Notes under the pieces: generated by a model
Seen by the model: only the letters and a program-made list of their open reading frames with translations
What the model was told of the DNA's origin: nothing
Databases searched by the model: none
Shown: positions 1-63,866 of the stretch, piece by piece
Layout of the letters: every line of letters starts with the position of its first letter
How positions within the stretch are numbered: position 1 is the first letter of the stretch
NCBI RefSeq assembly: GCF_023256325.1
Contig: NZ_JAGDXI010000040.1
Coordinates: 15,938-79,803 of the forward strand
Length of the DNA stretch: 63,866 nucleotides
Source of the DNA: Caldisphaera sp.
Lineage (GTDB): Archaea > Thermoproteota > Thermoprotei_A > Sulfolobales > Acidilobaceae
Direction: 5' to 3'
Position numbers and translations under genes: made by a program

Positions 1-174
1 AACCTCTTCCCATAACTTTCTTATTTCTAATAATATCATTTCCTGGTTTTTTTCAAGAGTATCAAGTCTCTTTATTATTTCAGTTAGACCCAATGCTCCC
101 AATAAAGAGTATCTAAACTCTTCATCAGTTTCAATTGATTTTAAAATTTTTAATTTCTCTTCTTTAGATAACAT
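1..174 (-). CDS. N-terminal fragment of a coiled-coil archaeal protein (DUF3782-like), runs off the left edge
   Basis: The reverse strand is open from an ATG at 174 to the window edge, giving 58 residues that begin MLSKEEKLKILKSIETDEEF and continue with a RYSLLGALGLTEI motif. A heptad-like K/E-rich helix follows. This opening resembles the crenarchaeal DUF3782 family, in which a coiled coil precedes a PD-(D/E)XK-like domain that would lie outside the window. That assignment is from memory of the family. An in-frame TTG at 183 is an alternative start. A TATA-like AAATTTATAA on the minus strand near 221-231 fits a short-leader transcript. The function is unknown. Confidence 0.55.
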   Translation of the reverse strand, partial: MLSKEEKLKILKSIETDEEFRYSLLGALGLTEIIKRLDTLEKNQEMILLEIRKLWEEV

Positions 175-420
175 ATCTGACAATGCTAATCACTATCAAT
201 TTTTATTAATTATTCAAGGCTTATAAATTTTATACTAATTATATTTTATTTTTATAAAAACACAGATAAGTGAATTTGTTATGTTTAATAACGAAACTAT
301 TCATATTTATTGTAAATATTAAGGCTTATAATTTCAAAAATTATGTAATAATTATTAAAAAATGTTGATAAAAACTAAATAAATCATGTATCTATAGAAA
401 AATTCTGTAAAGTTTCTTAA

Positions 421-430
421 TATTTATAAT
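421..430 (+). promoter_or_regulatory. TATA box of the CBS-domain gene
   Basis: TATTTATAAT is centred about 25 bases before the ATG at 450. This is the distance expected if transcription starts at or next to the start codon, so the gene is probably leaderless. The 275 bases upstream (184-449) are AT-rich and show no other gene or clear RNA. Confidence 0.5.
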
Positions 431-449
431 TATTGCTTGGCATTAAATA

Positions 450-1238
450 ATGGGTGTGAGATTGTCAATAAATGAAAGCATTTATGAGATAGCATCAAAA
501 CCATTAATTTCTATAGACATTAATGAATATGTATCAAACGCTGTAAACTTTATGTACGAAAGAGGGCTGAGAAGGTTAGCAGTTAAGCAGGGAGATCAAA
601 TAGTAGGAATTTTTAATTTAACATCTTTATTAAAAATACTATTAGAAGGATCAAATCCTTCTAATTTAACACTTTCTTCTATTGAACTGGAATCGCCTAT
701 CTATGTTACTAAAACAACACCAATAAAAGAAGCTATAGATATTATGAATCAAAAAGATGTAACCTCAGTTTTGGTAGGAGATCCAGAAAGGATTTATGGG
801 ATACTAACGACTCATGATATAATCTATATTATTTCTTCGATTCATCCTGAAATAGGAGTTCAGGATATTTTAGACAAAGAATATCCAGTAATAGAAATAA
901 ATGATAGCAAAATGATAGATGCCGTTGATAATATTATAAATAAACACAAAAGTGGAGTATTAGTTGTTAACAAAAATAATTATGTTGGTACTATAACCAT
1001 GAGAGATATAATAAAAATATATTCAGATATGGGATTGGAAGGCTTAGAAGTTAATCTGGTAGATATACCTATAGATGAAGGTGCATATGGTAGCATTGGT
1101 TTACCTTTATCAGATCTTGCATCCATAATGTATAATAAGGGATCAGACGTTATAGCAATTTTTTGCTCCCATAAATTATGCGGAGGAATCGATGATCTAA
1201 TGTTGACTAGATACTTTAAAAAAATTATAGAAGGATAA
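450..1238 (+). CDS. CBS-domain protein (four CBS motifs)
   Basis: This 262-residue soluble protein consists of consecutive CBS motifs, at roughly residues 14-70, 75-130, 137-192 and 200-260. Recognisable repeats of the fold are 'GDQIVGIFNLTSLLK', 'PERIYGILTTHDII' and 'KNNYVGTITMRDII'. Two Bateman modules are implied. Such modules bind adenine nucleotides or S-adenosylmethionine and usually act as regulatory sensors. No catalytic or membrane domain is attached, so the ligand and partner cannot be read from the sequence. The ATG at 450 sits about 25 bases after a TATA box and no Shine-Dalgarno is visible, suggesting a leaderless message. The last motif is the most divergent. Confidence 0.85.
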   Translation: MGVRLSINESIYEIASKPLISIDINEYVSNAVNFMYERGLRRLAVKQGDQIVGIFNLTSLLKILLEGSNPSNLTLSSIELESPIYVTKTTPIKEAIDIMNQKDVTSVLVGDPERIYGILTTHDIIYIISSIHPEIGVQDILDKEYPVIEINDSKMIDAVDNIINKHKSGVLVVNKNNYVGTITMRDIIKIYSDMGLEGLEVNLVDIPIDEGAYGSIGLPLSDLASIMYNKGSDVIAIFCSHKLCGGIDDLMLTRYFKKIIEG

Positions 1239-1377
1239 TAATTTTAAGTTTTTGTTTATTTTAATAAAGCAATAACGAAAACATAGTTCAATGATTATAA
1301 TCCTAATCTATACTTCTTTTTATAAGATGAATTAGCTAAAAAGGTTTAATGTATACGTTAAGTATGAGGAATTTAAC

Positions 1378-4023
1378 ATGGAAGACGAGGAAATACTAAA
1401 TCTGCTAAGACCATATGTTAGAGAATGGTTTACTAATAAATTCGGACAATTTACAGATCCTCAAAGATACGCTATTCCATATATCAAACAAGGTAAAAAT
1501 GTGTTGGTTTCAAGTCCTACAGGTACTGGAAAAACGTTATCAGTTTTTTTAGCAATTATTGATGATTTGTTTCAGATGAGTGAAAAAGGAGAACTACAAA
1601 ATCAAATATATGCTATCTACATAAGCCCCCTAAGGGCGTTAGACAATGATATGGAAAAAAACCTGTTAATTCCGTTAAAGGAGATTTATCAAATAGCAAG
1701 TCAAGAAAGTTATAATATAAGCGAAATAAATGTAGGTGTTAGGACAAGCGATACTCCATCAAACATAAAACAGAAAATGCTAAGATCGCCTCCTCATATA
1801 TTGATAACAACACCAGAATCATTAAGTATCAGCCTATCTGCTCCTAAATTTAAAGAAAGACTTTCTACCGCAAAATGGGTTATAGTTGATGAGATTCATG
1901 AAATAGCATCAAGCAAAAGGGGAGCACATCTTTCACTGAGTCTTGAAAGGTTAGAATATTTGGTCAAAAACAAAACTGGAAGAAGTATTCAAAGAATAGG
2001 ACTTTCAGCAACAATATCACCTTTAGAAGAAGTAGCAAAATATCTAGGAGGTTATGAAGATGGAAAGCCTAGAGAAGTAGAGATAGTAGATGCGAGGTTT
2101 TCCAAACCTTTTGATATAAGAGTTATAACTCCAAAAACAGATTTAATTCATGGAAGTGCTGAAGAAATTAATAATGAAATATACGAAACCCTAGCAAATC
2201 TTGTTAAGAATTCTAAAACGACTTTAATTTTCACTAATACTAGGAGTGCAACGGAAAGGGTTTCATATAAACTAAAGAAATTGCTAGCAAGCAGAAAAAT
2301 GTTAGATTTAGATGAAATTGAAGCCCATCATAGTAGCCTTTCCAGAGACGTGAGACTTAATGTAGAAGAAAAATTAAAGAAAGGTCAACTTAGAGTAGTT
2401 GTTTCTAGTACGAGCCTTGAATTGGGAATTGATATAGGTTATATTGATTTGGTTGTTTTACTTAGCAGTCCAAAGAGTGTAAGCAGGTTATTGCAAAGAA
2501 TAGGCAGAGCAGGACATCATATAACCCAAATTAGTAAAGGTAGGATTATAGTTGTTGATAGAGATGACTTAGTTGAGTGCACTGTTTTAGCAAAAAGTGC
2601 CTTAGATAGGCAAATTGATAATGTTAGAATTCCCATGAATCCTTTAGATGTTTTAGCTCAACAATTGGTAGGCATGTCCATAGATCAAAAATGGAATTTA
2701 GACGATGCATATGAATTAATAAAGAGGTCATATAATTATAACTCATTAACCATGGAGGAATTTATGTCAGTAATTAATTATTTATCAGGAAAGTATGGTT
2801 TAGAAAATGAAAAAGTATTTCCCAAGATATGGTATGATGAAAATGAAAACTTGTTTGGTAGGAAGAAAGGAGCAAGAATGATATATCAACTAAATACAGG
2901 CACTATACCTGATGAGGCAAAGGTAAGGGTTATGACTACAGATGGAAAGTATGTTGGGAATTTGGAAGAAGAGTTTGTTGAAATATTAGAAGAAGGAGAT
3001 ATTTTTATACTTGGAGGAAAAACATATAGGTTTCTAAAAAGTAAAGGTATGGAAATTAAGGTTGAAAGCGCCGAAGGAAAAAAGCCTACTGTTCCTGAGT
3101 GGTTTAGTGAAATGTTGCCATTAAGTTTTGATAGCGCTTTAAAGGTAGGAGAATTTAGGGAAAAAATAGGAAACTTTTTAGTTAATAAAAAAGTTAGTGA
3201 TGCTAAAAAAGTTTTGATAGAAAATTATTTATTAGAAGAGCATGCTGCCAATGAGGTAATCAGGTATATTTGGGAAGAACTTGCTTATGTAGGTATAGTT
3301 CCTGGAAATAAAAACATATTAATTGAATATTTTAGAGATGAAGATGGGTGGAATATAGTATTTCACATGCTTTTTGGTAGAAGGGCAAATGATGCATTAT
3401 CAAGAGCTTATGCGAGTGTATTATCAAATGAATTAGGATTGCCTGTTAAAATAACTGTAACAGATAATGGTTTCATGCTTTCATATCAGGCTATCGAAAA
3501 GACTAAAGAACCGGATTATAAAATGATAGAGGGATTAATAAAAGATGTAAATAAAAATAATTTCAGGGATATATTAGAAAATGCAATAAAGAGAACTGAA
3601 ATGATGAGAAGAAGGTTTAGACATGTTGCTCAAAGAAGCTTCATGATACTAAGAAGGTATAAGGGATGGGAAAGAAGTCCTGAAAGAATGCAACTCAATG
3701 CACAAAAGCTTCTTGAATTACTTTTAGAAGAGATGCCAGATTTGCCAATAATTAAGGAGACTTTGAGGGAAATCTTAGAAGATTATATGGACATAAAGGC
3801 AGCAACAAAAGTCTTAGAATGGATTGAAAATAATGATGTCAAAATTCATATAAAAGGTCCTTTACCATATCCATCACCATTTGCTCATAGTATTGTTGCT
3901 AAAGGATTTAGCGATGTTGTTTTAATGGAGGATAGAAGAAAGTTAATTTCATTGCTCCATGACAAAATAATGGAGCTAATAAGTTCATCAAATCTAGCAT
4001 CTAATATTGGTGGCGCCCAATAA
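1378..4023 (+). CDS. lhr: Lhr-family ATP-dependent helicase
   Basis: This is an 881-residue superfamily 2 helicase. Motif I is SSPTGTGKT at about residues 45-53, motif II is DEIH at 171-174, motif III SAT is at 210-212 and motif VI is QRIGRAGHH at 373-381. TTPES (144-148) is also present. A long C-terminal part (about 430-881) containing a winged-helix and Lhr-specific domain distinguishes it from Hel308 and RecQ. Lhr proteins are 3'-5' DNA translocases linked to repair; archaeal members may also act on RNA. The ATG at 1378 has a TGAGGA ribosome site eight bases upstream and a TTTTTATAAG promoter element near 1317. The gene stands alone and converges with the ABC exporter genes. Assignment to aLhr1 or aLhr2 was not attempted. 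Confidence 0.9.
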   Translation: MEDEEILNLLRPYVREWFTNKFGQFTDPQRYAIPYIKQGKNVLVSSPTGTGKTLSVFLAIIDDLFQMSEKGELQNQIYAIYISPLRALDNDMEKNLLIPLKEIYQIASQESYNISEINVGVRTSDTPSNIKQKMLRSPPHILITTPESLSISLSAPKFKERLSTAKWVIVDEIHEIASSKRGAHLSLSLERLEYLVKNKTGRSIQRIGLSATISPLEEVAKYLGGYEDGKPREVEIVDARFSKPFDIRVITPKTDLIHGSAEEINNEIYETLANLVKNSKTTLIFTNTRSATERVSYKLKKLLASRKMLDLDEIEAHHSSLSRDVRLNVEEKLKKGQLRVVVSSTSLELGIDIGYIDLVVLLSSPKSVSRLLQRIGRAGHHITQISKGRIIVVDRDDLVECTVLAKSALDRQIDNVRIPMNPLDVLAQQLVGMSIDQKWNLDDAYELIKRSYNYNSLTMEEFMSVINYLSGKYGLENEKVFPKIWYDENENLFGRKKGARMIYQLNTGTIPDEAKVRVMTTDGKYVGNLEEEFVEILEEGDIFILGGKTYRFLKSKGMEIKVESAEGKKPTVPEWFSEMLPLSFDSALKVGEFREKIGNFLVNKKVSDAKKVLIENYLLEEHAANEVIRYIWEELAYVGIVPGNKNILIEYFRDEDGWNIVFHMLFGRRANDALSRAYASVLSNELGLPVKITVTDNGFMLSYQAIEKTKEPDYKMIEGLIKDVNKNNFRDILENAIKRTEMMRRRFRHVAQRSFMILRRYKGWERSPERMQLNAQKLLELLLEEMPDLPIIKETLREILEDYMDIKAATKVLEWIENNDVKIHIKGPLPYPSPFAHSIVAKGFSDVVLMEDRRKLISLLHDKIMELISSSNLASNIGGAQ

Positions 4024-4027
4024 AATT

Positions 4028-4045
4028 GTTAACCCCCCGGTTAAC
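4028..4045. terminator. Perfect hairpin between convergent genes
   Basis: GTTAACC-CCCC-GGTTAAC is a perfect 7-bp stem with a four-base loop, starting four bases after the helicase stop and about 80 bases before the stop of the opposing permease gene. A T5 run follows at 4056-4060 on the plus strand. It may be a bidirectional terminator or 3'-end stabiliser. That role is inferred from position and structure only. Confidence 0.4.
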
Positions 4046-4126
4046 GCTCATACAATTTTTATATAATTTATTTAAATTAATATCAAGTAGACTTGGATTT
4101 AAAAAGGTGGAAATTTATTAATATAA

Positions 4127-5539
4127 TTACGTATAACCATTTTCAACCAATGAAAAAGCTGCGTCTCTCCACATTTTCTTATTAACAAAACAAACCATAG
4201 ATACAATAAACAATACTAATGATATTATTAAACCCCATAACATATTGAATGATGATATTACGGATATTATTATAACTGCATAAATTGGTATAGCAAAAAA
4301 CATTTGCCTTCCTCTCATTTGAGCTGGCATAACACCTTCTTCCTTTATTTGTGGAATTATGTTAAACTTTGAAACTATATAAAATGAAATTATAAGAATT
4401 GATGGGAAGGCTATAGCTAATGAAGGTACCTGAGACAGGGCTGCTTTTCCGCCAACAAAATATAGCAGAGCATTGGCTAAAATTAAGGGCAGAGTTACTA
4501 TAAAAGTTGCAATAGTCTTTGAAAGACTTAGATGTGATAAGTATTCTCCCGGATCTATTGATGTAAATGCTAGCCATGGTCTTTCATTAGCTATTGAAGA
4601 TTGTGTAAAGCTATAGAAAAATGAAATTGAGAATATAGTTATAACAATAGAAGCTGTTTGTGCATATGCTAAAAATAGCTTCCACACAACTATATAATAA
4701 ATAGCTGATAATATTGATATATAAATTAATAAAGTCCTAAGTTTAATTCTATTGGAGAAATATTTAATCCCATATCCCATTCCACCGCTTCTTCCAGATA
4801 TTGTTATATACATAATGTTAAGATAATAAAGCGCTTTAAGTCTTGAATATTTGTTAAACCTCAATGAATCTTTAAATTCTGCATTGCCTTCTCTGGATAT
4901 TGATCTTTGATATTCTAGGCTAACGCTAGCTAATTTTCTAACGGTGAATACCATAGATATTATGGTTGTTGGGAACAAGATTATAATTCCATATAATGGA
5001 TATCCAAAAAATATTGCTGTGGGTGTAAGTTTAAAGCCAAAGTAGGGTGATATTCCCCATATAGCTAATAAAATAGCTATTATAGCTCTTTTTGTTGTTT
5101 GTAGATCTCCAACGTATGTGCTAAGTGAAGTTATAAAAAGAATAAAAAGTATAAATGAAACTATAATTTCCCATAAATTTAATCCAAGAAATGGCAAATA
5201 AAATCCCACAAAAGCGATTATTGCTGTGCCTAAAACTATTATTTGTGCAATGAATAAAGATATTATTAATTGAGATTTTTTTATGGGAAGCATAAATAAA
5301 TAATCTCTATCAGATTTTAAAACAGCTAAACCTCCTGAAAATGAAGAGAATGCCATAAAAAATGTTGCATATGCAACAGCATAATATGAAGGTATTTTTG
5401 TTTCAATTTTAATACCCGATTTCATAATTTCTAGCCCTGTAAATATTGAATACAAGATAACTACTAATAAAATCGCGAGCATAGTATTTGATACTCTAGT
5501 TTTTATTACAAATTTTAACAATTTAACGAAGTTGCTCAT
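4127..5539 (-). CDS. ABC-2-type exporter permease
   Basis: This is a 470-residue polytopic membrane protein with about twelve hydrophobic segments spread over its whole length. A 'SGGLAVLKSDRDYLFMLPI' stretch after the second segment is typical of ABC-2-type exporter permeases that keep a charged loop there. The gene begins 11 bases after the stop of the ABC ATPase gene, with GGTGAT just before its ATG, so the two form one transcription unit and one transporter. The substrate cannot be inferred; related pairs are implicated in drug, lipid or peptide export. Confidence 0.75.
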   Translation of the reverse strand: MSNFVKLLKFVIKTRVSNTMLAILLVVILYSIFTGLEIMKSGIKIETKIPSYYAVAYATFFMAFSSFSGGLAVLKSDRDYLFMLPIKKSQLIISLFIAQIIVLGTAIIAFVGFYLPFLGLNLWEIIVSFILFILFITSLSTYVGDLQTTKRAIIAILLAIWGISPYFGFKLTPTAIFFGYPLYGIIILFPTTIISMVFTVRKLASVSLEYQRSISREGNAEFKDSLRFNKYSRLKALYYLNIMYITISGRSGGMGYGIKYFSNRIKLRTLLIYISILSAIYYIVVWKLFLAYAQTASIVITIFSISFFYSFTQSSIANERPWLAFTSIDPGEYLSHLSLSKTIATFIVTLPLILANALLYFVGGKAALSQVPSLAIAFPSILIISFYIVSKFNIIPQIKEEGVMPAQMRGRQMFFAIPIYAVIIISVISSFNMLWGLIISLVLFIVSMVCFVNKKMWRDAAFSLVENGYT

Positions 5540-5550
5540 CTTATCACCGT

Positions 5551-6279
5551 CTAAAGATTATTTGTCATTAGTCTTGCTACCACTTTTTCTATTGGTTCAC
5601 CTTCGTTGGCCATGCTTTTGAGTTCCTCAAATGATCCATTCCATATAACAGTTCCTTTTGATATCATTATTATTTTATCTGTTAACCTCCCTGCAACAGC
5701 CATTATATGAGTTGAAACAAGCATTGTACTGCCCATCTTATTAAGTAAAGATATCACTTCTTCTTGTGTTGGTATATCTAAGTAGTTTAATGGTTCATCA
5801 AGCAATAAGACCTTGGGTCTGTGTATCAAAGCTAAAGCTATAGCAAGTTTCTGTAGGTTCCCCCTTGACAATTTTGACACTTTTGCTCTCTCATATTCCC
5901 TTAAACCTAAATTATCAAGCATTTCTTCTACTCTATTATCTAGGTCTTCTATACCTCTTAATGCTCCTATATATTCTAAGTTTTCTCTAACAGATAAATT
6001 CCTATAAGGCGTCGCATCTTCTGGCAGATATCCAATTATTTTTTTGGAATTAAGATCTGTCAAAGGATCCATACCATAAATCTTAATTTCTCCTTTATCT
6101 GGTTTCAATATTCCTGCTATTAACTTTAAAGTAGTAGATTTACCAGCGCCGTTAGGGCCAAGCAAGGCATACTTTTCTCCGTCAGGTATATTAAATGTAA
6201 TACCTCTTAGAGCAGGATAATTTCCATATAATTTTACTACATTGTTTAAGTATATGGCATCGTTACTTTTTATTTCCAT
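5551..6279 (-). CDS. ABC transporter ATP-binding protein
   Basis: This is a 242-residue ABC ATPase. Walker A is GPNGAGKST at residues 41-49, the Q-loop region is GYLPEDAT, the signature is the variant LSRGN instead of LSGGQ, Walker B is VLLLDEP and the H-loop is STH. It powers the permease encoded immediately downstream. The ATG at 6279 is preferred because AGGTG lies six bases upstream; an in-frame GTG at 6288 overlaps that ribosome site and would add three residues. The LSRGN signature is a mild deviation seen in exporter-type ATPases. Confidence 0.88.
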
Positions 6280-6386
6280 TTTTAACACCTAATGATTTCA
6301 TTTTTCTAAATATATTTTAATAATGTGCATTTTTAAATATTTACAAAGATTTTAATTGTTTATTTAATTAAATTTTATTTTCGTCG

Positions 6387-7094
6387 CTATAATATAAATG
6401 AACCACTTTCTTCATTCACAAAATTTAATGCTTTAATTATTTCTTCTTTTATTTTTAAGATTATGTCATCATGGTTAAGGTTTATTTCATTTATTTCTTG
6501 AGTTTTTGACTCTTCTTTAGGGCCACTAACGATTATTTTTGTGTTCCCATTATATAGATCTATTTTACCGTTGCATTCCGACTCCTCTATATTTATATTT
6601 AACGCCTTAGCAATACTTTTTTCCACGTTACCTGCATGGCCTATATTTATATTTAACGCCTTCCAATAATTTATTAATAATATAATAGTTTCTGAATTAT
6701 TTGAGATCCATTCCCTTAATACGCTTTCTAATATATAAGAATTACCTCCGTGTCCATTTAAAAAAACTATTTTTTTACCTCCAAATTTAGCTATTGAATT
6801 TAAAATAGATTTTATGATTCCAGAAAAAGTTTCCATATCTAATGTAATTGTACCTTTAGCATTATACCATTCTGGAGAAAATCCATAATAAATAGTCGGC
6901 ATTATTATTACATCATTCATTACCTTGCAAAGATCTGATGCTATTTTGCTAATAATAATAGAATCAAGTCCCAGTGGTAAACCGCAATGCTGTTCAATGC
7001 TACCAATTGGAACTATAAATATATGATTTTTGTATTTGCTAATATCATCTGATTTTAAATATATGTATTCCATGCATTTTTTTGTCTCAGACAT
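6387..7094 (-). CDS. Creatininase-family amidohydrolase
   Basis: This 235-residue protein has the family signatures 'VPIGSIEQHCGLPLGLDS' near the N-terminus (metal ligands Glu, His and Asp) and NGHGGN in the middle. Members include creatininase, ArfB formamide hydrolase and MftE, so the substrate is open. The usual EHxxFPGTI loop reads EWYNAKGTI here, with the His replaced by Trp. This may change substrate or metal site 2. The ATG at 7094 has GTGAT upstream; a TTG 33 bases earlier is also in frame but less likely. The 5' end lies about 100 bases from the divergent FAH-family gene. Confidence 0.75.
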   Translation of the reverse strand: MSETKKCMEYIYLKSDDISKYKNHIFIVPIGSIEQHCGLPLGLDSIIISKIASDLCKVMNDVIIMPTIYYGFSPEWYNAKGTITLDMETFSGIIKSILNSIAKFGGKKIVFLNGHGGNSYILESVLREWISNNSETIILLINYWKALNINIGHAGNVEKSIAKALNINIEESECNGKIDLYNGNTKIIVSGPKEESKTQEINEINLNHDDIILKIKEEIIKALNFVNEESGSFIL

Positions 7095-7198
7095 TTTTAT
7101 CACTATATTTTTATTGGTTGTCAGCAATTAATTTTTTTAGTATTCTTTTTCAACAATATTTAAAATTAATCAAGTTAAAACATAAATGGGGAATAGTT

Positions 7199-8071
7199 AT
7201 GGATAGCATAAAAATTGGCAATGTTTTAATTCAAGGTAATCAAGAACTTGCGATATTTCATGATGGATATTTTTATAGAGCAGAAAAAAATGATAACAGT
7301 AAACTATATATAAGAAATTTTTTTGCTAATCTTCCCCAATCTTTAGAATATTTAATTAGAAACATTGATCAATTTAATATTAAAACGGAATATACAATTA
7401 ATTCTGTTTTACAACCTCCCAACCCATATCCTAGCAAAATAGTTGGTATTGGAAAAAATTATGTTGCGCATGCAAAAGAGATGAAAGGAAGTTTAAAACC
7501 AGCATTTTTCTTAAAAGCGCCAAGTGCATTAATTGGATCAAATTCTGATATTGTAATTCCAGATTTCGTTAAGAAACCAGATTATGAAGGAGAAGTAGTA
7601 ATATTAATTGGCAAAAAAGTTAAAAACGCAAACATAAACGAGGCTAAGGAATCAATAATAGGATACAGTTCCGGAAATGATGTTACAGCTAGGGATCTTC
7701 AATATGGAGAAAATAATAATGAATGTTTGCCATGGAGTCAAGCAAAAAGTCTAGATACCTTTTCACCTATAGGGCCATACATTAAAATTATACAAGACTA
7801 CAGCGAGATGGAAAATATATGTGTAACAACGAAACTTAATGGAGAAACTGTTCAGCATGGATGTCCATCAGATATGTATTATGATTATGCAAATATAGTT
7901 GTTGAAGTATCAAAACTTATGACATTATATCCGGGCGATTTAATATTTACTGGAACTCCTCCTGGAGTAGGTCATGCTAAGGGATATTATATAAGAAATG
8001 GGGATTATATAGAAATTAGTGTTACCGGGTTAGATCCTTTAAGAAACAAAGTGTTAAGGCAAAATATTTAA
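7199..8071 (+). CDS. Fumarylacetoacetate hydrolase (FAH)-family protein
   Basis: The predicted 290-residue enzyme carries FAH-fold hallmarks: 'KIVGIGKNYVAHAKEM', the metal-binding 'DYEGEVVILIG', 'GYSSGNDVTARDLQ', and the C-terminal 'PGDLIFTGTPPGVG'. The family cleaves or isomerises 2-oxo acids; crenarchaeal members include 2-keto-3-deoxy-arabinonate dehydratase. The exact substrate is not decidable here. The ATG at 7199 is chosen because GGGG lies seven bases upstream and homology begins just after it. The longer open frame upstream is mostly hydrophobic translation of intergenic DNA. The stop codon abuts that of the convergent DedA gene with no spacer. Confidence 0.85.
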   Translation: MDSIKIGNVLIQGNQELAIFHDGYFYRAEKNDNSKLYIRNFFANLPQSLEYLIRNIDQFNIKTEYTINSVLQPPNPYPSKIVGIGKNYVAHAKEMKGSLKPAFFLKAPSALIGSNSDIVIPDFVKKPDYEGEVVILIGKKVKNANINEAKESIIGYSSGNDVTARDLQYGENNNECLPWSQAKSLDTFSPIGPYIKIIQDYSEMENICVTTKLNGETVQHGCPSDMYYDYANIVVEVSKLMTLYPGDLIFTGTPPGVGHAKGYYIRNGDYIEISVTGLDPLRNKVLRQNI

Positions 8072-8746
8072 TTATTTTAAATATTTTATTAAATAGTAGA
8101 TACCAATTATTAGAGTTAATGAACTTATTACATAATCGAATTTTAGAATTAATGATTTGTTTGACCCAAAGTAAAATCCAATTAAAGTCAGAGAAAGGTT
8201 CCATGGTATTGAACCAAGCAAAGTATATAGACCAAATTTATATAAATTCATTTTAGAAAAACCGGCTGGTAATGAAATTACAGATCTGATAGCAGGCATT
8301 ATTCTTCCAAAAAATATTATGGAATTTCCGTATTTGCTAAATAGATCATCGGATAGTTTTACATACTTTATATTTAACTTAAAATATTTAACAGCAAAAT
8401 TAATAAAAGGTGACCTAATATATATACCTATGTAATATAGAATTAATGAACCAATTAAATTTCCTAGAGTGCCATATATGATTATAACATATAGATTAAA
8501 CGCACCATTTCTAGCTAGAATTCCTGCAAGAGGCATAACTATTTCGCTTGGTATAGGTATTAGCGCACTTTCAGCAGCCATCAAAATTAATATTCCCAAA
8601 TAGCCAATTTTGTTTAATATTTTGAGGCTAAAGTTAAGCATAATTTGAGTTAAATTGCCACCTAACAAAAAATGATAAGATAAAATAAAAATAGTTAAGA
8701 GAATAAAAACTATAGATATTATTAGGTTTTCTTTTTCTTTGCTCAA
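8072..8746 (-). CDS. DedA-family membrane protein
   Basis: This 224-residue protein has about five hydrophobic segments and the DedA/SNARE-associated signatures: 'ESALIPIPSEIVMPLAG' around residues 60-77 and 'FFGRIMPAIRSVISLPAGFSKMN' around 145-167. The second contains the conserved Arg pair. DedA proteins scramble or transport polyprenyl phosphates and phospholipids in bacteria, and the archaeal role is less clear. The start is a TTG with GGTG eight bases upstream; an in-frame stop excludes longer starts. It follows the ribbon-helix-helix gene by 19 bases and is probably co-transcribed with it. Confidence 0.85.
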   Translation of the reverse strand: MSKEKENLIISIVFILLTIFILSYHFLLGGNLTQIMLNFSLKILNKIGYLGILILMAAESALIPIPSEIVMPLAGILARNGAFNLYVIIIYGTLGNLIGSLILYYIGIYIRSPFINFAVKYFKLNIKYVKLSDDLFSKYGNSIIFFGRIMPAIRSVISLPAGFSKMNLYKFGLYTLLGSIPWNLSLTLIGFYFGSNKSLILKFDYVISSLTLIIGIYYLIKYLK

Positions 8747-8765
8747 GCACTTTTACACCAAATTT

Positions 8766-9305
8766 TTATTGTTTAATTTGGGTTATCTTTTTTACTAATT
8801 GGCATTTCTTAGCTACCATAATTAAAGGCAAATTAGATGGTATTATGAGTTCATCTACTACTTTTATCGATCTTACTTTATTAATAAAAGTAGTCGCATC
8901 TACATCAGAAGAGAATGATAATTTTTTTATATTGGAAAATATAATTGGTTTCTCAGCATTTTCTAGATCTTGTTTAGTTACATTTAATTCATTTATGTTG
9001 CTTACTAAGTCAAATTCAGCAATACTAGAAATCAGCTGTTTAAATGCATCAAATGGACCTTTAATTATATTTGTTCCTGTTTTGCTTGCTTTTTCGCCTA
9101 TTTTTTTACCTATATCTTTACCAGCTTCTAAAGTCACTAAGAATTGGCTCATTGCCTGGTTCATTAAGTCTCCAACTGTAGTACCCATCTCCTTAGCAGC
9201 TTTCGAAAAGCTTTCATAAAGATCTTCATTTAAACCTCTAATAGTATAGGTTTTTTCTTGTTTTTTCACCTCATTATTTTGATTTTCTTCTGACATGTTT
9301 GTCAT
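8766..9305 (-). CDS. Ribbon-helix-helix-like protein with crenarchaeal C-terminal domain
   Basis: The 179-residue product has a charged N-terminus, then a segment 'TYTIRGLNEDLYESFSKAA' plus a following helix that looks like a ribbon-helix-helix DNA-binding fold at residues 20-60. The remaining 115 residues are unfamiliar and rich in beta-strand pattern. A DNA-binding role is therefore inference. A TATA box (AAACTTATAA, 9331-9340 on the minus strand) fits a leaderless start at 9305; ATG 9296 is an alternative with GGATGA before it. It is divergent from the lysine exporter genes, whose promoter lies in the same 115-base interval. Confidence 0.6.
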   Translation of the reverse strand: MTNMSEENQNNEVKKQEKTYTIRGLNEDLYESFSKAAKEMGTTVGDLMNQAMSQFLVTLEAGKDIGKKIGEKASKTGTNIIKGPFDAFKQLISSIAEFDLVSNINELNVTKQDLENAEKPIIFSNIKKLSFSSDVDATTFINKVRSIKVVDELIIPSNLPLIMVAKKCQLVKKITQIKQ

Positions 9306-9420
9306 CCTAGTATTACATGTATAGCAGAGTTTATAAGTTTATCTCGAAACTTGTGAAACTATTTGAGTTTATAAAAAAGTTTAAAATTCATATATTAATA
9401 TAAACATAGGAGTGATACAA

Positions 9421-9720
9421 ATGATTTCAGATATCATACTATATTCATTTCTAATACTAGGGATAGCTTTAGGAATATTAATGAATATAAGCAAAAAATT
9501 TGGGAAAAAATCATCTAAGGTGTTAAATATGCTTGTAATGATCTCTATTTTAGATCTGATATTTTTTATGGCTATCACAGCTGGTGAGTTCATATCAAGG
9601 TATTTATCTGGAGGAGAAAGTTTATCATTAATTTATTCAATAATTTTATATTCATTTTTGCCAGGTATTATAGGTGTATTGATAGCATTGATTTTATTGG
9701 GTGGAAAAAATGGAAAATAG
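9421..9720 (+). CDS. lysO: LysO-type lysine exporter, N-terminal half
   Basis: This 99-residue protein has three hydrophobic segments and corresponds to the N-terminal part of LysO (YbjE/DUF340), the lysine exporter. Many archaea encode LysO as two adjacent small proteins, and the C-terminal half follows here with an 11-base overlap. The ATG at 9421 has an AGGAG eight bases upstream; GTG 9412 is the alternative. A TATA box (GTTTATAAAA) lies near 9367. No L-box-like riboswitch is recognisable upstream. Confidence 0.65.
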   Translation: MISDIILYSFLILGIALGILMNISKKFGKKSSKVLNMLVMISILDLIFFMAITAGEFISRYLSGGESLSLIYSIILYSFLPGIIGVLIALILLGGKNGK

Positions 9721-10318
9721 GTTTAAGGAATTTATCCCTCCGTTAAGTGTATTTGCTATAGGTTTACTAATAGGTTTATTTATTAAGCTTCCTATGAATT
9801 ATGTGGAAGATATTGCGATATATTGGCTATATATATTATTAGGATTAATAGGAGTTGTTGTTGGTATTTCGGCTAGAGATATTTTAAAGACAGCAATAAA
9901 AGGAATAAAAAATGGTATTTTATTAACTATATCAGTTTTTATTGGTGATATAATATCAGGTTTTATAATATCTTTTATATTGAAGCAGAGTCTGAATTAT
10001 GCATTATCCATATCAATTGGGTCAGGCTGGTATTCTTTAATTGGGCCCTTTATTTCAATCTATAATCCTTATTATGGAGTTATAGGGTTTGTATCTAATT
10101 TGCTAAGAGAAGCCTATACCTTATCTTTGTTTCCAGTTTTTTATTCGATTTTTGGAATCCCATCTATAGCTATGGGAGGAGCAACTACAATGGATACATC
10201 GTTAGGAATTATAATAAAGTATTCTGGTGTTAAAAATAGTTCCTCGGCATTAATACAAGGCTTAATTATTACGATTATCTTACCTTTTATCTTACCTTTT
10301 TTAATCACAATTCGTTGA
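9710..10318 (+). CDS. lysO: LysO-type lysine exporter, C-terminal half
   Basis: The 202-residue membrane protein has about six hydrophobic segments and the LysO signature GSGWYSL near residue 103, followed by a conserved loop containing 'LLREAYTLSLFPV' and 'GGATTMDTSLG'. Together with the preceding small protein it reconstitutes a full-length exporter. The ATG at 9710 is preferred over GTG 9701 because GGTGG lies six bases before it; translational coupling with the upstream gene is likely. The last 14 bases overlap the convergent PfkB-family gene. Confidence 0.78.
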   Translation: MENRFKEFIPPLSVFAIGLLIGLFIKLPMNYVEDIAIYWLYILLGLIGVVVGISARDILKTAIKGIKNGILLTISVFIGDIISGFIISFILKQSLNYALSISIGSGWYSLIGPFISIYNPYYGVIGFVSNLLREAYTLSLFPVFYSIFGIPSIAMGGATTMDTSLGIIIKYSGVKNSSSALIQGLIITIILPFILPFLITIR

Positions 10319-11105
10319 TTTTATATTTTATATCTCCAACTTCTTTAATGATGTTTTCAAATTGTTTCTGAGCCATATTATATGAATCTAAAATATTTAG
10401 CTTTTCATACAAATGATAATATGATATCAAACCGGTAATTATATCTCCTGCACCAGTTCTATCCTTGACTAAGTTTCCTTCAGGTTTTATTTCAATTTTT
10501 TTATTCCTTGAAATAATAATAGTATTTTCCATCCCCATGGTATATATAAGAGTCGCATTTCCTATTTCAATATTTTTAATTTCATTTAGAGGTAAATCGT
10601 CATTAGACAAATGAATTAAGTCTACGTTATTTATTGGAATCAATTTTATCCAATTTTTAAGTGACCTAGTATATCCTTGCGGATCTAAGGTTATAGGCCT
10701 ATAAAGTTCTTTTATGTAATCAGGCGGAATTTCATTAAATATAGGAGATATTATTAATAAGTCATATCTTGTTTCAGATACCTTATTTTTTAGGTCACTG
10801 ATGTCTATAGTTTTAATTTCCCCAATGAAATTTGTGACTCTATAATTATTGTTGTATTTATGATAAAAAACTGCTCCTTTTACATCTTGAAAAGTCCCTA
10901 GAGTTTTTATATTATACATCTCTTGTATTTTTACTGTTTTTCTAGTTTCATGCCCTATAGGTCCATAAAAATATACATCGCAATTCATTTTTCTTAAAGC
11001 AAAACCTATATATAAAGGTGGCCCTCCTGCGCATAGTTTTTCAGTATTATCTACATTGATAATGTCAATTGTAGGCGATGATATTATTAATGCTCTGCAA
11101 ACCAT
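10305..11105 (-). CDS. PfkB/ribokinase-family kinase
   Basis: This 266-residue protein has the PfkB C-terminal signature DRTGAGDI at about residues 214-221, containing the catalytic Asp and the anion hole. Near the N-terminus is a Gly-rich substrate region (AGGPPLYIGFAL). It is short for the family (usually 290-320) because the lid region is reduced. The substrate could be a sugar, a nucleoside or another small molecule; the sequence does not say. It lies 11 bases downstream of the dUTPase-like gene in the same direction, suggesting co-transcription and perhaps a nucleoside-related role. Confidence 0.75.
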   Translation of the reverse strand: MVCRALIISSPTIDIINVDNTEKLCAGGPPLYIGFALRKMNCDVYFYGPIGHETRKTVKIQEMYNIKTLGTFQDVKGAVFYHKYNNNYRVTNFIGEIKTIDISDLKNKVSETRYDLLIISPIFNEIPPDYIKELYRPITLDPQGYTRSLKNWIKLIPINNVDLIHLSNDDLPLNEIKNIEIGNATLIYTMGMENTIIISRNKKIEIKPEGNLVKDRTGAGDIITGLISYYHLYEKLNILDSYNMAQKQFENIIKEVGDIKYKINEL

Positions 11106-11116
11106 TTACTATCACT

Positions 11117-11590
11117 TCACAGATTCTCATTATTATATATTCCGTTATATGTTTTGTCAGGTTCATTTTTTAATTTTATAAATGTTATTTGTGCAATTCT
11201 TGCATATCTTTCTATTTTTATTCCGTTATCATTAATAACATTTAATAAAGCTTCCCCTCTTCCAACATATCCTGGATCCCACAAAGCACAAATAATAGAT
11301 GCTCCCATACGTAATAAACTACTCCTAGGAAAACAAACACCTATAGCATCCTTTGGAATTTCTATAGCATCATAAAATCTTATTTTATAACCCCCTTTAT
11401 TTAATAAATATATATTATTTATAGGCGTAACTTCTTCAAAGTCGGGCAATATTCTCTCGTTTTTTCCTAGAAATCCACTGTTTAAAAATTTAAACACTTT
11501 GTCTAGTTTTAAATCGATACCAGCAGGTTGTATTTGCTCTTCTTCTATTCCTTTAATAAATTTTGAAATCTCTTTTCCTGTGTATGCCAT
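11117..11590 (-). CDS. dUTPase / dCTP deaminase-family protein
   Basis: This 157-residue trimer-forming family member has the motifs 'IQPAGIDLKLDKV' (residues 20-32), 'PRSSLLRMG' (88-96) and 'LWDPGYVGRGEALL' (103-116). The second motif is the phosphate-binding P-R-S-S element. The family dephosphorylates dUTP or deaminates dCTP. The crenarchaeal sequence context favours dUTPase activity, but bifunctional archaeal enzymes exist and the residues visible do not settle it. The ATG at 11590 follows GGTGC. It is paired with the downstream PfkB kinase. Confidence 0.78.
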   Translation of the reverse strand: MAYTGKEISKFIKGIEEEQIQPAGIDLKLDKVFKFLNSGFLGKNERILPDFEEVTPINNIYLLNKGGYKIRFYDAIEIPKDAIGVCFPRSSLLRMGASIICALWDPGYVGRGEALLNVINDNGIKIERYARIAQITFIKLKNEPDKTYNGIYNNENL

Positions 11591-11641
11591 TTTAGCACCA
11601 ATAAAAAAGTGATTTATGGTGTAAAAATTTATTTATGAAAT

Positions 11642-11851
11642 TTAATAATAGAATGATACTATCTTTACTCTATTGTTAGATTCATCATACAAATATATTT
11701 TTCCTGGTTCTTCATCCTGTGTTTTTTTATGAGTTCCATCACAATATGGTTTATTCTTTGAAAGACCACATCCACATATATGTATTTCCTTACCATTGTC
11801 TAACTTTATAGCATAAGGATGATCTCTCTCATGCATTACTATTCTAGCCAT
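11642..11851 (-). CDS. CDGSH iron-sulfur domain protein
   Basis: This 69-residue single-domain protein carries the mitoNEET-type [2Fe-2S] motif CGCGLSKNKPYCDGTH, i.e. C-x-C-x2-S-x3-P-x-C-D-G-x-H, at residues 27-42. The three Cys and one His bind the cluster. There is no membrane anchor. The gene stands alone, with GGTGAT before its ATG and a TTTAAA-type promoter further upstream. It may serve redox or Fe-S transfer reactions. Confidence 0.92.
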   Translation of the reverse strand: MARIVMHERDHPYAIKLDNGKEIHICGCGLSKNKPYCDGTHKKTQDEEPGKIYLYDESNNRVKIVSFYY

Positions 11852-11932
11852 ATTATATCACCAAATATTAGAAATTACCTTAAATTTTTAAGAAAGAATA
11901 TATATAGTTGCTTTAAATCAGCTTATAAGTTA

Positions 11933-12316
11933 TCATTTTATAATCTGTGGAATTATAAATATTGCGAACATTAAGTTGAAAAAGACTATTATTGTTATAA
12001 TTGTATATAGGTAGTCTTTTTCTCTAACAAACTGTAGTATACCTATAAATACTCTCAATACTGGTGTAGCAATTAGTATTATTAACCCTAATAATATAAT
12101 GTCTACGCCGTTAAGGCTTTCAACCCCCGAATAAATAGTACTGAATTTAATTGTTTTTGTGTTTACATTAGATTGAGGATTTACTAATTGATTTAAAGTA
12201 TAAGGTCCTCCCCCGTTATGAATTAAAATTAAGGCAAATCCAAATATTATTAATATTGCAGAAATTATAACACCTATCCTTAAAGTCCATCCAATAACAT
12301 CTTCGAATTCTACCAT
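11933..12316 (-). CDS. DUF1634 membrane protein, partner of the TauE/SafE exporter
   Basis: The 127-residue product has three to four hydrophobic segments and matches the DUF1634 pattern, for example 'GWTLRIGVIISAILIIFGF' and 'LLGLIILIATPVLRVFIGIL'. DUF1634 genes habitually follow TauE/SafE permeases, as here. The ATG at 12316 lies five bases after the TauE stop and shares an AAGGTGAT ribosome site with it, so translation is coupled. Function beyond partnership is unknown. Confidence 0.8.
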   Translation of the reverse strand: MVEFEDVIGWTLRIGVIISAILIIFGFALILIHNGGGPYTLNQLVNPQSNVNTKTIKFSTIYSGVESLNGVDIILLGLIILIATPVLRVFIGILQFVREKDYLYTIITIIVFFNLMFAIFIIPQIIK

Positions 12317-12321
12317 TTTTA

Positions 12322-13179
12322 TCACCTTATTATTCCTAATCCCCTTAATATCATTTCAACTCCGAGGAATAACAAAATAAATGTAAATACATATCTAATA
12401 GTTTTGTTTTTCATTCCAGGTAATACTTTAGTTCCTGCAAAAGCTCCTAAAAGCACTCCTAGAGCTGTTATACCTGCTATTATTGGTTGAATGTAGCCAT
12501 ACATCCAATATATTGAGCTACCAGTAGCTGCTGTAACTCCTATCATAAAATTACTTGTCGTTGTACTGACTTTCATAGGCAAGTTCATGGCCCAATCCAT
12601 ACCCAAAACCTTTAAAGCACCTGAACCAATACCTAATAACCCAGATATTAATCCAGCTCCAAACATAATTATTTCCCCGAGCCACCATCTAACTCCGTAA
12701 TACTTAACATGCTGATTTAGCGCTTGGTCATAGTATTCTCCATGAAGCTTAAATATCTTCGTTGTTATATCAGGTTTTGATTCTTTTGGGATTTCAAATT
12801 TTGATCTTTCAAGCTGGAAATATATTTGAATTAGTAATACTATACCAAAAACTATGTAGATGATTGATGCTAAATGATGGCTGTAAACCCAAGCTGCTAT
12901 TAAAGATCCAACTATCGCGCCTCCAGATGTAGCTATTTCTAATCCCATGCCTATTTTTACATTAGTTATCCTATCCTTAACATAAGCGCTTCCAGCACCA
13001 CTTGATGTTGCTATAGTAGAAATAAGACTGGCACCTGTTGCATATATTATTGGAACTCCTAAATATAACGTATATATTGGAACTAGAAAAGTACCACCTC
13101 CTAATCCAACTAATGAACCAAGGAATCCTGATATTATGCTTGCTATGGCTAGCAAAGCAAAGTATATTAATTCCATCAT
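12322..13179 (-). CDS. TauE/SafE-family anion exporter
   Basis: This 285-residue membrane protein has about eight hydrophobic segments in two repeats, each opening with a Gly-rich motif: 'GFLGSLVGLGGGTFLVP' near residue 18 and 'GLISGLLGIGSGALKV' near 178. This is the TauE/SafE (DUF81) fold, which exports sulfite, sulfonates or related organic anions. A soluble insert of about 45 residues lies between the halves. Two consecutive ATG codons (13179, 13176) follow GAGGTG. It is divergent from the COG1709 regulator with a long palindrome between them. Confidence 0.85.
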   Translation of the reverse strand: MMELIYFALLAIASIISGFLGSLVGLGGGTFLVPIYTLYLGVPIIYATGASLISTIATSSGAGSAYVKDRITNVKIGMGLEIATSGGAIVGSLIAAWVYSHHLASIIYIVFGIVLLIQIYFQLERSKFEIPKESKPDITTKIFKLHGEYYDQALNQHVKYYGVRWWLGEIIMFGAGLISGLLGIGSGALKVLGMDWAMNLPMKVSTTTSNFMIGVTAATGSSIYWMYGYIQPIIAGITALGVLLGAFAGTKVLPGMKNKTIRYVFTFILLFLGVEMILRGLGIIR

Positions 13180-13261
13180 TAATTGTTTGCACCTCTGCCT
13201 ATTTAGCTTTTATTAGAAGAATTTAAAAAATTAAATGATCAGTTTATTAATAGAGTTAATT

Positions 13262-13283
13262 ATATATCTTTTAAAAGATATAT
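13262..13283. promoter_or_regulatory. 22-bp perfect palindrome, possible operator
   Basis: ATATATCTTTT followed directly by AAAAGATATAT forms a perfect 22-bp palindrome without spacer. It lies in the 178-base region between the divergent TauE/SafE gene and the COG1709 helix-turn-helix gene. Position and symmetry suggest a binding site for a dimeric regulator, perhaps the neighbouring one. The high A+T content means part of the symmetry could be chance. Confidence 0.4.
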
Positions 13284-13357
13284 TTTTAATTATTTTTATA
13301 TTTTGTTAACTAATATATTTTATAAGCATTAAACATATATTATAAAAGAGGGCCGGA

Positions 13358-14110
13358 ATGGAGGAATCATTTCAAAATTTTATTGCAGATTTAATAGCAA
13401 GAAGGATTGCAGGGGACATAGTTTATAGTAACAATCCTAATACGGGATTAAAAAAGTGGAGGGAATATTTTGAAGTTTCACAACTTGAAGTAGCAAGAAT
13501 TATGGGAGTTTCTGCTAGTGTTATAAGTGATTATGAAAAAGGAAGAAGGGCTCCAGGCGCTAAATTTATAAGAAGGTATGTTAGGGCGCTGTTAGCTATT
13601 GATCATCAAAGAGGTTGGAAAAAACTTGATTCACTATCAAAAGCGTTAGGTATACCTAGAGGAGCTATAATAGATATGATGGAGTTCAACGAGCCTATTT
13701 CTATAGGAGGATTAATAGAATTAGTTGATGGAGTATTGCTATCTCCTGATTATTCAGATTCGATAAGAGCATATGGTTATACTTTAATAGATAGTATAAG
13801 AGCGATAGCAGAGTTAAGTGGACCTCAATTTTATTTTCTTCTTGGTTCGACACCTGAAAGAGCAATAATTTTTTCTAATGTTGCTGCTGGCAGAAGTCCT
13901 ATGGTTGCTGTAAGAGTCTCGCTAGTTAAACCAGGTATAATTATAATACACGGACCTAGAAGATATGTAGACCCTTTGGCTATAGAATTAGCAAGATTAG
14001 AAGGCGTTCCTTTAATATTAAGCTTAGCAAAAGATATTAATTTATTAATTAAAAAATTAAGATCAAAAGTAGGAGCTGAGGAAACTAACTACCTTTCAGT
14101 TTTAGAATAG
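13358..14110 (+). CDS. XRE-type helix-turn-helix transcriptional regulator (COG1709)
   Basis: The 250-residue protein has a cro/C1-type helix-turn-helix at about residues 38-70 ('SQLEVARIMGVSASVISDYE'). The C-terminal part is mixed alpha/beta, with motifs such as 'GSTPERAIIFSNVAAGRSPMV' and 'KPGIIIIHGPR'. This is the arrangement of COG1709, a conserved crenarchaeal regulator of unknown signal. The ATG at 13358 has GAGGG upstream and TATA elements near 13320 and 13340. The gene ends in a 26-base convergent overlap with the NAC gene. Confidence 0.8.
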   Translation: MEESFQNFIADLIARRIAGDIVYSNNPNTGLKKWREYFEVSQLEVARIMGVSASVISDYEKGRRAPGAKFIRRYVRALLAIDHQRGWKKLDSLSKALGIPRGAIIDMMEFNEPISIGGLIELVDGVLLSPDYSDSIRAYGYTLIDSIRAIAELSGPQFYFLLGSTPERAIIFSNVAAGRSPMVAVRVSLVKPGIIIIHGPRRYVDPLAIELARLEGVPLILSLAKDINLLIKKLRSKVGAEETNYLSVLE

Positions 14111-14462
14111 CCTCTGCTATATCTCCTTTAGATTCGATTAAGGCTTTTTTAGCTGTTTCTCTATCGACGTTAGCCTGCTCCATAACGAGATTAATGTCTT
14201 CTTCATTAATTTGGTCTTCTTGTTTACTTTCTTTAGGCAGCTCTACTTTTTTTGGTTCACCAATTATATAAAGCATTGTAGGTTGATTTTTAGCCTTAAT
14301 TATCATAACTTGCGGATCCTCTACTATCAGTTTTGATCCATCAGTTTCATTTATTGTTACACTTTCAGCCTTAACTTCTTCAATTTCCATTCCAAGCCTT
14401 TTCATTGCTTTTTTTAAATCCTTCGGATTCATTCCCATCAATTTGTATCGCCATTTAACCAC
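14085..14462 (-). CDS. nac: Nascent polypeptide-associated complex protein (archaeal NAC)
   Basis: This protein of up to 125 residues has a NAC domain ('MNPKDLKKAMKRLGMEIEEV' onward, through 'VMIIKAKNQPTMLYIIGEP') and a C-terminal UBA domain ('INLVMEQANVDRETAKKALI'). The homodimer binds ribosomes and shields nascent chains. The GTG at 14462 gives the longest form. Family starts favour ATG 14438 or ATG 14432, which would remove 8 or 10 residues, and no strong ribosome site decides. A stable hairpin lies just upstream at 14465-14480. The 3' end overlaps the convergent regulator gene by 26 bases. Confidence 0.9.
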   Translation of the reverse strand: MVKWRYKLMGMNPKDLKKAMKRLGMEIEEVKAESVTINETDGSKLIVEDPQVMIIKAKNQPTMLYIIGEPKKVELPKESKQEDQINEEDINLVMEQANVDRETAKKALIESKGDIAEAILKLKGS

Positions 14463-14464
14463 TG

Positions 14465-14480
14465 CCGTCCTTTAGGACGG
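14465..14480 (-). promoter_or_regulatory. Hairpin in the NAC mRNA leader
   Basis: CCGTCC-TAAA-GGACGG on the minus strand forms a perfect 6-bp GC-rich stem with a four-base loop. It lies two bases upstream of the GTG start candidate of nac. A TATA-like CCTATAAAGG lies about 35 bases upstream (about 14510), so the hairpin would sit at or near the mRNA 5' end. A GC-rich stem stands out in this AT-rich genome. A regulatory or stabilising role is inferred. The rest of the interval to 14749 shows only promoter-like AT-rich sequence. Confidence 0.4.
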
Positions 14481-14749
14481 ACATCCTTATTTATTAGTAT
14501 GCATACCCCTTTATAGGTGCTACTCTCTAACTTATTGTATTATTATGGAATTAAATAGCTACTATTTATCATTTTGAAAAATTAATTGTGATAGTTATTA
14601 TATTTTCGTTCTATTTTCTTTGGTGATAAAAGATTTTTTAATATTAAATATTAAAAATTTACAATAAAATATGTTAACTAAGTACTATATTATTAAATAT
14701 TAAGTTCGAAACATAAATTTAAATTGAGATGTAGAGGTCAGCAAAAACA

Positions 14750-16021
14750 ATGTCAAAAATAAAAATATTAGGTAGTGGAAAGGAAGTAGGTAGAGCAGGA
14801 ATTTTAATAGAGCAAGACGAAAGATTCGCCCTATTAGATTATGGAGTTAACTTCGATGAAAATGATAGACCTATTTTTCCCCTTCATGTGAGACCAAAAG
14901 ATATAGAAATAATAATTTTAACGCATAGTCATCTTGATCATATAGGGGCAGCTCCATCTTTATATATATCAGTAATGCCAAAACTTGGAGCAACTCCTTT
15001 GACTTTAGACGTAAGTAAAATTTTGTTATTAGATATGATAAAATTAAATGGGCCCTATTTACCCTTTGATGAACAAAGTATTAATGATATGCTTGTTTCT
15101 GCGGAAACCATGAACTATGAAAAAACTTATGAATACGGAAACTTTTTAGTAACGTTAATGGACAGTGGGCATATACCTGGAAGTGCTAGTGTTCTCGTTG
15201 AAACAAATAATAATAGAATATTATACACAGCTGATATGAACACTATAGAAACAAAATTAAAAGGTCCACATAAATTGAATGGAGTTAAAGCTGATACGCT
15301 AATAATTGAATCTACTTATTCGACATCTAACCATCCTCCCAGAGAGGAAAGCGAAAAAAGGTTTATCGATGATGTTAATGATGTAGTTGAAAAAGGTGGT
15401 ATAGTATTAGTACCGGCATTTGGAGTCTCAAGAGGTCAAGAAATAATGGCATTACTTGAGGAAAAGGGTTTTGAGTACAATGTATGGGTAGATGGAATGA
15501 TTAGAGATATAGCAGAACTTTATATAGCTCATAGCGGTTATTTGAGGTCACCACGTTTACTTCTAAAGGCAATGCAGGAACAAAGATTGGTAAAAGGATG
15601 GAACGATAGAAGAAGAGCACTTAAGGAACCAGGTGTAATAATAGCTAGCGCCGGTATGATGAAAGGGGGGCCTAGCCTTTACTACCTTAAGAAAATGTCT
15701 AATAATTCGAGAAATGCAATTTTTATGGTTAGTTACCAGGCAGAAGGTACTCCTGGAAGGAACATATTAGAAAAGGGTTATTATAGTGATGGAAATAAGA
15801 ACTTTGATGTTAAAGCAAGGATAGAATGGTTTGATTTTTCTAGCCATACAGACAAAAGAGGTATATTGGAAACAATAAAAGGTATACAAGGATTAAAAAG
15901 AGTAGTATTGGTCCATGGAGAACCCGAAGGGCAAAAACTATTATCTGAAGAAATAAAAGGTCTAAATGATAACTTAGAAGTTATAATACCAGATAATGGA
16001 GATGAAATAAATTTAGAATAG
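14750..16021 (+). CDS. aCPSF2-type metallo-beta-lactamase/beta-CASP ribonuclease
   Basis: The 423-residue protein has the metallo-beta-lactamase motif THSHLDHIGA at residues 63-72, followed by DSGHIPGSAS and TADMNT. The beta-CASP motifs include 'DDVNDVVEKGGIVLVPAF', SSHTD and VHGEP. No KH domain is present, which matches archaeal aCPSF2 and not aCPSF1. These enzymes process RNA as 5'-3' exonucleases or endonucleases, and in Archaea act in RNA decay. The ATG at 14750 follows a TATA-like AAATTTAAAT by about 30 bases, with a weak GAGGT 12 bases upstream. Confidence 0.88.
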   Translation: MSKIKILGSGKEVGRAGILIEQDERFALLDYGVNFDENDRPIFPLHVRPKDIEIIILTHSHLDHIGAAPSLYISVMPKLGATPLTLDVSKILLLDMIKLNGPYLPFDEQSINDMLVSAETMNYEKTYEYGNFLVTLMDSGHIPGSASVLVETNNNRILYTADMNTIETKLKGPHKLNGVKADTLIIESTYSTSNHPPREESEKRFIDDVNDVVEKGGIVLVPAFGVSRGQEIMALLEEKGFEYNVWVDGMIRDIAELYIAHSGYLRSPRLLLKAMQEQRLVKGWNDRRRALKEPGVIIASAGMMKGGPSLYYLKKMSNNSRNAIFMVSYQAEGTPGRNILEKGYYSDGNKNFDVKARIEWFDFSSHTDKRGILETIKGIQGLKRVVLVHGEPEGQKLLSEEIKGLNDNLEVIIPDNGDEINLE

Positions 16022-16049
16022 CTATCCAATTTTAATTATTAATAATTAT

Positions 16050-17273
16050 TTATTTAGATATTACTTTTGATAAAGATTCTTCTATCTTATCTGATAATTC
16101 GTTCAATTTATCTATATCTTCTTGTTTTATTTTGCTCTTTACTGTTACTAACGGTTCTATTATTTTGAAACCAGATTTTGCTAATAGCTCCGCCGTTTGC
16201 TTGGCTATAGGTCCCCATCCATAGCCCGTTACAATACCTGCTGGTCTATCTCTGCCAAACATTTTAACTTGATACGAATATATCACATTGTTTAAAGGCA
16301 TAGGTATCGATGAATCATATGTAGGGAATGCAAAAATAATTGCTCCGCTGTTATTCGTTTCTGATAATATATAGGATACATGGGTTTCAGATGTGTCGAT
16401 CAGCTTTACCTTAACTCCTTTAGATTCTAAATTTTTCTTTATTATATCAACTAATTTAATAGTATGGCCGTACATGCTTATATATAAAATAGAAACTTCC
16501 TTTTCGAATTTAGGTTTTGCCCAATCGTAATACAAAGATATTGGAAGATCTATATTATGTCTATAGATAATTCCATGCGCAGGAGCGATTATTTTAATTA
16601 ATTTTCTTATCTTTTCTATCTTGCTTAATGCATCCAATGTGTTTTTGGTATATCTTCCAACTATATTAATATAATATCTTTTTGCCTCATCAACGTAATA
16701 TTTAATATCTACCTGATCATCAAATATACCATCTTTAAATCCAGCATAAGAACCAAAGACATCGCATGTAAATAATATACCACTATTTTTTTCCAGGGTT
16801 AGCATAGTTTCTGGCCAATGAAGCCATGGAGTATGTATAAACATAAAAGATCTGTTTCCAAAATCAAATATATCATTATCCTTAACAGCAATAATTTTCT
16901 CTTCAGGAATATCATAAAAATCTTTAATCATTTTTGATCCTACAAATGAAATTATAATCTTAGCACTATTGGTAAGTTTTGAAAGAGTTTCTAAGCTACC
17001 CTGATGATCAGGTTCTAAATGGTTTACTATTATATATTTTATATTATCGAAGTTTTTTACAACTCTTTTTATCTTGTCTAAATAAACATCAGTAAAATAC
17101 TCCTCCACACCATCAATGACTACATAACCATTTCCCGTATCAACTAGATACGCATTATATGAAATTCCTTCAGGAATGGGCCACATATTCTCAAACATTT
17201 TTTTCTTATAATCATTAACTCCTATCCAATAAATTCCTTCATCTAATTTTATTATATTATTGTAATTTTCCAT
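16050..17273 (-). CDS. Flavodiiron protein (A-type flavoprotein)
   Basis: This 407-residue protein has an N-terminal metallo-beta-lactamase domain with diiron ligands in 'NHLEPDHQGS' and 'HTPWLHWPETM', plus CDVFGSY and APAHG. The C-terminal flavodoxin domain starts near residue 255 ('SILYISMYGHTIKL') and would bind FMN. Such proteins reduce oxygen to water or NO to N2O, taking electrons from rubredoxin or F420H2. No partner is encoded beside it. A TATA box (ACTTATAAAG, minus strand, about 17308-17317) suggests a short leader. It probably protects an anaerobe or microaerophile against oxygen. Confidence 0.9.
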   Translation of the reverse strand: MENYNNIIKLDEGIYWIGVNDYKKKMFENMWPIPEGISYNAYLVDTGNGYVVIDGVEEYFTDVYLDKIKRVVKNFDNIKYIIVNHLEPDHQGSLETLSKLTNSAKIIISFVGSKMIKDFYDIPEEKIIAVKDNDIFDFGNRSFMFIHTPWLHWPETMLTLEKNSGILFTCDVFGSYAGFKDGIFDDQVDIKYYVDEAKRYYINIVGRYTKNTLDALSKIEKIRKLIKIIAPAHGIIYRHNIDLPISLYYDWAKPKFEKEVSILYISMYGHTIKLVDIIKKNLESKGVKVKLIDTSETHVSYILSETNNSGAIIFAFPTYDSSIPMPLNNVIYSYQVKMFGRDRPAGIVTGYGWGPIAKQTAELLAKSGFKIIEPLVTVKSKIKQEDIDKLNELSDKIEESLSKVISK

Positions 17274-17413
17274 TCTTTCTCACTAAATTTATTTCTATTT
17301 AGAATTAACTTTATAAGTATTTAACATGTCATATACATTATTCGTCAAGTTAACAGATAATTTTTATTATAAAACGTCATAAAATCTTAATAGCCTTATT
17401 TTAGATATAAAAT

Positions 17414-17475
17414 TTAGATGAGGAATTTGCCGAGTACAGAGCCATAAGGCTGTGAAGATAAATTAAACTGATTTT
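17414..17475 (+). ncRNA. Candidate C/D-box guide sRNA
   Basis: The interval shows ATGAGGA (box C-like, 17418-17424), CAGA (D'-like, 17437-17440), GTGAAGA (box C'-like, 17452-17458) and a perfect CTGA box D (17468-17471). The spacing suits archaeal C/D sRNAs. The D' guide, ATTTGCCGAGT, is the reverse complement of ACTCGGCAAAT, which I recall as a conserved 23S rRNA segment. The D'-C' linker can form a small AGCC-ATAA-GGCT hairpin. Boxes C, C' and D' each deviate by one base. The 3' end overlaps the stop of the opposing phosphatase gene. Confidence 0.45.
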
Positions 17476-18170
17476 TGTTTATTTATAATAAATTTTGCAA
17501 TCTCTAAAAAGCCTTCACCACCTGGTTTTGAGGCAATATATTTTACTGTTCCTTTAACCTCTTCTGATGCATCTTGAGGGCAAGCAGAAAAGTTTCCAAA
17601 TTTTAGCATGTCAACATCGTTTTCGCCATCCCCTATTGTTGCAACTTCTTCTGGTTTATATCCAAGCAATTCGCTTGCAATTTTAACTCCTTGGCCTTTC
17701 CCACCGTTTTCTGGCAATATATGTAAAGCATAACCACTCCATAAGACTTTAAAGCCATATTTATTTGAAATTTTTTCTATTTCATTTATGTAGTCTTTTA
17801 TTTTACTTTTATCCAAATTTTTTGGTATAAAGAAAGCCAAATCATGGAATCTAAATTTATTTTGCCAACTTTCAATAAGACCCATTTTAATAGCTATATC
17901 CTTTAGCTCATCTGGAGGCTTGCTATTGCAAACATGTTTATAGCCATGGAAATAAATTATACATCCATTTTCAGCAATAGCGGGTCCTGATGCGCCAATA
18001 TATCCTCTTAAACCTAAAGTTACGGGCAAGGAATTTCCTGAAATTAAAGAAACTTTAATTCCGTTAGCTTCTAACAATCTTATTCCATTTATTGCTTCAA
18101 TGCTAATTCTCACATCTCCTCTTCTTATGGTTAATGTTCCATCAACATCTGTAGCAACGTATTTTATCAT
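17463..18170 (-). CDS. Archaeal phosphoglycolate phosphatase (HAD, Cof-like)
   Basis: This 235-residue HAD enzyme has motif I DVDGTLT at residues 8-14 (nucleophile and acid Asp), motif II SGNS and motif IV GDGENDVDM near 185. The type-C2 cap lies between. Length and motif spacing match the archaeal phosphoglycolate phosphatase group (TIGR01487), which clears 2-phosphoglycolate; other sugar phosphates remain possible. The stop-proximal bases overlap the candidate guide RNA on the other strand. It is divergent from the CoA-transferase gene. Confidence 0.82.
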   Translation of the reverse strand: MIKYVATDVDGTLTIRRGDVRISIEAINGIRLLEANGIKVSLISGNSLPVTLGLRGYIGASGPAIAENGCIIYFHGYKHVCNSKPPDELKDIAIKMGLIESWQNKFRFHDLAFFIPKNLDKSKIKDYINEIEKISNKYGFKVLWSGYALHILPENGGKGQGVKIASELLGYKPEEVATIGDGENDVDMLKFGNFSACPQDASEEVKGTVKYIASKPGGEGFLEIAKFIINKQKSV

Positions 18171-18268
18171 TTTTAAACCCTTTTTTATTATGATTCTTTC
18201 TAATTTAAATTTTCTACTCTTAAAGTTTAATAAGATTACTGAACCTATTAAACTTGAGGTGAATAAAT

Positions 18269-19930
18269 TTGCCCGATGTTATAGAGGAAATAGCTAATAG
18301 AAAGATAGTAAAGGACCCAGAATCAATACTTTCTATGATTCCTGACTATTCAGTTGTTGCAATCTCAGGTTTTAATATGATAACTGCACCGGAATACCTT
18401 ATAGAAAGACTTTATAAATTATATTTAAAGACAGGACATCCAAGAAAGTTATTCATTATCAGTGATACTTTCCCAGGCGCGCCTGGAAGAGGTTTAGATA
18501 GAATAGCAAAGCTTATTTATGAAAGAAAAGATGAAGATTTCATTGATGGAACTTTATTTCCATTTTATGGATGGAGTGAAAGCTTACAAAAAATGGTAAG
18601 AGAGGAATGGTTCGATGCTTATGCGTGGAGCATAGGAATTATGGCGTATTGGTTTAGAGAAGTTGGAAGTGGTAGGCCTGGAGTTTTAACAAAGGTAGGT
18701 CTATACACAACAGCTGATCCAAGATTAGATGGTACGGCACTTAATGAAAAAGCAATGAAAATGAGGAGAGTTAAAGTTCATTTAATTAACATAGATAGTC
18801 AAGAATATTTATTATATACTGCTCCTAAGCCTCAGTTTGGATTAATAAGAGCTACAACAGCTGATGAAATGGGTAATTTATCTTTAGAGGATGAAGCTGC
18901 ATACGGAACAGTGTTAAATATAGCTCAGACAATAAAAGCTATGCCTAATAAAGGAATCAATATTGTCCAAGTTTTAAGAATAGCCCGTTATGGATCTTTA
19001 AATCCTAAAGATGTTGAAGTGCCAGGACCTTTGATAGATTATGTTGTTGTTTCGCCTAGAGAATATCATTGGCAAAGCTCTAGCTTTGACTATGATCCAA
19101 TGGTTTCAGGAAAAATAATTCCACCATTATCTAGAGAACACATAGTACAGAGCGAATTGAATCACAGGAAAATAATAGCTAGAAGGGTTTTGCTTGAGCT
19201 TTTAGAATTGTTAAAGAAAAGTGGAAGGCAAATAATAGTTAACTTAGGTGTTGGTATACCCGCTACAGTAGCAGATGTAGCAGTAGAAGAAGAAGTACAA
19301 GATCTGATAGTTTTAACAGTTGAATCCGGTACCTGGGGAGGCAAACCCCTTTATGGGGCAGATTTTGGGGCATCAATTGGCCCATTTGCAATAGTTTCTG
19401 TTCCAGATCAATTTACTATGTATGAGGGAGGAATAATTGATGCAGCTAGCCTCGGATTTATGCAAGTAGATAGATACGGAAATGTGAATTCTTTTATAAT
19501 GCCTTCAAGAATACCAGGTCCTGGAGGATTTCCAGCTATAGCAGTAGGATCGCCTCAAATATTTTTTGCCGGCGAATTTACAGCAGGGGACAGAAAGATA
19601 GAAGTTAACAATGGCAAGATATCAATATTAAAAGACGGAGAAATAATAAAATTTGTAAACCAGGTATATAAAATAGGTTGTTCTGGTAAAATATTAACAA
19701 AATCAAATAAAAATGCGTTGTTTGTCACAGAAAGAGCAGTTTTTCAAAAAGTTGAAGATGGAATTGAATTAAAAGAAATTGCTCCTGGTATAGATTTGGA
19801 AAAAGATATATTAGGAAAAATGGAATTCAAGCCAATAATAAGAAAAGAACCAGATATTATGGATCCTAGAATATTTAATAGCAAGAGAATGGGTTTAAAA
19901 GAAGAAGCCTTAGAAGCAATAAAAAGATAA
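18269..19930 (+). CDS. Fused family I acyl-CoA:acetate/3-keto-acid CoA-transferase
   Basis: The 553-residue protein joins the alpha-like part (about 1-300) and beta-like part (about 310-553) of family I CoA-transferases in one chain, as in YdiF-type enzymes. The catalytic Glu is E352 in LTVESGTWGG. The alpha half retains a 'VVAISGFNMITAPEYLIERL' opening. It exchanges CoA between acyl-CoA and acetate or keto acids. The start is a TTG at 18269 with GAGGTG eight bases upstream. About 10 kb away lies a 4-hydroxybutyryl-CoA dehydratase. A common role in hydroxy- or keto-acid metabolism is possible but not shown. Confidence 0.85.
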   Translation: MPDVIEEIANRKIVKDPESILSMIPDYSVVAISGFNMITAPEYLIERLYKLYLKTGHPRKLFIISDTFPGAPGRGLDRIAKLIYERKDEDFIDGTLFPFYGWSESLQKMVREEWFDAYAWSIGIMAYWFREVGSGRPGVLTKVGLYTTADPRLDGTALNEKAMKMRRVKVHLINIDSQEYLLYTAPKPQFGLIRATTADEMGNLSLEDEAAYGTVLNIAQTIKAMPNKGINIVQVLRIARYGSLNPKDVEVPGPLIDYVVVSPREYHWQSSSFDYDPMVSGKIIPPLSREHIVQSELNHRKIIARRVLLELLELLKKSGRQIIVNLGVGIPATVADVAVEEEVQDLIVLTVESGTWGGKPLYGADFGASIGPFAIVSVPDQFTMYEGGIIDAASLGFMQVDRYGNVNSFIMPSRIPGPGGFPAIAVGSPQIFFAGEFTAGDRKIEVNNGKISILKDGEIIKFVNQVYKIGCSGKILTKSNKNALFVTERAVFQKVEDGIELKEIAPGIDLEKDILGKMEFKPIIRKEPDIMDPRIFNSKRMGLKEEALEAIKR

Positions 19931-19972
19931 TTTTTAAAATTTGTATCTCTATTATCTGTTTGGGTGTTAGAT

Positions 19973-20335
19973 GTGCCAATTCAATTGCAAAGCTTAGAAG
20001 AATTAGAAAAAATAGCTCAAAAGGGCATAGAATGTAGAGTAAAAAGGAATAAAAAGGATGGTAAGGCAAAAATAAAGGTTAGAACTAATAAATATCTCTA
20101 TACTTACATAGTTGATAAAGATAAGGTTGATGAAATATTAACTAAGCTAAATTGCAAAAACGTTATTGATTTAGATAAACAAAAACCGAAAGCTGAAAAA
20201 CCAAAGAAACAAAAGAAAGAAGAAAAGAAAGAAGAAACATCCGAAAAAACTTCGGAAGAACCAAACCAGAAACAAGCAGAAGTGCAAAAAGAGAAGTTAG
20301 AAAATAACCAAGAAAGTGAAAATAAGGAATCATAA
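19973..20335 (+). CDS. Ribosomal protein L38e-like, with charged C-terminal tail
   Basis: The 120-residue product has an N-terminal 60-residue L38e-like domain ('SLEELEKIAQKGIECRVKRN', then 'KIKVRTNKYLYTYIV'), as found in crenarchaeal large subunits. It is followed by about 55 residues made almost wholly of K, E, Q, S, N and P. Usual L38e is 65-80 residues, so the tail is an extension. The GTG at 19973 is preferred (GGGTG six bases upstream) over GTG 19964. A TTTTTAAAAT promoter lies at about 19930. The 126 bases after the stop show no feature. Confidence 0.7.
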   Translation: MPIQLQSLEELEKIAQKGIECRVKRNKKDGKAKIKVRTNKYLYTYIVDKDKVDEILTKLNCKNVIDLDKQKPKAEKPKKQKKEEKKEETSEKTSEEPNQKQAEVQKEKLENNQESENKES

Positions 20336-20461
20336 TTTTACGTAATTTAAGAAATTACTTTCTAATTATATTTAACAAATTCTTTGCATATAATGGGTTA
20401 ACCGAAGTTGATAAGAATCTTATATTTGTATTGCTTAAACAATAAATGTTTTTAAATATAT

Positions 20462-21493
20462 CTACAATTGCATTCGAGATGTATTGCATGAATTCGAACT
20501 TAAAGCTATTGAATAAATTTTTTTTATAACATATTTTATTAGAAATGATTTGTCAATCATAGAAATGAAAGATACATAAAGGGGTAATTTCATTGACGCT
20601 CCCGACGCCTTGGGATGTCCTCCACCGCCTAAATTTTTGGCTATTACTTGCACATTTGCTTTTTCTCTACTCCTTAAGGAGAGGCTAACTAAATTAAACC
20701 CCTTTTTCTTTATAATTACAGCTATATCACTCTTAGATCTAGAGAGCATCATAGCTCCTACTATGCTATCTGATGGTATGTCAACATCCTTAAATACTCC
20801 AGATATTTTGCATGAATTCCCATAGGTTTTAATTGTTGATAATATTCCATCAAATCCTTTTAGCTCCTTTATTATATAATCGTTTAAATGAGCCTGCATT
20901 TCATCATCCCATATGATTCCATTAATAAATTTTTCGATAACTTTAAACTTCCATTCAAGACCGTTTACTCCATGGTTTGCATAACTGGCTCTAAATAGTT
21001 TAGGTCCTAATTCATCATCCCATTTCCATATATCGGAAGCACATATAGCTTTTTCCAGTTTTTCAAGAAATTCATCATTGATTTTGTTAAAGAGTTTTTG
21101 TGAATATCTGGCAGCAACTCCTGCTCCGCAAGTGCTTGTATCTACAATAATATTTGTTCCTGTTGACTTTATAAGCTCTATATCTTTTTCATCCCATACA
21201 TGATGGTCGAACCAATATATATTTACACCTTTTTCTTTTATTTTTTTAAAGTAATTATATACATAATTAATGTTACTTTTATTAGATCCAATATCTATTA
21301 AAAAAAGGTAATCACCTGGTTGTAAAGAACCAATTATACCTTCTATAGCAACTTCTACATTATATGGCTCTGCGAATATTACTGTAGAATCATGAAGTTT
21401 CCTACCTAAAATTCTTAAAACAGATGCTGCCCCCCCAATTCCATCTAAATCGTTATGAGTTATTATGTAAATTTTGTTATTTTTATAGCTCAA
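20462..21493 (-). CDS. DHH-family phosphoesterase
   Basis: The 343-residue protein begins with 'THNDLDGIGGAASVLRIL', has the DHH motif FDHHVWD near residue 97, and carries the DHHA1 motif GGGGHPKASGA near residue 291. It belongs to the RecJ/NrnA/GdpP superfamily of Mn-dependent phosphodiesterases or exonucleases acting on short oligonucleotides or single-stranded DNA. A TTG start at 21493 is preceded by AAAGGAA and overlaps the upstream HIT gene by 11 bases. This forms an operon with HIT and the prepilin peptidase. The last 20 residues look unconserved. Confidence 0.82.
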   Translation of the reverse strand: MSYKNNKIYIITHNDLDGIGGAASVLRILGRKLHDSTVIFAEPYNVEVAIEGIIGSLQPGDYLFLIDIGSNKSNINYVYNYFKKIKEKGVNIYWFDHHVWDEKDIELIKSTGTNIIVDTSTCGAGVAARYSQKLFNKINDEFLEKLEKAICASDIWKWDDELGPKLFRASYANHGVNGLEWKFKVIEKFINGIIWDDEMQAHLNDYIIKELKGFDGILSTIKTYGNSCKISGVFKDVDIPSDSIVGAMMLSRSKSDIAVIIKKKGFNLVSLSLRSREKANVQVIAKNLGGGGHPKASGASMKLPLYVSFISMIDKSFLIKYVIKKIYSIALSSNSCNTSRMQL

Positions 21494-22028
21494 TTTCCTT
21501 TATAACCTCCTCGATTATAGGTTTTAATAAATTGTAGGTATCATCTAAAGACTGAGGAACAACTTTAGTTCCTCCAACAATTGTTATAAAATTTGAATCT
21601 CCTTTCCATCTTGGAACAATGTGTATGTGTACATGCCCAGGGACGCCTGCTCCTGCTGCTTCTCCTATATTTACTCCAATGTTAAATCCTTCAGGTTTAT
21701 AAGCTTTAGTTAATGCATTTATTGAAACTTTTATCAACTTACTTATCTCCAACAATTCGTCATCATTGAGCTCTATCAAATTTGATACATGCCTATATGG
21801 TGCTATCATTAGGTGACCAGAATTATAAGGGTATTTATTCAACATTATAAAAGAATATTTAGCTTTTAATAGAACTAAGGCTTCTTTCATATCAATTTTT
21901 AGGGCTTCACAAAAAATGCATTTTTGATTTTCCTCTTTCTTTTCTTCCTTTTTATTGCTGAAATCTTTTATATAACTCATCCTCCATGGCGCCCATAAAT
22001 TTTTGTACCATTGCTCCGGCCACTCCAT
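21483..22028 (-). CDS. HIT-family hydrolase
   Basis: This 181-residue protein has the histidine triad HVHIHIVPRW near residue 145 and an N-terminal KCIFC pair that may join in zinc binding. HIT proteins of this branch cleave Ap4A-type dinucleotides or AMP-conjugates. The ATG at 22028 is chosen because AGGTGA precedes it; GTG 22037 is the alternative. It lies nine bases downstream of the peptidase gene and overlaps the DHH gene. Confidence 0.87.
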   Translation of the reverse strand: MEWPEQWYKNLWAPWRMSYIKDFSNKKEEKKEENQKCIFCEALKIDMKEALVLLKAKYSFIMLNKYPYNSGHLMIAPYRHVSNLIELNDDELLEISKLIKVSINALTKAYKPEGFNIGVNIGEAAGAGVPGHVHIHIVPRWKGDSNFITIVGGTKVVPQSLDDTYNLLKPIIEEVIKEIEL

Positions 22029-22037
22029 GTTTTTCAC

Positions 22038-22697
22038 CTAAATTATCGTACTAACAATTAGTGATATAGGGAGACTAATTAATATAAATAATATATATGG
22101 AAGTCCTGGTTGAGCCCAAACAATTTCATTTAGATTCCCATTGCTTTCTTCTATTATTGTTTCATGAGGCTCATCAATAGATATATTTTTTGTTGAGTTT
22201 TGAGCAAAGTACCATCTATATTTTTTATTGTTTAAGAGTTCTCTTGCCTTTATTGGAGCTGCACTCAGGCACCTTTTGTTTAATTTCATATTTCTGCAAT
22301 CCTTAACTGTTAATATGGTTCTTGTTATGAGCTCAAGGATAGAAGCTATGAGCAGAGTTAGCAATATTGGAGGCAGAAAACCTCCGAAAGGATTAATAGG
22401 CAAAGAAAGAGCTAAAAAAATGGATGCCCATAGATCTCCAGCTCCCATGTGACCCATCAAATATGCTATAAGTAATCCTAAAACGCTGAAAATGCTAATC
22501 GAATAATAAATTAATAGTACTTTAATTGGGTAATAAAATGAAAATGCTAAAATAGATACAACTAATCCTATCTTAGACCCAACATACCAATACCACAAAG
22601 GAACTTCTCTATACTTTATATCTAAAACAGAAGCTGGGATAAATATCGCGAAGTTTAATACAACTAAGAAATATGGTAACATTTTTATTATTTCCAA
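22038..22697 (-). CDS. A24 prepilin/pre-archaellin peptidase
   Basis: This 219-residue membrane protein has about six hydrophobic segments and the two aspartates of type IV prepilin peptidases: 'SVLDIKYREVPLW' near residue 24 and GHMGAGDLW near residue 82. It would cleave class III signal peptides of pilins, archaellins or sugar-binding proteins. A large soluble loop lies between residues about 130 and 195. The TTG start at 22697 follows GGGGAG. No pilin genes are adjacent. It heads an operon with HIT and DHH genes. Confidence 0.82.
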   Translation of the reverse strand: MEIIKMLPYFLVVLNFAIFIPASVLDIKYREVPLWYWYVGSKIGLVVSILAFSFYYPIKVLLIYYSISIFSVLGLLIAYLMGHMGAGDLWASIFLALSLPINPFGGFLPPILLTLLIASILELITRTILTVKDCRNMKLNKRCLSAAPIKARELLNNKKYRWYFAQNSTKNISIDEPHETIIEESNGNLNEIVWAQPGLPYILFILISLPISLIVSTII

Positions 22698-22747
22698 TTT
22701 CTCCCCTGATATGAATTATTGAAAAGGATTTTTAATATTTTGTTAGT

Positions 22748-23731
22748 TTATTCTTCTGTATCTCTAACTCCGTATTCTGTTATAGCAAAAACTGTTTCTC
22801 CTTCAGGCAAATGGGGAGCATCTACTATTCTAGCAATTCTCTTATTTCCTCTGCTTCTTTTCAATTGAACTCTAACACCAGGCGCATGACCTACTATATT
22901 TCCTCCAACAGCTGAAGTAGGATCTCCGTAGAAAACATCTGGTCTTGCCATTACTTGGTTGGTTACTACAACAGCTATATCATAAATTTCTGCTAATCTT
23001 ATCAATTGATGTAAATGTTTATTTAAAAGTTGTTGTCTCATAGCTAAGTTCTCTCTACCTGGAAATTCGGCTCTAAAGTGACTTGTTAAAGAATCAACTA
23101 TAACCAATTTTATATTATCTTTTGAAAGCATATCATATAATTGATCAACTATAGCCATTTGATGGTGTGAATTAACAGCTCTTATCCAATATATGTTTTC
23201 CATAACTTTATCAGGGTCTAAATTTAAACCCCTTGCTATTTGCTCAATTCTTTCCCATCTAAAAGTTCCTTCAGTATCTATATATACAGCCTTAGCACTT
23301 AGGCCTCCTTTTTCTTCTGGTAATTGTACATTTACAGCTATCGAATGACATATTTGTGTTTTACCAGTACCGTATTCTCCAAAGAACTCTGTCATATCTC
23401 TTGTTTCAATTCCACCTCCTAACAAATCATCTAGGCTCTTACTACCTGTTGTTATTTTATGTACGTTTAATCTTTCTTTTTTTAATTCTAATGCAGTCCT
23501 AAACTTTATATCTAACGTTTCTCTAGCTGCGCTAACTATTTTCTGAGCGGATGGCAAAGGAATTCCTGTTACTTGGGCTATCTCTTGGGGTGTAGCAACG
23601 GCTAACGCTTCTATACTTGTATAACCTGATTCTATCAATTTTTGTGCCGTATTTGGACCAACACCTGGTAGATCAGTAATATCTTTAGGTTTCGCTTTAT
23701 CTTGAGCATTTTTCATGTTTTCATCTGACAT
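22748..23731 (-). CDS. radA: RadA recombinase
   Basis: This 327-residue archaeal RecA/Rad51 homologue has an N-terminal helix-hairpin-helix domain ('[20 protein letters not shown]', residues 18-37). Next come a Walker A variant GEYGTGKTQ near 118-126, a Walker B-like stretch '[11 protein letters not shown]', and the L2 region with '[15 protein letters not shown]'. It catalyses homologous strand exchange. The gene is upstream of the peptidase-HIT-DHH cluster in the same direction, separated by 50 bases. Confidence 0.97.
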
Positions 23732-23898
23732 AATTAATCCTCCTCAATTAATAAATAATTGTTTTAAGAGGCTATAATTTTATATATTTTAGTATTATAT
23801 GAGGCTATGATATGATTTGATGGGTTTGCAAGTCTAAAATTCTCGGGTCAGCGAATGTATTAATATTTCCCCAGAAACTAATATATAGGTGCATATTT

Positions 23899-25320
23899 AT
23901 GAGGATTTTGATGATACATTTAAAGGATATAAAATATTGGGCTGTTGAAGAAGCTATTGAAAATCCTCCAGACCCTCCATCAAAGTTTGAAGGAAACGAA
24001 TGTGTAGCAGGCTTTATAAGTGTTGAGGAAGGTGATACTCCAGATTTATCTCATGAAGCTGCATCAGAGTTAGCACAGCATGCGAATAGATTTAAGCTGA
24101 ACTGCATTGTTGTTTATCCATTTGCTCATCTTTCCTCAAGTTTAGCAGAGCCAAATAGGGCAGTTAATATACTTAAATCAATTGAAGATGAACTGAAAAA
24201 AATGGGATTTACTGTTAATAGGGCACCATTTGGCTGGTATAAAGGATTTAGCATTACTTGTCCCGGGCATCCAATGTGTGAGCTATCTAGGACTATAACA
24301 TCTCCAAAGGGCCCATTCTATATAAAAGATTCAAATAAAATATTGATTAAAGAAGCTATAGAAAATAAAATTTTTGATAATTCTCTATTAAATAATCCAT
24401 GGGACAACGATTCTATAGGAGCTCAAGAAAAGTTTGGCATTTTATCCGATGGTATAAATTCTATCGGCAAATACGTTATAAATTCTTTAATAGAATGGTT
24501 TAATTATAAAAACAATATAGAAAATGTATCAATTTATTCAGGATCGCATAAAGAAATATATGGAATAGATGGTTTATCCTCTACTATTAAATCTTGCTTA
24601 GATATGGGTAGATATGTAAAGGATCAAAGTATTATAATTCAAGGCATAATTCCAGGAAGCGAAATAATGATATTACCATTTAAAACAGATAAATCTAAGT
24701 TCAATGATATGATAAACGAGCTTATGAATGGAATTATTAATGATACAATCGAAATAGCATCTTCTTCTCAAAGTGGCTTTAATATACCGTATGACATTGA
24801 TTATGATTTAGATTTAATCTTATATAAATCAAGAAATAATGGACTTGTTTTATTGGGAGGTTTTGGAAATGTTAGGGAAAATTCTATAACTTTCATAGGC
24901 CCTATCAGAAACATAGCATCATCGTTAATTGATTATGGTTTAAAAATGGCAGATAAAGGAAAGACACCTAGCCTTCCATTTTGGCTATCTCCATATCAGG
25001 TTGCGATTATACCTGTTAAAGAAACTCACGAAGATTATGCAAAAGAAATATTCAATGAAGTATTTTCAATTGGCATACGAGTATATTATGACCCGCCGGG
25101 AAAAAGCTTAGGAACAAGAATTAGAGCCGCTGGTAAATCATGGGTTCCTATAATTGCTGTTGTTGGTGATAAAGAGAAGGAATCAAGTACTGTTAACTTA
25201 AGGAAGAGATGGTTACAGGGATCCCAAGAAGTTCTTCAATTAGACGAATTTTATAACGAACTTAAAATGCTTAGATCACAAAGCCCATTTAATAGACCTA
25301 TTAGTCCTCCAGTCTCTTAA
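23899..25320 (+). CDS. Stand-alone threonyl-tRNA editing protein (ThrRS-ed)
   Basis: The 473-residue protein starts with the archaeal DTD-like editing domain ('MRILMIHLKDIKYWAVEEAI', 'ECVAGFISVEEGD', 'AFGWYKGF'-like motif) and ends with an anticodon-binding HGTP domain ('LSPYQVAIIPV', 'GKSLGTRIRAAG'). The class II catalytic motifs 1-3 are not recognisable in the centre. Crenarchaea split ThrRS into a catalytic protein and this trans-editing protein, which removes Ser from Ser-tRNA-Thr. The ATG at 23899 has GGTG seven bases upstream. A convergent overlap of 20 bases joins it to the small zinc protein. Confidence 0.87.
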   Translation: MRILMIHLKDIKYWAVEEAIENPPDPPSKFEGNECVAGFISVEEGDTPDLSHEAASELAQHANRFKLNCIVVYPFAHLSSSLAEPNRAVNILKSIEDELKKMGFTVNRAPFGWYKGFSITCPGHPMCELSRTITSPKGPFYIKDSNKILIKEAIENKIFDNSLLNNPWDNDSIGAQEKFGILSDGINSIGKYVINSLIEWFNYKNNIENVSIYSGSHKEIYGIDGLSSTIKSCLDMGRYVKDQSIIIQGIIPGSEIMILPFKTDKSKFNDMINELMNGIINDTIEIASSSQSGFNIPYDIDYDLDLILYKSRNNGLVLLGGFGNVRENSITFIGPIRNIASSLIDYGLKMADKGKTPSLPFWLSPYQVAIIPVKETHEDYAKEIFNEVFSIGIRVYYDPPGKSLGTRIRAAGKSWVPIIAVVGDKEKESSTVNLRKRWLQGSQEVLQLDEFYNELKMLRSQSPFNRPISPPVS

Positions 25321-25453
25321 TTGGCTCATGAAAAGTGTTTTTCTTGCAATAAGGACAATAATGATATAATTCTTTCATTTTATTAAGTTCAAAGCTAACA
25401 GGCAAAACCCATTCATTTTTGCATTCCTTACATCTTAGCAACCATTTTGTCAC
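25301..25453 (-). CDS. Small zinc-binding protein (two CxxC pairs)
   Basis: This 50-residue reading frame is easily missed. It runs from a GTG at 25453, with GGTG upstream, to TAA at 25301. The product opens TKWLLRCKECKNEW and contains YHYCPYCKKNTFH, that is, two CxxC pairs 27 residues apart in a treble-clef/zinc-ribbon arrangement. It overlaps the end of ThrRS-ed by 20 bases on the other strand. Base usage and intact Cys pairs argue that it is real. The function is unknown; ribosome or transcription association is a guess. Confidence 0.65.
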   Translation of the reverse strand: MTKWLLRCKECKNEWVLPVSFELNKMKELYHYCPYCKKNTFHEPIKRLED

Positions 25454-25627
25454 TTCATTCACCTTTTTATGTCTCTAATTATTTTCTCCAGCTTTTAATA
25501 TTCTCTTAACAAAATTAAATATATACACTAAAAATCTTAATATTTTTTAAAATAATTGATTAAATTGTTAATTGATAATACTTTACTGTATCTTTTATTT
25601 TAGAACAACCTAGTTTTTAAAAGTAAA

Positions 25628-25637
25628 AATTTATAAA
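25628..25637 (+). promoter_or_regulatory. TATA box of cren7
   Basis: ATTTATAAAT lies 36-45 bases before the cren7 start codon, giving a predicted leader of about 15 bases that carries GTGAGG. The upstream interval 25454-25627 is AT-rich with nothing else recognisable. Confidence 0.5.
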
Positions 25638-25672
25638 TATCCATGGAATATTCTATAACATAGTGAGGAATC

Positions 25673-25843
25673 ATGTCGTCTAAGTTACCGCCTGTAAAGG
25701 TAAAGGATCCCACAACAGGGAAGGAAGTTACTCTAACTCCGATAAAAGTTTGGACATTGGCTCCAAAGAAAGGAAAAGGAGTCAAAATAGGGTTATTCAA
25801 GAGCCCCGAGACAGGAAAATACTTTAGGGCAAAGGTAGAGTAA
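25673..25843 (+). CDS. creN7: Cren7 chromatin protein
   Basis: The 56-residue protein matches Cren7 along its whole length, with '[20 protein letters not shown]' followed by KVWTLAPKK and '[20 protein letters not shown]'. The key Trp and Leu that intercalate DNA in the SH3-like fold are present (WTL). Cren7 is an abundant, minor-groove-binding, DNA-bending protein specific to Crenarchaeota. The ATG is preceded by TGAGG at five bases. The usual C-terminal tail after the last strand is missing a few residues compared with Sulfolobus. The gene stands alone. Confidence 0.96.
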
Positions 25844-25871
25844 ACTTAAAAATAATATAATTAAATATTTT

Positions 25872-26777
25872 TTATTTTTTATAATCTCCATTTTTTATCG
25901 CGTTTATCATGCCTATTACAGATTCTAGTAAAAACCCCTTAGTGAAAAACTGTATATTTTCATCAATAGCTTTTTTGAAGTCTTCGTCTGCATTCATTAA
26001 GTGCTCTGTTATTTTATCTATATCATTAATTCCTGATTGTATATCACTGTTAATAATATCTAGCCAAACTTTTGCTCTCTCTATGCCTAGCTTTAGATAT
26101 TCTGTTCCATTATCATGTATACCATAATGAGTTGGCGCAATATATTTTGGATTAAGGGCTTTCATTTTCTCAAGGCTTTCTAAATATTGTATTGGTTTAA
26201 AGGGAGTAGGAGATGTTATAGCATAAACTTTTCCATTTTTAAAATTAAATATTCCTCCTGCTGAATCTCCTGTAAATATTATGTTTTCTGGATAAAGTAA
26301 TACGCTCATATGATGACTTGCATGGCCTGGTGTATGAACAAACTTTAAAGTGTGATTTCCTATTTTAATTTCCGAATAATCTTCTGCAGAAAAAACTTTC
26401 TTTTCATCAGTTGGAATAGGTTTTCCATAATTATCAGCTAATAATTTTGAAAATTTATTTGCTGCTTCCCACAACTGAGATGGATCCACAATATGTTTTA
26501 CTCCTTTAGGATGTATATATGATATTGCGTTCGGAAAATCTCTAAGCAAATGACCTGTTGAACCTGCATGATCTAAGTGTACATGAGTCGCAACAACTAT
26601 ATCTGGTTTCAAATTAAGATCAGATAGAGCCTTTCTAAGTTTAGAATATTCCTTAGCTGGTCCAGGCTCAATAATAGTAACTTTATCATCTAAAATAATA
26701 AACGAAGATATAATCCCTTTTAAATCTCCAGGAGAAACATCAATTATATATACATCTCCAAGTTTTTCATATGCCAT
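25872..26777 (-). CDS. Metallo-beta-lactamase-fold hydrolase
   Basis: This 301-residue protein has the motif THVHLDHAG at residues 61-69, 'FVHTPGHASHHMSVLL' near 146-161, FTGDSAGG near 168 and APTHYG near 213. These give a full set of binuclear metal ligands, as in glyoxalase II-like enzymes. The substrate is unknown. A helical C-terminal third after residue 220 is extra to the core fold. The gene is separated from DUF99 by 66 bases. Confidence 0.82.
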   Translation of the reverse strand: MAYEKLGDVYIIDVSPGDLKGIISSFIILDDKVTIIEPGPAKEYSKLRKALSDLNLKPDIVVATHVHLDHAGSTGHLLRDFPNAISYIHPKGVKHIVDPSQLWEAANKFSKLLADNYGKPIPTDEKKVFSAEDYSEIKIGNHTLKFVHTPGHASHHMSVLLYPENIIFTGDSAGGIFNFKNGKVYAITSPTPFKPIQYLESLEKMKALNPKYIAPTHYGIHDNGTEYLKLGIERAKVWLDIINSDIQSGINDIDKITEHLMNADEDFKKAIDENIQFFTKGFLLESVIGMINAIKNGDYKK

Positions 26778-26843
26778 TTTTATTCCCCCAAAATAGCAAT
26801 AGATATAAAATTAATAAAACTTTTTATTAATAAGTTTATTATA

Positions 26844-27416
26844 TCAATTAATATATGGGTTAATTATTTTAGAGACTTGTGATGATATTATATGAGATAT
26901 TCTTAAAGGCTCAGGAATTCTTGAGTAAAATTGATAAGAGTTTATGATTTCAATCGCATCTTCAGTGTTAACTCCCCAGTTAACAATGTAAAGAATCCCT
27001 TTCTTGCTTTCAATTTTTTTGTAAGATTTTATTTGATTTATTGCAAGCTCTCTTATTTCGCTATCCTTAAAATGAGGCCTTAAAGCATCTAATAAGTTTT
27101 TTACAGAAGGTTTATAGCTATATATTACTATAGAAGGAAAACCTGTTAGTTTTTCTATACCCGGTAATGAAATGACATTAAATCCAGCTATAGTTATTGA
27201 ATCAAACAAAACTATAGATTTTTTGCCATTACTTAAGATTTTAATTAAATACGATATTACGGAAGTCGCGTCTAAGCCATCTGTGTGTATAATTCCTATT
27301 TTTATATTTTCAGGCCAAACCTCTCTATAAGATATACAAGAAATTACAGTTTTCCCATAGCCAAGCTTTTTAACTTCTCCATCGTCACATGCTATTATCT
27401 TTTCTATTTCCATCAT
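26844..27416 (-). CDS. DUF99 family protein (endonuclease V-like fold)
   Basis: This 190-residue protein has the DUF99 (UPF0215) pattern: an early 'ACDDGEV', 'IGIIHTDGLDATSVI', 'SITIAGFNVISLPGIEKLTG' and a C-terminal helical part. The family is related in fold to endonuclease V, but its activity is not established. Its start lies inside the last 32 bases of cdc6, so translation is likely coupled. ATG codons at 27416 and 27413 are both possible. Confidence 0.82.
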   Translation of the reverse strand: MMEIEKIIACDDGEVKKLGYGKTVISCISYREVWPENIKIGIIHTDGLDATSVISYLIKILSNGKKSIVLFDSITIAGFNVISLPGIEKLTGFPSIVIYSYKPSVKNLLDALRPHFKDSEIRELAINQIKSYKKIESKKGILYIVNWGVNTEDAIEIINSYQFYSRIPEPLRISHIISSQVSKIINPYIN

Positions 27417-28620
27417 ATTTAACCTCGCTTAATAAGTCTGCTATTGCAGGATCTTCCTTTAGTGCTTGAATTATTGCATTCACATCTGAAGCTAAAGAAA
27501 TAACTCTAGTTTTACCATATCTGCCTCTACTTATTATTCTTCCAGATATTATTCCCAGCATATCTAATTCACTTATTATCCCGCTTGCCCTTCTCAAAGT
27601 AATTTCTTCCAAACCCAATGAAGTTACAAGTCTTTTGTAGTTATCATAAATTTCTCCAGTAGTTGCATAATCTTTTCCCATACCAGTTGCAAGCAATATT
27701 GATGTCATAATTAGCTTTCCATGCAATGGTAGAGTTTTAACAACATCTCCAACTCTATCTCTCTCTATTTCTATTCTGGCTCTAGTAACATCTTCTTTAG
27801 TTACAACACTTCTATTATCTCTTTCTGCTATTTCTCCTGCAACTCTTAACAAATCTAATGCTCTTCTTGCGTCTCCATGTTCTCTAGCCGCCAAAGCAGC
27901 ACATAATGGAATAACCTCTTCATCTAAAGCATTTTCATTAAATGCATCATCAGCTCTTTGATTTAGTATATCTTGTAATTGTTTGGCATCGTAAGGAGAA
28001 AACACAACTTCTTCTTCACTTAGGCTACTTTTTACTCTTGGATCTAAGGATTCCACCATTTTAACGCTATTGGTTATTCCAATAATAGAAACTCTAGACT
28101 TGGTTAGTTGTTCATTAATTCTTGTTAAGTTATAAAGCAAGTCATCTCCATACTTTTTAACAAGAAAATCTATTTCATCTAAAACTATTATGAAAACCCC
28201 TTCTATGTTACTTAATTTTTTTACAATCCTATTAAAAACTTCACCTGTTGAAAGACCAGTAAAAGGTATTCTCATATTAAAATAATCTGCTATATCAGCT
28301 AAAATTCTATATGGAGTTTCCCTATGTCTAACATTTGCATATATGTAACCGATCTTTACATTCTTTTGTTTTGCATTTTCTTCAAGCTTTCTCAATACAA
28401 ATTTTGTCACAGCAGTTTTTCCAGTTCCGGTTAAACCATAAATAAATACGTTACTTGGTCTTTCCATCCTTAAAGCTGGGGAAAGGGTTAAAGCTATTCT
28501 CTTTATTTCCTGATCCCTATGAGGTAAGAAATCTGGAACGTAATCTGGTAGGAGAACTTCTCTTCTTTTGAAGACCTTTGGCTTATATGCAGCGTTAAAA
28601 ATTTCGTCTATGTTAGACAT
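27385..28620 (-). CDS. cdc6: Orc1/Cdc6 replication initiator
   Basis: The 411-residue protein has an AAA+ domain with Walker A YGLTGTGKTA at residues 61-70, Walker B VLDEIDFL near 148 and sensor 1 GITNS near 180. The C-terminal winged helix starts around residue 305 ('LPLHGKLIMTSILLATGMG'). Archaeal Orc1/Cdc6 proteins bind ORB elements at origins and load MCM. The ATG has AGGTGG six bases upstream. I found no ORB-type repeats in the 68 bases upstream, so no origin is called. It overlaps DUF99 downstream. Confidence 0.95.
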   Translation of the reverse strand: MSNIDEIFNAAYKPKVFKRREVLLPDYVPDFLPHRDQEIKRIALTLSPALRMERPSNVFIYGLTGTGKTAVTKFVLRKLEENAKQKNVKIGYIYANVRHRETPYRILADIADYFNMRIPFTGLSTGEVFNRIVKKLSNIEGVFIIVLDEIDFLVKKYGDDLLYNLTRINEQLTKSRVSIIGITNSVKMVESLDPRVKSSLSEEEVVFSPYDAKQLQDILNQRADDAFNENALDEEVIPLCAALAAREHGDARRALDLLRVAGEIAERDNRSVVTKEDVTRARIEIERDRVGDVVKTLPLHGKLIMTSILLATGMGKDYATTGEIYDNYKRLVTSLGLEEITLRRASGIISELDMLGIISGRIISRGRYGKTRVISLASDVNAIIQALKEDPAIADLLSEVKYDGNRKDNSM

Positions 28621-28688
28621 TATTTTCCACCTGCTCCATAGGAAATAATAATAAAAAAGAATTTAAGAGCTGTAAAGCTTAAGCATTA

Positions 28689-30152
28689 TTAGCTTTCTTT
28701 TTTGATTCCTGACATTATTTTTGCATTTTCTATATAATCGTTAAGCCTATTCTTCATATCGCTTTTTAAAGCTAATAGCTCTGCAGCAGGAGGTCCACCT
28801 CCTTGTATTAGTCCCACTAAGTGGGGACCTGCAACCCACAATTGCATTAATCTAGCAATTCTTAACCTATCTTCTGCTGTATAAAGTTCATTACCTTGTA
28901 ATGCTTTAGATACTTTGTTGGATAAGCCTTCTATATTTAGATCTTTTGATGAAGGTGCATTTACAGTAATTCCTCCACCTATATCTGCTGCAGCTACCAT
29001 AGCTTCTTTTAAATGCTCTATGGAATCAAGCTTGGCAACATTAGCTAATCTCAAATCTGGTATATATTCTCCGCTAGGATGTCTATAACCCTTTACCATA
29101 GCAGCTAATCCTGCAGCATAAGCAGCTTCACCATGTCTCATTATATCTAATAATCTATCCTGTATATAACTGGCATTAAGCACTCCGTTAGCATCTGCCA
29201 TTAATGCTGCTGAGCCTAATATAGCGTCAGCAAACCCAGCCTTGCAACTACCCCCACCTGCTCTATGGTGAGAAATGAAATATTCAATTAATTTTCCTGT
29301 GAACTCGTATTCTCCGTCCATAAATACTCTATCGTATGGAACAAAGACGTCATCAAATATGACTAAGTAAGTACTTCTATGTCCAAAAGGAAGCGGATAA
29401 TCTACGTCTGTCCCAATATCTTTTGAAATTTTTTTCATAATATCCATAGGATGCCAACTAGATATAAAATAAACATTCTTACTATCAGGTCTTATAGCAA
29501 AAGATACTGCATAGTCTTTTTCATTTTGTTTCATATTTTTTGTAGGTATAACTAATATTTCATCCGATATTGCTGCACCTGTAATATGCATTTTTGCACC
29601 TCTTACTACAATCCCGTCTTTTCTTCTTTCTACAACATGAACATATGCCATATCATTTTTTTGTTCGAGAGGTCCTTTTGATCTATTACCTTTCACATCG
29701 GTCATAGCTGTCTCTACAACCAAGTCTTTTGATTGAACTTCTTTGAGCCATGATGAAAATCTTTTATGGTAGTCTGTGTTAAGTTTTGAATCTATATCAT
29801 ATGTAGCAGCAAATACAGCATTTATACCATCATGTCCAGTGCACCTGAAGTTACAATTACCAATTTTTGAATTTAAAATTCTCTGAGATTCTGCTCTCAT
29901 TAAAAGATCATTTATGCTTTGCTCTACATAAACAAATCTATTTATTTCATCATTATCTTGGTAAGCTGTTAATATACCTTTATAATCTTTATTTTTTGCT
30001 AATTCATAGGTCTTTAATATAACATTAATAGATGGTTTAATTACCGGATCATTTAATATATCTATAACTCTCTCTCCTCCTGTATAGATGTTTAGATCTT
30101 TTTCTCTTTCTTTTAATCTGTTTAAATAATCTTGTGATGATCCTAAAGGCAT
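28689..30152 (-). CDS. 4-hydroxybutyryl-CoA dehydratase (HpaB family)
   Basis: The 487-residue flavoprotein of the HpaB/4HBCD family has Cys100 and Cys104 in GNCNFRCTG, then His296 and Cys303 in SHHRAGGGSC. This pattern equals the four [4Fe-4S] ligands known in the clostridial 4-hydroxybutyryl-CoA dehydratase (C-x3-C and H-x6-C) and separates it from plain HpaB monooxygenases. The enzyme makes crotonyl-CoA and is the signature step of the crenarchaeal hydroxybutyrate CO2-fixation cycles. It also serves fermentation. The ATG at 30152 follows GGTGAT; a longer frame upstream is intergenic. No other cycle gene is adjacent. Confidence 0.9.
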   Translation of the reverse strand: MPLGSSQDYLNRLKEREKDLNIYTGGERVIDILNDPVIKPSINVILKTYELAKNKDYKGILTAYQDNDEINRFVYVEQSINDLLMRAESQRILNSKIGNCNFRCTGHDGINAVFAATYDIDSKLNTDYHKRFSSWLKEVQSKDLVVETAMTDVKGNRSKGPLEQKNDMAYVHVVERRKDGIVVRGAKMHITGAAISDEILVIPTKNMKQNEKDYAVSFAIRPDSKNVYFISSWHPMDIMKKISKDIGTDVDYPLPFGHRSTYLVIFDDVFVPYDRVFMDGEYEFTGKLIEYFISHHRAGGGSCKAGFADAILGSAALMADANGVLNASYIQDRLLDIMRHGEAAYAAGLAAMVKGYRHPSGEYIPDLRLANVAKLDSIEHLKEAMVAAADIGGGITVNAPSSKDLNIEGLSNKVSKALQGNELYTAEDRLRIARLMQLWVAGPHLVGLIQGGGPPAAELLALKSDMKNRLNDYIENAKIMSGIKKES

Positions 30153-30215
30153 AAAAATCACCTTATTAATAATAAAAAACAAAGTTTTTAAGTTCAACAA
30201 ATGAAAAATATTGAA

Positions 30216-30229
30216 TACACTTTTGTGTA
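30216..30229. promoter_or_regulatory. Short inverted repeat upstream of the dehydratase gene
   Basis: TACAC-TTTT-GTGTA is a 5-bp inverted repeat lying about 25 bases upstream of a TATA-like ACTTAAAAAC (minus strand, about 30181-30193). It could be an operator for the dehydratase gene or for the divergent aglB gene. The 200-base interval is otherwise AT-rich. Confidence 0.2.
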
Positions 30230-30352
30230 GTATCAGAGAATTAATATAAATTAACACAAGATTGTTTTATGTTTTGTTTAATTATTTACTGATTGTTTAA
30301 TTATTTTAAAAAATTTATTATTTTATGTTTTATCTCTCTAGTAGGGATTGAA

Positions 30353-32740
30353 ATGATGAGTAAAATTGAAAAAATTATGAGATATAAAAAATTGCAATCT
30401 GCAATAATATCTGCAATATTAATTATATTGGTTGGATATGCAACATATATAAGATTATTGCCAGCAATAAATTTTGGTTTAAAATATTTGAACGAAGCAG
30501 ATCCATGGGAGAGATATTGGCTCTCAGAGTATTTCTTTAAACATAATCTGATGGGCTTTTCAGGTTTAGCTCGCATAAATACATGGTGGTATCCTTGGGG
30601 TAGAAACTTTTTAAAAACAGAGTATTTAGGCATGTCTTGGTTAACTGCATTTATTGCCAAAATCACTGGATTGGGTGAAAGTCATTTAATTAGTGTTTTA
30701 GGATTACTTCCCGTGGTTTTTTCGCTTATAGCAATGTTTGGAGCATTTTTCTCTGTATTTAAAATAACAAATTCAAAGCTAGCTGGTTTAGCCGTTTCAG
30801 CTGTTATAGCCTTTTATCCGGTAATATTATTTGATCAAACTTTTGCTAATTTTCCTGGTAAACGCATATTTGGATTTGCGTTAATATTATGGTTTTTATA
30901 CTTTTTTGCTATTTCTCTTAATGATAATAGGAGAAGTAAGACATTAATATATTCATTTTTATCTGGATTTATAGGAGGACTTGTTTCATGGTTTTGGGGC
31001 GGATATGAATACATAGCCTTAATGTTAGCTATATATATTTTATTGGAACCTTTTTTCATTAAGCCAAATAGAAATAGTATTTATAGCTATTTGTTTTTGA
31101 TTTTAGGCTACTCTTTATCTGTTTTTTCATCTCCAACTGCAGGAATCAGTTTCTATATGCATAGTATCGGGTTGGGTTTATTAGGGGTTGTCTTCTTATA
31201 TTTAGTAGAAGAGGAGATTAGCAGATTAAGAATTTTAAATAAGATAGGCATAAAAAACAATTTTGATGTAAAAATGCATATATGGTTTCTAATTGTTATA
31301 TTTGGAATATTATTAGCGTTAATTTTAACCGGATTTATTTCCTTACCTAGTAGAGTATTATTGGCCCTTGGAATCACTCCGATACAAAGTGTTATCTCTT
31401 TAACTGTTGCTGAATATCAATCAATTCCATTTAGCCAGGCAATGGTTGATTATGGTGCTCTCTTTATAATATCTATAATAGGATTGATTGCAGATTTATA
31501 CAATATATATTTAAAAAAGAAAAATATTTCTAAAATTGAAATACTTAAGTTATCATTATTTATATATGGTTTTATATTTATGTATGCAAGTATCAATGAA
31601 GCGTACTTTTTGTCTTCGGCTGCATTTTTCTTATCTTTATCATCAGGAGTAGCTATTGGAACTCTTATGAGTTTTAGAACACAGGAATATAACAAGAAAA
31701 CTAAGAAGACTATTGAAAAACCAAATTATGGTGGTATAGTAGCTGGTATAATTTTATCAATTGTCATATTTGGTCTTGCAATTAGTTATGTTAAATCAGA
31801 TTACAATACTTTGAGTTTAATGGCTCCTGATATAGAAACTGGTTACTTAGGTCCAATTTCTGTCCCAAATTCTAATGGAGGATATAAGATTATTGCACCT
31901 ATAAATGATGCATGGTTAAATGCCTTGAATTATATTAAAAATGAAACAAATAAAAGTTCTGTTATAGTATCATGGTGGGATTATGGTTATTGGATTGGTG
32001 TTTTAGGAAACAGAACTACTGTTGTTGATGGATCAACAATTAATGGAACACAAATAGCCATAGTTGCAAATGTTTTAACTTCACCTATAAACCAAAGTTT
32101 AGGCTACTTAACCTTACTTAGAGTGCCTAGCAATGCTACTTACTTAGTGGTTTATGATATTTTTCTAGGTGTCTATAGCAATTCTACAAACTCCGTTATT
32201 ATGATACCGTATCCAACAATATATCCCATTAATCCAAATACTGGAATTTATGGCATTACATATGGAATGGGAGATATAGCAAAATCTTATCAAATGCTAA
32301 GAATATCAGGAAAAGTTAACCCAATATATGGCAATCCGTTAACTTCTTCATACTCATCTTTTTCTACTTATAATAATTATGTTTATTATCAATTTCCAGC
32401 ATTTTATGGGACTCCGACAAGCAATGTTACAAATACATTAGGAACAACCATATATGATTTAATGATTTATGGTATAGGTTCATTAAATAAATATGGTTAT
32501 TTTGGTTCTGGCGCTAAATTCATTGAAAACGCAAGTTCATTTACTCCTGCAGCAATTAGATATGTAGACCCTACAACTGGAAATTTAGCATTTCAGCCAA
32601 TATTTGCTCCTAATCCAACACAATACTATAAACCAGTAAAAATGTTTGTCTCAATCCCATATTCGTGGTCTATTAATAATAGTGGTCAAATTTATTTCTA
32701 TTCAGTTGTAGTATTTTTGTACAAAGCTAACATTATTTAA
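30353..32740 (+). CDS. aglB: AglB/STT3 oligosaccharyltransferase
   Basis: This 795-residue membrane protein has about thirteen hydrophobic segments up to residue 485 and then a soluble C-terminal domain. The first loop carries the acidic catalytic region 'NEADPWERYWLSEYFF' and the soluble part has the STT3 signature WWDYGYWI near residue 540. It transfers lipid-linked glycans to Asn of secreted proteins. ATG 30353 (or 30356) follows GGGA; the longer frame from 30293 would add an unlikely hydrophobic leader. Its stop is two bases from the convergent UPF0145 gene. Confidence 0.93.
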   Translation: MMSKIEKIMRYKKLQSAIISAILIILVGYATYIRLLPAINFGLKYLNEADPWERYWLSEYFFKHNLMGFSGLARINTWWYPWGRNFLKTEYLGMSWLTAFIAKITGLGESHLISVLGLLPVVFSLIAMFGAFFSVFKITNSKLAGLAVSAVIAFYPVILFDQTFANFPGKRIFGFALILWFLYFFAISLNDNRRSKTLIYSFLSGFIGGLVSWFWGGYEYIALMLAIYILLEPFFIKPNRNSIYSYLFLILGYSLSVFSSPTAGISFYMHSIGLGLLGVVFLYLVEEEISRLRILNKIGIKNNFDVKMHIWFLIVIFGILLALILTGFISLPSRVLLALGITPIQSVISLTVAEYQSIPFSQAMVDYGALFIISIIGLIADLYNIYLKKKNISKIEILKLSLFIYGFIFMYASINEAYFLSSAAFFLSLSSGVAIGTLMSFRTQEYNKKTKKTIEKPNYGGIVAGIILSIVIFGLAISYVKSDYNTLSLMAPDIETGYLGPISVPNSNGGYKIIAPINDAWLNALNYIKNETNKSSVIVSWWDYGYWIGVLGNRTTVVDGSTINGTQIAIVANVLTSPINQSLGYLTLLRVPSNATYLVVYDIFLGVYSNSTNSVIMIPYPTIYPINPNTGIYGITYGMGDIAKSYQMLRISGKVNPIYGNPLTSSYSSFSTYNNYVYYQFPAFYGTPTSNVTNTLGTTIYDLMIYGIGSLNKYGYFGSGAKFIENASSFTPAAIRYVDPTTGNLAFQPIFAPNPTQYYKPVKMFVSIPYSWSINNSGQIYFYSVVVFLYKANII

Positions 32741-32742
32741 AT

Positions 32743-33123
32743 TTATTCTATTTTGTATTTATTATCAATATCTTTTTGATCAGGTTCTATGATGACTGCA
32801 GTACCATATGCGATAATTTCATCCATAGTTTCGGCTATTTCGTTAGAATCCAACCTGAAACTTATCACAGCATTAGCTCCTAGACTTTTGGCATGATTTA
32901 TCATTCTTTCAATTGCTTGGATCCTCGATTGTTCTGACATTTCTGTAAATTCTTTAATTTCTCCTCCTGCCAAGCTTCTTAGGCTTGCTAGAAATCTACC
33001 CCCCAAACCTCTAGATCTAACAGTAATACCTAAGCTAATGCCTAATATTTTTGTAATTTTATATCCAGGGACATAAGGCATTGTAGAAACCATTACGTCT
33101 TTATTCACGTCAGATACGCTCAT
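32743..33123 (-). CDS. UPF0145 (YbjQ-like) protein
   Basis: This 126-residue protein matches the UPF0145 pattern: 'VSTMPYVPGYKITKILGISL', then an amphipathic helix ('SRIQAIERMINHAKSLGANA') and a final strand 'YGTAVIIE'. It forms pentamers in bacteria; function is uncertain. The ATG at 33123 has GGGTGA upstream, and an in-frame GTG nine bases earlier overlaps that site. Confidence 0.82.
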   Translation of the reverse strand: MSVSDVNKDVMVSTMPYVPGYKITKILGISLGITVRSRGLGGRFLASLRSLAGGEIKEFTEMSEQSRIQAIERMINHAKSLGANAVISFRLDSNEIAETMDEIIAYGTAVIIEPDQKDIDNKYKIE

Positions 33124-33245
33124 TAACTTCACCCTATTTTGTTTTTAAAACTTTAGGATAAATTCTTTTCTTATATGTATTTACAATAAAAGTATAAATT
33201 TCCATTCATTTATTAAATTTAAACAGAAGTCTTAGGTGGTATGCG

Positions 33246-33419
33246 ATGTCATCTATTAATGAAAGCAAAGAAAAACTAGAAAATGAATATACTAAGCAAC
33301 TTCAGGATAAATTTAATGAAAGCAAAGAAAAACTAGAAAATGAATATAAAAAGAAATTAGATGAATTAAAAAATAAGTATGATTTATTGGTTGAAGAATT
33401 CGGAAAGAGGTTATCTTAA
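33246..33419 (+). CDS. Small coiled-coil protein built from a tandem repeat
   Basis: This 57-residue open frame starts at ATG 33246 with GGTGG five bases upstream. The product is almost entirely charged helix. An 11-residue block NESKEKLENEY occurs twice, 19 residues apart, encoded by an exact 36-base DNA repeat (33256-33291 and 33313-33348). The identity at DNA level, including codons, indicates recent duplication. The ribosome site, the ATG and the absence of stops support a real gene; function is unknown. Confidence 0.6.
   Translation: MSSINESKEKLENEYTKQLQDKFNESKEKLENEYKKKLDELKNKYDLLVEEFGKRLS
33256..33348 (+). repeat. Exact 36-bp direct repeat, 57-bp period
   Basis: The same 36 bases, beginning TTAATGAAAGCAAAG, occur at 33256-33291 and 33313-33348. 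The period is 57 bases, i.e. 19 codons, so the reading frame is kept. The intervening 21 bases differ from the flanks. Confidence 0.9.
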
Positions 33420-33736
33420 TAAAAAATTTTCACGGTTAAAGAACGTAATATAATAATTTATAAATTAAGTTGGTTGTATATTTTTGCAGTTGATATAAAG
33501 TTTCTATTAAGTAAAACTTTTATATCTGTTCCATAGATCCGAATTTCCCAAACATTATTTGGCTAAACAAAAAGAACTTAAGTCAATTAATGAAAGAAAA
33601 CATGATCTCTTCAATAATATACAAAAAGCTATAAATAATATATAAGCAGGTAAAGGGATTAAAATATTAATAATAAAAGAATTTACCCCCAAAGTATTAT
33701 AGAATGTTAATCCTCAAAATAGGGAAAGCTTAGATA
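33420..33736. other. 317-bp gap with a possible gene remnant
   Basis: No intact gene is recognised. A stop-free stretch on the plus strand ending at TAA near 33645 can be read from a TTG (about 33560) as AKQKELKSINERKHDLFNNI and onward. It is charged and helical like the neighbouring coiled-coil protein and shares the INE-(S/R)-K pattern. It lacks a ribosome site and ATG and may be a decayed relative. The rest is AT-rich. Confidence 0.3.
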
Positions 33737-34000
33737 TTATTTAATGACCATTCCTTTTCCTATTATCATGAATACAATTGCTAATGCCATAAGTACAATA
33801 GCCAGTATTATTGCGATTGTTACAGCTTTCCATGAACTTCCAAAAATAATTGGGATCGGGCCTATCATTATCACTCCTCCTACTTCAGTTTTTTGATTGC
33901 TTTGTTGTGTAGATGAGTAAATAGCGCCTACAAATATTATTACAAACCCAATTATTATTAATATAAACCCTATTGTTAACCATGTAGCAAAGTTTGGCAT
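33737..34000 (-). CDS. Small membrane protein, TIGR00304-like
   Basis: The 87-residue protein has two hydrophobic segments flanking a conserved-looking 'EVGGVIMIGPIPIIFGSS' loop, the hallmark of the TIGR00304/DUF131 archaeal family. Its function is unknown. ATG 34000 is preferred (GGTGAG four bases upstream); a TTG at 34030 would add ten residues. It follows the Trm112 gene by 35 bases in the same direction. Confidence 0.72.
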   Translation of the reverse strand: MPNFATWLTIGFILIIIGFVIIFVGAIYSSTQQSNQKTEVGGVIMIGPIPIIFGSSWKAVTIAIILAIVLMALAIVFMIIGKGMVIK

Positions 34001-34035
34001 TTGGCTCACCAAATAATTTTCTTTAACCAAAGCTT

Positions 34036-34422
34036 TTATTTTTCATTTAATTCTGGTATCTTCATTAAACTCTTTATGTTAGATGGAATTTTATTTAAAT
34101 ATTTTTTCAAAAATTCAACATCCTCATGATATTTTCTGTATTTGTCATTCAACATCCTTGGTATTCCATCTATTATTGGATACCATCTTCCACAATTTTT
34201 ACAAATAATTACACCGTCTATTACATCAAGGTTTACGCATTTTCTACAAACATCTAGAGAGACTTCATTAGCAGGTTTTCTTTGATATGAGCACTTTTCT
34301 TTGCATTTTATTTTTTCCACATCTAAATCAACTTTGTCTTCTTTCACATCAAGTTCGTGAAGTATTAGATCATCACTTTTACATTCAGGGCATGCAAGTA
34401 ATTCGAAAAAATAATATCTCAT
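34036..34422 (-). CDS. Trm112-family methyltransferase activator
   Basis: The 128-residue protein opens RYYFFELLACPECKSDDL and ends its core with 'ICKNCGRWYPIIDGIPRML', the zinc-ribbon and hydrophobic motif of Trm112. Trm112 binds and activates class I methyltransferases acting on tRNA, rRNA and release factors. Between them lies a second Cys-rich insert (KCKEKCSYQ, CRKC), larger than in eukaryotic Trm112. It begins five bases after the mutase stop and is probably co-transcribed. Confidence 0.85.
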   Translation of the reverse strand: MRYYFFELLACPECKSDDLILHELDVKEDKVDLDVEKIKCKEKCSYQRKPANEVSLDVCRKCVNLDVIDGVIICKNCGRWYPIIDGIPRMLNDKYRKYHEDVEFLKKYLNKIPSNIKSLMKIPELNEK

Positions 34423-34427
34423 TTATT

Positions 34428-35798
34428 TCACCTTATGCATTTTTCTTTTATAAGTTTCACTGTATCATTAACTATTTCTTCAACTTTCTTTGGGCTTTTT
34501 GCTTCACCAAAAATTCTGAGTAGAGGCTCAGTACCACTTGGTCTAACTAATAGCCAAAAATCATCGCCAAACACTTTAACTCCATCTATTGTTAAAATCC
34601 TGTATGATGAATATTTTTCTTTAACTGCTTCTACTCCACATGAAGCTTGTTCTTTATTTGCAGTTATTTTGGTCTTAATCGGATAATATTGTGGTAGTTT
34701 ATCATAAAGATTTGCTAGACTCTCATTATATTCAGATAACATATAGAGAGTTAAAGCAATTGTCATTGCACCATCTCTAACAATATGATGAGGAACATGC
34801 ATATATCCTCCATTATCCTCAAATCCGCTTATTGCGTCTTTTCTCTTACTTATTTCTCTAGCAATTGTAACGCTCCCAACAGGTGTCCATCCAACTTCAA
34901 TCCCTTTTGGCTTTAAATATTCTTCAACCAAATTGCTGCTTGAAATAGATGTATAGGTTTTTTTGTTATAGTTTTTCCATATCTTGGTAGAGAATTCTGT
35001 TAATAAAGCACCAGTTCTATCTCCCCATTGAATTCTTCCATTATTATCTAATACCATTGCTCTGTCTGCATCACCATCATGCGCAAAACCAGCATCTGCT
35101 TTAACTAAAGTAATATAACTCATAGTATTTTGTAAGGTATCGGCATTAGGCTCTGGATTTCTTCCAGGAAAATAAGGATCTAAATTACAATTTAATGTAT
35201 AAGCTTTCACTCCTAATTTTCTTAATAATAAGGGAGCAGTCAAAGAGCCAACACTATTTGCACAATCGATAACGACCCTAAAGTTCTTTTTGGCAATTTT
35301 TTCTACATCAACTTGACTTAATACTCCATCTATATATAAATCGATTATATTTTCTTTAATTTTAACCTCATTATCAAATGACCTCCATTCCATTTTAGAT
35401 GAATAATTATTAAAGTAGTAGTTTTCTATTATATCTTCATTTTCATGAGGTATTTCTATGCCATCATTTGATATAACCTTTATACCGTTGTATTCTGGCG
35501 GATTATGGCTAGCAGTTATCATAACTCCACCATCAAAGCCTAAAGATTTAATACCAAATTGTAATGCTGGAGTAGGTAAGAGGCCTGAATCATATACCTT
35601 TACGCCTTCTGCCAATAGACCAGAAGTTAATGATCTTAATATCATATCTCCCCCAAGTCTAACATCTCTTCCTATTAATAATCTTGAACCTTTTCCAAAA
35701 TAGGCGCCAATAGCATGACCCATTCTTAGCGAAAATTCTGGTGTCATTAGATCGCCTACAATCCCTCTAACTCCATCAGTTCCAAAAAGCTTTGCCAT
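34428..35798 (-). CDS. Phosphohexomutase (phosphoglucosamine/phosphomannomutase type)
   Basis: This 456-residue alpha-D-phosphohexomutase has 'LFGTDGVRGIVGD' at the N-terminus, the phosphoserine loop TASHNPPEYNG near residue 95, the metal loop DGDADR near 241 and the phosphate-binding loop RPSGTEP near 425. Archaeal members convert glucosamine-, mannose- or glucose-1/6-phosphates. GlmM-like features such as FGTDGVRG suggest the glucosamine activity, but bifunctional enzymes exist. It may supply sugar nucleotides for N-glycosylation by AglB, encoded nearby. It leads the Trm112 and TIGR00304 genes. Confidence 0.9.
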   Translation of the reverse strand: MAKLFGTDGVRGIVGDLMTPEFSLRMGHAIGAYFGKGSRLLIGRDVRLGGDMILRSLTSGLLAEGVKVYDSGLLPTPALQFGIKSLGFDGGVMITASHNPPEYNGIKVISNDGIEIPHENEDIIENYYFNNYSSKMEWRSFDNEVKIKENIIDLYIDGVLSQVDVEKIAKKNFRVVIDCANSVGSLTAPLLLRKLGVKAYTLNCNLDPYFPGRNPEPNADTLQNTMSYITLVKADAGFAHDGDADRAMVLDNNGRIQWGDRTGALLTEFSTKIWKNYNKKTYTSISSSNLVEEYLKPKGIEVGWTPVGSVTIAREISKRKDAISGFEDNGGYMHVPHHIVRDGAMTIALTLYMLSEYNESLANLYDKLPQYYPIKTKITANKEQASCGVEAVKEKYSSYRILTIDGVKVFGDDFWLLVRPSGTEPLLRIFGEAKSPKKVEEIVNDTVKLIKEKCIR

Positions 35799-35845
35799 TT
35801 TTGCATCCCCAATTTTAATTCCTGTTTTAGGTTAATTTATTTTCT

Positions 35846-36496
35846 TTAAAAAATTCCCATCTCCATTAATTTTGATGATATAGCGCATGTAATATCCCAT
35901 GCTTTTAATTTTAGTCCTTTATATAATCTAGCCTTTTTATATGCAATTTTATTGATTTCCTGTTTAAAATCTCCATGAGCAAAAGCCCCTATTCCTATTG
36001 TTAATCCTTCTTTTATAGCAATATTAATTACCCCTTCTACATTGAAATCCTCTCCATTTTCACTTAACAATAAAATTTTTCGATTTTTAACAAATTCATT
36101 TAAATTTTTTGATACCAAAAAAATTAAAGGATCTTCTGATTCTGGAGGGACTTTGTTATATTTTAGGAGTTGTGCCATTAGCCCCTTAAATCTATCGTAA
36201 TTTTTTGGTATTCTTATATTGTTATTAAATTTGTATACTCTATCATCATAGACATGCATGTAAACATTTACATACCCATTCGTTACAAAAGGCTTTTCCA
36301 AAATATTTAATAAAGAATAATGTATTATATCAGGTCTACCTCTTTTGGAAAAATCTCTAAGCTTGAGCATATTTTTATAGTGTATGTTAATATCTAGGAT
36401 TTCATTATATGTTTTTGTTTTTTTACCAGATCCCTTAATTTCTTTTGGAATAGTTTCTAATGAACTTTCTAGAAATATTATATCTATTTTTTCCAA
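35846..36496 (-). CDS. nep1: Nep1/Emg1 rRNA pseudouridine N1-methyltransferase
   Basis: The 216-residue SPOUT-class protein contains 'RGRPDIIHYSLLNILEKPF' near residues 52-70, the Nep1 substrate and dimer region, and 'IGIGAFAHGDF' near the C-terminal knot that binds S-adenosylmethionine. Archaeal Nep1 methylates the hypermodified pseudouridine of 16S rRNA helix 35. It overlaps the 3' end of the UPF0282 gene by 13 bases, so the two are translated together. Confidence 0.9.
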   Translation of the reverse strand: MEKIDIIFLESSLETIPKEIKGSGKKTKTYNEILDINIHYKNMLKLRDFSKRGRPDIIHYSLLNILEKPFVTNGYVNVYMHVYDDRVYKFNNNIRIPKNYDRFKGLMAQLLKYNKVPPESEDPLIFLVSKNLNEFVKNRKILLLSENGEDFNVEGVINIAIKEGLTIGIGAFAHGDFKQEINKIAYKKARLYKGLKLKAWDITCAISSKLMEMGIF

Positions 36497-37374
36497 AGTT
36501 CTTTCCTCCTTGCTTCTAATTGCTGAACCTCATATCCCATAAATTCAGCAGCTGTTAATAATGAAACGTTATTTTCCTTTGCAACTTTGTAATGATCTTT
36601 TAATATTTCTTTGTATCTAGTATCTCTTAGTAAATGATGGTCTGCTATAATTATATTTGCAACTTTATTTTCTATAACTTTTTTCAAATTTTCTAAACCT
36701 TTTTCAACAGATTCCTGAGAAACTTTATATCCTGCAAAATACGTAGGTGGGCCGCTTAATATTAAAAGTTCTGCCCCCTTCCATTCAATTAGCTTTTCTA
36801 GTGCTTCTTCATTTCCAGGTCCTTGTATATCGCTACCAAATATTATTGATTTATCATTGCAAAGAATTCTTACCATGACTAGTTTTCCAACTTTAGTTTT
36901 CTCTTCACCATGCCACAATGCTTTGGAAAATTCAAGGGTAATATTATCAATTTTATATGAATTTCCATCAGCTATGTTTATTTCGGCATTTTCTTCTACT
37001 TTATTTTCTTTTAAAAATACTTTAGCTCTAAAATATTGACTTCTATTGATGTTTTTGTTAGGATCTTTTATAAATAACTTTTTTCCAAAATAAAGACCTG
37101 GTTTTTCTTTAATATAATGGTCGTAATGATAATGTGTTATAATTATAATATCAGATATTTTTAAATTTTCTTCAATTTGGTTTAATGTCTCATTTAACTT
37201 ATTTATTTCTATTTCATGAGGTGGAAGACCATATCTTCTAGGTGCTAAAGATGCCCCTAGATCTATCCCTATATTTTTCCCGCATACATTAACAAATGTT
37301 GCTAATGATCTAACACCAAGGCTATCAGAACCAATTATAGAAACCTTAAATTCATTTAAATTAATACTTTTCAA
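36484..37374 (-). CDS. UPF0282 metallo-beta-lactamase-fold protein
   Basis: This 296-residue protein has an MBL-type motif THYHYDHYI near residue 80, 'ALWHGEE' near 152, 'FGSDIQGPG' and IIADHHLLRD near 246. This matches the archaeal UPF0282 (COG2248) family of predicted hydrolases. The activity is unknown. The start is a TTG at 37374 preceded by GGGAA. It is transcribed together with nep1, so a role in RNA or ribosome metabolism is plausible. Confidence 0.83.
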   Translation of the reverse strand: MKSINLNEFKVSIIGSDSLGVRSLATFVNVCGKNIGIDLGASLAPRRYGLPPHEIEINKLNETLNQIEENLKISDIIIITHYHYDHYIKEKPGLYFGKKLFIKDPNKNINRSQYFRAKVFLKENKVEENAEINIADGNSYKIDNITLEFSKALWHGEEKTKVGKLVMVRILCNDKSIIFGSDIQGPGNEEALEKLIEWKGAELLILSGPPTYFAGYKVSQESVEKGLENLKKVIENKVANIIIADHHLLRDTRYKEILKDHYKVAKENNVSLLTAAEFMGYEVQQLEARRKELWKK

Positions 37375-37454
37375 CTCAATTCCCTTTCTTATATTGGATC
37401 GATAATTAAAAATTTTATATGAATTTTTATCAACATTAATATCCTAAAATAATA

Positions 37455-38510
37455 TTATCCTCTTACTTCTATATGGGCTCTTTTAGCGGCTTCCAAATAT
37501 TCATCATAATTTAATGGAAGCCAAGATTTTAATTTATTAAAATCTTCCTTTGTTACAAATCTAACTCCTCCCTCTTCTTTAGCATCTTTAATTATTTCTC
37601 TATAAGCTCTTGATATTCTATCTTTTTTAGTCATTGTTGAAATAATTGCTTTTGTGATATCACCATTGTATATATATCTAGTTTTTAACAGAATTTCTAT
37701 AATTCTATTAATTCTTTCTGGAACACCTATTACTGAGCCTTTTAGCTCTAATCTTCTTGGAATTCCCCAAGGAACTAAACTATCAAGCATACGACTCATT
37801 CCAGGCCTAGGTATTTTATCAACTATCCCTCCGATAAGGAAAGCATCTGCAGTTAAAACATCTTCAGGTTTTAATGCGTTAGGTGCGTCAGGCCTTAATA
37901 TTATTACCTTGTCTGCATCAAATCCCCATAGTATTTCACTAGGCCTTGCGTTTGATATAGATACTTTGTTATAACCTAAGACCTCTAAAATCCATTTGCT
38001 CGTTTCCTCATCTGTACCTGTAATTGCCAGGTGAGAATCCCATAAGTATTCTCTTAGAACTGATAAGCTTATACCTATTTGTAATCTAAGTTTTGCTAAT
38101 TCTTCAGGTGTATGTATGAATTTCATACTCATGTCTATTACAAATAATGGCAATGGAGGTTGAGGAAGGAAATCAAGAAGGGATCTCCAAGATAATGATT
38201 TTATACTGGGATTAACCTTTCTACTTATAACTACGTCAGCTTTTTCTTGGCCATTTGAATATAGAACTATTTTTTTGCTTCCTCTCCATTCCTGAGAATA
38301 AATTTCCTTGCCATGATAACTTTCATCTTCTATAAAAGAATATTCTCTAACTAAAGTTTCAGTAGCTAAGTATTGGAAACCAAGCCTTGTTAATCTATCA
38401 AGTTCCAGCCATTCCCTAGACCCTATTTTAGAATAACCATAATTATCCATAAATTTAAGTAGCGCTTCAAATGGCCTATTGTTTACAGCTGATTTGCTCG
38501 TTTCTTCCAC
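37455..38510 (-). CDS. trm10: Archaeal Trm10-type tRNA position-9 methyltransferase
   Basis: The 351-residue protein matches the Sulfolobus/Thermococcus Trm10 group. The central SPOUT domain (about residues 110-270) includes 'SDLHLAITGTDEE'-like and 'ADAFLIGGIVDKIPRPGMS' segments, with the GGxVD catalytic Asp. Extra N- and C-terminal domains give the archaeal length. It N1-methylates A9 or G9 of tRNAs; Sulfolobus Trm10 makes m1A9. It begins two bases after the RNase HII stop, so both belong to one operon. Confidence 0.85.
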   Translation of the reverse strand: MEETSKSAVNNRPFEALLKFMDNYGYSKIGSREWLELDRLTRLGFQYLATETLVREYSFIEDESYHGKEIYSQEWRGSKKIVLYSNGQEKADVVISRKVNPSIKSLSWRSLLDFLPQPPLPLFVIDMSMKFIHTPEELAKLRLQIGISLSVLREYLWDSHLAITGTDEETSKWILEVLGYNKVSISNARPSEILWGFDADKVIILRPDAPNALKPEDVLTADAFLIGGIVDKIPRPGMSRMLDSLVPWGIPRRLELKGSVIGVPERINRIIEILLKTRYIYNGDITKAIISTMTKKDRISRAYREIIKDAKEEGGVRFVTKEDFNKLKSWLPLNYDEYLEAAKRAHIEVRG

Positions 38511-38512
38511 CT

Positions 38513-39199
38513 CTATTTCATAAATTCTTGCAGAGATTTTGAAGTTCTTTTACTTTTCTTAATATAGAATTCTGTGCCTTTTAGCGTTTCCCATGAGTAC
38601 CTTATATATTCTGGCTTCTTCCCTTTTTTCAATTCTGAAAGCACATAATTAACTGTTTCTTGATCAGATGGATAGCCACTTCCCTTAATGCCATACATTT
38701 TTCTCAGTATATCTAATCTTCTGTCCCTAATTACCTTAGCTATTATACTTGCTGCAGAAACAACTAAGTAATTAACATCGGCCTTAGGTTCAACAATTAA
38801 ATTTCCCTTAAATCCCATTTGTTTTAATTTTATATGCAAGATCCTTAAGTTACCAAATTTATCTATTATTATAGAACTAACATTGCTTAAGTTTCCAATT
38901 TGTTTCTTTAAGTTCAATATATTTTGCAAAGCGGCTTTTTCCTCCAATATATTTATATTGTTTTTGTCTAGATCTGACGGTTTTATAGGTGTTACAGAAA
39001 ACTTTCCATTTCTTATTAAAATTTCGTAGAGCATTTCTCTTTGATTTGGTGTAAGTGCTTTGCTATCCTTAACTCCAATCTCTTTCAGAAAAATTAGATT
39101 ATTTTCTAATATGGCATATGATCCAACCATTAATTCTCCAATAAGACTGCCTCTTCCTGCTTCATCGATTCCTATAATCCAATTATTTTTAATTGCCAT
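38513..39199 (-). CDS. rnhB: Ribonuclease HII
   Basis: The 228-residue protein has the RNase HII opening GIDEAGRGSLIGELMVG (catalytic Asp and Glu, residues 10-26). A further acidic residue lies in IIDKFG, and 'VSAASIIAKVIRDRR' carries the conserved helix. It removes ribonucleotides from DNA hybrids. ATG 39199 is preferred; a TTG 12 bases upstream is in frame. It leads trm10. Confidence 0.93.
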   Translation of the reverse strand: MAIKNNWIIGIDEAGRGSLIGELMVGSYAILENNLIFLKEIGVKDSKALTPNQREMLYEILIRNGKFSVTPIKPSDLDKNNINILEEKAALQNILNLKKQIGNLSNVSSIIIDKFGNLRILHIKLKQMGFKGNLIVEPKADVNYLVVSAASIIAKVIRDRRLDILRKMYGIKGSGYPSDQETVNYVLSELKKGKKPEYIRYSWETLKGTEFYIKKSKRTSKSLQEFMK

Positions 39200-39277
39200 T
39201 CTTTGTCCCAATAATTTAAAATTGGCAAAAATTTTATATATATTGGTCTTTTCTATTAATGTTAATAATTGAAATAA

Positions 39278-39712
39278 TTATTGGCCAGATTGAGCATATT
39301 GGGAGTTTTTCTTCCATTCTTCAACAACATCATATCCATAGACTTCTTTTAATAATTCTCTTCCTTCCTCGCTTACCATATCAGGATTCCAAGGAGGTTC
39401 AAACGTTACTTCTATATCTATATTATCATCAACATCAGGTATTCTATCTTTTATAGCTTCTTCAACAAATGCTAATATTGAACCTGTAACTGGGCAACCA
39501 ATTGCTGTTAGAGTCATAATAATAGTTATTTTCGGTTTGTTATCAACATATTTAGCTTCTATTTGATAAATTAAACCTAAATCATAAACATTAACTGGAA
39601 TTTCTGGATCATATACTTCTTTTAATGCTTCCTCAACCTTCCTTATTAGTTTCTCATCTCCAGATACTTCTAAATTTGGCGGCCTCTTGCTTGACTTTAC
39701 TTGCTCTGACAT
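39278..39712 (-). CDS. MIP18/SufT-family iron-sulfur assembly protein (DUF59)
   Basis: This 144-residue protein has the DUF59 core: 'ALKEVYDPEIPVNVYDLGLI' at residues 28-47, 'MTLTAIGCPVTGSI' with the conserved Cys, and 'IEVTFEPPWNPDMVSEEGR'. Family members help Fe-S cluster delivery. A flexible 20-residue N-terminus precedes the domain. It is a single gene with GGGTAA upstream. Confidence 0.88.
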   Translation of the reverse strand: MSEQVKSSKRPPNLEVSGDEKLIRKVEEALKEVYDPEIPVNVYDLGLIYQIEAKYVDNKPKITIIMTLTAIGCPVTGSILAFVEEAIKDRIPDVDDNIDIEVTFEPPWNPDMVSEEGRELLKEVYGYDVVEEWKKNSQYAQSGQ

Positions 39713-39770
39713 ATTTATTACCCTTGTTATTATTGTTAAGGAGAGTTAAAAATTAAAGTTAATATTTAGT

Positions 39771-39995
39771 TTAGATTTTATTTTTATAAATTTTATAAAT
39801 TATGTAAAACGATATATATGGTGAGGCTAACATTGTTAAAACTCCTGTCCAAAACAATGCGTTGTTATTATAATATTTATTTAATATGATTAAAAAAGCT
39901 CCAAAAAGTGCTATAACTAATGTTAGTATTATTTGTTGGTTAACAATACTCCTCAGATATTTTTCCCTTGAGTTTTTCTGCTTGTTCTTTGACAA
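39771..39995 (-). CDS. Small two-helix membrane protein
   Basis: Up to 74 residues with two hydrophobic segments ('IILTLVIALFGAFLIIL' and 'LFWTGVLTMLASPYISFYII') and basic ends. The TTG at 39995 lies inside the upstream CinA-type gene (56-base overlap). A GAGGAG sequence nearer the first membrane helix precedes only ATT/GTT codons, so the start is uncertain. No family is recognised. Confidence 0.5.
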   Translation of the reverse strand: MSKNKQKNSREKYLRSIVNQQIILTLVIALFGAFLIILNKYYNNNALFWTGVLTMLASPYISFYIIYKIYKNKI

Positions 39996-40749
39996 TTTTT
40001 AAAGCACTCTCCGCAATTTCTTTTGCTTTATTTTTATCTTTATCGGATGCAAGTACTTTGATTTCTAGTATTGGACCTCCAACTTCTATTCCTTTAGGAT
40101 GGCTTTTTATATATAAATTAGAGAATTTTTTATCGACTTGCTCAAGTATTGGGGCTAATGAAGACTCAGGAACTCCCTCAACTTTGAATCCGCATTCAAT
40201 AACTGAAATAGGAGGTATAATCTTTTTGATTCTATCAATAACCTCTTCTTCAAATATTGCTTCCATTTCCTTAGGAACTCCAGGTAATGAAATAATTATT
40301 TTTCCATTTATTTCTAGATAAGATCCAGGCGCTGTTCCTGCTGAATTTTTCAAAGGGATAGCTCCTTCAGGCATGTATGCCATTTTTTCTCTTTCTTTAG
40401 TCATGGGTAAGTTACCTTTTGAAAACTTCATAGATATCATGTTTAGCGCTTCGCTGTTTAAAACAAGATTTCTTTTAGTAGCTTTAGCAACTGCTTCTAA
40501 TGTTTTATCGTCATAAGTTGGACCTAACCCTCCAGTTGTTATAATAATATTTGCATATTTTAATCCTCTTTCCAGTTCTTCAACAATCTCATCTATTATA
40601 TCAGGAACAGTTATAATTCTGGTTACGTTTATTCCCAAGAAAGTTAATTGTTTAGCGATCCAAGAAGCATTTGTATTAACAATTCTTCCAATTAACAATT
40701 CATTTCCAATCGATAAAATCCAAGCTTTCATATTGCTGTTTACTGACAT
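39940..40749 (-). CDS. CinA/MoaB-type molybdopterin-binding-fold protein (COG1058)
   Basis: The 269-residue protein has 'AWILSIGNELLIGRIVNTNA' (residues 9-28), 'IIITTGGLGPTYDDKTLEAV' and 'KIIISLPGVPKEMEAIF', the MoaB/CinA N-terminal fold. Bacterial CinA pairs this with an NMN deamidase domain, which is absent here. Archaeal stand-alone forms may hydrolyse ADP-ribose or FAD. Its stop region overlaps the small membrane protein. The ATG follows GGGGTG closely. Confidence 0.85.
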   Translation of the reverse strand: MSVNSNMKAWILSIGNELLIGRIVNTNASWIAKQLTFLGINVTRIITVPDIIDEIVEELERGLKYANIIITTGGLGPTYDDKTLEAVAKATKRNLVLNSEALNMISMKFSKGNLPMTKEREKMAYMPEGAIPLKNSAGTAPGSYLEINGKIIISLPGVPKEMEAIFEEEVIDRIKKIIPPISVIECGFKVEGVPESSLAPILEQVDKKFSNLYIKSHPKGIEVGGPILEIKVLASDKDKNKAKEIAESALKIVKEQAEKLKGKISEEYC

Positions 40750-40830
40750 TTACACCCCTTTTATTTAATAATAATGTCATTTGTTTATATCTTTTTAGAA
40801 TTATTGACAGTAAAAATTTAAATGCCAGAC

Positions 40831-40847
40831 CGGTCAAATGGACCGGC
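40831..40847 (-). promoter_or_regulatory. Hairpin joining the tRNA-Ala 3' end and its trailer
   Basis: On the minus strand the 3' acceptor strand CCGGTC is followed, after five bases, by GACCGG in the trailer. This would make a 6-bp alternative stem competing with the acceptor stem. It may assist termination or 3' processing. The role is speculative. Confidence 0.25.
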
Positions 40848-40912
40848 CGGGATTTGAACCCGGGGCCTCTCGGATGCCAACCGAGCGCTCTTCCAGTCTG
40901 AGCTACCGGCCC
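40840..40912 (-). tRNA. tRNA-Ala (anticodon GGC)
   Basis: The minus strand folds into a full cloverleaf of 73 bases. The acceptor stem GGGCCGG pairs with CCGGTCC and includes the G3-U70 pair that marks alanine tRNA. The anticodon stem CTCGG/CCGAG encloses loop TTGGCAT with anticodon GGC, and the T arm contains GGTTCAAATCC. CCA is not encoded and no intron is present. A TATA box TTATATTTATAAAA lies on the minus strand at 40937-40950. Confidence 0.97.
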
Positions 40913-40965
40913 TCAAATTACATTTTACAAAGAGGGTTTTATAAATATAAGCATTCTATTTAAAA

Positions 40966-42381
40966 TTATTTCTTGTTTCTTAAAGCAGAAAGAATTGCGC
41001 CAATGCCTATTATTATTGAAGATATTAAATAAAGTCTTCTAAGGCCCAGTAAGAATAATTCCGATGAGATTTCAAAACTTGATATTTGTAATCCTGTAAA
41101 TATTGAAGATAAAATGTTGTGCGGCACAAAAGAAGAAACTATTAAGCTTGCAACAGCTAAGCTCAAGGATTGTCCTAAAAATCTCATCATATTTAATGTT
41201 CCAGAAGCAACTCCTAATTTATCCCTGCTTACAGATCCCATTACGGCACTTGTGTTTGGCGATGAAAACAATCCCATACCAATCCCTATAAGAATCATTC
41301 TTAATGATATATCTATAATACCTGCTTTTGTACCTAATGGTATAAACAATAAAAGGCCAATCATAATTAAAATCATACCAAGAGTCGCTAATATTCTAGA
41401 TCCAATTATATCAGACAACCATCCACTTATGGGAGAAATTATTACCATAGATATGGATAATGATATTAGGGCCAAGCTAGTTAGTAATGGTGAAAAGTTG
41501 AGGATTCTTTGCATATAAAAAGATATAAAGAAAGATAGGTAGAAATAACCAGTATAATTTAACAGTGCTGCCATATTACCTGCAGTGAACATAATGTTGT
41601 TTTTTAATAAGCTTACGTCCAATATAGACAATTCTTTATAATGGTTTTCATATAAAATAAATAGGCCAAAAATAATTAAACCTACTAATGAAATAAATAT
41701 TGAAAAAGAGTTCCATCCTATAAAAGATCCATAAGTTATACCATAGATAATGCTAAGTAGACTGGATATTAATAATATAGATCCTACATAATCCATTTTA
41801 ATACTTGATCTGATTTCAGGTTCTTTTAAATAAATTATTGATAAAATATAACCGATTAATGATAACGGGACAGTAACAAAAAATATATATCTCCATGTTG
41901 TTACGCTTACTATTAATCCGCCAATAACAGGACCTATGGTTGTTCCTAAATAAACGGCAAAGGACCATATACCAAATGCTCTTCCTCTCATATTAGCTGG
42001 ATAAGTTTCTGTTATTATTGCCCCTCCTACAGCTAAAATAAATGATGCTCCAATTCCTTGTATTACTCTCCAAAAATCGAGCTCTATACCATTTAATGAT
42101 AAACCACTCATTATAGTTCCTATAGTAAAAATTAGATATCCATTTGTGAACAAGGGCTTTCTTCCTTTAATATCTGAAAGCTTACCTAAAGGGAGCAATA
42201 GAGCTGTTAAAGCCAAAAGGTACCCTAAAGGAACCCAAATTGTCTCAACATAGCTCATGTTTAAGCTCTTTGATATAACAGGTAACGATACGCTAACGAT
42301 AGTGCTATCTAAGGGAGTTAATATTGCAGCAAAAGAAGTTATGAATGAAACTATCCATAGATATCTTTTACTTGGATTCAT
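40966..42381 (-). CDS. MFS drug-efflux-type transporter (DHA2, 14 helices)
   Basis: This 471-residue membrane protein has about fourteen hydrophobic segments, motif A-like 'GKLSDIKGRKPLF' near residue 66, and motif C-like 'GPVIGGLIVSVTTWRYIF' near residue 152. This is the EmrB/QacA (DHA2) proton antiporter pattern. The substrate is unknown. The gene stands alone; an inverted repeat about 60-90 bases upstream (42441-42470) may be its operator. Confidence 0.85.
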   Translation of the reverse strand: MNPSKRYLWIVSFITSFAAILTPLDSTIVSVSLPVISKSLNMSYVETIWVPLGYLLALTALLLPLGKLSDIKGRKPLFTNGYLIFTIGTIMSGLSLNGIELDFWRVIQGIGASFILAVGGAIITETYPANMRGRAFGIWSFAVYLGTTIGPVIGGLIVSVTTWRYIFFVTVPLSLIGYILSIIYLKEPEIRSSIKMDYVGSILLISSLLSIIYGITYGSFIGWNSFSIFISLVGLIIFGLFILYENHYKELSILDVSLLKNNIMFTAGNMAALLNYTGYFYLSFFISFYMQRILNFSPLLTSLALISLSISMVIISPISGWLSDIIGSRILATLGMILIMIGLLLFIPLGTKAGIIDISLRMILIGIGMGLFSSPNTSAVMGSVSRDKLGVASGTLNMMRFLGQSLSLAVASLIVSSFVPHNILSSIFTGLQISSFEISSELFLLGLRRLYLISSIIIGIGAILSALRNKK

Positions 42382-42440
42382 TTTTCCGCCTTAATTATGT
42401 TTGTCACATATATAACTAACAAATATAGGAATATTAAACT

Positions 42441-42470
42441 ATTTTTCATAAGAAATTTTATATGAAAAAT
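42441..42470. promoter_or_regulatory. 10-bp inverted repeat upstream of the MFS gene
   Basis: ATTTTTCATA and TATGAAAAAT form perfect 10-bp arms separated by ten bases, which is one helical turn. The repeat sits between the 3' end of the SRP RNA (same strand) and the MFS gene start at 42381. It could be an operator for the efflux gene or a 3'-end signal for the RNA. Confidence 0.35.
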
Positions 42471-42493
42471 AAATTAATGTTATTATATTTTTG

Positions 42494-42801
42494 ATGTGCG
42501 GCTTCTTGTTAAGTTACCAAACGTGATAGAGGTTTTAACCCCCATGGTAAATCTTCTCCGCATGCCGTGAACGTTTGCATTCGGGCACAGGTTGCTCCCT
42601 TCCGGGCCTGGCCAGGTTCTCCCGATTAGGGTTGTAGGCATCTGTCCTCCGACAGACCCCCAACCTATGCAAACTCCACGGAGCGGAGTTCATCTTACTA
42701 TGGGGACCTTCTATCACGTTTGGTAACTTAACAAGATTACTGGTCCCGCGTTACGCCTTCGGAGTTAAAGGGTGGCGAGCCCTCCAACCCTACCCGCACG
42801 C
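42494..42801 (-). ncRNA. Signal recognition particle RNA (7S RNA)
   Basis: A GC-rich block of about 308 bases in AT-rich DNA contains, on the minus strand, the SRP helix 8 hallmark CCAGGCCCGGAAGGGAGCAA. The ends pair (5' GTGCGG near 42799 with 3' CCGCAC near 42496, helix 1 of archaeal SRP RNA). A long helix 5 is formed by ACGTGATAGAAGGT-like and ACCTCTATCACGT segments. It assembles with SRP19 and SRP54; srp19 is encoded at 56.1 kb. A TATA-like CTTTTTAT lies near 42830. The ends are approximate by a few bases. Confidence 0.95.
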
Positions 42802-42880
42802 TTATATATGTTAACAATTTAATGATAAAAAGCTTATTGAATATAGCTCAAAAAATATATATTGTAAAAATAAATATTCA

Positions 42881-43753
42881 ATGGGGGCTAAATTGAGTAA
42901 CATAATAGAAACAGAAAAACTGACTAAAATCTATAATAATGGAGTAAAAGCATTAGATGAGCTTGATTTGACTTTGAATTCAAGGATATCATGTATAATA
43001 GGTAGAAATGGAGCAGGTAAGACAACGCTAGTTAAAATTCTTTCAACTCAATTGAAGCAAACCTCAGGAAATGCCAGAGTCTTAGGTTATGATGTTGTTA
43101 ATGATAGGCATAAATTAAGGAAAATTATATGTAGCATTCCTCAAGAAGTCAAACCAGCTGGAATTTCATCCCCCTTGGAACATTTGGTTATGTATTTAAC
43201 ATCAAGAGGTTTTTCAATAAGAGAATCATTTAATTTAGCACGTATGGCTTTAAAAGAAATTGGTCTAGGAGAGTTTATGGAAACTCCTACAGATGAATTA
43301 TCAGGAGGTATGAAAAGAAAGATCTTTGTTGCAATGGCATTAGCTTCTCAAGCTGATGTAATATTTTTAGACGAACCAACTGTAGGGTTAGATCCGATAT
43401 CGAGGCTCGAAGTTTGGGGTGCTATAAGGAAACTTAAAGGGAATGTAATTTTAACAACACATTACATGGAAGAGGCGCAAACTCTATGTGACCAAATAGC
43501 TATAATAGATAAAGGGAAGGCGTTGAAAGTTGGTAACTTAAATGAATTGATGGAACCTTTAAAGGGAAAAGTAAGGGTTGAAGGTATAGGAGAAATAAGC
43601 ATTGGAGATTTAAAGATCTCTTATTTAACCCCAGAGGAAGCAAAAGAAATAATAAGTAAGACAAATCTTAACAATGGAGTCAAGGTTTCTGTTAAACCCG
43701 TAAGCTTAGAGGATGTATTGATTTTAAGTGGTGTTGAGATTGAAGAAAGTTAA
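42881..43753 (+). CDS. ABC transporter ATP-binding protein
   Basis: This 290-residue ATPase has Walker [10 protein letters not shown] near residues 42-50, signature LSGGMKRK near 140, Walker B '[13 protein letters not shown]' near 158 and H-loop [10 protein letters not shown]-terminal 70-residue domain after residue 220 is typical of drug/Na+-export ATPases. The ATG at 42881 lies about 25 bases after an AT-rich TATA element and may be leaderless; TTG 42893 with GGGGG before it is an alternative. The permease gene overlaps its end. Confidence 0.88.
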
Positions 43754-44474
43754 ATTCAATTGGAGGTTTGTTCTAGCTTTTGTTTGGTTTTATGGTTATT
43801 CATCTATAAAAAGAGGATTTTATTATGTTCTTTCATATTTGGCTTTGCCTCTTTCTCTTATGTTCTTTATTTATATTGTTAGTAGAGGTCACTTAATTCA
43901 ATATGCAATATTAGGTGGAATAATATCTATAATTACTGGAAATGCTTTAACAGCAATAGGAGATACGTCATTTTTTAAATTGGAATTGAAATTACAGGAG
44001 CTTTTAATAGCAGCTGATGTAACACCAATAGAGTACTTACTCGGTATGGGATTAGGAAATTTATTATATTCATTACCTGGTTTGCTTTTATATATTATTT
44101 TAGGGTTTGTTTATAATGTAATTAATTTGATATTTTTAGGATTAATAATATTAATTTCTATAATTGTTATGATTGCTGCCACGAGCTTAGCTTATATGAC
44201 AGGCAGCAGAGTATCGCATATGAGAAACTCGTGGGGTGTTGGATCTTTTTTATCAGTCATATTAACTATGCTGCCACCTCTATATTATCCTTATACGTTT
44301 TTACCAAAATACGCAATTATACCACTTATGATATCTCCAGCTACTCCAGCATCAATTTTGTTGCAAATTTTTATGGTTAAAAGTAGTTTAAATTATGAGT
44401 TATTGCTGATATTATTGTTTGAAACATTAATATATTTGTTCTTGGCATTGAAAGTAGGAAAATGGGAGGAGTAA
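43728..44474 (+). CDS. ABC-2-type permease
   Basis: The 248-residue (or slightly shorter) membrane protein has six hydrophobic segments in the ABC-2 arrangement and overlaps the ATPase gene by up to 26 bases. Start candidates are GTG 43728, GTG 43731, TTG 43734 and TTG 43740; the last has GGTG six bases upstream. Together with the ATPase it makes an exporter of unknown substrate. Confidence 0.78.
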
Positions 44475-44475
44475 T

Positions 44476-45225
44476 ATGTGTAGGCTATTTATTTCGAACT
44501 CAAATAAAAACATGATAGAAGGTTTGTATAAATCATTGATTAAAGCATCAAAGAAAGATATTTTTTATAATGGGATAAAGCATAATACTGGATGGGGATA
44601 TTATATTACAAATCCTGAAACTTCATTATATTATAAAAGCAGTAAACCAATATTTGATGATAAAGCATCAATTAATTTAATTGATGAATCAAAATATTAT
44701 GCAATTTTTCATTCAAGACTAGCAGCTAAAGATCAGCCTGTAAGGGGTTTTATAGATTCCCATCCCTACTTGGTTCATACCCAAAACAGCTTAATTGTTT
44801 TGGCTCATAACGGTGTTGTAGATAAATATAAAATATCTAAAGAGGTTAATGTAAATCCAAAACTTTATACAGATAGTGAAGTATTAGGTCTTTTGTTTTC
44901 TAAGTTTGATAAAGATATAGATATGATTTTATATCAAACTAATAAATATATTAAAGATATTGGAGCATTTATTGGTACATTTAACGTAATAGCTATCAAA
45001 ATTGATAGGTTTGATGAAAGCATTAGAATTTCTTCTGCATGCATTTCTGACTATCCTGAGGAAAATGAAAACAATTATAAAAAAATGGTGTTAATTAAAA
45101 ACGAAAACGGTTCAGCTGCTATGTCTTCTACTGTTGCATATTATTACGGTCTCTTAGATGATTCTGGAAAAATAATAAGTAAAGATTCTATTATTTGTAA
45201 AAAAGGTGTGCCATATTTAATATAA
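44476..45225 (+). CDS. Class II glutamine amidotransferase-like protein
   Basis: This 249-residue Ntn-hydrolase begins MCRLF, so Cys2 becomes the N-terminal nucleophile after Met removal. It also has 'TGWGYYI' near residue 38, HSRLAA near 79 and 'HNGVVDKYK' near 112, the glutaminase pocket. No synthetase domain is attached, as in the YafJ/DUG3-like group. It starts two bases after the ABC permease stop with GGAGGAG upstream, so it is transcribed with the exporter genes. Confidence 0.82.
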   Translation: MCRLFISNSNKNMIEGLYKSLIKASKKDIFYNGIKHNTGWGYYITNPETSLYYKSSKPIFDDKASINLIDESKYYAIFHSRLAAKDQPVRGFIDSHPYLVHTQNSLIVLAHNGVVDKYKISKEVNVNPKLYTDSEVLGLLFSKFDKDIDMILYQTNKYIKDIGAFIGTFNVIAIKIDRFDESIRISSACISDYPEENENNYKKMVLIKNENGSAAMSSTVAYYYGLLDDSGKIISKDSIICKKGVPYLI

Positions 45226-45266
45226 AATATTTATATGTATTTCTTATAAATATAACCGGTGAAAAA

Positions 45267-46457
45267 ATGCCAAATATAGAAGCCAAAAACGACTTCAAAA
45301 ATTCGCTTAGCTATTTGGGTTTCATTAGGATTATGAGAAGTGTCTCTGCTGGTATCATATCGATAGTTTATCCCTATGTAGCTTTAAAATACCTTCATCT
45401 AAGTTTATCAACTTTAGGCATAATATATGCTTCTGCTGCTTTAGCTACAGCTTTATTTTCAATCATATTTGGCTATTTAGCAGATTTAATAGGTAGGAGG
45501 CACAGCCTTTTTTTATCTTCAATTTTATTAGTAATATCAATATTTGCATTATTAATTAAAATAAATTTTGCAACTGCAGTAATTTCAGCAATTCTTGGAG
45601 GCATAAGCAATACTGGGGCCATGGCTGGAGGTGGCATAGGAGGTTCAACAGCACCAATACAAAATGCATTAATTGCAGATTTCACATCAAGGAAAAATAG
45701 AACAACATTAATTTCTTTGTTTTCGTTTTTTGCAAATATAGCTGCTGCTGGAGGTACTTTATTAGGAGGAATATTTTCTTATAGATTTGAACTAGAATTA
45801 GCTCTATCTTTTAGTATAATTCCTTTAATCTTTGTGTATTTAATAAAAAGTCAAAATATCAGAGCAAAATCTATAAAAATGAAATCTAGTGGTATAACAT
45901 TAAAATTTTCTATAACAGGTATATTAAATGGCCTATCAAGCGGTATCATAACTCCATTTCTTATACCTATTTTTATAGTATTATATGATGTCTCTAGAAC
46001 AAATATGGGTATATATACAACAATAGCTTCTTTACTAGCCACTTTTTCAATGCTTTTAGCTCCGAAAATAGATAAAAGCATAGGATTCTTAAAAAGCATA
46101 TACATAACAAGGGGTTTGACTATACCTTTAATGATAGTATTCCCCTTTATTAGGATATTACCTGTATCTTTAGGTATATACATCGTTTTCCCGGCATTAA
46201 GAGTAATAGCGATACCTATACAACAATCAGCTATGTTATCCATGGTTCCGCCAGAAGAAAGAGGAAGAATTTCTGGTATCAATCAAGGTTCAAGATTAGG
46301 ATTTTCATCAATAGGAACATTTGTAGCATCCCCTTTCATGGACGAATCATTAATTATAATTCCTTTTATTTCTTATAGCGTAATTATGGCTTTGAACATC
46401 TACATGTATAAGAGGTTCTTTGGAGGAAAGAATGCAAACATATATGCTGCAGAATAA
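45267..46457 (+). CDS. MFS transporter (12 helices)
   Basis: The 396-residue membrane protein has about twelve hydrophobic segments, with motif A 'GYLADLIGRRHSLF' between helices 2 and 3 near residue 69. The second half retains 'GRISGINQGSRLGFSSIG'. The substrate is unknown. The ATG is preceded by CCGGTGAAAAA, a usable ribosome site. It lies 41 bases after the amidotransferase gene. Confidence 0.82.
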   Translation: MPNIEAKNDFKNSLSYLGFIRIMRSVSAGIISIVYPYVALKYLHLSLSTLGIIYASAALATALFSIIFGYLADLIGRRHSLFLSSILLVISIFALLIKINFATAVISAILGGISNTGAMAGGGIGGSTAPIQNALIADFTSRKNRTTLISLFSFFANIAAAGGTLLGGIFSYRFELELALSFSIIPLIFVYLIKSQNIRAKSIKMKSSGITLKFSITGILNGLSSGIITPFLIPIFIVLYDVSRTNMGIYTTIASLLATFSMLLAPKIDKSIGFLKSIYITRGLTIPLMIVFPFIRILPVSLGIYIVFPALRVIAIPIQQSAMLSMVPPEERGRISGINQGSRLGFSSIGTFVASPFMDESLIIIPFISYSVIMALNIYMYKRFFGGKNANIYAAE

Positions 46458-46496
46458 AATTTAAAGTCAAAATTCTTTTAAAAATGGGAGTAAAAG

Positions 46497-47291
46497 ATGT
46501 ACGATGGCGAAGAATTAAGAAAAATTATGATAGATGTTACATATCAATCTGTTAAGTATTTGAGGAAAAATTTTTGTAATAAAGATGAAATAAAATTAAT
46601 TAAGGGAGAAACAATAAAGGCAGATTTAGAATCAGAAAAAATTATTGCGGAAGCATTGAGTAGTTACAGCATAGATTATAAAATTGTGACTGAAGAATCT
46701 AATGTGATAGGAAATGGTAAATATACATTTGTTTTAGATCCTTTGGATGGAAGTATCAATTATGAGAATTGCATACCTTGGAGTTCTGTCTCATTGGCAG
46801 TAATACCTCCAAATAAGAAAAAAGTAAGCAATTCTATTGCAGGCGTTGTATATCCAGTTTATTTTAATGGCGAACCATTTTCTTTTTCTAAGGGAAATGG
46901 TTGTTTCGAAGGTAACAATAAGATTGAAATTAATAAAGAAGAATCAAAAATCTTATTTGCTTATTTAGAAAAAGAAGAAGAGGCATTTAAACTTGCTAAG
47001 TTTATAACAAAAAGGCCGGGCTTAAAAATAAGGAGTTTAGGAAGTTCTGCTCTAGAATTAATTTATACTGGTCTTGGGAGATCATATGCTTTTATTGATT
47101 TGAGAGGTAAATTAAGGAATGTTGATGTTGCAGCTGCTATAGGGTTTATTAGAGAGTGTAATGGATTTGTTGTTAATTCAAAAGGAGAAGATTCAGATGT
47201 CGATGCAAATAATGTTAATGTGATAGGTGATGTAATAGCAACATTAAGTAGAAAAACTCTTGATTTTATTATAGATTCGATTAATGGCTAA
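46497..47291 (+). CDS. Inositol monophosphatase-family phosphatase
   Basis: This 264-residue protein has the metal-binding motifs EES near residue 63 and DPLDGSINYENCIPW near residues 81-95, and a C-terminal 'GSSALELIYTGLGRSYAFID' segment. The second usual motif WDxAAG reads NVDVAAA here. Archaeal members often hydrolyse both inositol-1-phosphate and fructose-1,6-bisphosphate. It converges with the Pelota gene, 7 bases apart. Confidence 0.83.
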   Translation: MYDGEELRKIMIDVTYQSVKYLRKNFCNKDEIKLIKGETIKADLESEKIIAEALSSYSIDYKIVTEESNVIGNGKYTFVLDPLDGSINYENCIPWSSVSLAVIPPNKKKVSNSIAGVVYPVYFNGEPFSFSKGNGCFEGNNKIEINKEESKILFAYLEKEEEAFKLAKFITKRPGLKIRSLGSSALELIYTGLGRSYAFIDLRGKLRNVDVAAAIGFIRECNGFVVNSKGEDSDVDANNVNVIGDVIATLSRKTLDFIIDSING

Positions 47292-47298
47292 TTTAATA

Positions 47299-48366
47299 TC
47301 AATTTTTAAAACTTTCTCTAGGAATTTTATATCTTAGTATTGCTATAACTCCACCAAAGTTAGATAATATGGGATAAACAATAGAGTCTTCTGTTACTAT
47401 AACGACCTCAGCTCTAGTTTTCTCTGCATATTCAAGTATTTTTTCAGCAAGAGTCCTCTCATTATCGTCTATGCTATAAATAAGTTTGTCTAATATTACA
47501 ATCTTATCAATAGCACCTAATTGCGCAACATTATATACTTCATTTAATGTATATGCTATCAAATCTCTGTCTTTTGATGCGAGCATCATAAATTCATCAA
47601 GAATTTCTTGAGATTTTATCGATGAAAATTCTTTTAATGCATCTATAATAGATTTCCTTCTTAAGACTTCATTAATACCAGCAATTCCACCATTAGAAAC
47701 GTTATCTATTATTATCTTGACATTTACCATACTTTTTATTTTCTCTGATAATTTATCTTTCAAATTTCCTGGACCAGCAATAATTAAAACATTTGCTTTT
47801 TCTTTTGATAGGTAATTTATAATTCTATTGGCTAGATCATTTATTAATGAATCGACTTCATTTTCCCTATTAGGATCATCTTTTCCGCTGAGATATATAC
47901 TGTTGCTTTCAATATTATAAACCCCTAGAGATGTTATGAGAGAAATAGCATATTCTTCATAATCAATAGCAACTATCAAACCTTTACCCTTTGGGCCACT
48001 CGATTTTAATTTGTTTATAGTTTTTTCATCCCATTCTTCTTGCCTTTCCAATACAATTTGCTGACCTAAAGAAATGTATGCGGATTGATGCCTTCCCTTT
48101 ACTCCAAACCTTTCTGGACCTTCCTCTATGACTCCAAAAATTCTTAATTTGCCGGTTAAGGGTTGAAATTCGGCATTCTCTATCCTTAACTTTATATCTA
48201 TTGGTTTTCTTTCTTTGCTTTTCGAATTTTTTGTTGAAACGTCTCTTAAAACTCTTGTATAAATATAATCTCCTTTTCTTAGTATAAGCATTAAGTTCCA
48301 TAGATCTTCCTCACTCTCTGGTGTAATCACGATTTGGTTTTTCCCTTGGCCTAATTCTAGTTTCAT
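47299..48366 (-). CDS. pelA: Pelota (aPelota/Dom34) ribosome rescue factor
   Basis: This 355-residue, three-domain protein is homologous to eRF1 but lacks the GGQ motif. The N-terminal Sm-like domain shows 'PESEEDLWNLMLILRKGDYI', the central domain 'GLIVAIDYEEYAISLI', and the C-terminal domain 'LGAIDKIVILDKLI'. With an Hbs1-like aEF1A it frees ribosomes stalled on mRNA. A TATA box TTTTATTATAAC (minus strand, 48382-48393) places the transcription start at the ATG, so the mRNA is likely leaderless. Confidence 0.93.
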   Translation of the reverse strand: MKLELGQGKNQIVITPESEEDLWNLMLILRKGDYIYTRVLRDVSTKNSKSKERKPIDIKLRIENAEFQPLTGKLRIFGVIEEGPERFGVKGRHQSAYISLGQQIVLERQEEWDEKTINKLKSSGPKGKGLIVAIDYEEYAISLITSLGVYNIESNSIYLSGKDDPNRENEVDSLINDLANRIINYLSKEKANVLIIAGPGNLKDKLSEKIKSMVNVKIIIDNVSNGGIAGINEVLRRKSIIDALKEFSSIKSQEILDEFMMLASKDRDLIAYTLNEVYNVAQLGAIDKIVILDKLIYSIDDNERTLAEKILEYAEKTRAEVVIVTEDSIVYPILSNFGGVIAILRYKIPRESFKN

Positions 48367-48492
48367 AATTCATCATTTTTTATGTTATAATAAAAGATTA
48401 ATAGTTTTTTTAAAATAATATTACTTTATAATAAATAACAATATTTAAAAACTTAAATATATTTGTTGCATTAAATAGCTGGGAGTTTAGAG

Positions 48493-49161
48493 TTGAGTGT
48501 AGATCCACGTAGAACTTTACCAACAAAAATAAACCTAATACGACTGAAAAGAGATTATGCTATGATAAAAAGAGTTAGGAAAGTGATGGAAGAAAAAAGG
48601 GAGGTATTATTACACTACATTAGAAGTACTGCTGAAGATTACAATAAATATCAAAATGAAGTTTTTAAAAATACAGTTGATTTATTCACAACTTATTATA
48701 GAGGCATGGCCAATGAAGGAATATCAAAAGTGAATTTGTATGCATCATCAGTTCCTGAAAGTTTTGTTATAAAAACGGGTATGAGGGTTTTATATTCAGT
48801 TAGAACACCAACTTTTACACCTAAAATGGAAACCCTCGCCATTCCTTCTCTCCCTCCAGGAAGTTCACCTGATTTAACTATATCTTATATAATGTTAAAG
48901 AATTTGCTTCCATCGATCCTTAATTTAGCAATGTATGAAGAAACCATATTAAGACTAATAGATGAACTCAAGGAAACTCAAAGGCTAATAAATGCTTTAG
49001 ATTATGTTATATTGCCTAGTTACATTAAAACTATAAAGTATATAACAGCAGTATTGGATGAACGTATGAGAGAGGACTTTGTTAGATTAAAGATACTTAA
49101 AAGAAAACGCATTTTGCTAGAAGAAAAATCTAAGGTAGTTATGGAACAACAATACCGATAA
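48493..49161 (+). CDS. atpD: A/V-type ATP synthase subunit D
   Basis: The 222-residue protein is mostly two long antiparallel helices, starting with 'PTKINLIRLKRDYAMIKRVR' and ending 'LKILKRKRILLEE', the central-stalk rotor subunit D pattern. The start is TTG 48493 with GGGAG seven bases upstream. No other ATPase subunit gene is adjacent, so this subunit is separated from the main operon. Its end overlaps the convergent small membrane gene by 23 bases. Confidence 0.88.
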   Translation: MSVDPRRTLPTKINLIRLKRDYAMIKRVRKVMEEKREVLLHYIRSTAEDYNKYQNEVFKNTVDLFTTYYRGMANEGISKVNLYASSVPESFVIKTGMRVLYSVRTPTFTPKMETLAIPSLPPGSSPDLTISYIMLKNLLPSILNLAMYEETILRLIDELKETQRLINALDYVILPSYIKTIKYITAVLDERMREDFVRLKILKRKRILLEEKSKVVMEQQYR

Positions 49162-49390
49162 TTATTAACACTACTCCTAGTGCTAGTAGCAACTTTAAAA
49201 ACCCTGATGGTGTTAAATTCCATGTAGCTTTGAAAGCTTTAGCTAACATTATTATAACTCCTGCAATTACAAAAGTTAACAGTATTGCTAATCCAGCAAA
49301 AGCTATGTAATAGCTGACACCATTTACTGGTAATCCTGGTATATGAGATACGATTGAACTAAACACCTGTTGTAAAGCTTGAAGAGACAT
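49139..49390 (-). CDS. Small two-helix membrane protein
   Basis: The 83-residue protein has two hydrophobic segments ('YYIAFAGLAILLTFVIAGVIIM' region and 'LLLALGVVLIIIGIVV'). I considered the ATPase proteolipid subunit because of its neighbour, but the ion-binding Glu and Gly-rich helix pattern are missing. No family recognised. The 78-base gap to the large helicase has no feature. Confidence 0.55.
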   Translation of the reverse strand: MSLQALQQVFSSIVSHIPGLPVNGVSYYIAFAGLAILLTFVIAGVIIMLAKAFKATWNLTPSGFLKLLLALGVVLIIIGIVVP

Positions 49391-49468
49391 ATCTATACCA
49401 CCTTCACTAATTAACTATACAAAATAAAAACTTAGAGGTTAATACGTAGTAATACCTTCCTTACCATT

Positions 49469-52400
49469 TTAATACTTGTAAAAATATGATGCTGCATATT
49501 TATATTTGTTTAGAAAATCCATTAATATTTCATTTCTATTATTCTTTTTAACTATAAAGACTAAATATCCATAGTCCATAAGTTTTTCCTCTTTTCCTTT
49601 GTTAATATAAGCCAAAATCTTTTTATAAGCTTGGTTAGAAAACTTTGGAGTCATGCCAGTTATTTTTCTATATTCTTTTTCAACTACATCTAGGGAATCA
49701 TAAGAATTAATAGCAATTGTTACATTTTTATCTCCAAAAGTTCTCTCCATATCAGATATTGTTTGAGCTATTCTTTCAGCACATCCCTTTAATGGTGTAC
49801 ATTCAATAACATTGCCTAAATCTTTAATTTTTTTGTAATCAGGTTTTTGTGAGTCTCTTGTTAAATATTCTTCAACTCTTTTTTTGATTAAAGGATCTAC
49901 GCTATTTGAACCGTTTCTAGATCTTATTGCAATAGCCTCTTCCATTATTTTTTGTATTTCTTCAATTTTTTCTATCTCTCTGTTAGAGAATCTTAATACT
50001 TCATTAAAAACTTCATGATCTAAAAATTTAGCCTGCCTCTTTTCTCCTGGTGATAAAGTTATTAATGCAATTAAGTTTTTATTATAATCAGATACAATTG
50101 ATTTTTCGCAGTAATCTTTAGATAGGCCTTTTTCCTTTCCCAAAGTAATTAATGCTTCGTATTTGCTACTGTTTAACTCGCATAAAGCCGTCATAACATC
50201 TATAGGTTTGAATTCATTGTTTATTTTTTCTAATCCTCCTCTGGCTAAACAATAACCTTTTTCTAATGGTACACACCATCCATAGATTAATTCTATTTCT
50301 CTTTTATTTGCTTCATAGGCTTTTAATGGTCCTCTTACTAAAGAATAATCTAATACTCCAGCATTTCTTAATACATCCAAATATCTTACTGCAGCCCACT
50401 CATCATTTGTGAGAACATCTAATGGTATAGGTATAATTTCAACCTTACTTGCCTTTTCAGCTAATAAGGATCTGTATGCTAGTATTTTATTATATACTTT
50501 AAGAACTCCACTTGCTCTAATTGCTGATTTTTCAGCTAATGATTTTCTTCTTATAATATCGTTTGGATTATAAAGTGTAATAATTCTAGCTTCTTTTCCA
50601 TCCCTGCCTGCCCTTCCTGATTCTTGATAAAAATCTTCTATGCTTTCACTAGGCATACTATGTATAATCCATCTTACATTCGGTATATCAATCCCCATAC
50701 CGAAGGCTTTTGTAACAACGGAAATTCTTGGTCCTTTCCCTGTTTTTGAAGATTCTGATAGAACTTTTTCAATTTCTCTTCTCTTTTTTTCATTTAATTT
50801 CCCATGATAAAATAAAATATCTAAATTTAGTTCATCAGATAGCCATTTTGATAAATTTTCAGCATTAAACCACCATGCATTTTTACTTTCTACATAAGGG
50901 GCAAAAATTAAACCAAGCCAAGGTTCATTAAAATTGTTTGCAAATTCAATTAAACTTTTTGCGTTGCTTGCTAAAATTTTAACTCTATCTTCACCCTTTT
51001 CCGGAACTGGTATTACATCAAACTTCAATTCATCTCTTATAGTGGGTGCAATTAGAACCTTTGGCTTACCATTATAGTCAATATTTAACGTTTCTTCAGT
51101 TTTTAATGAGATGTTATGTATTTCTGCTTCATTATGATCATATCCTAAACTTTCTAATATATCGTTTATTACATCTCTTGGTGCAGTTGCTGTTAATGCT
51201 ATAATTGGTGGATATCCATTGTTTCTAATTTTCTGCAACTTAGATGCCATGTATAAATAGCTTGGTCTAAAGCTGAATCCCCATTTAGAAAGGGTATGGG
51301 CTTCATCTAAAACTATTAAAGATGGATTGCCTTTTTCAAATATATCATCAATAATATCAGTTCCAAACCTTTCTGGAGTTATATATAAAAAGTCTAAGTA
51401 ACCAGCTTTTGTAGACTTTATAGCGTCTATTCTTTTCGATAAAGGTATACTCGAATCTATATACAGAGTCTTAAACCCCCTTGATTTAGCATTTTCTACC
51501 TGATCATGTATTAGGGCTTTTAATGGAGAAACAATTAGAGCTGATCCTCCAAAACCAGAGTCTTGCAGTATTTTTGAAATTATTTGAAATATAGCACTTT
51601 TTCCTGCACCAGTTGGTAAAATTACTATTTCTATTGTTGGATTGCCTTTTTCAAGCATTTTAAGGAAAGTTGATATACTAGTTTCCTGATAAGGTCTCGG
51701 CTTTGATTTCCAAAGTTTATTAAAGTAAGAGTTGACTTCCTCTAGAATATAATTATAGTTTATACCTTTTTTTACATTTATGTCTTGCTTAGGTTCAACG
51801 AGATCTACAAAATCCTTATTTTCATATAATGATAAAGCTCTTGATACTGTTTTGGCTCCATATTTTGAGGCAATCTCTAAAGTTCTATATGTATAAAAAT
51901 CGTAATACCCTTTTCCATCATAACTAACATTATTTACTATTCTTTCTGGAAACATTAATACAATATCATTTGCAAATGATGAAATCTCTGGGAACATTAA
52001 ATTTTTCTCCCACGAAATTACTCCAATCTTATTATCAATAAACCACATATTGGAGTCATTGATGCTGCCTAAATATATTCCGTCTATAGCATTGCTAATA
52101 ATTTTTGCTAGAGCATCATTTGGCGTAATAATAAGTTTTTTGCCTTCGTTACCAAATAATTTTAATGCAGATTCCGCAGCTTTGATTGGATCTTTAATTT
52201 CATTAGATGTAGATAACACCTTTATTTTAGTTTTTGAAGAGGCTAGTATATTTAATTTTTTTGAAATTTCAGGGTGCATAAATGTTTCTGTAACTATTTC
52301 CTTAGCTTTAATATTTGATTCATTATTTATTTGAATACCCCTAGGATCATTGTATTGATATTCTTTTTTACAAGGTATATTAGCACCTATATTTATCATC

Positions 52401-53674
52401 TCTTTTTCCCAAATTGTTAATCCATGCATAAATAGACAATCCTCATTATTTTCTACGCAATCCAATTTTACCTTATCTATTTTTTCCACACAGTCCAGAT
52501 CCCAAGGTTCTATTTGATATGATTCATTATTATTGAGTTCTTTGTTTTTTATTATATTACCTATTATTAAGTATGGTAATGATTTATCAAGTTCATTACC
52601 TCTTTTTATTGTTGCAGCCTTTGTTATTTCGCCATGTCTTACTCTTAAGGATGCAATTGAAACTCTTGCTGCGTAATCCCATGAATTACCAGTTAATGGC
52701 AACTGCTTTAAAATGTAAGGTTTCCAAATAGGATAAATAAGTCTTGGCTTATCAGTTACTATAAAATAATTATCTTCCAATTTTGGAATTTGAGTATCGG
52801 GAAGATATTCTGCATTTTTAACATCTTCTGGCATGTTTTTCCATTCTATACCTAACTGATCCATAATCTTTTTAGAAATAAGAGATATATAATATACTGC
52901 TTTAGCTGGAGTAGTTGATAAAGGTATTAACAAATGATAATATGCTGAAATTAATGACAGTTCAGAATCCGGAAATGCTATTGAATAAAGATTCTTGGCA
53001 TTGATTTTGTTATAACTGTCTAAACTTCTTCCGCAATCACCCCAATATATAACTTTTGAAGGTTTTGCAGACGATAATAATAGTTCAAGACCTTCCTTTG
53101 GATCTCCAATCCTCCACTCAGATCCTTTAGGAGGTATTTCTATTTCGTTATCGTTTATATATACATAAATTTTATTTTCAGAACAATACAGTGAAATTAA
53201 ATCAGCTTTGTTAGATAATATAGATTCCTTGCCCAGTTTTTTTGAAGCTTCGTTTTCCCATTTCGTTATTCCTAAAGCTAACAATGCATTTCTAGACTCA
53301 ATTAAGGCTGATGAAGATACACTACAACCTTTTGCTGACAACATTATTACATCTTCATAAAGGCCTAATTTGCTGAGATATATAGATAAAGTTTCTGAAT
53401 CCTTTGGACAATATTTGATGCTTCTTAAAATTCTACTGAGCCTTAGTATATTTATGTTATCTTTGTTATCTAATAAGAGCTGTGCATAATCAGAATAGTT
53501 ATTTTTTGTTGATTTTACATACCATTCTATTAAATTTAGGTATAAATTTTTTAATAAGTTGTTGGAAATTTTTCTTTTTTGTAACAATATCTTTTTAGAA
53601 TTATGATATAATATTATTGAAATTATTGTTAATATTATTAATATTGATGAGACCATGATTATTATATCTAGCAA
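49469..53674 (-). CDS. Large RecQ-like DEAH helicase with N-terminal membrane anchor
   Basis: This is a 1401-residue protein. Residues about 5-24 form a hydrophobic helix with charged residues behind it, so the protein is probably anchored with its body in the cytoplasm. Residues about 30-650 match no family I know; part of it (about 500-580) hints at a degenerate nucleotide-binding fold. The helicase core follows: motif I LPTGAGKS (686-693), motif Ia 'SPLKALIHDQV', DEAH (790-793), ALTATAP, and 'FGMGIDIPNVRWIIHSMPS' leading to QESGRAGRDG (1017-1026), a RecQ pattern. No obvious HRDC domain is present. The start ATG at 53674 is unsure by a few codons. Confidence 0.75.
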   Translation of the reverse strand: MLDIIIMVSSILIILTIISIILYHNSKKILLQKRKISNNLLKNLYLNLIEWYVKSTKNNYSDYAQLLLDNKDNINILRLSRILRSIKYCPKDSETLSIYLSKLGLYEDVIMLSAKGCSVSSSALIESRNALLALGITKWENEASKKLGKESILSNKADLISLYCSENKIYVYINDNEIEIPPKGSEWRIGDPKEGLELLLSSAKPSKVIYWGDCGRSLDSYNKINAKNLYSIAFPDSELSLISAYYHLLIPLSTTPAKAVYYISLISKKIMDQLGIEWKNMPEDVKNAEYLPDTQIPKLEDNYFIVTDKPRLIYPIWKPYILKQLPLTGNSWDYAARVSIASLRVRHGEITKAATIKRGNELDKSLPYLIIGNIIKNKELNNNESYQIEPWDLDCVEKIDKVKLDCVENNEDCLFMHGLTIWEKEMINIGANIPCKKEYQYNDPRGIQINNESNIKAKEIVTETFMHPEISKKLNILASSKTKIKVLSTSNEIKDPIKAAESALKLFGNEGKKLIITPNDALAKIISNAIDGIYLGSINDSNMWFIDNKIGVISWEKNLMFPEISSFANDIVLMFPERIVNNVSYDGKGYYDFYTYRTLEIASKYGAKTVSRALSLYENKDFVDLVEPKQDINVKKGINYNYILEEVNSYFNKLWKSKPRPYQETSISTFLKMLEKGNPTIEIVILPTGAGKSAIFQIISKILQDSGFGGSALIVSPLKALIHDQVENAKSRGFKTLYIDSSIPLSKRIDAIKSTKAGYLDFLYITPERFGTDIIDDIFEKGNPSLIVLDEAHTLSKWGFSFRPSYLYMASKLQKIRNNGYPPIIALTATAPRDVINDILESLGYDHNEAEIHNISLKTEETLNIDYNGKPKVLIAPTIRDELKFDVIPVPEKGEDRVKILASNAKSLIEFANNFNEPWLGLIFAPYVESKNAWWFNAENLSKWLSDELNLDILFYHGKLNEKKRREIEKVLSESSKTGKGPRISVVTKAFGMGIDIPNVRWIIHSMPSESIEDFYQESGRAGRDGKEARIITLYNPNDIIRRKSLAEKSAIRASGVLKVYNKILAYRSLLAEKASKVEIIPIPLDVLTNDEWAAVRYLDVLRNAGVLDYSLVRGPLKAYEANKREIELIYGWCVPLEKGYCLARGGLEKINNEFKPIDVMTALCELNSSKYEALITLGKEKGLSKDYCEKSIVSDYNKNLIALITLSPGEKRQAKFLDHEVFNEVLRFSNREIEKIEEIQKIMEEAIAIRSRNGSNSVDPLIKKRVEEYLTRDSQKPDYKKIKDLGNVIECTPLKGCAERIAQTISDMERTFGDKNVTIAINSYDSLDVVEKEYRKITGMTPKFSNQAYKKILAYINKGKEEKLMDYGYLVFIVKKNNRNEILMDFLNKYKYAASYFYKY

Positions 53675-53734
53675 CTTTTACACCAAAAGGTAATACTGGC
53701 ATTTTAAGTTTAAAAGGAGAAAATGTAAAAATAA

Positions 53735-54673
53735 TTAAAGGTAAACCACAACTGCCATGTTTCCTATAAGGAACTTGTAAAGCTTTCTAACAGTAGATTC
53801 CTTAATAGATACGGAATTTGCTATCTCCTTTTGACTAATATCATAACCGTTTAGCCTTGATATTAAATATACTGCAGCAGCAGCTATAGCTTCAGGCTTT
53901 TTACCATAAAGCGTTTTTCCTGACATTATAGAATTATTGACAAATCTTATCGATTCTTCTATTACTTGTTGATCTAAATTTAATGTCGAAACAATTCTAT
54001 TTATGTAAGTTACTACCCTTGTTAACATTCTGTCCTTATTATCAGCATAATTAACTTTTTGTGCCTCTATATATCTAAATTCTTGTAATATACCAAGGTC
54101 ATTCAGTCTCTTTTTCCCTTCCCAGATTTTGTTGTTATCTATACCCATAAATTCTTCTATTTCTGATTGAGATATATTTAAATTATAAACCTCTACAACT
54201 TTAGCAAGAGCTGCAGCAACTATAGCCTCTTTGTCTTTACCAACCGAATTTCCATTTTTTTCAACATATTTGTGTAGTATATAACCTAAAGTTTCTCTAG
54301 GATGTACGGATAAGTTAAAATAATCACTTACTTTGTTTGCTAAAACAAATAATGCTATCCTAGGCATTTCTTGTCTCGATGTTGCATGTTTCATGCTCAG
54401 TCTTCTATTATTTAATGATTTCAAATGATTTCTAACTTTCGGTGGAACAAAGGTTATAACGCCATCTCCTTTATCATGTCTTAAATAAGTTGTTCCCTGA
54501 GAAGCCCTCTCAACACCTTTCGTATTTTGTATACCTTTCTCATTATATGACCTCCATTCTGGTTTGTCTACCAATAAGTTTTCATCTATCACTATGCCAC
54601 ATCTTTGGCAAACAACTTTACCTTCTGGTGTTGTTACCAAATCTCTTGATCCACATACAGGACATCTTTCCAT
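53735..54673 (-). CDS. tfb: Transcription initiation factor B (TFB)
   Basis: This 312-residue TFIIB homologue has an N-terminal zinc ribbon (CPVCGSRDL, then CQRCGIVID, residues 4-28), a B-finger/reader region with 'KPEWRSYNEKG', and two cyclin repeats. The last repeat contains 'SQKEIANSVSIKESTVRKLY'. It recruits RNA polymerase to TBP-bound promoters. ATG 54673 follows GAGGTG; GTG 54682 overlaps that site. It lies directly after gar1, a common archaeal pairing. Confidence 0.95.
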   Translation of the reverse strand: MERCPVCGSRDLVTTPEGKVVCQRCGIVIDENLLVDKPEWRSYNEKGIQNTKGVERASQGTTYLRHDKGDGVITFVPPKVRNHLKSLNNRRLSMKHATSRQEMPRIALFVLANKVSDYFNLSVHPRETLGYILHKYVEKNGNSVGKDKEAIVAAALAKVVEVYNLNISQSEIEEFMGIDNNKIWEGKKRLNDLGILQEFRYIEAQKVNYADNKDRMLTRVVTYINRIVSTLNLDQQVIEESIRFVNNSIMSGKTLYGKKPEAIAAAAVYLISRLNGYDISQKEIANSVSIKESTVRKLYKFLIGNMAVVVYL

Positions 54674-54678
54674 AAGTT

Positions 54679-54957
54679 TCACCTCTTATGATACCGGTTC
54701 CAATATCTTTTTACTTCAACAAAAAACACATCATTCATATTAATTTTATCTTTGCTAAGCTTTACAACAGCGTATGGTTTGTTTACATTTCCTATTATAT
54801 CGCTTATTTTACCTATCAGATTAAACTTGCTATCATAAACGTTACTATTTATCTTCAATTTTAAACCTTTATTTTCTATGTTTACCAAGATATAGTTAAA
54901 TATTATATTTCTCGGCTTTCCTAGTAATTCGAGTTTTTTATTTGATGGAACCGGCAA
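54679..54957 (-). CDS. gar1: H/ACA RNP protein Gar1
   Basis: The 92-residue protein has a six-strand barrel pattern typical of Gar1: 'IGKISDIIGNVNKPYAVVKL' at about residues 48-67 is the conserved core. It binds Cbf5 in H/ACA ribonucleoproteins that guide pseudouridylation. The TTG start at 54957 has GGAGGT four bases upstream. It is transcribed ahead of tfb, with a TATA element GATTTATAAT near 54980. The rest of the interval to 55221 is AT-rich with no gene; it holds a 7-bp inverted repeat at 55138-55156. Confidence 0.85.
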   Translation of the reverse strand: MPVPSNKKLELLGKPRNIIFNYILVNIENKGLKLKINSNVYDSKFNLIGKISDIIGNVNKPYAVVKLSKDKINMNDVFFVEVKRYWNRYHKR

Positions 54958-55221
54958 TAATACCTCCCCTCTCTTATTATAAATCCCTTTTAGTAAGAGT
55001 AATACTGGTGTATTTTATGCTTTAACACAATTGAAACAACTCAAAAATCTATAATGAAATTTTATGAGTTCAAATGTATACAAAGAAAGGTATACTAGAA
55101 TTATATTTTTAAAGCCTTTTTAATAAAGCCTATTTTAATTGAATATATAATTCAATGACAAACCTATACTAATATACTAAAATCTTTAAAATACAAGTTA
55201 ATTTTCATTATAAAAGAAAAA

Positions 55222-55437
55222 TTATTTTGCATTATTCTCATTTTGTTTTTCTTCAATTTTAATTCCTTTAGCTTCAGCCTCTTTTTTAAGAAAATCTAAA
55301 ACATCATATGGATCTCCTCCAAATCTATCCTCTATGGAGTTTAATTCTCTCATCCATCTTTTTCCATATATTCTCTTTGCTAATTCGATAGTTTCATCTA
55401 AAATCTTTTTTGCCTCTTTTACTGGATTTTCCACCAA
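55222..55437 (-). CDS. Small helical protein of unknown function
   Basis: The 71-residue product is charged and helical, with 'IYGKRWMRELNSIEDRFGGD' as its most distinctive segment and a Lys/Glu/Asn-rich tail. A GTG start at 55437 is preceded by GGGTGAG. No family name comes to mind, although the central segment looks conserved-like and not random. Its promoter region faces TFE-beta. Confidence 0.6.
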   Translation of the reverse strand: MVENPVKEAKKILDETIELAKRIYGKRWMRELNSIEDRFGGDPYDVLDFLKKEAEAKGIKIEEKQNENNAK

Positions 55438-55482
55438 TACTCACCCTATAGTTAATCATATACTAAAAATTAAGCTAGGGGA

Positions 55483-55545
55483 TAATAAAATGTTTTTAAT
55501 TATAAGCAAAATACTTAATTTGTTAATAAAATGTTTTTAATTATA
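55483..55545. repeat. 22-bp direct repeat in an AT-rich intergenic region
   Basis: TAATAAAATGTTTTTAATTA plus two bases (TA) occurs at 55483-55504 and 55524-55545, 41 bases apart. It lies between the small helical protein gene and the TFE-beta gene, both of which start outward from here. It may be regulatory or a local duplication. The 239-base interval contains no gene; a TATA box (AGATATAAATC, about 55618) serves TFE-beta. Confidence 0.6.
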
Positions 55546-55676
55546 TTTTTATGTTATATTAATAAAAAAGAGCTTTAAAAGATTAATTAATATATTATTA
55601 ATACACGAAATACTAAAGATATAAATCTTTTAGTCATCCTATATTTAGTGAGTAGTGTATCTAAAACCAGGCTAAT

Positions 55677-56111
55677 ATGACTGAGGTGCATGGTAGATTG
55701 CCGCGTAATTCAGATGAGGTAGAAAAAGCAGCATTGGAAACAATAAAGGATCATAAAGATGGTGTGTTGCAAAGCGAACTTTGGAAAATGATGGGATTAG
55801 ATAGCAGGGAAGGGTCTAGACTTGTTTTAAGATTAGCTAAGAAAGGTTTAATTAAAAGGGAACAAGTAATTGTTAATGGAAGGAGAACTTACAGGTTATT
55901 TATAACAGAAAAACCAATTGAATCAAAGCTATTAAACATCAGCCTATCCTCAATTTTGGACATACCATGTACAACATGTCCTCATATTGATGAATGCGGA
56001 TTGGGTGGATATTATGAACCGTCAACATGTCCATTAATGGAACTTTGGCTTAGAAAGGAAGTAAAGTTGTCAATTATAAGGAAAAAACAATTAATGCAGC
56101 AGGCAGAGTAG
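55677..56111 (+). CDS. TFE-beta (RPC34/39-like transcription factor subunit)
   Basis: The 144-residue protein has a winged helix at about residues 18-75 ('GVLQSELWKMMGLDSREGSR') followed by a Cys cluster 'CTTCPHIDECGLGGYYEPST' and one more Cys: C-x2-C-x5-C-x9-C near residues 98-117. This suits a 4Fe-4S centre. It is the architecture of crenarchaeal TFE-beta, which dimerises with TFE-alpha and helps promoter opening. It is followed 10 bases later by srp19 in the same direction. Confidence 0.8.
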   Translation: MTEVHGRLPRNSDEVEKAALETIKDHKDGVLQSELWKMMGLDSREGSRLVLRLAKKGLIKREQVIVNGRRTYRLFITEKPIESKLLNISLSSILDIPCTTCPHIDECGLGGYYEPSTCPLMELWLRKEVKLSIIRKKQLMQQAE

Positions 56112-56121
56112 GTTATGTTTC

Positions 56122-56412
56122 ATGCCAAAGGAAGATAAATTTGTAATTTGGCCTGCTTATTTAGATTCAAGCTTATCTAGAAATAATGGTAGAAAAATTC
56201 CAAAAAATAAAGCTGTAACAAAACCGAGCATCGAAGAAATTATAACAGTAACTAAAAAGTTGGGATTAAATCCAATAATTGAAGAAAAGAAATATCCTAA
56301 ATTATGGTATGAGCAAACTAGGAGGGTAATTATATTAAAAAAAGGTAGTAAAAGAAAAATTTTAAGTTTGATATCGGATGAAATAATAAAGATGAGACAA
56401 AAATCTAAGTAA
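56122..56412 (+). CDS. srp19: Signal recognition particle protein SRP19
   Basis: The 96-residue basic protein opens 'FVIWPAYLDSSLSRNNGRKI' and continues 'KLGLNPIIEEKKYPKLWYEQ' with a 'GRVIILKKG'-like strand, matching SRP19. It binds helices 6 and 8 of 7S RNA and organises SRP54 loading. Both the RNA (42.5-42.8 kb) and this protein are in the window. ATG 56122 is ten bases after the TFE-beta stop. Confidence 0.94.
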   Translation: MPKEDKFVIWPAYLDSSLSRNNGRKIPKNKAVTKPSIEEIITVTKKLGLNPIIEEKKYPKLWYEQTRRVIILKKGSKRKILSLISDEIIKMRQKSK

Positions 56413-56486
56413 TAATTATACAAGTCTATATAAACATATACTACTTAATATTTATTTAGAAAGTATTTACAGCTATGGGATAAGCT

Positions 56487-57662
56487 ATGAGTCATAGAGA
56501 GTGGCCTATGGATGAAAAACCTATACTAATATTTTGGGAGACTACCAAAGCATGTGGACTTGCATGTAAGCACTGTAGAGCTGAAGCCATAACAAAACCC
56601 CTACCAAATGAATTAAGCCACGAAGAAAGTATAAAACTAATTGATCAAATATCTGAATTTGGAAGACCTTCTCCCATATTGGTTTTATCGGGTGGAGATC
56701 CTTTAATGAGAAATGATATATGGGAGCTAATAGAATATGCGAAAGAGAAAGGAATTGTTACTGCTTTATCTCCAAGTGTTACCCCTCTATTAAATGATAA
56801 TACAATAGAGAAGATTTCAAAATATGGAGTATCTTCTGTTTCTATAAGCATTGATTCACCTTATAAAGAAATACATGATAAAATAAGGGGTATTCCTGGA
56901 ACATGGGACAGATCTATTGAAGTTGTTAGAAAAATGAATGAAAAAGGAATAAAAGTGCAAATAAATACGTCCGTTATGAAATCAACAGTTGAAGGACTTC
57001 CAGATATGGTTGATTTGTTAATAAATAAGTTGAATGTAAGAGTATGGGAAGTTTTTTATCTAATACCTGTTGGAAGAGGTAAATTTGATGAAGATTTGAC
57101 TAAGAATGAATGGGAAGATGTCTCATCTTTTTTATATGAGGCCAGTAAGTATAATATAACAATAAGGACTTCAGAAGGACCAATATTTAGAAGGGTTACC
57201 TGGCTTTATAAATCTCTAGAAAGAAAAGGTATAGATCATGAAAAAATAATAAAACATGGAAAACTCTATTACGATCTCGTTAGCAGATTAAGAGAGAAGT
57301 TAGGAAAACCAAAGAATGAAAGTAAGGCAGAAACTCATGGCACTAGAGATGGTAGGGGCATAGTATTTGTGTCTCATGATGGTTATGTATATCCAAGCGG
57401 CTTTCTACCATATCCAGCTGGAAATATAAAAACCAGAAGCATAATAGATATCTATAGAAATTCAGAGCTTTTCAAGAAATTGAGATCTTCTCAAATAAAA
57501 GGAAAATGCGGATTATGTGAATTCAAAAATATATGTGGGGGTAGCAGAGCAAGATCATTTGCTTATACTGGGGATCCATTAGATGAAGACCCATCATGTT
57601 TATACAACCCAGGGGATTACGAACAAATATTAAAAAATTATGGTTTAAGTTATGATACTTGA
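56487..57662 (+). CDS. ahbD: AhbD-like radical SAM heme synthase
   Basis: The 391-residue radical SAM/SPASM protein has C23-x3-C27-x2-C30 (KACGLACKHC) for the SAM cluster, 'SGGDPL' near 69, and a C-terminal Cys cluster 'CGLCEFKNICGG' with a later Cys for a second cluster. It resembles the AhbD/TIGR04053 group, which decarboxylates Fe-coproporphyrin III to heme b. It leads the operon with fused AhbAB, AhbC and SirC, which supports the role. A promoter-like TATTTATTTA is near 56450. Confidence 0.83.
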   Translation: MSHREWPMDEKPILIFWETTKACGLACKHCRAEAITKPLPNELSHEESIKLIDQISEFGRPSPILVLSGGDPLMRNDIWELIEYAKEKGIVTALSPSVTPLLNDNTIEKISKYGVSSVSISIDSPYKEIHDKIRGIPGTWDRSIEVVRKMNEKGIKVQINTSVMKSTVEGLPDMVDLLINKLNVRVWEVFYLIPVGRGKFDEDLTKNEWEDVSSFLYEASKYNITIRTSEGPIFRRVTWLYKSLERKGIDHEKIIKHGKLYYDLVSRLREKLGKPKNESKAETHGTRDGRGIVFVSHDGYVYPSGFLPYPAGNIKTRSIIDIYRNSELFKKLRSSQIKGKCGLCEFKNICGGSRARSFAYTGDPLDEDPSCLYNPGDYEQILKNYGLSYDT

Positions 57663-57672
57663 GGGTGATGTT

Positions 57673-58635
57673 ATGGATCAAATTGATAAAGAGATCTTAA
57701 TGGAATTGCAATATGATTTCCCATTGCATGCTAGACCATATGATGATATAGCCAATAAAGTAGGAATAGGGTTACAAGATTTATTAGAAAGAATAAACAA
57801 TTTAAAAAAAGATGGTATAATAAAGAGAATTGGCTTCTACTATAATTTTAGGGCTCAAGGTAATGAGGCAGCTTTAATAGCTTTTGAAGCGGGCGAAAAT
57901 TACAAAAAATTAGCTGAAATAGCTATGAAGGATCCACTCGTTACTCATAGTTATTTAAGGAGTCACCCGATTTACAATGTTTGGATAGTTGCTAAGAGAG
58001 CTAGCAACGAAGAATTGATTAATTTAGCGGAAAGAATGACCAAAGAGTCTAATTCAAAATCTTATGTTGTTTTACTTTCTAAAAGAACCTATAAATTAAG
58101 TGTTAAGTATGATATTATAAACGGAGTCTCTAAGGCTGGAAAATACGCATTATTACCTGAACATCCTCCACTATTGAAAGATTTAGGCATTGATAAGGAT
58201 TTTCCATTATCTATAAGAAGTATTCCTATAAATGAAAAGCCTTATGATTTTGTTTTAAAGAAATATGATTTAAAGGAAGAAGAGCTTGAATATATAATAA
58301 AGAAGTTATTAGAAAAGGGTGTTTTAGCTGACCCTGGGGCTGCTTTGGATGGAGAAAAACTCGGATTTAAGGAAAATGGTATGGTAGTTATGGAACCTAA
58401 TGGTAATGAAGAATTAATATGTGAATGTGCAGCATCAATGAGTTTTTCAACACATGTTGTCTTAAGACAATCAATACCAGAGGGAAAATGGAAACATGTA
58501 AGCTATGCTATGGTTCATGCTACAGAAAAAAAGAAAATAGAAGATATGGCTAAAACTCTCAAGGAAAAATGTAATCCGAGAGACCTCATGATTATATACA
58601 GTTTAGCTGACTTAAAACCGGGTGTAGTTAGATGA
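57673..58635 (+). CDS. ahbAB: Fused siroheme decarboxylase AhbA-AhbB
   Basis: The 320-residue protein contains two AsnC/Lrp-like halves. The N-terminal one ('DQIDKEILMELQYDFPLHAR', residues 3-22; later 'RIGFYYNFRAQGN') resembles AhbA/NirD. The C-terminal one ('VLADPGAALDGEKLGFKENG' and 'VVLRQSIPEGKWKHVSYAMV') resembles AhbB/NirL. These subunits are usually separate and decarboxylate siroheme to 12,18-didecarboxysiroheme. It may look like a transcription regulator, but the context argues for an enzyme. ATG 57673 follows GGGTGAT; ATG 57652 inside ahbD is the longer alternative. Confidence 0.84.
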   Translation: MDQIDKEILMELQYDFPLHARPYDDIANKVGIGLQDLLERINNLKKDGIIKRIGFYYNFRAQGNEAALIAFEAGENYKKLAEIAMKDPLVTHSYLRSHPIYNVWIVAKRASNEELINLAERMTKESNSKSYVVLLSKRTYKLSVKYDIINGVSKAGKYALLPEHPPLLKDLGIDKDFPLSIRSIPINEKPYDFVLKKYDLKEEELEYIIKKLLEKGVLADPGAALDGEKLGFKENGMVVMEPNGNEELICECAASMSFSTHVVLRQSIPEGKWKHVSYAMVHATEKKKIEDMAKTLKEKCNPRDLMIIYSLADLKPGVVR

Positions 58636-59825
58636 TTCCTATAAGTGTTATGGTAACTGGCGAAGGTACAGTATCTTCAAAAATTAAAGGGCATTATAAT
58701 AAAGAAAAGCCTTCTAGTTTTTCCAATGAGCTAAGACCAGTTGTTTTCTGGAATATAACTTATAAGTGTAACTTAAATTGTGTGCATTGTTATATAGATG
58801 CATCGTCAAAAAGCACAAGAGAAGAATTAGGTAGAGAAAAATTAATTGAGATAGCGAATGAAATATTAAAAATGGAAATTCCATTAGTAATTTTTACAGG
58901 AGGAGAACCCTTATATAGGAAAGAGTTCTGGGAATTATCAGAAATATTGTCTCACAGGAAAAGACCTAAGCTTGGTTTAAGCAGTAACGGAACATTGATA
59001 ACTGAAGAAAATGCAAAGAGATTAAAAGAACTCGGCTATGATTATATTGGCATATCACTTGACAGCATATATCCAGAATATCATGATAAATTTAGAGGTT
59101 ATGAAGGTGCATTTTCGTTAACAATGAAAGGTATTGAAAACTCAATTAAATATGGTATAGATGTAGGAATAAGAACTACCATAACAAAATATAATATTTC
59201 AGAAATACCAAGGATGATAGATTTTGCAGCAAAAATCAACGCCAAAAGAGTATCATTATATTTGTTAGATACGATAGGTCGTGCAGTTAATATAGTTTCG
59301 GATTTACCTACAAATGATCAATTAATTGAATTGGCAAAAGAACTTATTGAAAAAGCAAAGGAATATAAAACAAAATTAGAAATCCAACTAGTTAGAGGAA
59401 ACTTTATTGGAATATATATTGCAGACAGAATTGCAAATAATAAAGAGGATTTTCTCAAATATCTAAAAATGATAGAAGCCCAAGGTGATTGTGGAAGGAA
59501 AACAATCAGTATATACCCTGATGGAACTGTTAGACCATGTCAATTTATTGAGGATTATATAATAGGTGATCTGAAAAAACAAAGCTTAAAAGAAATCCTT
59601 AGCCTAAACAATAAAACTCTTGAAAAATTTGTTAATTTATCGGAAAACTTAAGAGGAGAAAGATGTTCTTCTTGTTTATTTAAAAAGATATGTGGAGGGG
59701 GCAGTAGAGGCAGAGCTAAAATTGTTAATAAAGATTTCTGGGGAGACGATCCTTTATGCTTTTTGGATTATAATGAAATAGAAAAAAGGTGGAATTTAGA
59801 TGGCACACATACCTTTATATATTGA
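58632..59825 (+). CDS. ahbC: AhbC radical SAM protein
   Basis: The 397-residue protein has RPVVFWNITYKCNLNCVHCY, with C46-x3-C50-x2-C53, then 'FTGGEPLYR' near 95 and a C-terminal SPASM Cys set ('CSSCLFKKICGGGSRG'). It resembles AhbC/NirJ, which removes acetate side chains from didecarboxysiroheme to form Fe-coproporphyrin III. ATGA overlaps the stop of ahbAB, so translation is coupled. The SirC start overlaps its 3' end by 26 bases. Confidence 0.85.
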   Translation: MIPISVMVTGEGTVSSKIKGHYNKEKPSSFSNELRPVVFWNITYKCNLNCVHCYIDASSKSTREELGREKLIEIANEILKMEIPLVIFTGGEPLYRKEFWELSEILSHRKRPKLGLSSNGTLITEENAKRLKELGYDYIGISLDSIYPEYHDKFRGYEGAFSLTMKGIENSIKYGIDVGIRTTITKYNISEIPRMIDFAAKINAKRVSLYLLDTIGRAVNIVSDLPTNDQLIELAKELIEKAKEYKTKLEIQLVRGNFIGIYIADRIANNKEDFLKYLKMIEAQGDCGRKTISIYPDGTVRPCQFIEDYIIGDLKKQSLKEILSLNNKTLEKFVNLSENLRGERCSSCLFKKICGGGSRGRAKIVNKDFWGDDPLCFLDYNEIEKRWNLDGTHTFIY

Positions 59826-60468
59826 TTTTTCAGGTTTAAATGTATTAGTAATAGGAGGAGGAAAAGTAGGATATAGAAGAGCCAAGACTTTTTTAGATGA
59901 GGGAGCAAATGTTACCATTGTGGCTTCTTATTTTAGTGAAGAAATAAATGACATAAAAAATAATAGCAAAGTCAAATTAATAAATCTTGAGATAAGAAAT
60001 TCAAAAGATATAGAGAAATTAATTGATGAGAATGATTTGATAGTAATAGCCACAAACAACTATGAAATAAATAATGAAATCTACGAGTTAGCTAAGCAAA
60101 AGAGGAAGCTAATTAATAATGCTACAGAAGCTTCAAAAGGTAATGTTATTGTCCCATTTAGGAAAAAAATCTACGATTATTTGGAAGTTGCTGTTACCAG
60201 CTTAGGTTATACTGGTATAGCAGCTAGAAGAAGTCTAGAAAAAATAGAGAAATGCTTAATAAATGACATAGAGATCAAAACGCTATATGATTCTATGAAG
60301 GAATTGAAAAAGTATTTAAAAGAAAATATTAGTGATTCCAAAATAAGATATAATTTATATTTTGAAGTAGAAAAAGATGAAATTTATGAAAAATATGTTA
60401 AAGAGGGTAATATAAAAAAAGCATTGGAAAGAGCTAAGGAAATTGCGAATCAATACATTAAAGGTTAG
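59800..60468 (+). CDS. sirC: Precorrin-2 dehydrogenase / sirohydrochlorin ferrochelatase (SirC type)
   Basis: The 222-residue protein begins 'PLYIDFSGLNVLVIGGGKVG', a Rossmann NAD-binding motif at about residues 5-24, and continues 'IVATNNYEIN' and 'RSLEKIEKCLIND', as in CysG-N/Met8/SirC. It oxidises precorrin-2 to sirohydrochlorin and may insert iron. This supplies siroheme, the substrate of AhbAB encoded upstream. ATG 59800 has AGGTGG seven bases upstream. Confidence 0.9.
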   Translation: MAHIPLYIDFSGLNVLVIGGGKVGYRRAKTFLDEGANVTIVASYFSEEINDIKNNSKVKLINLEIRNSKDIEKLIDENDLIVIATNNYEINNEIYELAKQKRKLINNATEASKGNVIVPFRKKIYDYLEVAVTSLGYTGIAARRSLEKIEKCLINDIEIKTLYDSMKELKKYLKENISDSKIRYNLYFEVEKDEIYEKYVKEGNIKKALERAKEIANQYIKG

Positions 60469-60503
60469 TAAAGCTTTAAAATTTTATTAGCAAACTAAAT
60501 TTT

Positions 60504-60547
60504 TGGCATAATACCGAAAGGGTGCCAGGGCCTAGAGGTCCTATTTT
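60504..60547 (+). other. Structured GC-rich segment upstream of tRNA-Arg
   Basis: TGGCA (60504-60508) can pair with TGCCA (60523-60527) around a CC-GAAA-GG tetraloop stem. Then GGGCC-TAGA-GGTCC (60528-60541) forms a second stem followed by TATTTT. GGTCC is also complementary to the first bases of tRNA-Arg (GGACC). It may end the heme operon, process the tRNA leader or mark a former integration. No RNA family recognised. Confidence 0.35.
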
Positions 60548-60625
60548 GGACCCGTGGCTCAGCCAGGATAGAGCGTCGGCCCCCTAAGCCGAATGTCGGG
60601 GGTTCAAATCCCCCCGGGTCCGCCA
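60548..60625 (+). tRNA. tRNA-Arg (anticodon CCT)
   Basis: GGACCCG pairs with CGGGTCC as acceptor stem; the D arm contains GGCTCAGCCAGGATAGAGC. The anticodon stem TCGGC/GCCGA encloses CCCCTAA with anticodon CCT. The T arm is GGGGGTTCAAATCCCCC. The 3' CCA is encoded. There is no intron. The integrase gene begins 75 bases downstream, so the 3' half is the likely attachment site of an integrated element. Confidence 0.97.
60601..60625 (+). mobile_element. Putative attL within the 3' end of tRNA-Arg
   Basis: Archaeal tyrosine integrases next to a tRNA normally recombine within the T-arm and acceptor 3' strand. The integrase gene directly follows in the same direction. No second copy of the tRNA 3' end is seen to position 63866, so attR must lie beyond the window if the element is intact. 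Exact limits are unknown. Confidence 0.45.
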
Positions 60626-60667
60626 CAAATCATAAATTTCATATAAGCTCATAAGCTCTACTTTTCA

Positions 60668-60680
60668 GATTCATATAAAC
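60668..60680 (+). promoter_or_regulatory. TATA box of the integrase gene
   Basis: A TTCATATAAACT element is centred about 25 bases before the integrase ATG at 60700, suggesting a leaderless message. A second TTCATATAA lies near 60636, so the promoter may be duplicated. Confidence 0.4.
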
Positions 60681-60699
60681 TGGTTATGGTTCCCGATTT

Positions 60700-61719
60700 A
60701 TGAGAGGACTGGGAACAGGAGTTGTAAAAAACGAATCTATAGACTATTCCTTGGCTTTAAATATACTTGCTTTAGCTTCTAAAGATGAATATTTGAGGAA
60801 TGCCATTCTTAACTTCGTTGTTAAGGAATATAAGGAAGAGTTGAGGAAGATGCTCGGCATAAGTTTGTCAAACGTAAAGATGGAGTGGAGTGGGGACTTT
60901 GAAAACTTCCTTTCTGAAAGGAAGAAGAGGAAGAAGGTGAAAAACATCGAGACGCTAAATTACTACAAAGGCCTTTTTGACAAACACTTGAAGGGCAAGG
61001 AACTTAGCGAAGAATTGGTTGAATATGTTGTAAACAACAAAAATAAATGGTTGAGAAATGTCTTCAGGCATTACATACAGTACCTTTATATGAAGAGGAA
61101 GATAAGCCCTGAAACATTTGGCTGGATAATGGAGGCGGTTCCTTCAAGAGGCTATAAGCTCAGCGTTAGGCCTTATCAAATAAATATTGAAGACGTTAAA
61201 AGAACCCTTGATTTTTTAAGGGAAAATCATGAAGTCTATTACATGATATACAGGATTATGCTTGAGTCAGGGATAAGGAAGGAGCACGCAATAATGCTTA
61301 TTGAGAACTGGAATCCAGACGAGGAAGTTGAAATCGATGAAATGGTAACAAAGAGGCTAGTAAAGTTTTCGGAATTTTCTAGATACTACATAGGCTTAAG
61401 GGAAGGGAATAAGCCATGCGATTGGGTATATTTTAGCAACAATACCTTAAAATTAATAGAAAATATCTCTCCTAGAAACATAAACAAAGACCAAGTAACA
61501 AGGTATGCAAAGAGAAACAACTTAATTTTACCTAAGTACATGAGGAAAGTATCGTGGAGGCTTCTTATAGAGGCAATGCCTAGGGAAGTTGCTAGATTTA
61601 TACAGTCAAGGTTTGGAGAGCTAAAAATAAGCGAGGCCAGATATGAAGACCTCTTATCTGAGGCAGATAAATACTATACAAGATATCTTGAATTATTAAA
61701 AAACAAGGTTGAGATTTAA
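60700..61719 (+). CDS. Archaeal tyrosine recombinase (integrase)
   Basis: The 339-residue protein matches crenarchaeal SSV/pNOB8-type integrases. The catalytic Arg is probably R193 in LESGIRKEHA, and 'KYMRKVSWRLL' supplies Lys/Arg. The C-terminal 'MPREVARFIQSR' and 'SEARYEDLLSEADKYY' hold the H/R-x-x-R and tyrosine region (Tyr315 or Tyr325/326). The gene is intact at both ends and not split, which is like pNOB8-type insertion. Codons look richer in G+C (AGG, AAG, GAG) than in neighbours, suggesting transfer. Its target is the adjacent tRNA-Arg. Confidence 0.85.
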   Translation: MRGLGTGVVKNESIDYSLALNILALASKDEYLRNAILNFVVKEYKEELRKMLGISLSNVKMEWSGDFENFLSERKKRKKVKNIETLNYYKGLFDKHLKGKELSEELVEYVVNNKNKWLRNVFRHYIQYLYMKRKISPETFGWIMEAVPSRGYKLSVRPYQINIEDVKRTLDFLRENHEVYYMIYRIMLESGIRKEHAIMLIENWNPDEEVEIDEMVTKRLVKFSEFSRYYIGLREGNKPCDWVYFSNNTLKLIENISPRNINKDQVTRYAKRNNLILPKYMRKVSWRLLIEAMPREVARFIQSRFGELKISEARYEDLLSEADKYYTRYLELLKNKVEI

Positions 61720-62068
61720 TCAGCCAAAATATTATAAATTATTCATTAAAGAATCTTAATATTTTACTTTTAAATATTCCTCATGCTGTTAAAGCAGACT
61801 CGCAGTCTCTTTAGGCTTCTCATTGAAAATAGAAATTGGTAATATATCTATATTATATCTAAAAACATATTTTTATTATTAAAGCAGCTTTAAGTAATTT
61901 GTATGAAATATTTGATTTATATCAATTTATGAGACAATAGAATTCAGAATAAAAATAGTAAAATTTTTATCTTTATTATTGGTTTATTAATGAAATTCTC
62001 AAAATTTCATTAAGTAATAATTTTATTACCAAAAAGAATAAATATAGCTGTTTATTAAAAACATATAA
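61720..62068. other. 349-bp non-coding interval inside the integrated element
   Basis: No gene is visible. It contains a GC-richer island (about 61784-61830) with AGACT-CGC-AGTCT (61796-61808), an 11-bp inverted repeat at 61987-62013, and AT-rich sequence. The promoter of the following GHKL ATPase gene (ATAAATATAG, about 62040) is at its right end. Confidence 0.5.
61987..62013. promoter_or_regulatory. 11-bp inverted repeat upstream of the GHKL ATPase gene
   Basis: TTAATGAAATT and AATTTCATTAA are perfect arms with a five-base spacer, lying about 25 bases upstream of the TATA-like element near 62040. Its position suits an operator or activator site controlling the downstream gene. Confidence 0.4.
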
Positions 62069-63544
62069 ATGGGATCAAATTTGCAATTAGCTGAACCTGC
62101 ATATTGTAATAATCCATCACCATCTTATGATGTTGTTTGCAATATAATGAACCAGTGGCTATCTCAATCATCGCAAAAAAATTTGGTAGGAAAAACTAAA
62201 AATGTGATTGAAGAAACTGCTAAGAATTCTGTTAGAATTATGTATAAAAATGTATTTGTAGACCCTGATCAATTCATATTGGAATTCCTTCAAAATGCTG
62301 AGGATGCTAGATTTGAGTTATGCAATAATAAGCAAGAGTTATGCAATGAAAATGGCTTATTCAGGATAAGGATTTTTAAAGATAAGATTATAATAGAAAA
62401 TAATGGTAAAAATCTAGATAGAGATGACATTATTAGCTTGTGTACGGTTAGTCCAAGAAAGAAACCATCAATTGGCTATAAAGGTTTTATAGGAATCGGA
62501 TGGAAGTCAGTTTTTAAAATATCGCATCATATAGATATAGCTTCTAAATCGCTAGATGGAAGTTACTTTGTTTCATTTCAATTTTCTAAAGATGCATGGA
62601 ATAATCCTTATTTGAGAGAAATAATAAATAAATTTAATCTTAAACCAGATGAGGTTGCTTGGGAACTTACTCCAATTCCTACATCAATGCCAGAGGATCT
62701 AGATAAAGGATGGACTAGATTTACTATATTCATAGAAGAGGAAACAGCTAAACAGCTCAGTAAAATTGTAAATGAAAAGCTAAGAGGTCATATGTTCCTA
62801 TTTCTTAAATACATAAATAGAATAGAAATTGAAGATAATATAAATGATGTGAAAAAAATTATAGAGTGGAATCATGAAAAAGAGCCTGAAAAACTCAATA
62901 ATATCAATATATACAAGTACAAGATATCTGAAAAAGCTCAACCTATTAATAGTAATAATTCAAATAAATTGGATGAAACCATTGGAAGATATATAATGTT
63001 TTCAAAAGAAATAGATGTGCCTGATTATATAAAGAACGATAATGAAACAAAAAATTCTAATAGGGAAGATGTTGAAAAAAGAGAAGTTTCAATTGCATTT
63101 GAGCTTGATACAAATAAAAATGAGATTAGGAAATTCAATAGTTCTCAATTGTTAGGTGTTTATTCTTTCATGCCATTAGATGAAGTTAAAAGCGGTCTAT
63201 ACTTTTTAATACAAGCGGATTTTATTATACAAGCAGGAAGGAAGACTATTAATTACAACGCTAAATGGAATAAGTGGCTCATGGAAGAAATAGCAGATCT
63301 ATTAAATGATTCTATTTCATATCTTAAAGAGAACTACACTAAGTCATATCCCACTATATTAGATTATGATGAAGATATAAGTCAAGAAATGAAATTACTT
63401 CTTAACGATACAGTATGGAAGACTATTAAGGAAATTTATGGCCCGCCATCAAAATTAAGTGTTCTTGATAACTATGAAATTAGGGATTCATTTGATGAAG
63501 TTTTCAAACCAGAAGATGAATTTATATATGAAAAAACTAATTAA
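62069..63544 (+). CDS. Sacsin/NO VEIN-like GHKL (HSP90-type) ATPase, probably frameshifted
   Basis: This 491-residue open frame has a GHKL ATP-binding fold in the sacsin/NOV style. The N box is LEFLQNAEDA at residues 71-80, NNGKNLD at 111-117 stands for the G1 box, and GYKGFIGIGWKSVFKI at 136-151 is the Gly-rich lid. Prokaryotic homologues occur in defence islands with large C-terminal effector parts. Here the frame stops shortly after A6 (63531-63536), while the +1 frame continues open to the window end, so the real protein may be longer. The ATG lies about 25 bases after a TATA element (leaderless). Confidence 0.75.
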   Translation: MGSNLQLAEPAYCNNPSPSYDVVCNIMNQWLSQSSQKNLVGKTKNVIEETAKNSVRIMYKNVFVDPDQFILEFLQNAEDARFELCNNKQELCNENGLFRIRIFKDKIIIENNGKNLDRDDIISLCTVSPRKKPSIGYKGFIGIGWKSVFKISHHIDIASKSLDGSYFVSFQFSKDAWNNPYLREIINKFNLKPDEVAWELTPIPTSMPEDLDKGWTRFTIFIEEETAKQLSKIVNEKLRGHMFLFLKYINRIEIEDNINDVKKIIEWNHEKEPEKLNNINIYKYKISEKAQPINSNNSNKLDETIGRYIMFSKEIDVPDYIKNDNETKNSNREDVEKREVSIAFELDTNKNEIRKFNSSQLLGVYSFMPLDEVKSGLYFLIQADFIIQAGRKTINYNAKWNKWLMEEIADLLNDSISYLKENYTKSYPTILDYDEDISQEMKLLLNDTVWKTIKEIYGPPSKLSVLDNYEIRDSFDEVFKPEDEFIYEKTN

Positions 63545-63866
63545 TGACGATGATTTGAGCATAATTTTTGGTAAAAAGTTGAAACCAATCTATAAGGAAC
63601 AAAGTCTTTCAAAACAAATGGAAGACCAAATTAAAAAGCTTAAGATTACTGATTTACTTGATAAAAAATTTGTTTCTGAAATGCTAAGAAAGGACAGAGA
63701 AAGGACATATAAATTATTAGTTAGCCTCTATTCTTATTTTATAAAAAATAAAATAAAAATAGATGATAATAATAAAATCTTACCTGATTTGCAAAACAAT
63801 ATTGAAGATATTAACAATAAGTTTAAATTTATCAATGAAAAAATTAATCCTCTTCCCGAAAACTTA
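63531..63866 (+). CDS. Continuation of the GHKL ATPase in the +1 frame, or a separate downstream gene; runs off the right edge
   Basis: From the A6 run the +1 frame reads KKLINDDDLSIIFGKKLKP and stays open for over 110 codons to the edge. Removing one A would fuse it smoothly to '...PEDEFIYE' of the preceding frame. The segment is helical and charged, as linker regions of NOV-like proteins may be. If independent, the first start is TTG 63555 with no ribosome site. I favour a frameshift, programmed slippage or sequencing error over a separate gene. Confidence 0.55.

Follow-up and report, generated by a model that had tools for sequence, protein, structure and literature searches.

RecQ helicases guard the genomes of bacteria and eukaryotes, and some accepted members of the family lack parts of the RQC or HRDC domains. 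In bacterial competence, a different kind of SF2 helicase, ComFA, is membrane-associated. The RecQ-like helicases described in archaea are Hel112 and Hel308/Hjm (PMC4200833, PMC2636818), which act as stand-ins in accounts of the best-studied crenarchaea. Ced has been reported in Sulfolobales and most Desulfurococcales; Acidilobales carry CedB/CedD, and the helicases that process DNA for the system have yet to be named (PMC11868833). The Ced pili of A. pernix are CedA1 pili (PMC9905601).

The stretch of Caldisphaera DNA analysed here (the window; 63,866 nucleotides) had been predicted from its letters to encode a membrane-anchored RecQ-like helicase with an N-terminal part of about 650 residues. 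An open reading frame of 1401 codons with a helicase core and an N-terminal helix was confirmed. It is uninterrupted, starts at TTG with the letters GGTG located 6 bases upstream (5′), and is the sole close copy in its 1.52-Mb genome (99% complete). The nearest named record comes from an Acidilobaceae MAG (75% identity), and the literature searched contained no paper on this helicase family and no experimental work on any member. The gene and the parts of its product are:

49469-53674, minus strand: complete gene for a 1401-residue RecQ-family protein (uninterrupted frame; 44 of the 48 family genomes have a homologue)
53609-53665, minus strand: N-terminal transmembrane helix, residues 4-22, predicted N-out/C-in (hydropathy, flanking charge, AlphaFold2 helix 2-32)
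53234-53551, minus strand: seven short helices, repeat-like, residues 42-147 (AlphaFold2 secondary structure)
52850-53206, minus strand: putative RNase H-like topology lacking conserved acidic residues, residues 157-275, beta-beta-beta-alpha-beta-alpha-beta-alpha (AlphaFold2 secondary structure; weak RuvX/RuvC fold matches)
52250-52777, minus strand: region with conserved TDxPR, QVEPWDL and DC-x6-C, residues 300-475 (alignment)
51740-52249, minus strand: alternating strand/helix unit, putatively RecA-like and lacking a P-loop, residues 476-645 (AlphaFold2 secondary structure; alignment)
50483-51712, minus strand: RecQ helicase core, residues 655-1064 (motifs I, II, III and VI; aromatic-rich loop)
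49472-50482, minus strand: C-terminal region, residues 1065-1401 (no RQC/HRDC match; C1292 and C1298 invariant)

The RecQ-type motifs proved intact, with QESGRAGRDG at residues 1017-1026, and the core does begin near residue 650, motif 0 (RPYQ) ending at 663. SF2 motifs I, II, III and VI all lie within one polypeptide. Among 29 homologues, invariant positions include T688, G689, G691 and K692 of Walker A, D790, E791 and H793 of the DEAH box, W798, G799, F802 and R803 of the RecQ-specific aromatic-rich loop after motif II, and Q1017, E1018, G1020, R1021, R1024 and D1025 of motif VI. Pfam placed DEAD at 661-835 and Helicase_C at 921-1026, together with ResIII, and matched nothing before residue 657 or after 1026. 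RecQ models gave the best NCBIfam matches, yet scored under their curated cut-offs (TIGR00614, 181 versus 219.8 bits; TIGR01389, 214 versus 640 bits); given these scores, we term the core divergent RecQ-type rather than canonical RecQ. The best PDB matches, by sequence and by structure, were RecQ, BLM, RECQL5 and RECQL4, and the top structural matches were RecQ cores (4tmu, E 1e-24; RECQL4 5lst, TM-score 0.51 over 698 columns). Motifs, aromatic-rich loop and database matches thus bear out the RecQ-like nature of the core.

With the RecQ family (bacterial RecQ, BLM, WRN and RECQL4), the window protein shares motifs 0-VI, the loop WGxxFRPxY and the best structural matches, but it differs in its 650-residue N-terminal part, its membrane anchor and its cysteine pattern. 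Neither RQC (zinc site and winged helix) nor HRDC was recognised by the Pfam scan after residue 1026, and the conserved cysteines 1165, 1189, 1292 and 1298 are spaced unlike the RQC zinc pattern. Since the C-terminal part has no recognisable RQC or HRDC domain, a RecQ mode of duplex separation is putative for this protein. Hel112/LhR and Hel308/Hjm share with it a proposed role in genome maintenance but belong to other SF2 families. Both types are apparently encoded elsewhere in the genome (window positions 1378-4023, judged by eye, and a Hel308 HTH match), the Hel308 HTH being detected in most genomes of the family, this one included. Because Hel308-type helicases coexist with it in most of these genomes, a role as a Hel308 replacement was rejected.

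The claimed transmembrane helix at the start of the protein was borne out by hydropathy, charge pattern and the start site of a homologue. Residues 4-22 (IIIMVSSILIILTIISIIL) have a mean Kyte-Doolittle value of 3.13 over 19 residues, versus at most 1.40 past residue 140. Net charge is -1 before the helix and +5 after it; in 15 family rows and a distant relative from another Thermoproteota family (G424), it ranges from -1 to +1 on the N-terminal side of the helix and from +2 to +6 on the C-terminal side. These charges fit a reverse (N-out/C-in) signal anchor, a pattern by which the helicase is predicted to stay in the cytoplasm. In homologue L064, the single possible start codon within the first 120 codons precedes the helix, so a wrongly placed start does not account for it. 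Nor is the helix part of a soluble fold, the case that the original prediction had named as refuting: wherever it occurs it is hydrophobic throughout, with positive charge behind it, and homologues without it keep the rest of the layout.

The helix was found in seven genera plus G424, among them Caldisphaera-like, Acidilobus-like and several other genera, and it is missing from Aeropyrum-like homologues. Homologues that begin downstream of the hydrophobic segment, named beforehand as a finding that would tell against the anchor, do occur: 14 of 30 tree rows lack the helix. In several genera the protein begins downstream of the helix with the remaining domain layout kept, and genus g5, counted among the 14, has a shortened protein in which most of the N-terminal part is missing. 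The anchor is therefore a lineage trait and not a feature of the universal protein. On a tree of the helicase part (30 rows, with weakly supported rooting and placement of G424), the transmembrane label changes at least four times, below every one of 500 shuffles. These changes, with the transmembrane helix at the start of the distant G424 protein, make an ancestral anchor followed by several losses plausible.

As had been claimed, the N-terminal part matches no recognised family (no Pfam, PDB or BFVD match). A Pfam scan of all N-terminal members found no family recurring in more than one, and Foldseek of the whole N-terminal model against PDB and BFVD gave no match with E < 0.001. The AlphaFold2 model itself, built from 29 sequences, is confident (pLDDT 92.6, pTM 0.90). 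By topology, the model may consist of helical repeats, an RNase H-like domain and a RecA-like unit without a P-loop. For residues 157-275 the topology fits an RNase H/DnaQ fold, with weak Foldseek matches to RuvX/RuvC (E > 0.001) but no confirmation at sequence level (hhalign 0.5%); the alignment shows no conserved acidic residues there, such as would mark a DEDD exonuclease. Weak helicase fold matches are in line with the RecA-like topology of residues 476-645, in which P576-E577 is invariant. A duplication of the RecA domain (476-645 versus 650-860) was rejected at a profile probability of only 5.5%, and the likeness is kept as one of topology. Eight cysteines (89, 117, 164, 214, 406, 413, 1165 and 1189) are almost always present in the family and are lost jointly in genus g4, a pattern suggestive of paired disulfides or a metal site.

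The distant relative G424 (L076:7936-12483, minus strand), from a MAG, is a protein of 1515 residues that joins a transmembrane helix, a DnaQ-like exonuclease and a RecQ helicase, with 35% identity in the helicase core. Its exonuclease stretch, as read from the sequence, keeps the DnaQ-like acidic motifs DIET, HN and HDPVEDA, and the gene is accessory within its genus. A binning error was rejected, as two neighbouring genes match other genomes of that genus at 83-95%. G424, with its DEDDh-like exonuclease, resembles the WRN-type exonuclease-RecQ fusions; the window protein has an RNase H-like topology at the equivalent position, but its catalytic acids are absent and no profile-level exonuclease homology was detected. 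That residues 148-295 are homologous to the exonuclease of G424 was rejected, a profile comparison (0.5%) giving no support. Tentatively, one could picture a membrane-anchored WRN-like exonuclease-RecQ ancestor, of which G424 keeps the helix and nuclease motifs. In Acidilobaceae, the nuclease domain would have become a structural cysteine-bridged module, with the anchored helicase kept as a core envelope-side DNA motor and the tether dropped several times. This history is possible, if doubtful.

All 25 good genomes of the GTDB family Acidilobaceae (f1) carry the helicase gene, each in exactly one copy. A profile of the N-terminal part matched 0 of 161 genomes from other families of the order, and phylum-wide Thermoproteota samples of 300 and 397 genomes gave no match apart from G424. 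When genome contigs were scanned with this one protein as query, the matches were close relatives and one to the core only. Matches from viruses, phages and plasmids were limited to the RecQ core; a viral contig (L088:4077-9017, plus strand) encodes a 1647-residue RecQ protein that apparently starts with an exonuclease-like domain. The helicase is thus a vertically inherited, single-copy core gene of the family. It is under purifying selection: for pairs inside the genus of the window, dN/dS was 0.025-0.04 in the core and 0.085-0.17 in the RNase H-like part. Anchor residues evolve faster than the rest (0.3-0.6), with hydrophobicity retained.

The locus is syntenic inside genera. Upstream of the helicase lie two further genes:

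53735-54682, minus strand: TFB (TFIIB-like) gene, divergent in sequence, 60 bp upstream of the helicase gene and on the same strand (Pfam TFIIB, 3.9e-19)
54679-54957, minus strand: Gar1-like gene overlapping the TFB gene (Pfam Gar1, 1.3e-8)

The TFB paralogue scored 103 bits, far under the curated TFIIB score of 384. It adjoins the helicase only in the genus of the window (g1) and in g10, where the Gar1-like gene is also near in most genomes with the pair. Elsewhere in the family the neighbours vary, often including a PadR-type regulator gene in convergent orientation and one for a DUF1286/YdjM-like membrane protein in divergent orientation. No neighbour indicates a pathway. A small gene for a two-helix membrane protein (49139-49390, minus strand) was considered as a partner and rejected, since it stays beside the ATP synthase D gene when the helicase is elsewhere (L041); it adjoins that gene in two genera, and its product matched no family and no solved structure, the CedA1 pilin among them. 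Further along the window, at 60700-63544 (plus strand), an SSV-type archaeal integrase gene (Pfam Phage_integr_3, 1.9e-21) is followed by one for a sacsin/TmtA-like ATP-binding protein (PADLOC 7.5e-55, first part only), a possible integrated element.

These results support a model in which the protein is probably a housekeeping RecQ-family DNA helicase/translocase of Acidilobaceae, with a membrane tether that is dispensable in part of the family. As the tether varies and the protein is universal, its core activity would be independent of the membrane. For substrate, direction and cellular role, as for the domain folds, we infer the following. Most likely, a cytoplasmic helicase moves along branched or gapped DNA and unwinds it during recombination and repair. 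For the N-terminal part, binding of DNA or of partners is the probable function; in its RNase H-like fold the nuclease residues would have been lost or never present, and its RecA-like unit would lack the ATPase motif. In anchored genera, the reverse signal-anchor helix would tie the helicase to the cytoplasmic side of the membrane. The tether would there concentrate the same activity at sites of contact between the envelope and chromosomal or incoming DNA, and so probably bias the site of its work.

Of the roles first proposed for a tethered helicase, general chromosome handling fits best, DNA uptake or exchange is possible, and envelope defence is disfavoured. A dedicated partner in Ced DNA exchange, processing single-stranded DNA as it leaves or enters the Ced channel in the way ComFA does in competence, is unlikely. 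An anchored DNA translocase would suit such a site, and in favour of this role are the CedB/CedD of Acidilobales and the want of a named processing helicase for Ced. The likeness to ComFA is that of an SF2 DNA translocase at the membrane, but ComFA is not a RecQ, is peripheral and belongs to a bacterial uptake system. The helicase shows neither gene linkage to CedA/CedB nor co-distribution with them: none of its copies had a recognisable Ced gene as neighbour, the Sulfolobales and Desulfurococcales groups reported with Ced were not found to have the helicase, and Aeropyrum has Ced with a copy that carries no tether. A dedicated Ced role is therefore not supported. It is rather improbable, too, that the protein is a chromosome tether or segregation motor, fixed in the membrane and clearing DNA that is catenated or undergoing recombination close to where the cell divides; vertical single-copy inheritance and the predicted cytoplasmic orientation would suit this, but no division (Cdv) or segregation gene was recognised as linked at helicase loci, and the tree calls for four or more changes of the anchor label.

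Anti-virus defence at the envelope, by a DpdF-like or other helicase, has very little to recommend it. PADLOC DpdF models do match the core (1.6e-68), a likeness shared with DpdF of the Dpd defence/DNA-modification system, and the G424 relative is accessory in its genus. The RecQ model, however, outscores the NCBIfam DpdF model (214 versus 135 bits, with a DpdF cut-off of 550), no Dpd genes were recognised either in the window or next to homologues, and a gene that is universal in the family, single-copy and syntenic in genera behaves unlike defence genes, which weakens the case. It is just as improbable that the mature protein is soluble, its hydrophobic N-terminus being a signal removed by cleavage or the product of a misplaced start call. 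Many homologues do lack the helix, and a TTG at codon 30 could begin a shorter window protein, but the charge pattern is opposite to that of a signal peptide, the sole early start of L064 precedes the helix, and seven genera as well as G424 carry such a helix.

The favoured reading, a housekeeping helicase with an optional tether, means that a RecQ-type core is kept throughout one crenarchaeal family, to which the cultured Caldisphaera, Acidilobus and Aeropyrum apparently belong. This core sits in an architecture not seen among solved structures, tethered in many members and free in others. Membrane fixation would put a genome-maintenance motor at the envelope, and the natural tethered and free versions make the effect of membrane attachment on a DNA motor directly testable.

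Follow-up and report, generated by a model that had tools for sequence, protein, structure and literature searches.

A predicted membrane-anchored RecQ-like helicase of Acidilobaceae with a probable degenerate exonuclease module

Introduction

RecQ-type helicases are caretakers of the genome and are normally soluble. Many true RecQ proteins do without some of the RQC, zinc-binding and HRDC domains. In Sulfolobus, the RecQ-like helicase Saci_1500 is found by the ups operon. Among other DNA motors, Ced ATPases that bear transmembrane (TM) segments have been described (PMC11868833).

Here, we analyze a RecQ-like helicase gene from Caldisphaera sp., a member of the archaeal family Acidilobaceae. 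It lies in a stretch of 63,866 nucleotides, which we refer to as the window and to which all positions in the following relate. An earlier sequence-only reading had described the gene product as a membrane-tethered helicase with a large N-terminal part of unknown nature. A membrane anchor and an exonuclease module on a RecQ-type helicase that is near-universal in Acidilobaceae would suggest that DNA repair or exchange takes place at the membrane. Among the papers searched, none mentioned a transmembrane helix, a RecQ helicase and archaea together, which we regard as weak evidence of novelty.

Results

The features of the locus are collected in Table 1. An ATG at codon 7 is a possible alternative start of the helicase gene, and the hydrophobic N-terminal helix is retained either way. 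The reading frames of the same-genus orthologues (75, 74 and 55% identity) are all open, and a scan of genome contigs found a 75% identical orthologue in the genome Acidilobaceae archaeon UBA158. Outside the TM stretch, the gene is under purifying selection as judged by sequence comparison, with dN/dS values of 0.04-0.22 over residues 26-1401 for those pairs where they were computable.

Table 1. Positions in the window of the helicase gene, the segments of its product and two upstream genes
Feature	Residues	Position	Strand	Basis and remarks
RecQ-like helicase gene	1-1401	49469..53674	-	1401 aa, TTG start; ORF, Pfam and orthologue evidence
Single predicted transmembrane helix (signal-anchor, N-out/C-in)	4-22	53609..53665	-	Hydropathy, charge bias, AF2 helix 2-32
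Predicted helical linker	26-150	53225..53599	-	Conserved C89, E107, C117; alignment, AF2
Probable DEDDh exonuclease-like domain without catalytic acids	about 150-275	52850..53227	-	hhalign against L082/L083, alignment; inference
Uncharacterized segment	about 290-440	52355..52807	-	Conserved TDxPR and QVEPWDL motifs, C406/C413
Possible degenerate RecA-like segment	about 480-640	51755..52237	-	LIITP ... PER; inference
RecQ-like SF2 helicase core	655-1060	50495..51712	-	PTGAGKS, DEAH, RecQ aromatic-rich loop WGxSFRPSYLYM, QESGRAGRDG
Family-specific C-terminal part	1061-1401	49472..50494	-	C1165, C1189, C1292, C1298
Second, divergent TFB paralogue		53735..54682	-	Directly upstream of helicase, possibly co-transcribed
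Gar1-like gene		54682..54957	-	Upstream of TFB

The sequence-only reading had the RecQ-type motifs intact, including QESGRAGRDG (residues 1017-1026), and the core starting near residue 650. Both points hold: Pfam matches to DEAD (residues 661-835, 1.6e-22) and Helicase_C (residues 921-1026, 1.9e-18), with an overlapping ResIII model, lie within the mapped core, and the Walker A, DEAH and arginine-finger motifs are invariant across 26 homologues. The invariant residues are K692, the DEAH box at 790-793, W798, G799, F802, R803, R1021 and R1024, and the combination that marks the RecQ family, SF2 motifs with an aromatic-rich loop, is present. In a PDB search, the best solved relatives were RecQ proteins (E 2e-36), and the curated NCBIfam RecQ cut-offs were missed (214.1 of 640.2 bits and 181 of 219.8 bits). 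None of 26 family members gave a Pfam match to an RQC, HRDC or RecQ zinc-binding domain. Outside the core, neither Pfam nor the PDB gave a match, and PDB profile searches conducted with three parts of the protein brought up nothing of use; a hit to DHX58 (0.07) is a helical stretch.

No other stretch of the protein comes near residues 4-22 in hydrophobicity. The best 19-residue segment starts at residue 4 with a mean Kyte-Doolittle value of 3.13, while the maximum beyond residue 80 is 1.40; in the AlphaFold2 helix over residues 2-32, the first 20 residues score best within an otherwise poor model. Lysines and arginines number 0 before and 5 after the helix in the window protein, 0-1 and 3-5 in its genus, and 0-1 and 2-7 over all anchored members. 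According to the positive-inside rule, positive charges after the helix indicate an N-out/C-in orientation, and the catalytic part of the helicase is therefore predicted to be located in the cytosol. Hydropathy and charge pattern together thus support, as a prediction, the earlier claim that the protein begins with a transmembrane helix. The dN/dS of the TM stretch is 0.46-0.73, computed over 25 codons only, and its hydrophobicity is better conserved than its sequence.

Besides the window's genus, the helix occurs in six others, including L006 and L007 (g2), L008 and L014 (g7), L011 (g9), L020, L023 and L026 (g4), L022, L028 and L089 (g11), as well as L024 and L025; for L006 and L023, the call is based on a marginal hydropathy of about 1.5. 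In L029 (g12), it is found in frame, but a usual start codon is missing. It is absent from L012, L013, L015-L018, L021, L027, L030, L080/L087 and the shorter g5 forms; in these lists, L009 is ambiguous and L010 is masked at its N-terminus. The orthologue in G006, a genome that we take to be that of A. pernix K1, has no anchor. Two homologues from outside the family, L082 and L083, likewise start with a TM helix.

Anchored and unanchored members differ by the N-terminal hydrophobic helix and align well from about residue 90, which places the helix outside any folded soluble core. Homologues that start downstream of the helix, which the sequence-only reading had named as contrary to tethering, do occur, in about four lineages. 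On a tree of the core, the anchor distribution requires a minimum of 4 changes, and change counts on the tree alone do not discriminate between gain and loss. Loss is nonetheless simpler, because L082 and L083 carry the helix as an outgroup, and the anchor would most simply be ancestral and have been lost about four times. Membrane tethering is accordingly predicted for the window's genus and the six further genera, but not for these four or so lineages. We think that the anchor concentrates the helicase at the membrane and that it is non-essential, given its repeated loss.

The 650 or so residues before the core, previously described as unknown, are indeed without a domain match, but probably include a degenerate DEDDh exonuclease-like domain, as suggested by collinearity with L082 and L083. 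In these two proteins, the anchor is followed by a DEDDh exonuclease domain and then by the RecQ-like core. Their exonuclease domain has intact ExoI, ExoII and ExoIII motifs (LDVET/LDIET, GHN....D and H-P-x-ED) and matches RNase_T in L082 (1.1e-4) and DNApol_Exo in L083 (3.4e-4), both under the curated cut-offs. In a profile comparison, family residues of about 180-255 align weakly (E 0.09) with its ExoII/ExoIII part. We compared the family with L082/L083 in hhalign, using 60 column-shuffled alignments as control. The exonuclease segment scored 18.5 (shuffles 11.3 +- 1.9) and the middle segment 19.7 (shuffles 11.2 +- 2.6), values that none of the 60 shuffles reached, and the C-terminal part aligned with an E of 2e-6. 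The score of the whole N-terminal half was reached by 2 of 60 shuffles, that of the pre-exonuclease segment by 11 and that of the 480-640 segment by 16. The latter thus scores no better than shuffles in hhalign; it also has an HMM match to residues 435-552 of L083 (E 4e-4 for two targets).

None of the motifs DxE, GHN....D and H-x4-D is conserved in the exonuclease-like segment of the Acidilobaceae homologues, and no exonuclease Pfam model matches any family member from Acidilobaceae. C164 lies near the ExoI position and C214 near the ExoII position, and AlphaFold2 suggests, with low confidence, a b-b-b-a-b-a order of elements. The g13 forms (L080/L087) read as intermediate-like (KPRLTIIYGVD ... 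IDYRLLAKLAIP). They also jointly lack 8 of 10 otherwise near-invariant cysteines, a pattern that fits disulfide pairs without proving them; the suspected pairs are C89-C117, C164-C214, C406-C413, C1165-C1189 and C1292-C1298. The segment at about residues 150-275 is probably a WRN-type exonuclease module that would be dead in Acidilobaceae, as the alignments tentatively suggest. AlphaFold2 models from two sequences (the window protein and L031) are unusable, with a pLDDT of 39 for residues 1-425 and of 36 for residues 415-1401.

At a threshold of E 1e-60, the family profile matched 46 of 214 genomes searched in the order, comprising 44 of the 48 Acidilobaceae genomes and two others (G073 and G174); all 25 good-quality matching genomes belong to Acidilobaceae. 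An even sample of 398 phylum genomes adds only G434, and searching the order that contains G434 and the family that contains G174 gave no further homologues, so that three genomes outside Acidilobaceae harbor the gene in the samples searched. Their host assignment is unsure, because these genomes are incomplete and the homologues sit on short contigs; the one in G073 (L084:1-4286) is split over several reading frames and represents a pseudogene or an assembly error. Within Acidilobaceae, the helicase is conserved and apparently vertically inherited. Genus g5 has short forms (L085, L086 and L088; 816-901 aa) in which most of the N-terminal half is gone and the core and C-terminal part are kept. 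Scans of viral contigs found only large RecQ-type proteins with other architectures. One (L115:5077-10017; 1647 aa) combines an exonuclease-like N-terminus (GHNLLEHD) with a RecQ-like core and a UvrD helicase, and another (L111:4846-8391) is RecQ-like with an N-terminal DUF559/MTES_1575 nuclease-like domain.

Most members of genera g1 and g2 share the gene order Gar1, TFB paralogue and helicase, all three on the same strand; a separate, better-scoring TFB lies on contig C23 of the window's genome. In many other genera, a PadR-type regulator lies tail-to-tail with the helicase, and we rejected it as an operon partner for this orientation. The neighbors in the window include A-type ATPase subunit D, a pelota-like protein and haem-synthesis-like genes; the setting is chromosomal and is not a defence island. 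An 83-aa protein with two TM segments (49142-49390, minus strand) overlaps the end of the subunit D gene. Matches exist in 37 of the 48 family genomes, usually not beside the helicase, which is why we rejected it as a helicase partner; as a CedA1-like pilin, it was set aside for want of a PDB match. Between two radical-SAM genes lies a gene for a 327-aa protein (57652-58635, plus strand) with an AhbA-like first and an AhbB-like second half, an apparent siroheme decarboxylase fusion.

Discussion

The helicase motifs, their conservation, the anchor distribution and the charge bias can be read from the sequences themselves. As an explanation of the whole, we favor, with moderate confidence, an anchored accessory RecQ-type helicase for recombination or repair that carries a probably dead exonuclease module. 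A single N-terminal helix would tie an ATP-driven DNA helicase to the membrane on its cytosolic side. The module between anchor and motor, collinear with the DEDDh 3'-5' exonuclease of L082/L083, would presumably only bind DNA or partner proteins. The ancestral protein, composed of anchor, exonuclease and RecQ-like helicase, would have been a membrane-bound analogue of the Werner protein. The present enzyme would act as an accessory in repair by unwinding branched or recombination DNA, an inference that covers the unwinding itself, its direction, the substrate and the location in vivo. More tentatively, the family may belong to an undescribed class of membrane-bound exonuclease-helicases. This single archaeal family would then have retained the helicase in tethered form, its exonuclease inactivated and possibly locked by disulfides, for a dedicated role in processing DNA, such as exported or imported DNA, at the inner face of the membrane.

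Somewhat less probable is a RecQ-type repair helicase of the ordinary kind, with a hydrophobic N-terminus that would be a minor lineage embellishment and have no role in location. The lack of the anchor in about four lineages, the g5 forms of roughly 900 residues without most of the N-terminal half, and the fast evolution of the TM sequence would all fit this explanation; yet the hydrophobic helix and its positive-inside pattern are retained in distant branches and in L082/L083.

A DNA exchange motor, that is, an anchored helicase acting on DNA as it is exported or taken up via the Ced type IV secretion-like system, appears unlikely. Membrane anchoring is compatible with such a role, but no ced gene was recognized beside the helicase, and Sulfolobus-type archaea, which belong to the same order, have Ced (PMC11868833), while the helicase was absent there in our searches. 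Furthermore, A. pernix makes Ced pili (PMC9905601), yet its presumed orthologue has no anchor, which weakens the case for an anchor-dependent DNA import. Defence at the envelope, in which the anchored helicase, together with the nuclease in L082/L083, would attack incoming virus or plasmid DNA, is highly improbable: the best PADLOC matches are the DpdF and PsyrT models, and the exonuclease-bearing homologues are patchy outside Acidilobaceae, but these matches are confined to the shared RecQ core, the DpdF score of 135.4 bits is far below the cut-off of 550 bits, none of the other Dpd genes was recognized beside the helicase, and a near-universal, single-copy gene with housekeeping rather than defence neighbors does not fit. 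In view of this distribution and the missed cut-offs, we discarded both the defence and the Dpd reading.

With DpdF (NF041063 and the PADLOC DpdF models), the tethered accessory helicase that we favor has the RecQ-like core in common. Saci_1500 is RecQ-like by description and comes from the same order as this family; it is probably not a member, because, at 1e-60, the order yielded just two homologues outside Acidilobaceae, from incomplete genomes that belong to other families. RecQ helicases (TIGR01389, TIGR00614; PDB 1oyw, 4q47) share the SF2 core, its motifs and the aromatic-rich loop after DEAH, whereas the 640-residue N-terminal extension with its TM anchor and the lack of RQC, zinc-binding and HRDC matches set the present protein apart. 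The order of a DEDD-type exonuclease followed by a RecQ core is that of WRN; it is intact in L082/L083 and apparently degenerate in the window protein, which differs further in its membrane anchor, the extra region at residues 290-640, its own C-terminal part and an exonuclease that is apparently dead in Acidilobaceae. Finally, TM-anchored DNA motors are already known from these archaea in the CedB, CedD and VirB4 ATPases of the Ced system (PMC11868833), although these are of the HerA/VirB4 type, whereas the window helicase belongs to SF2.
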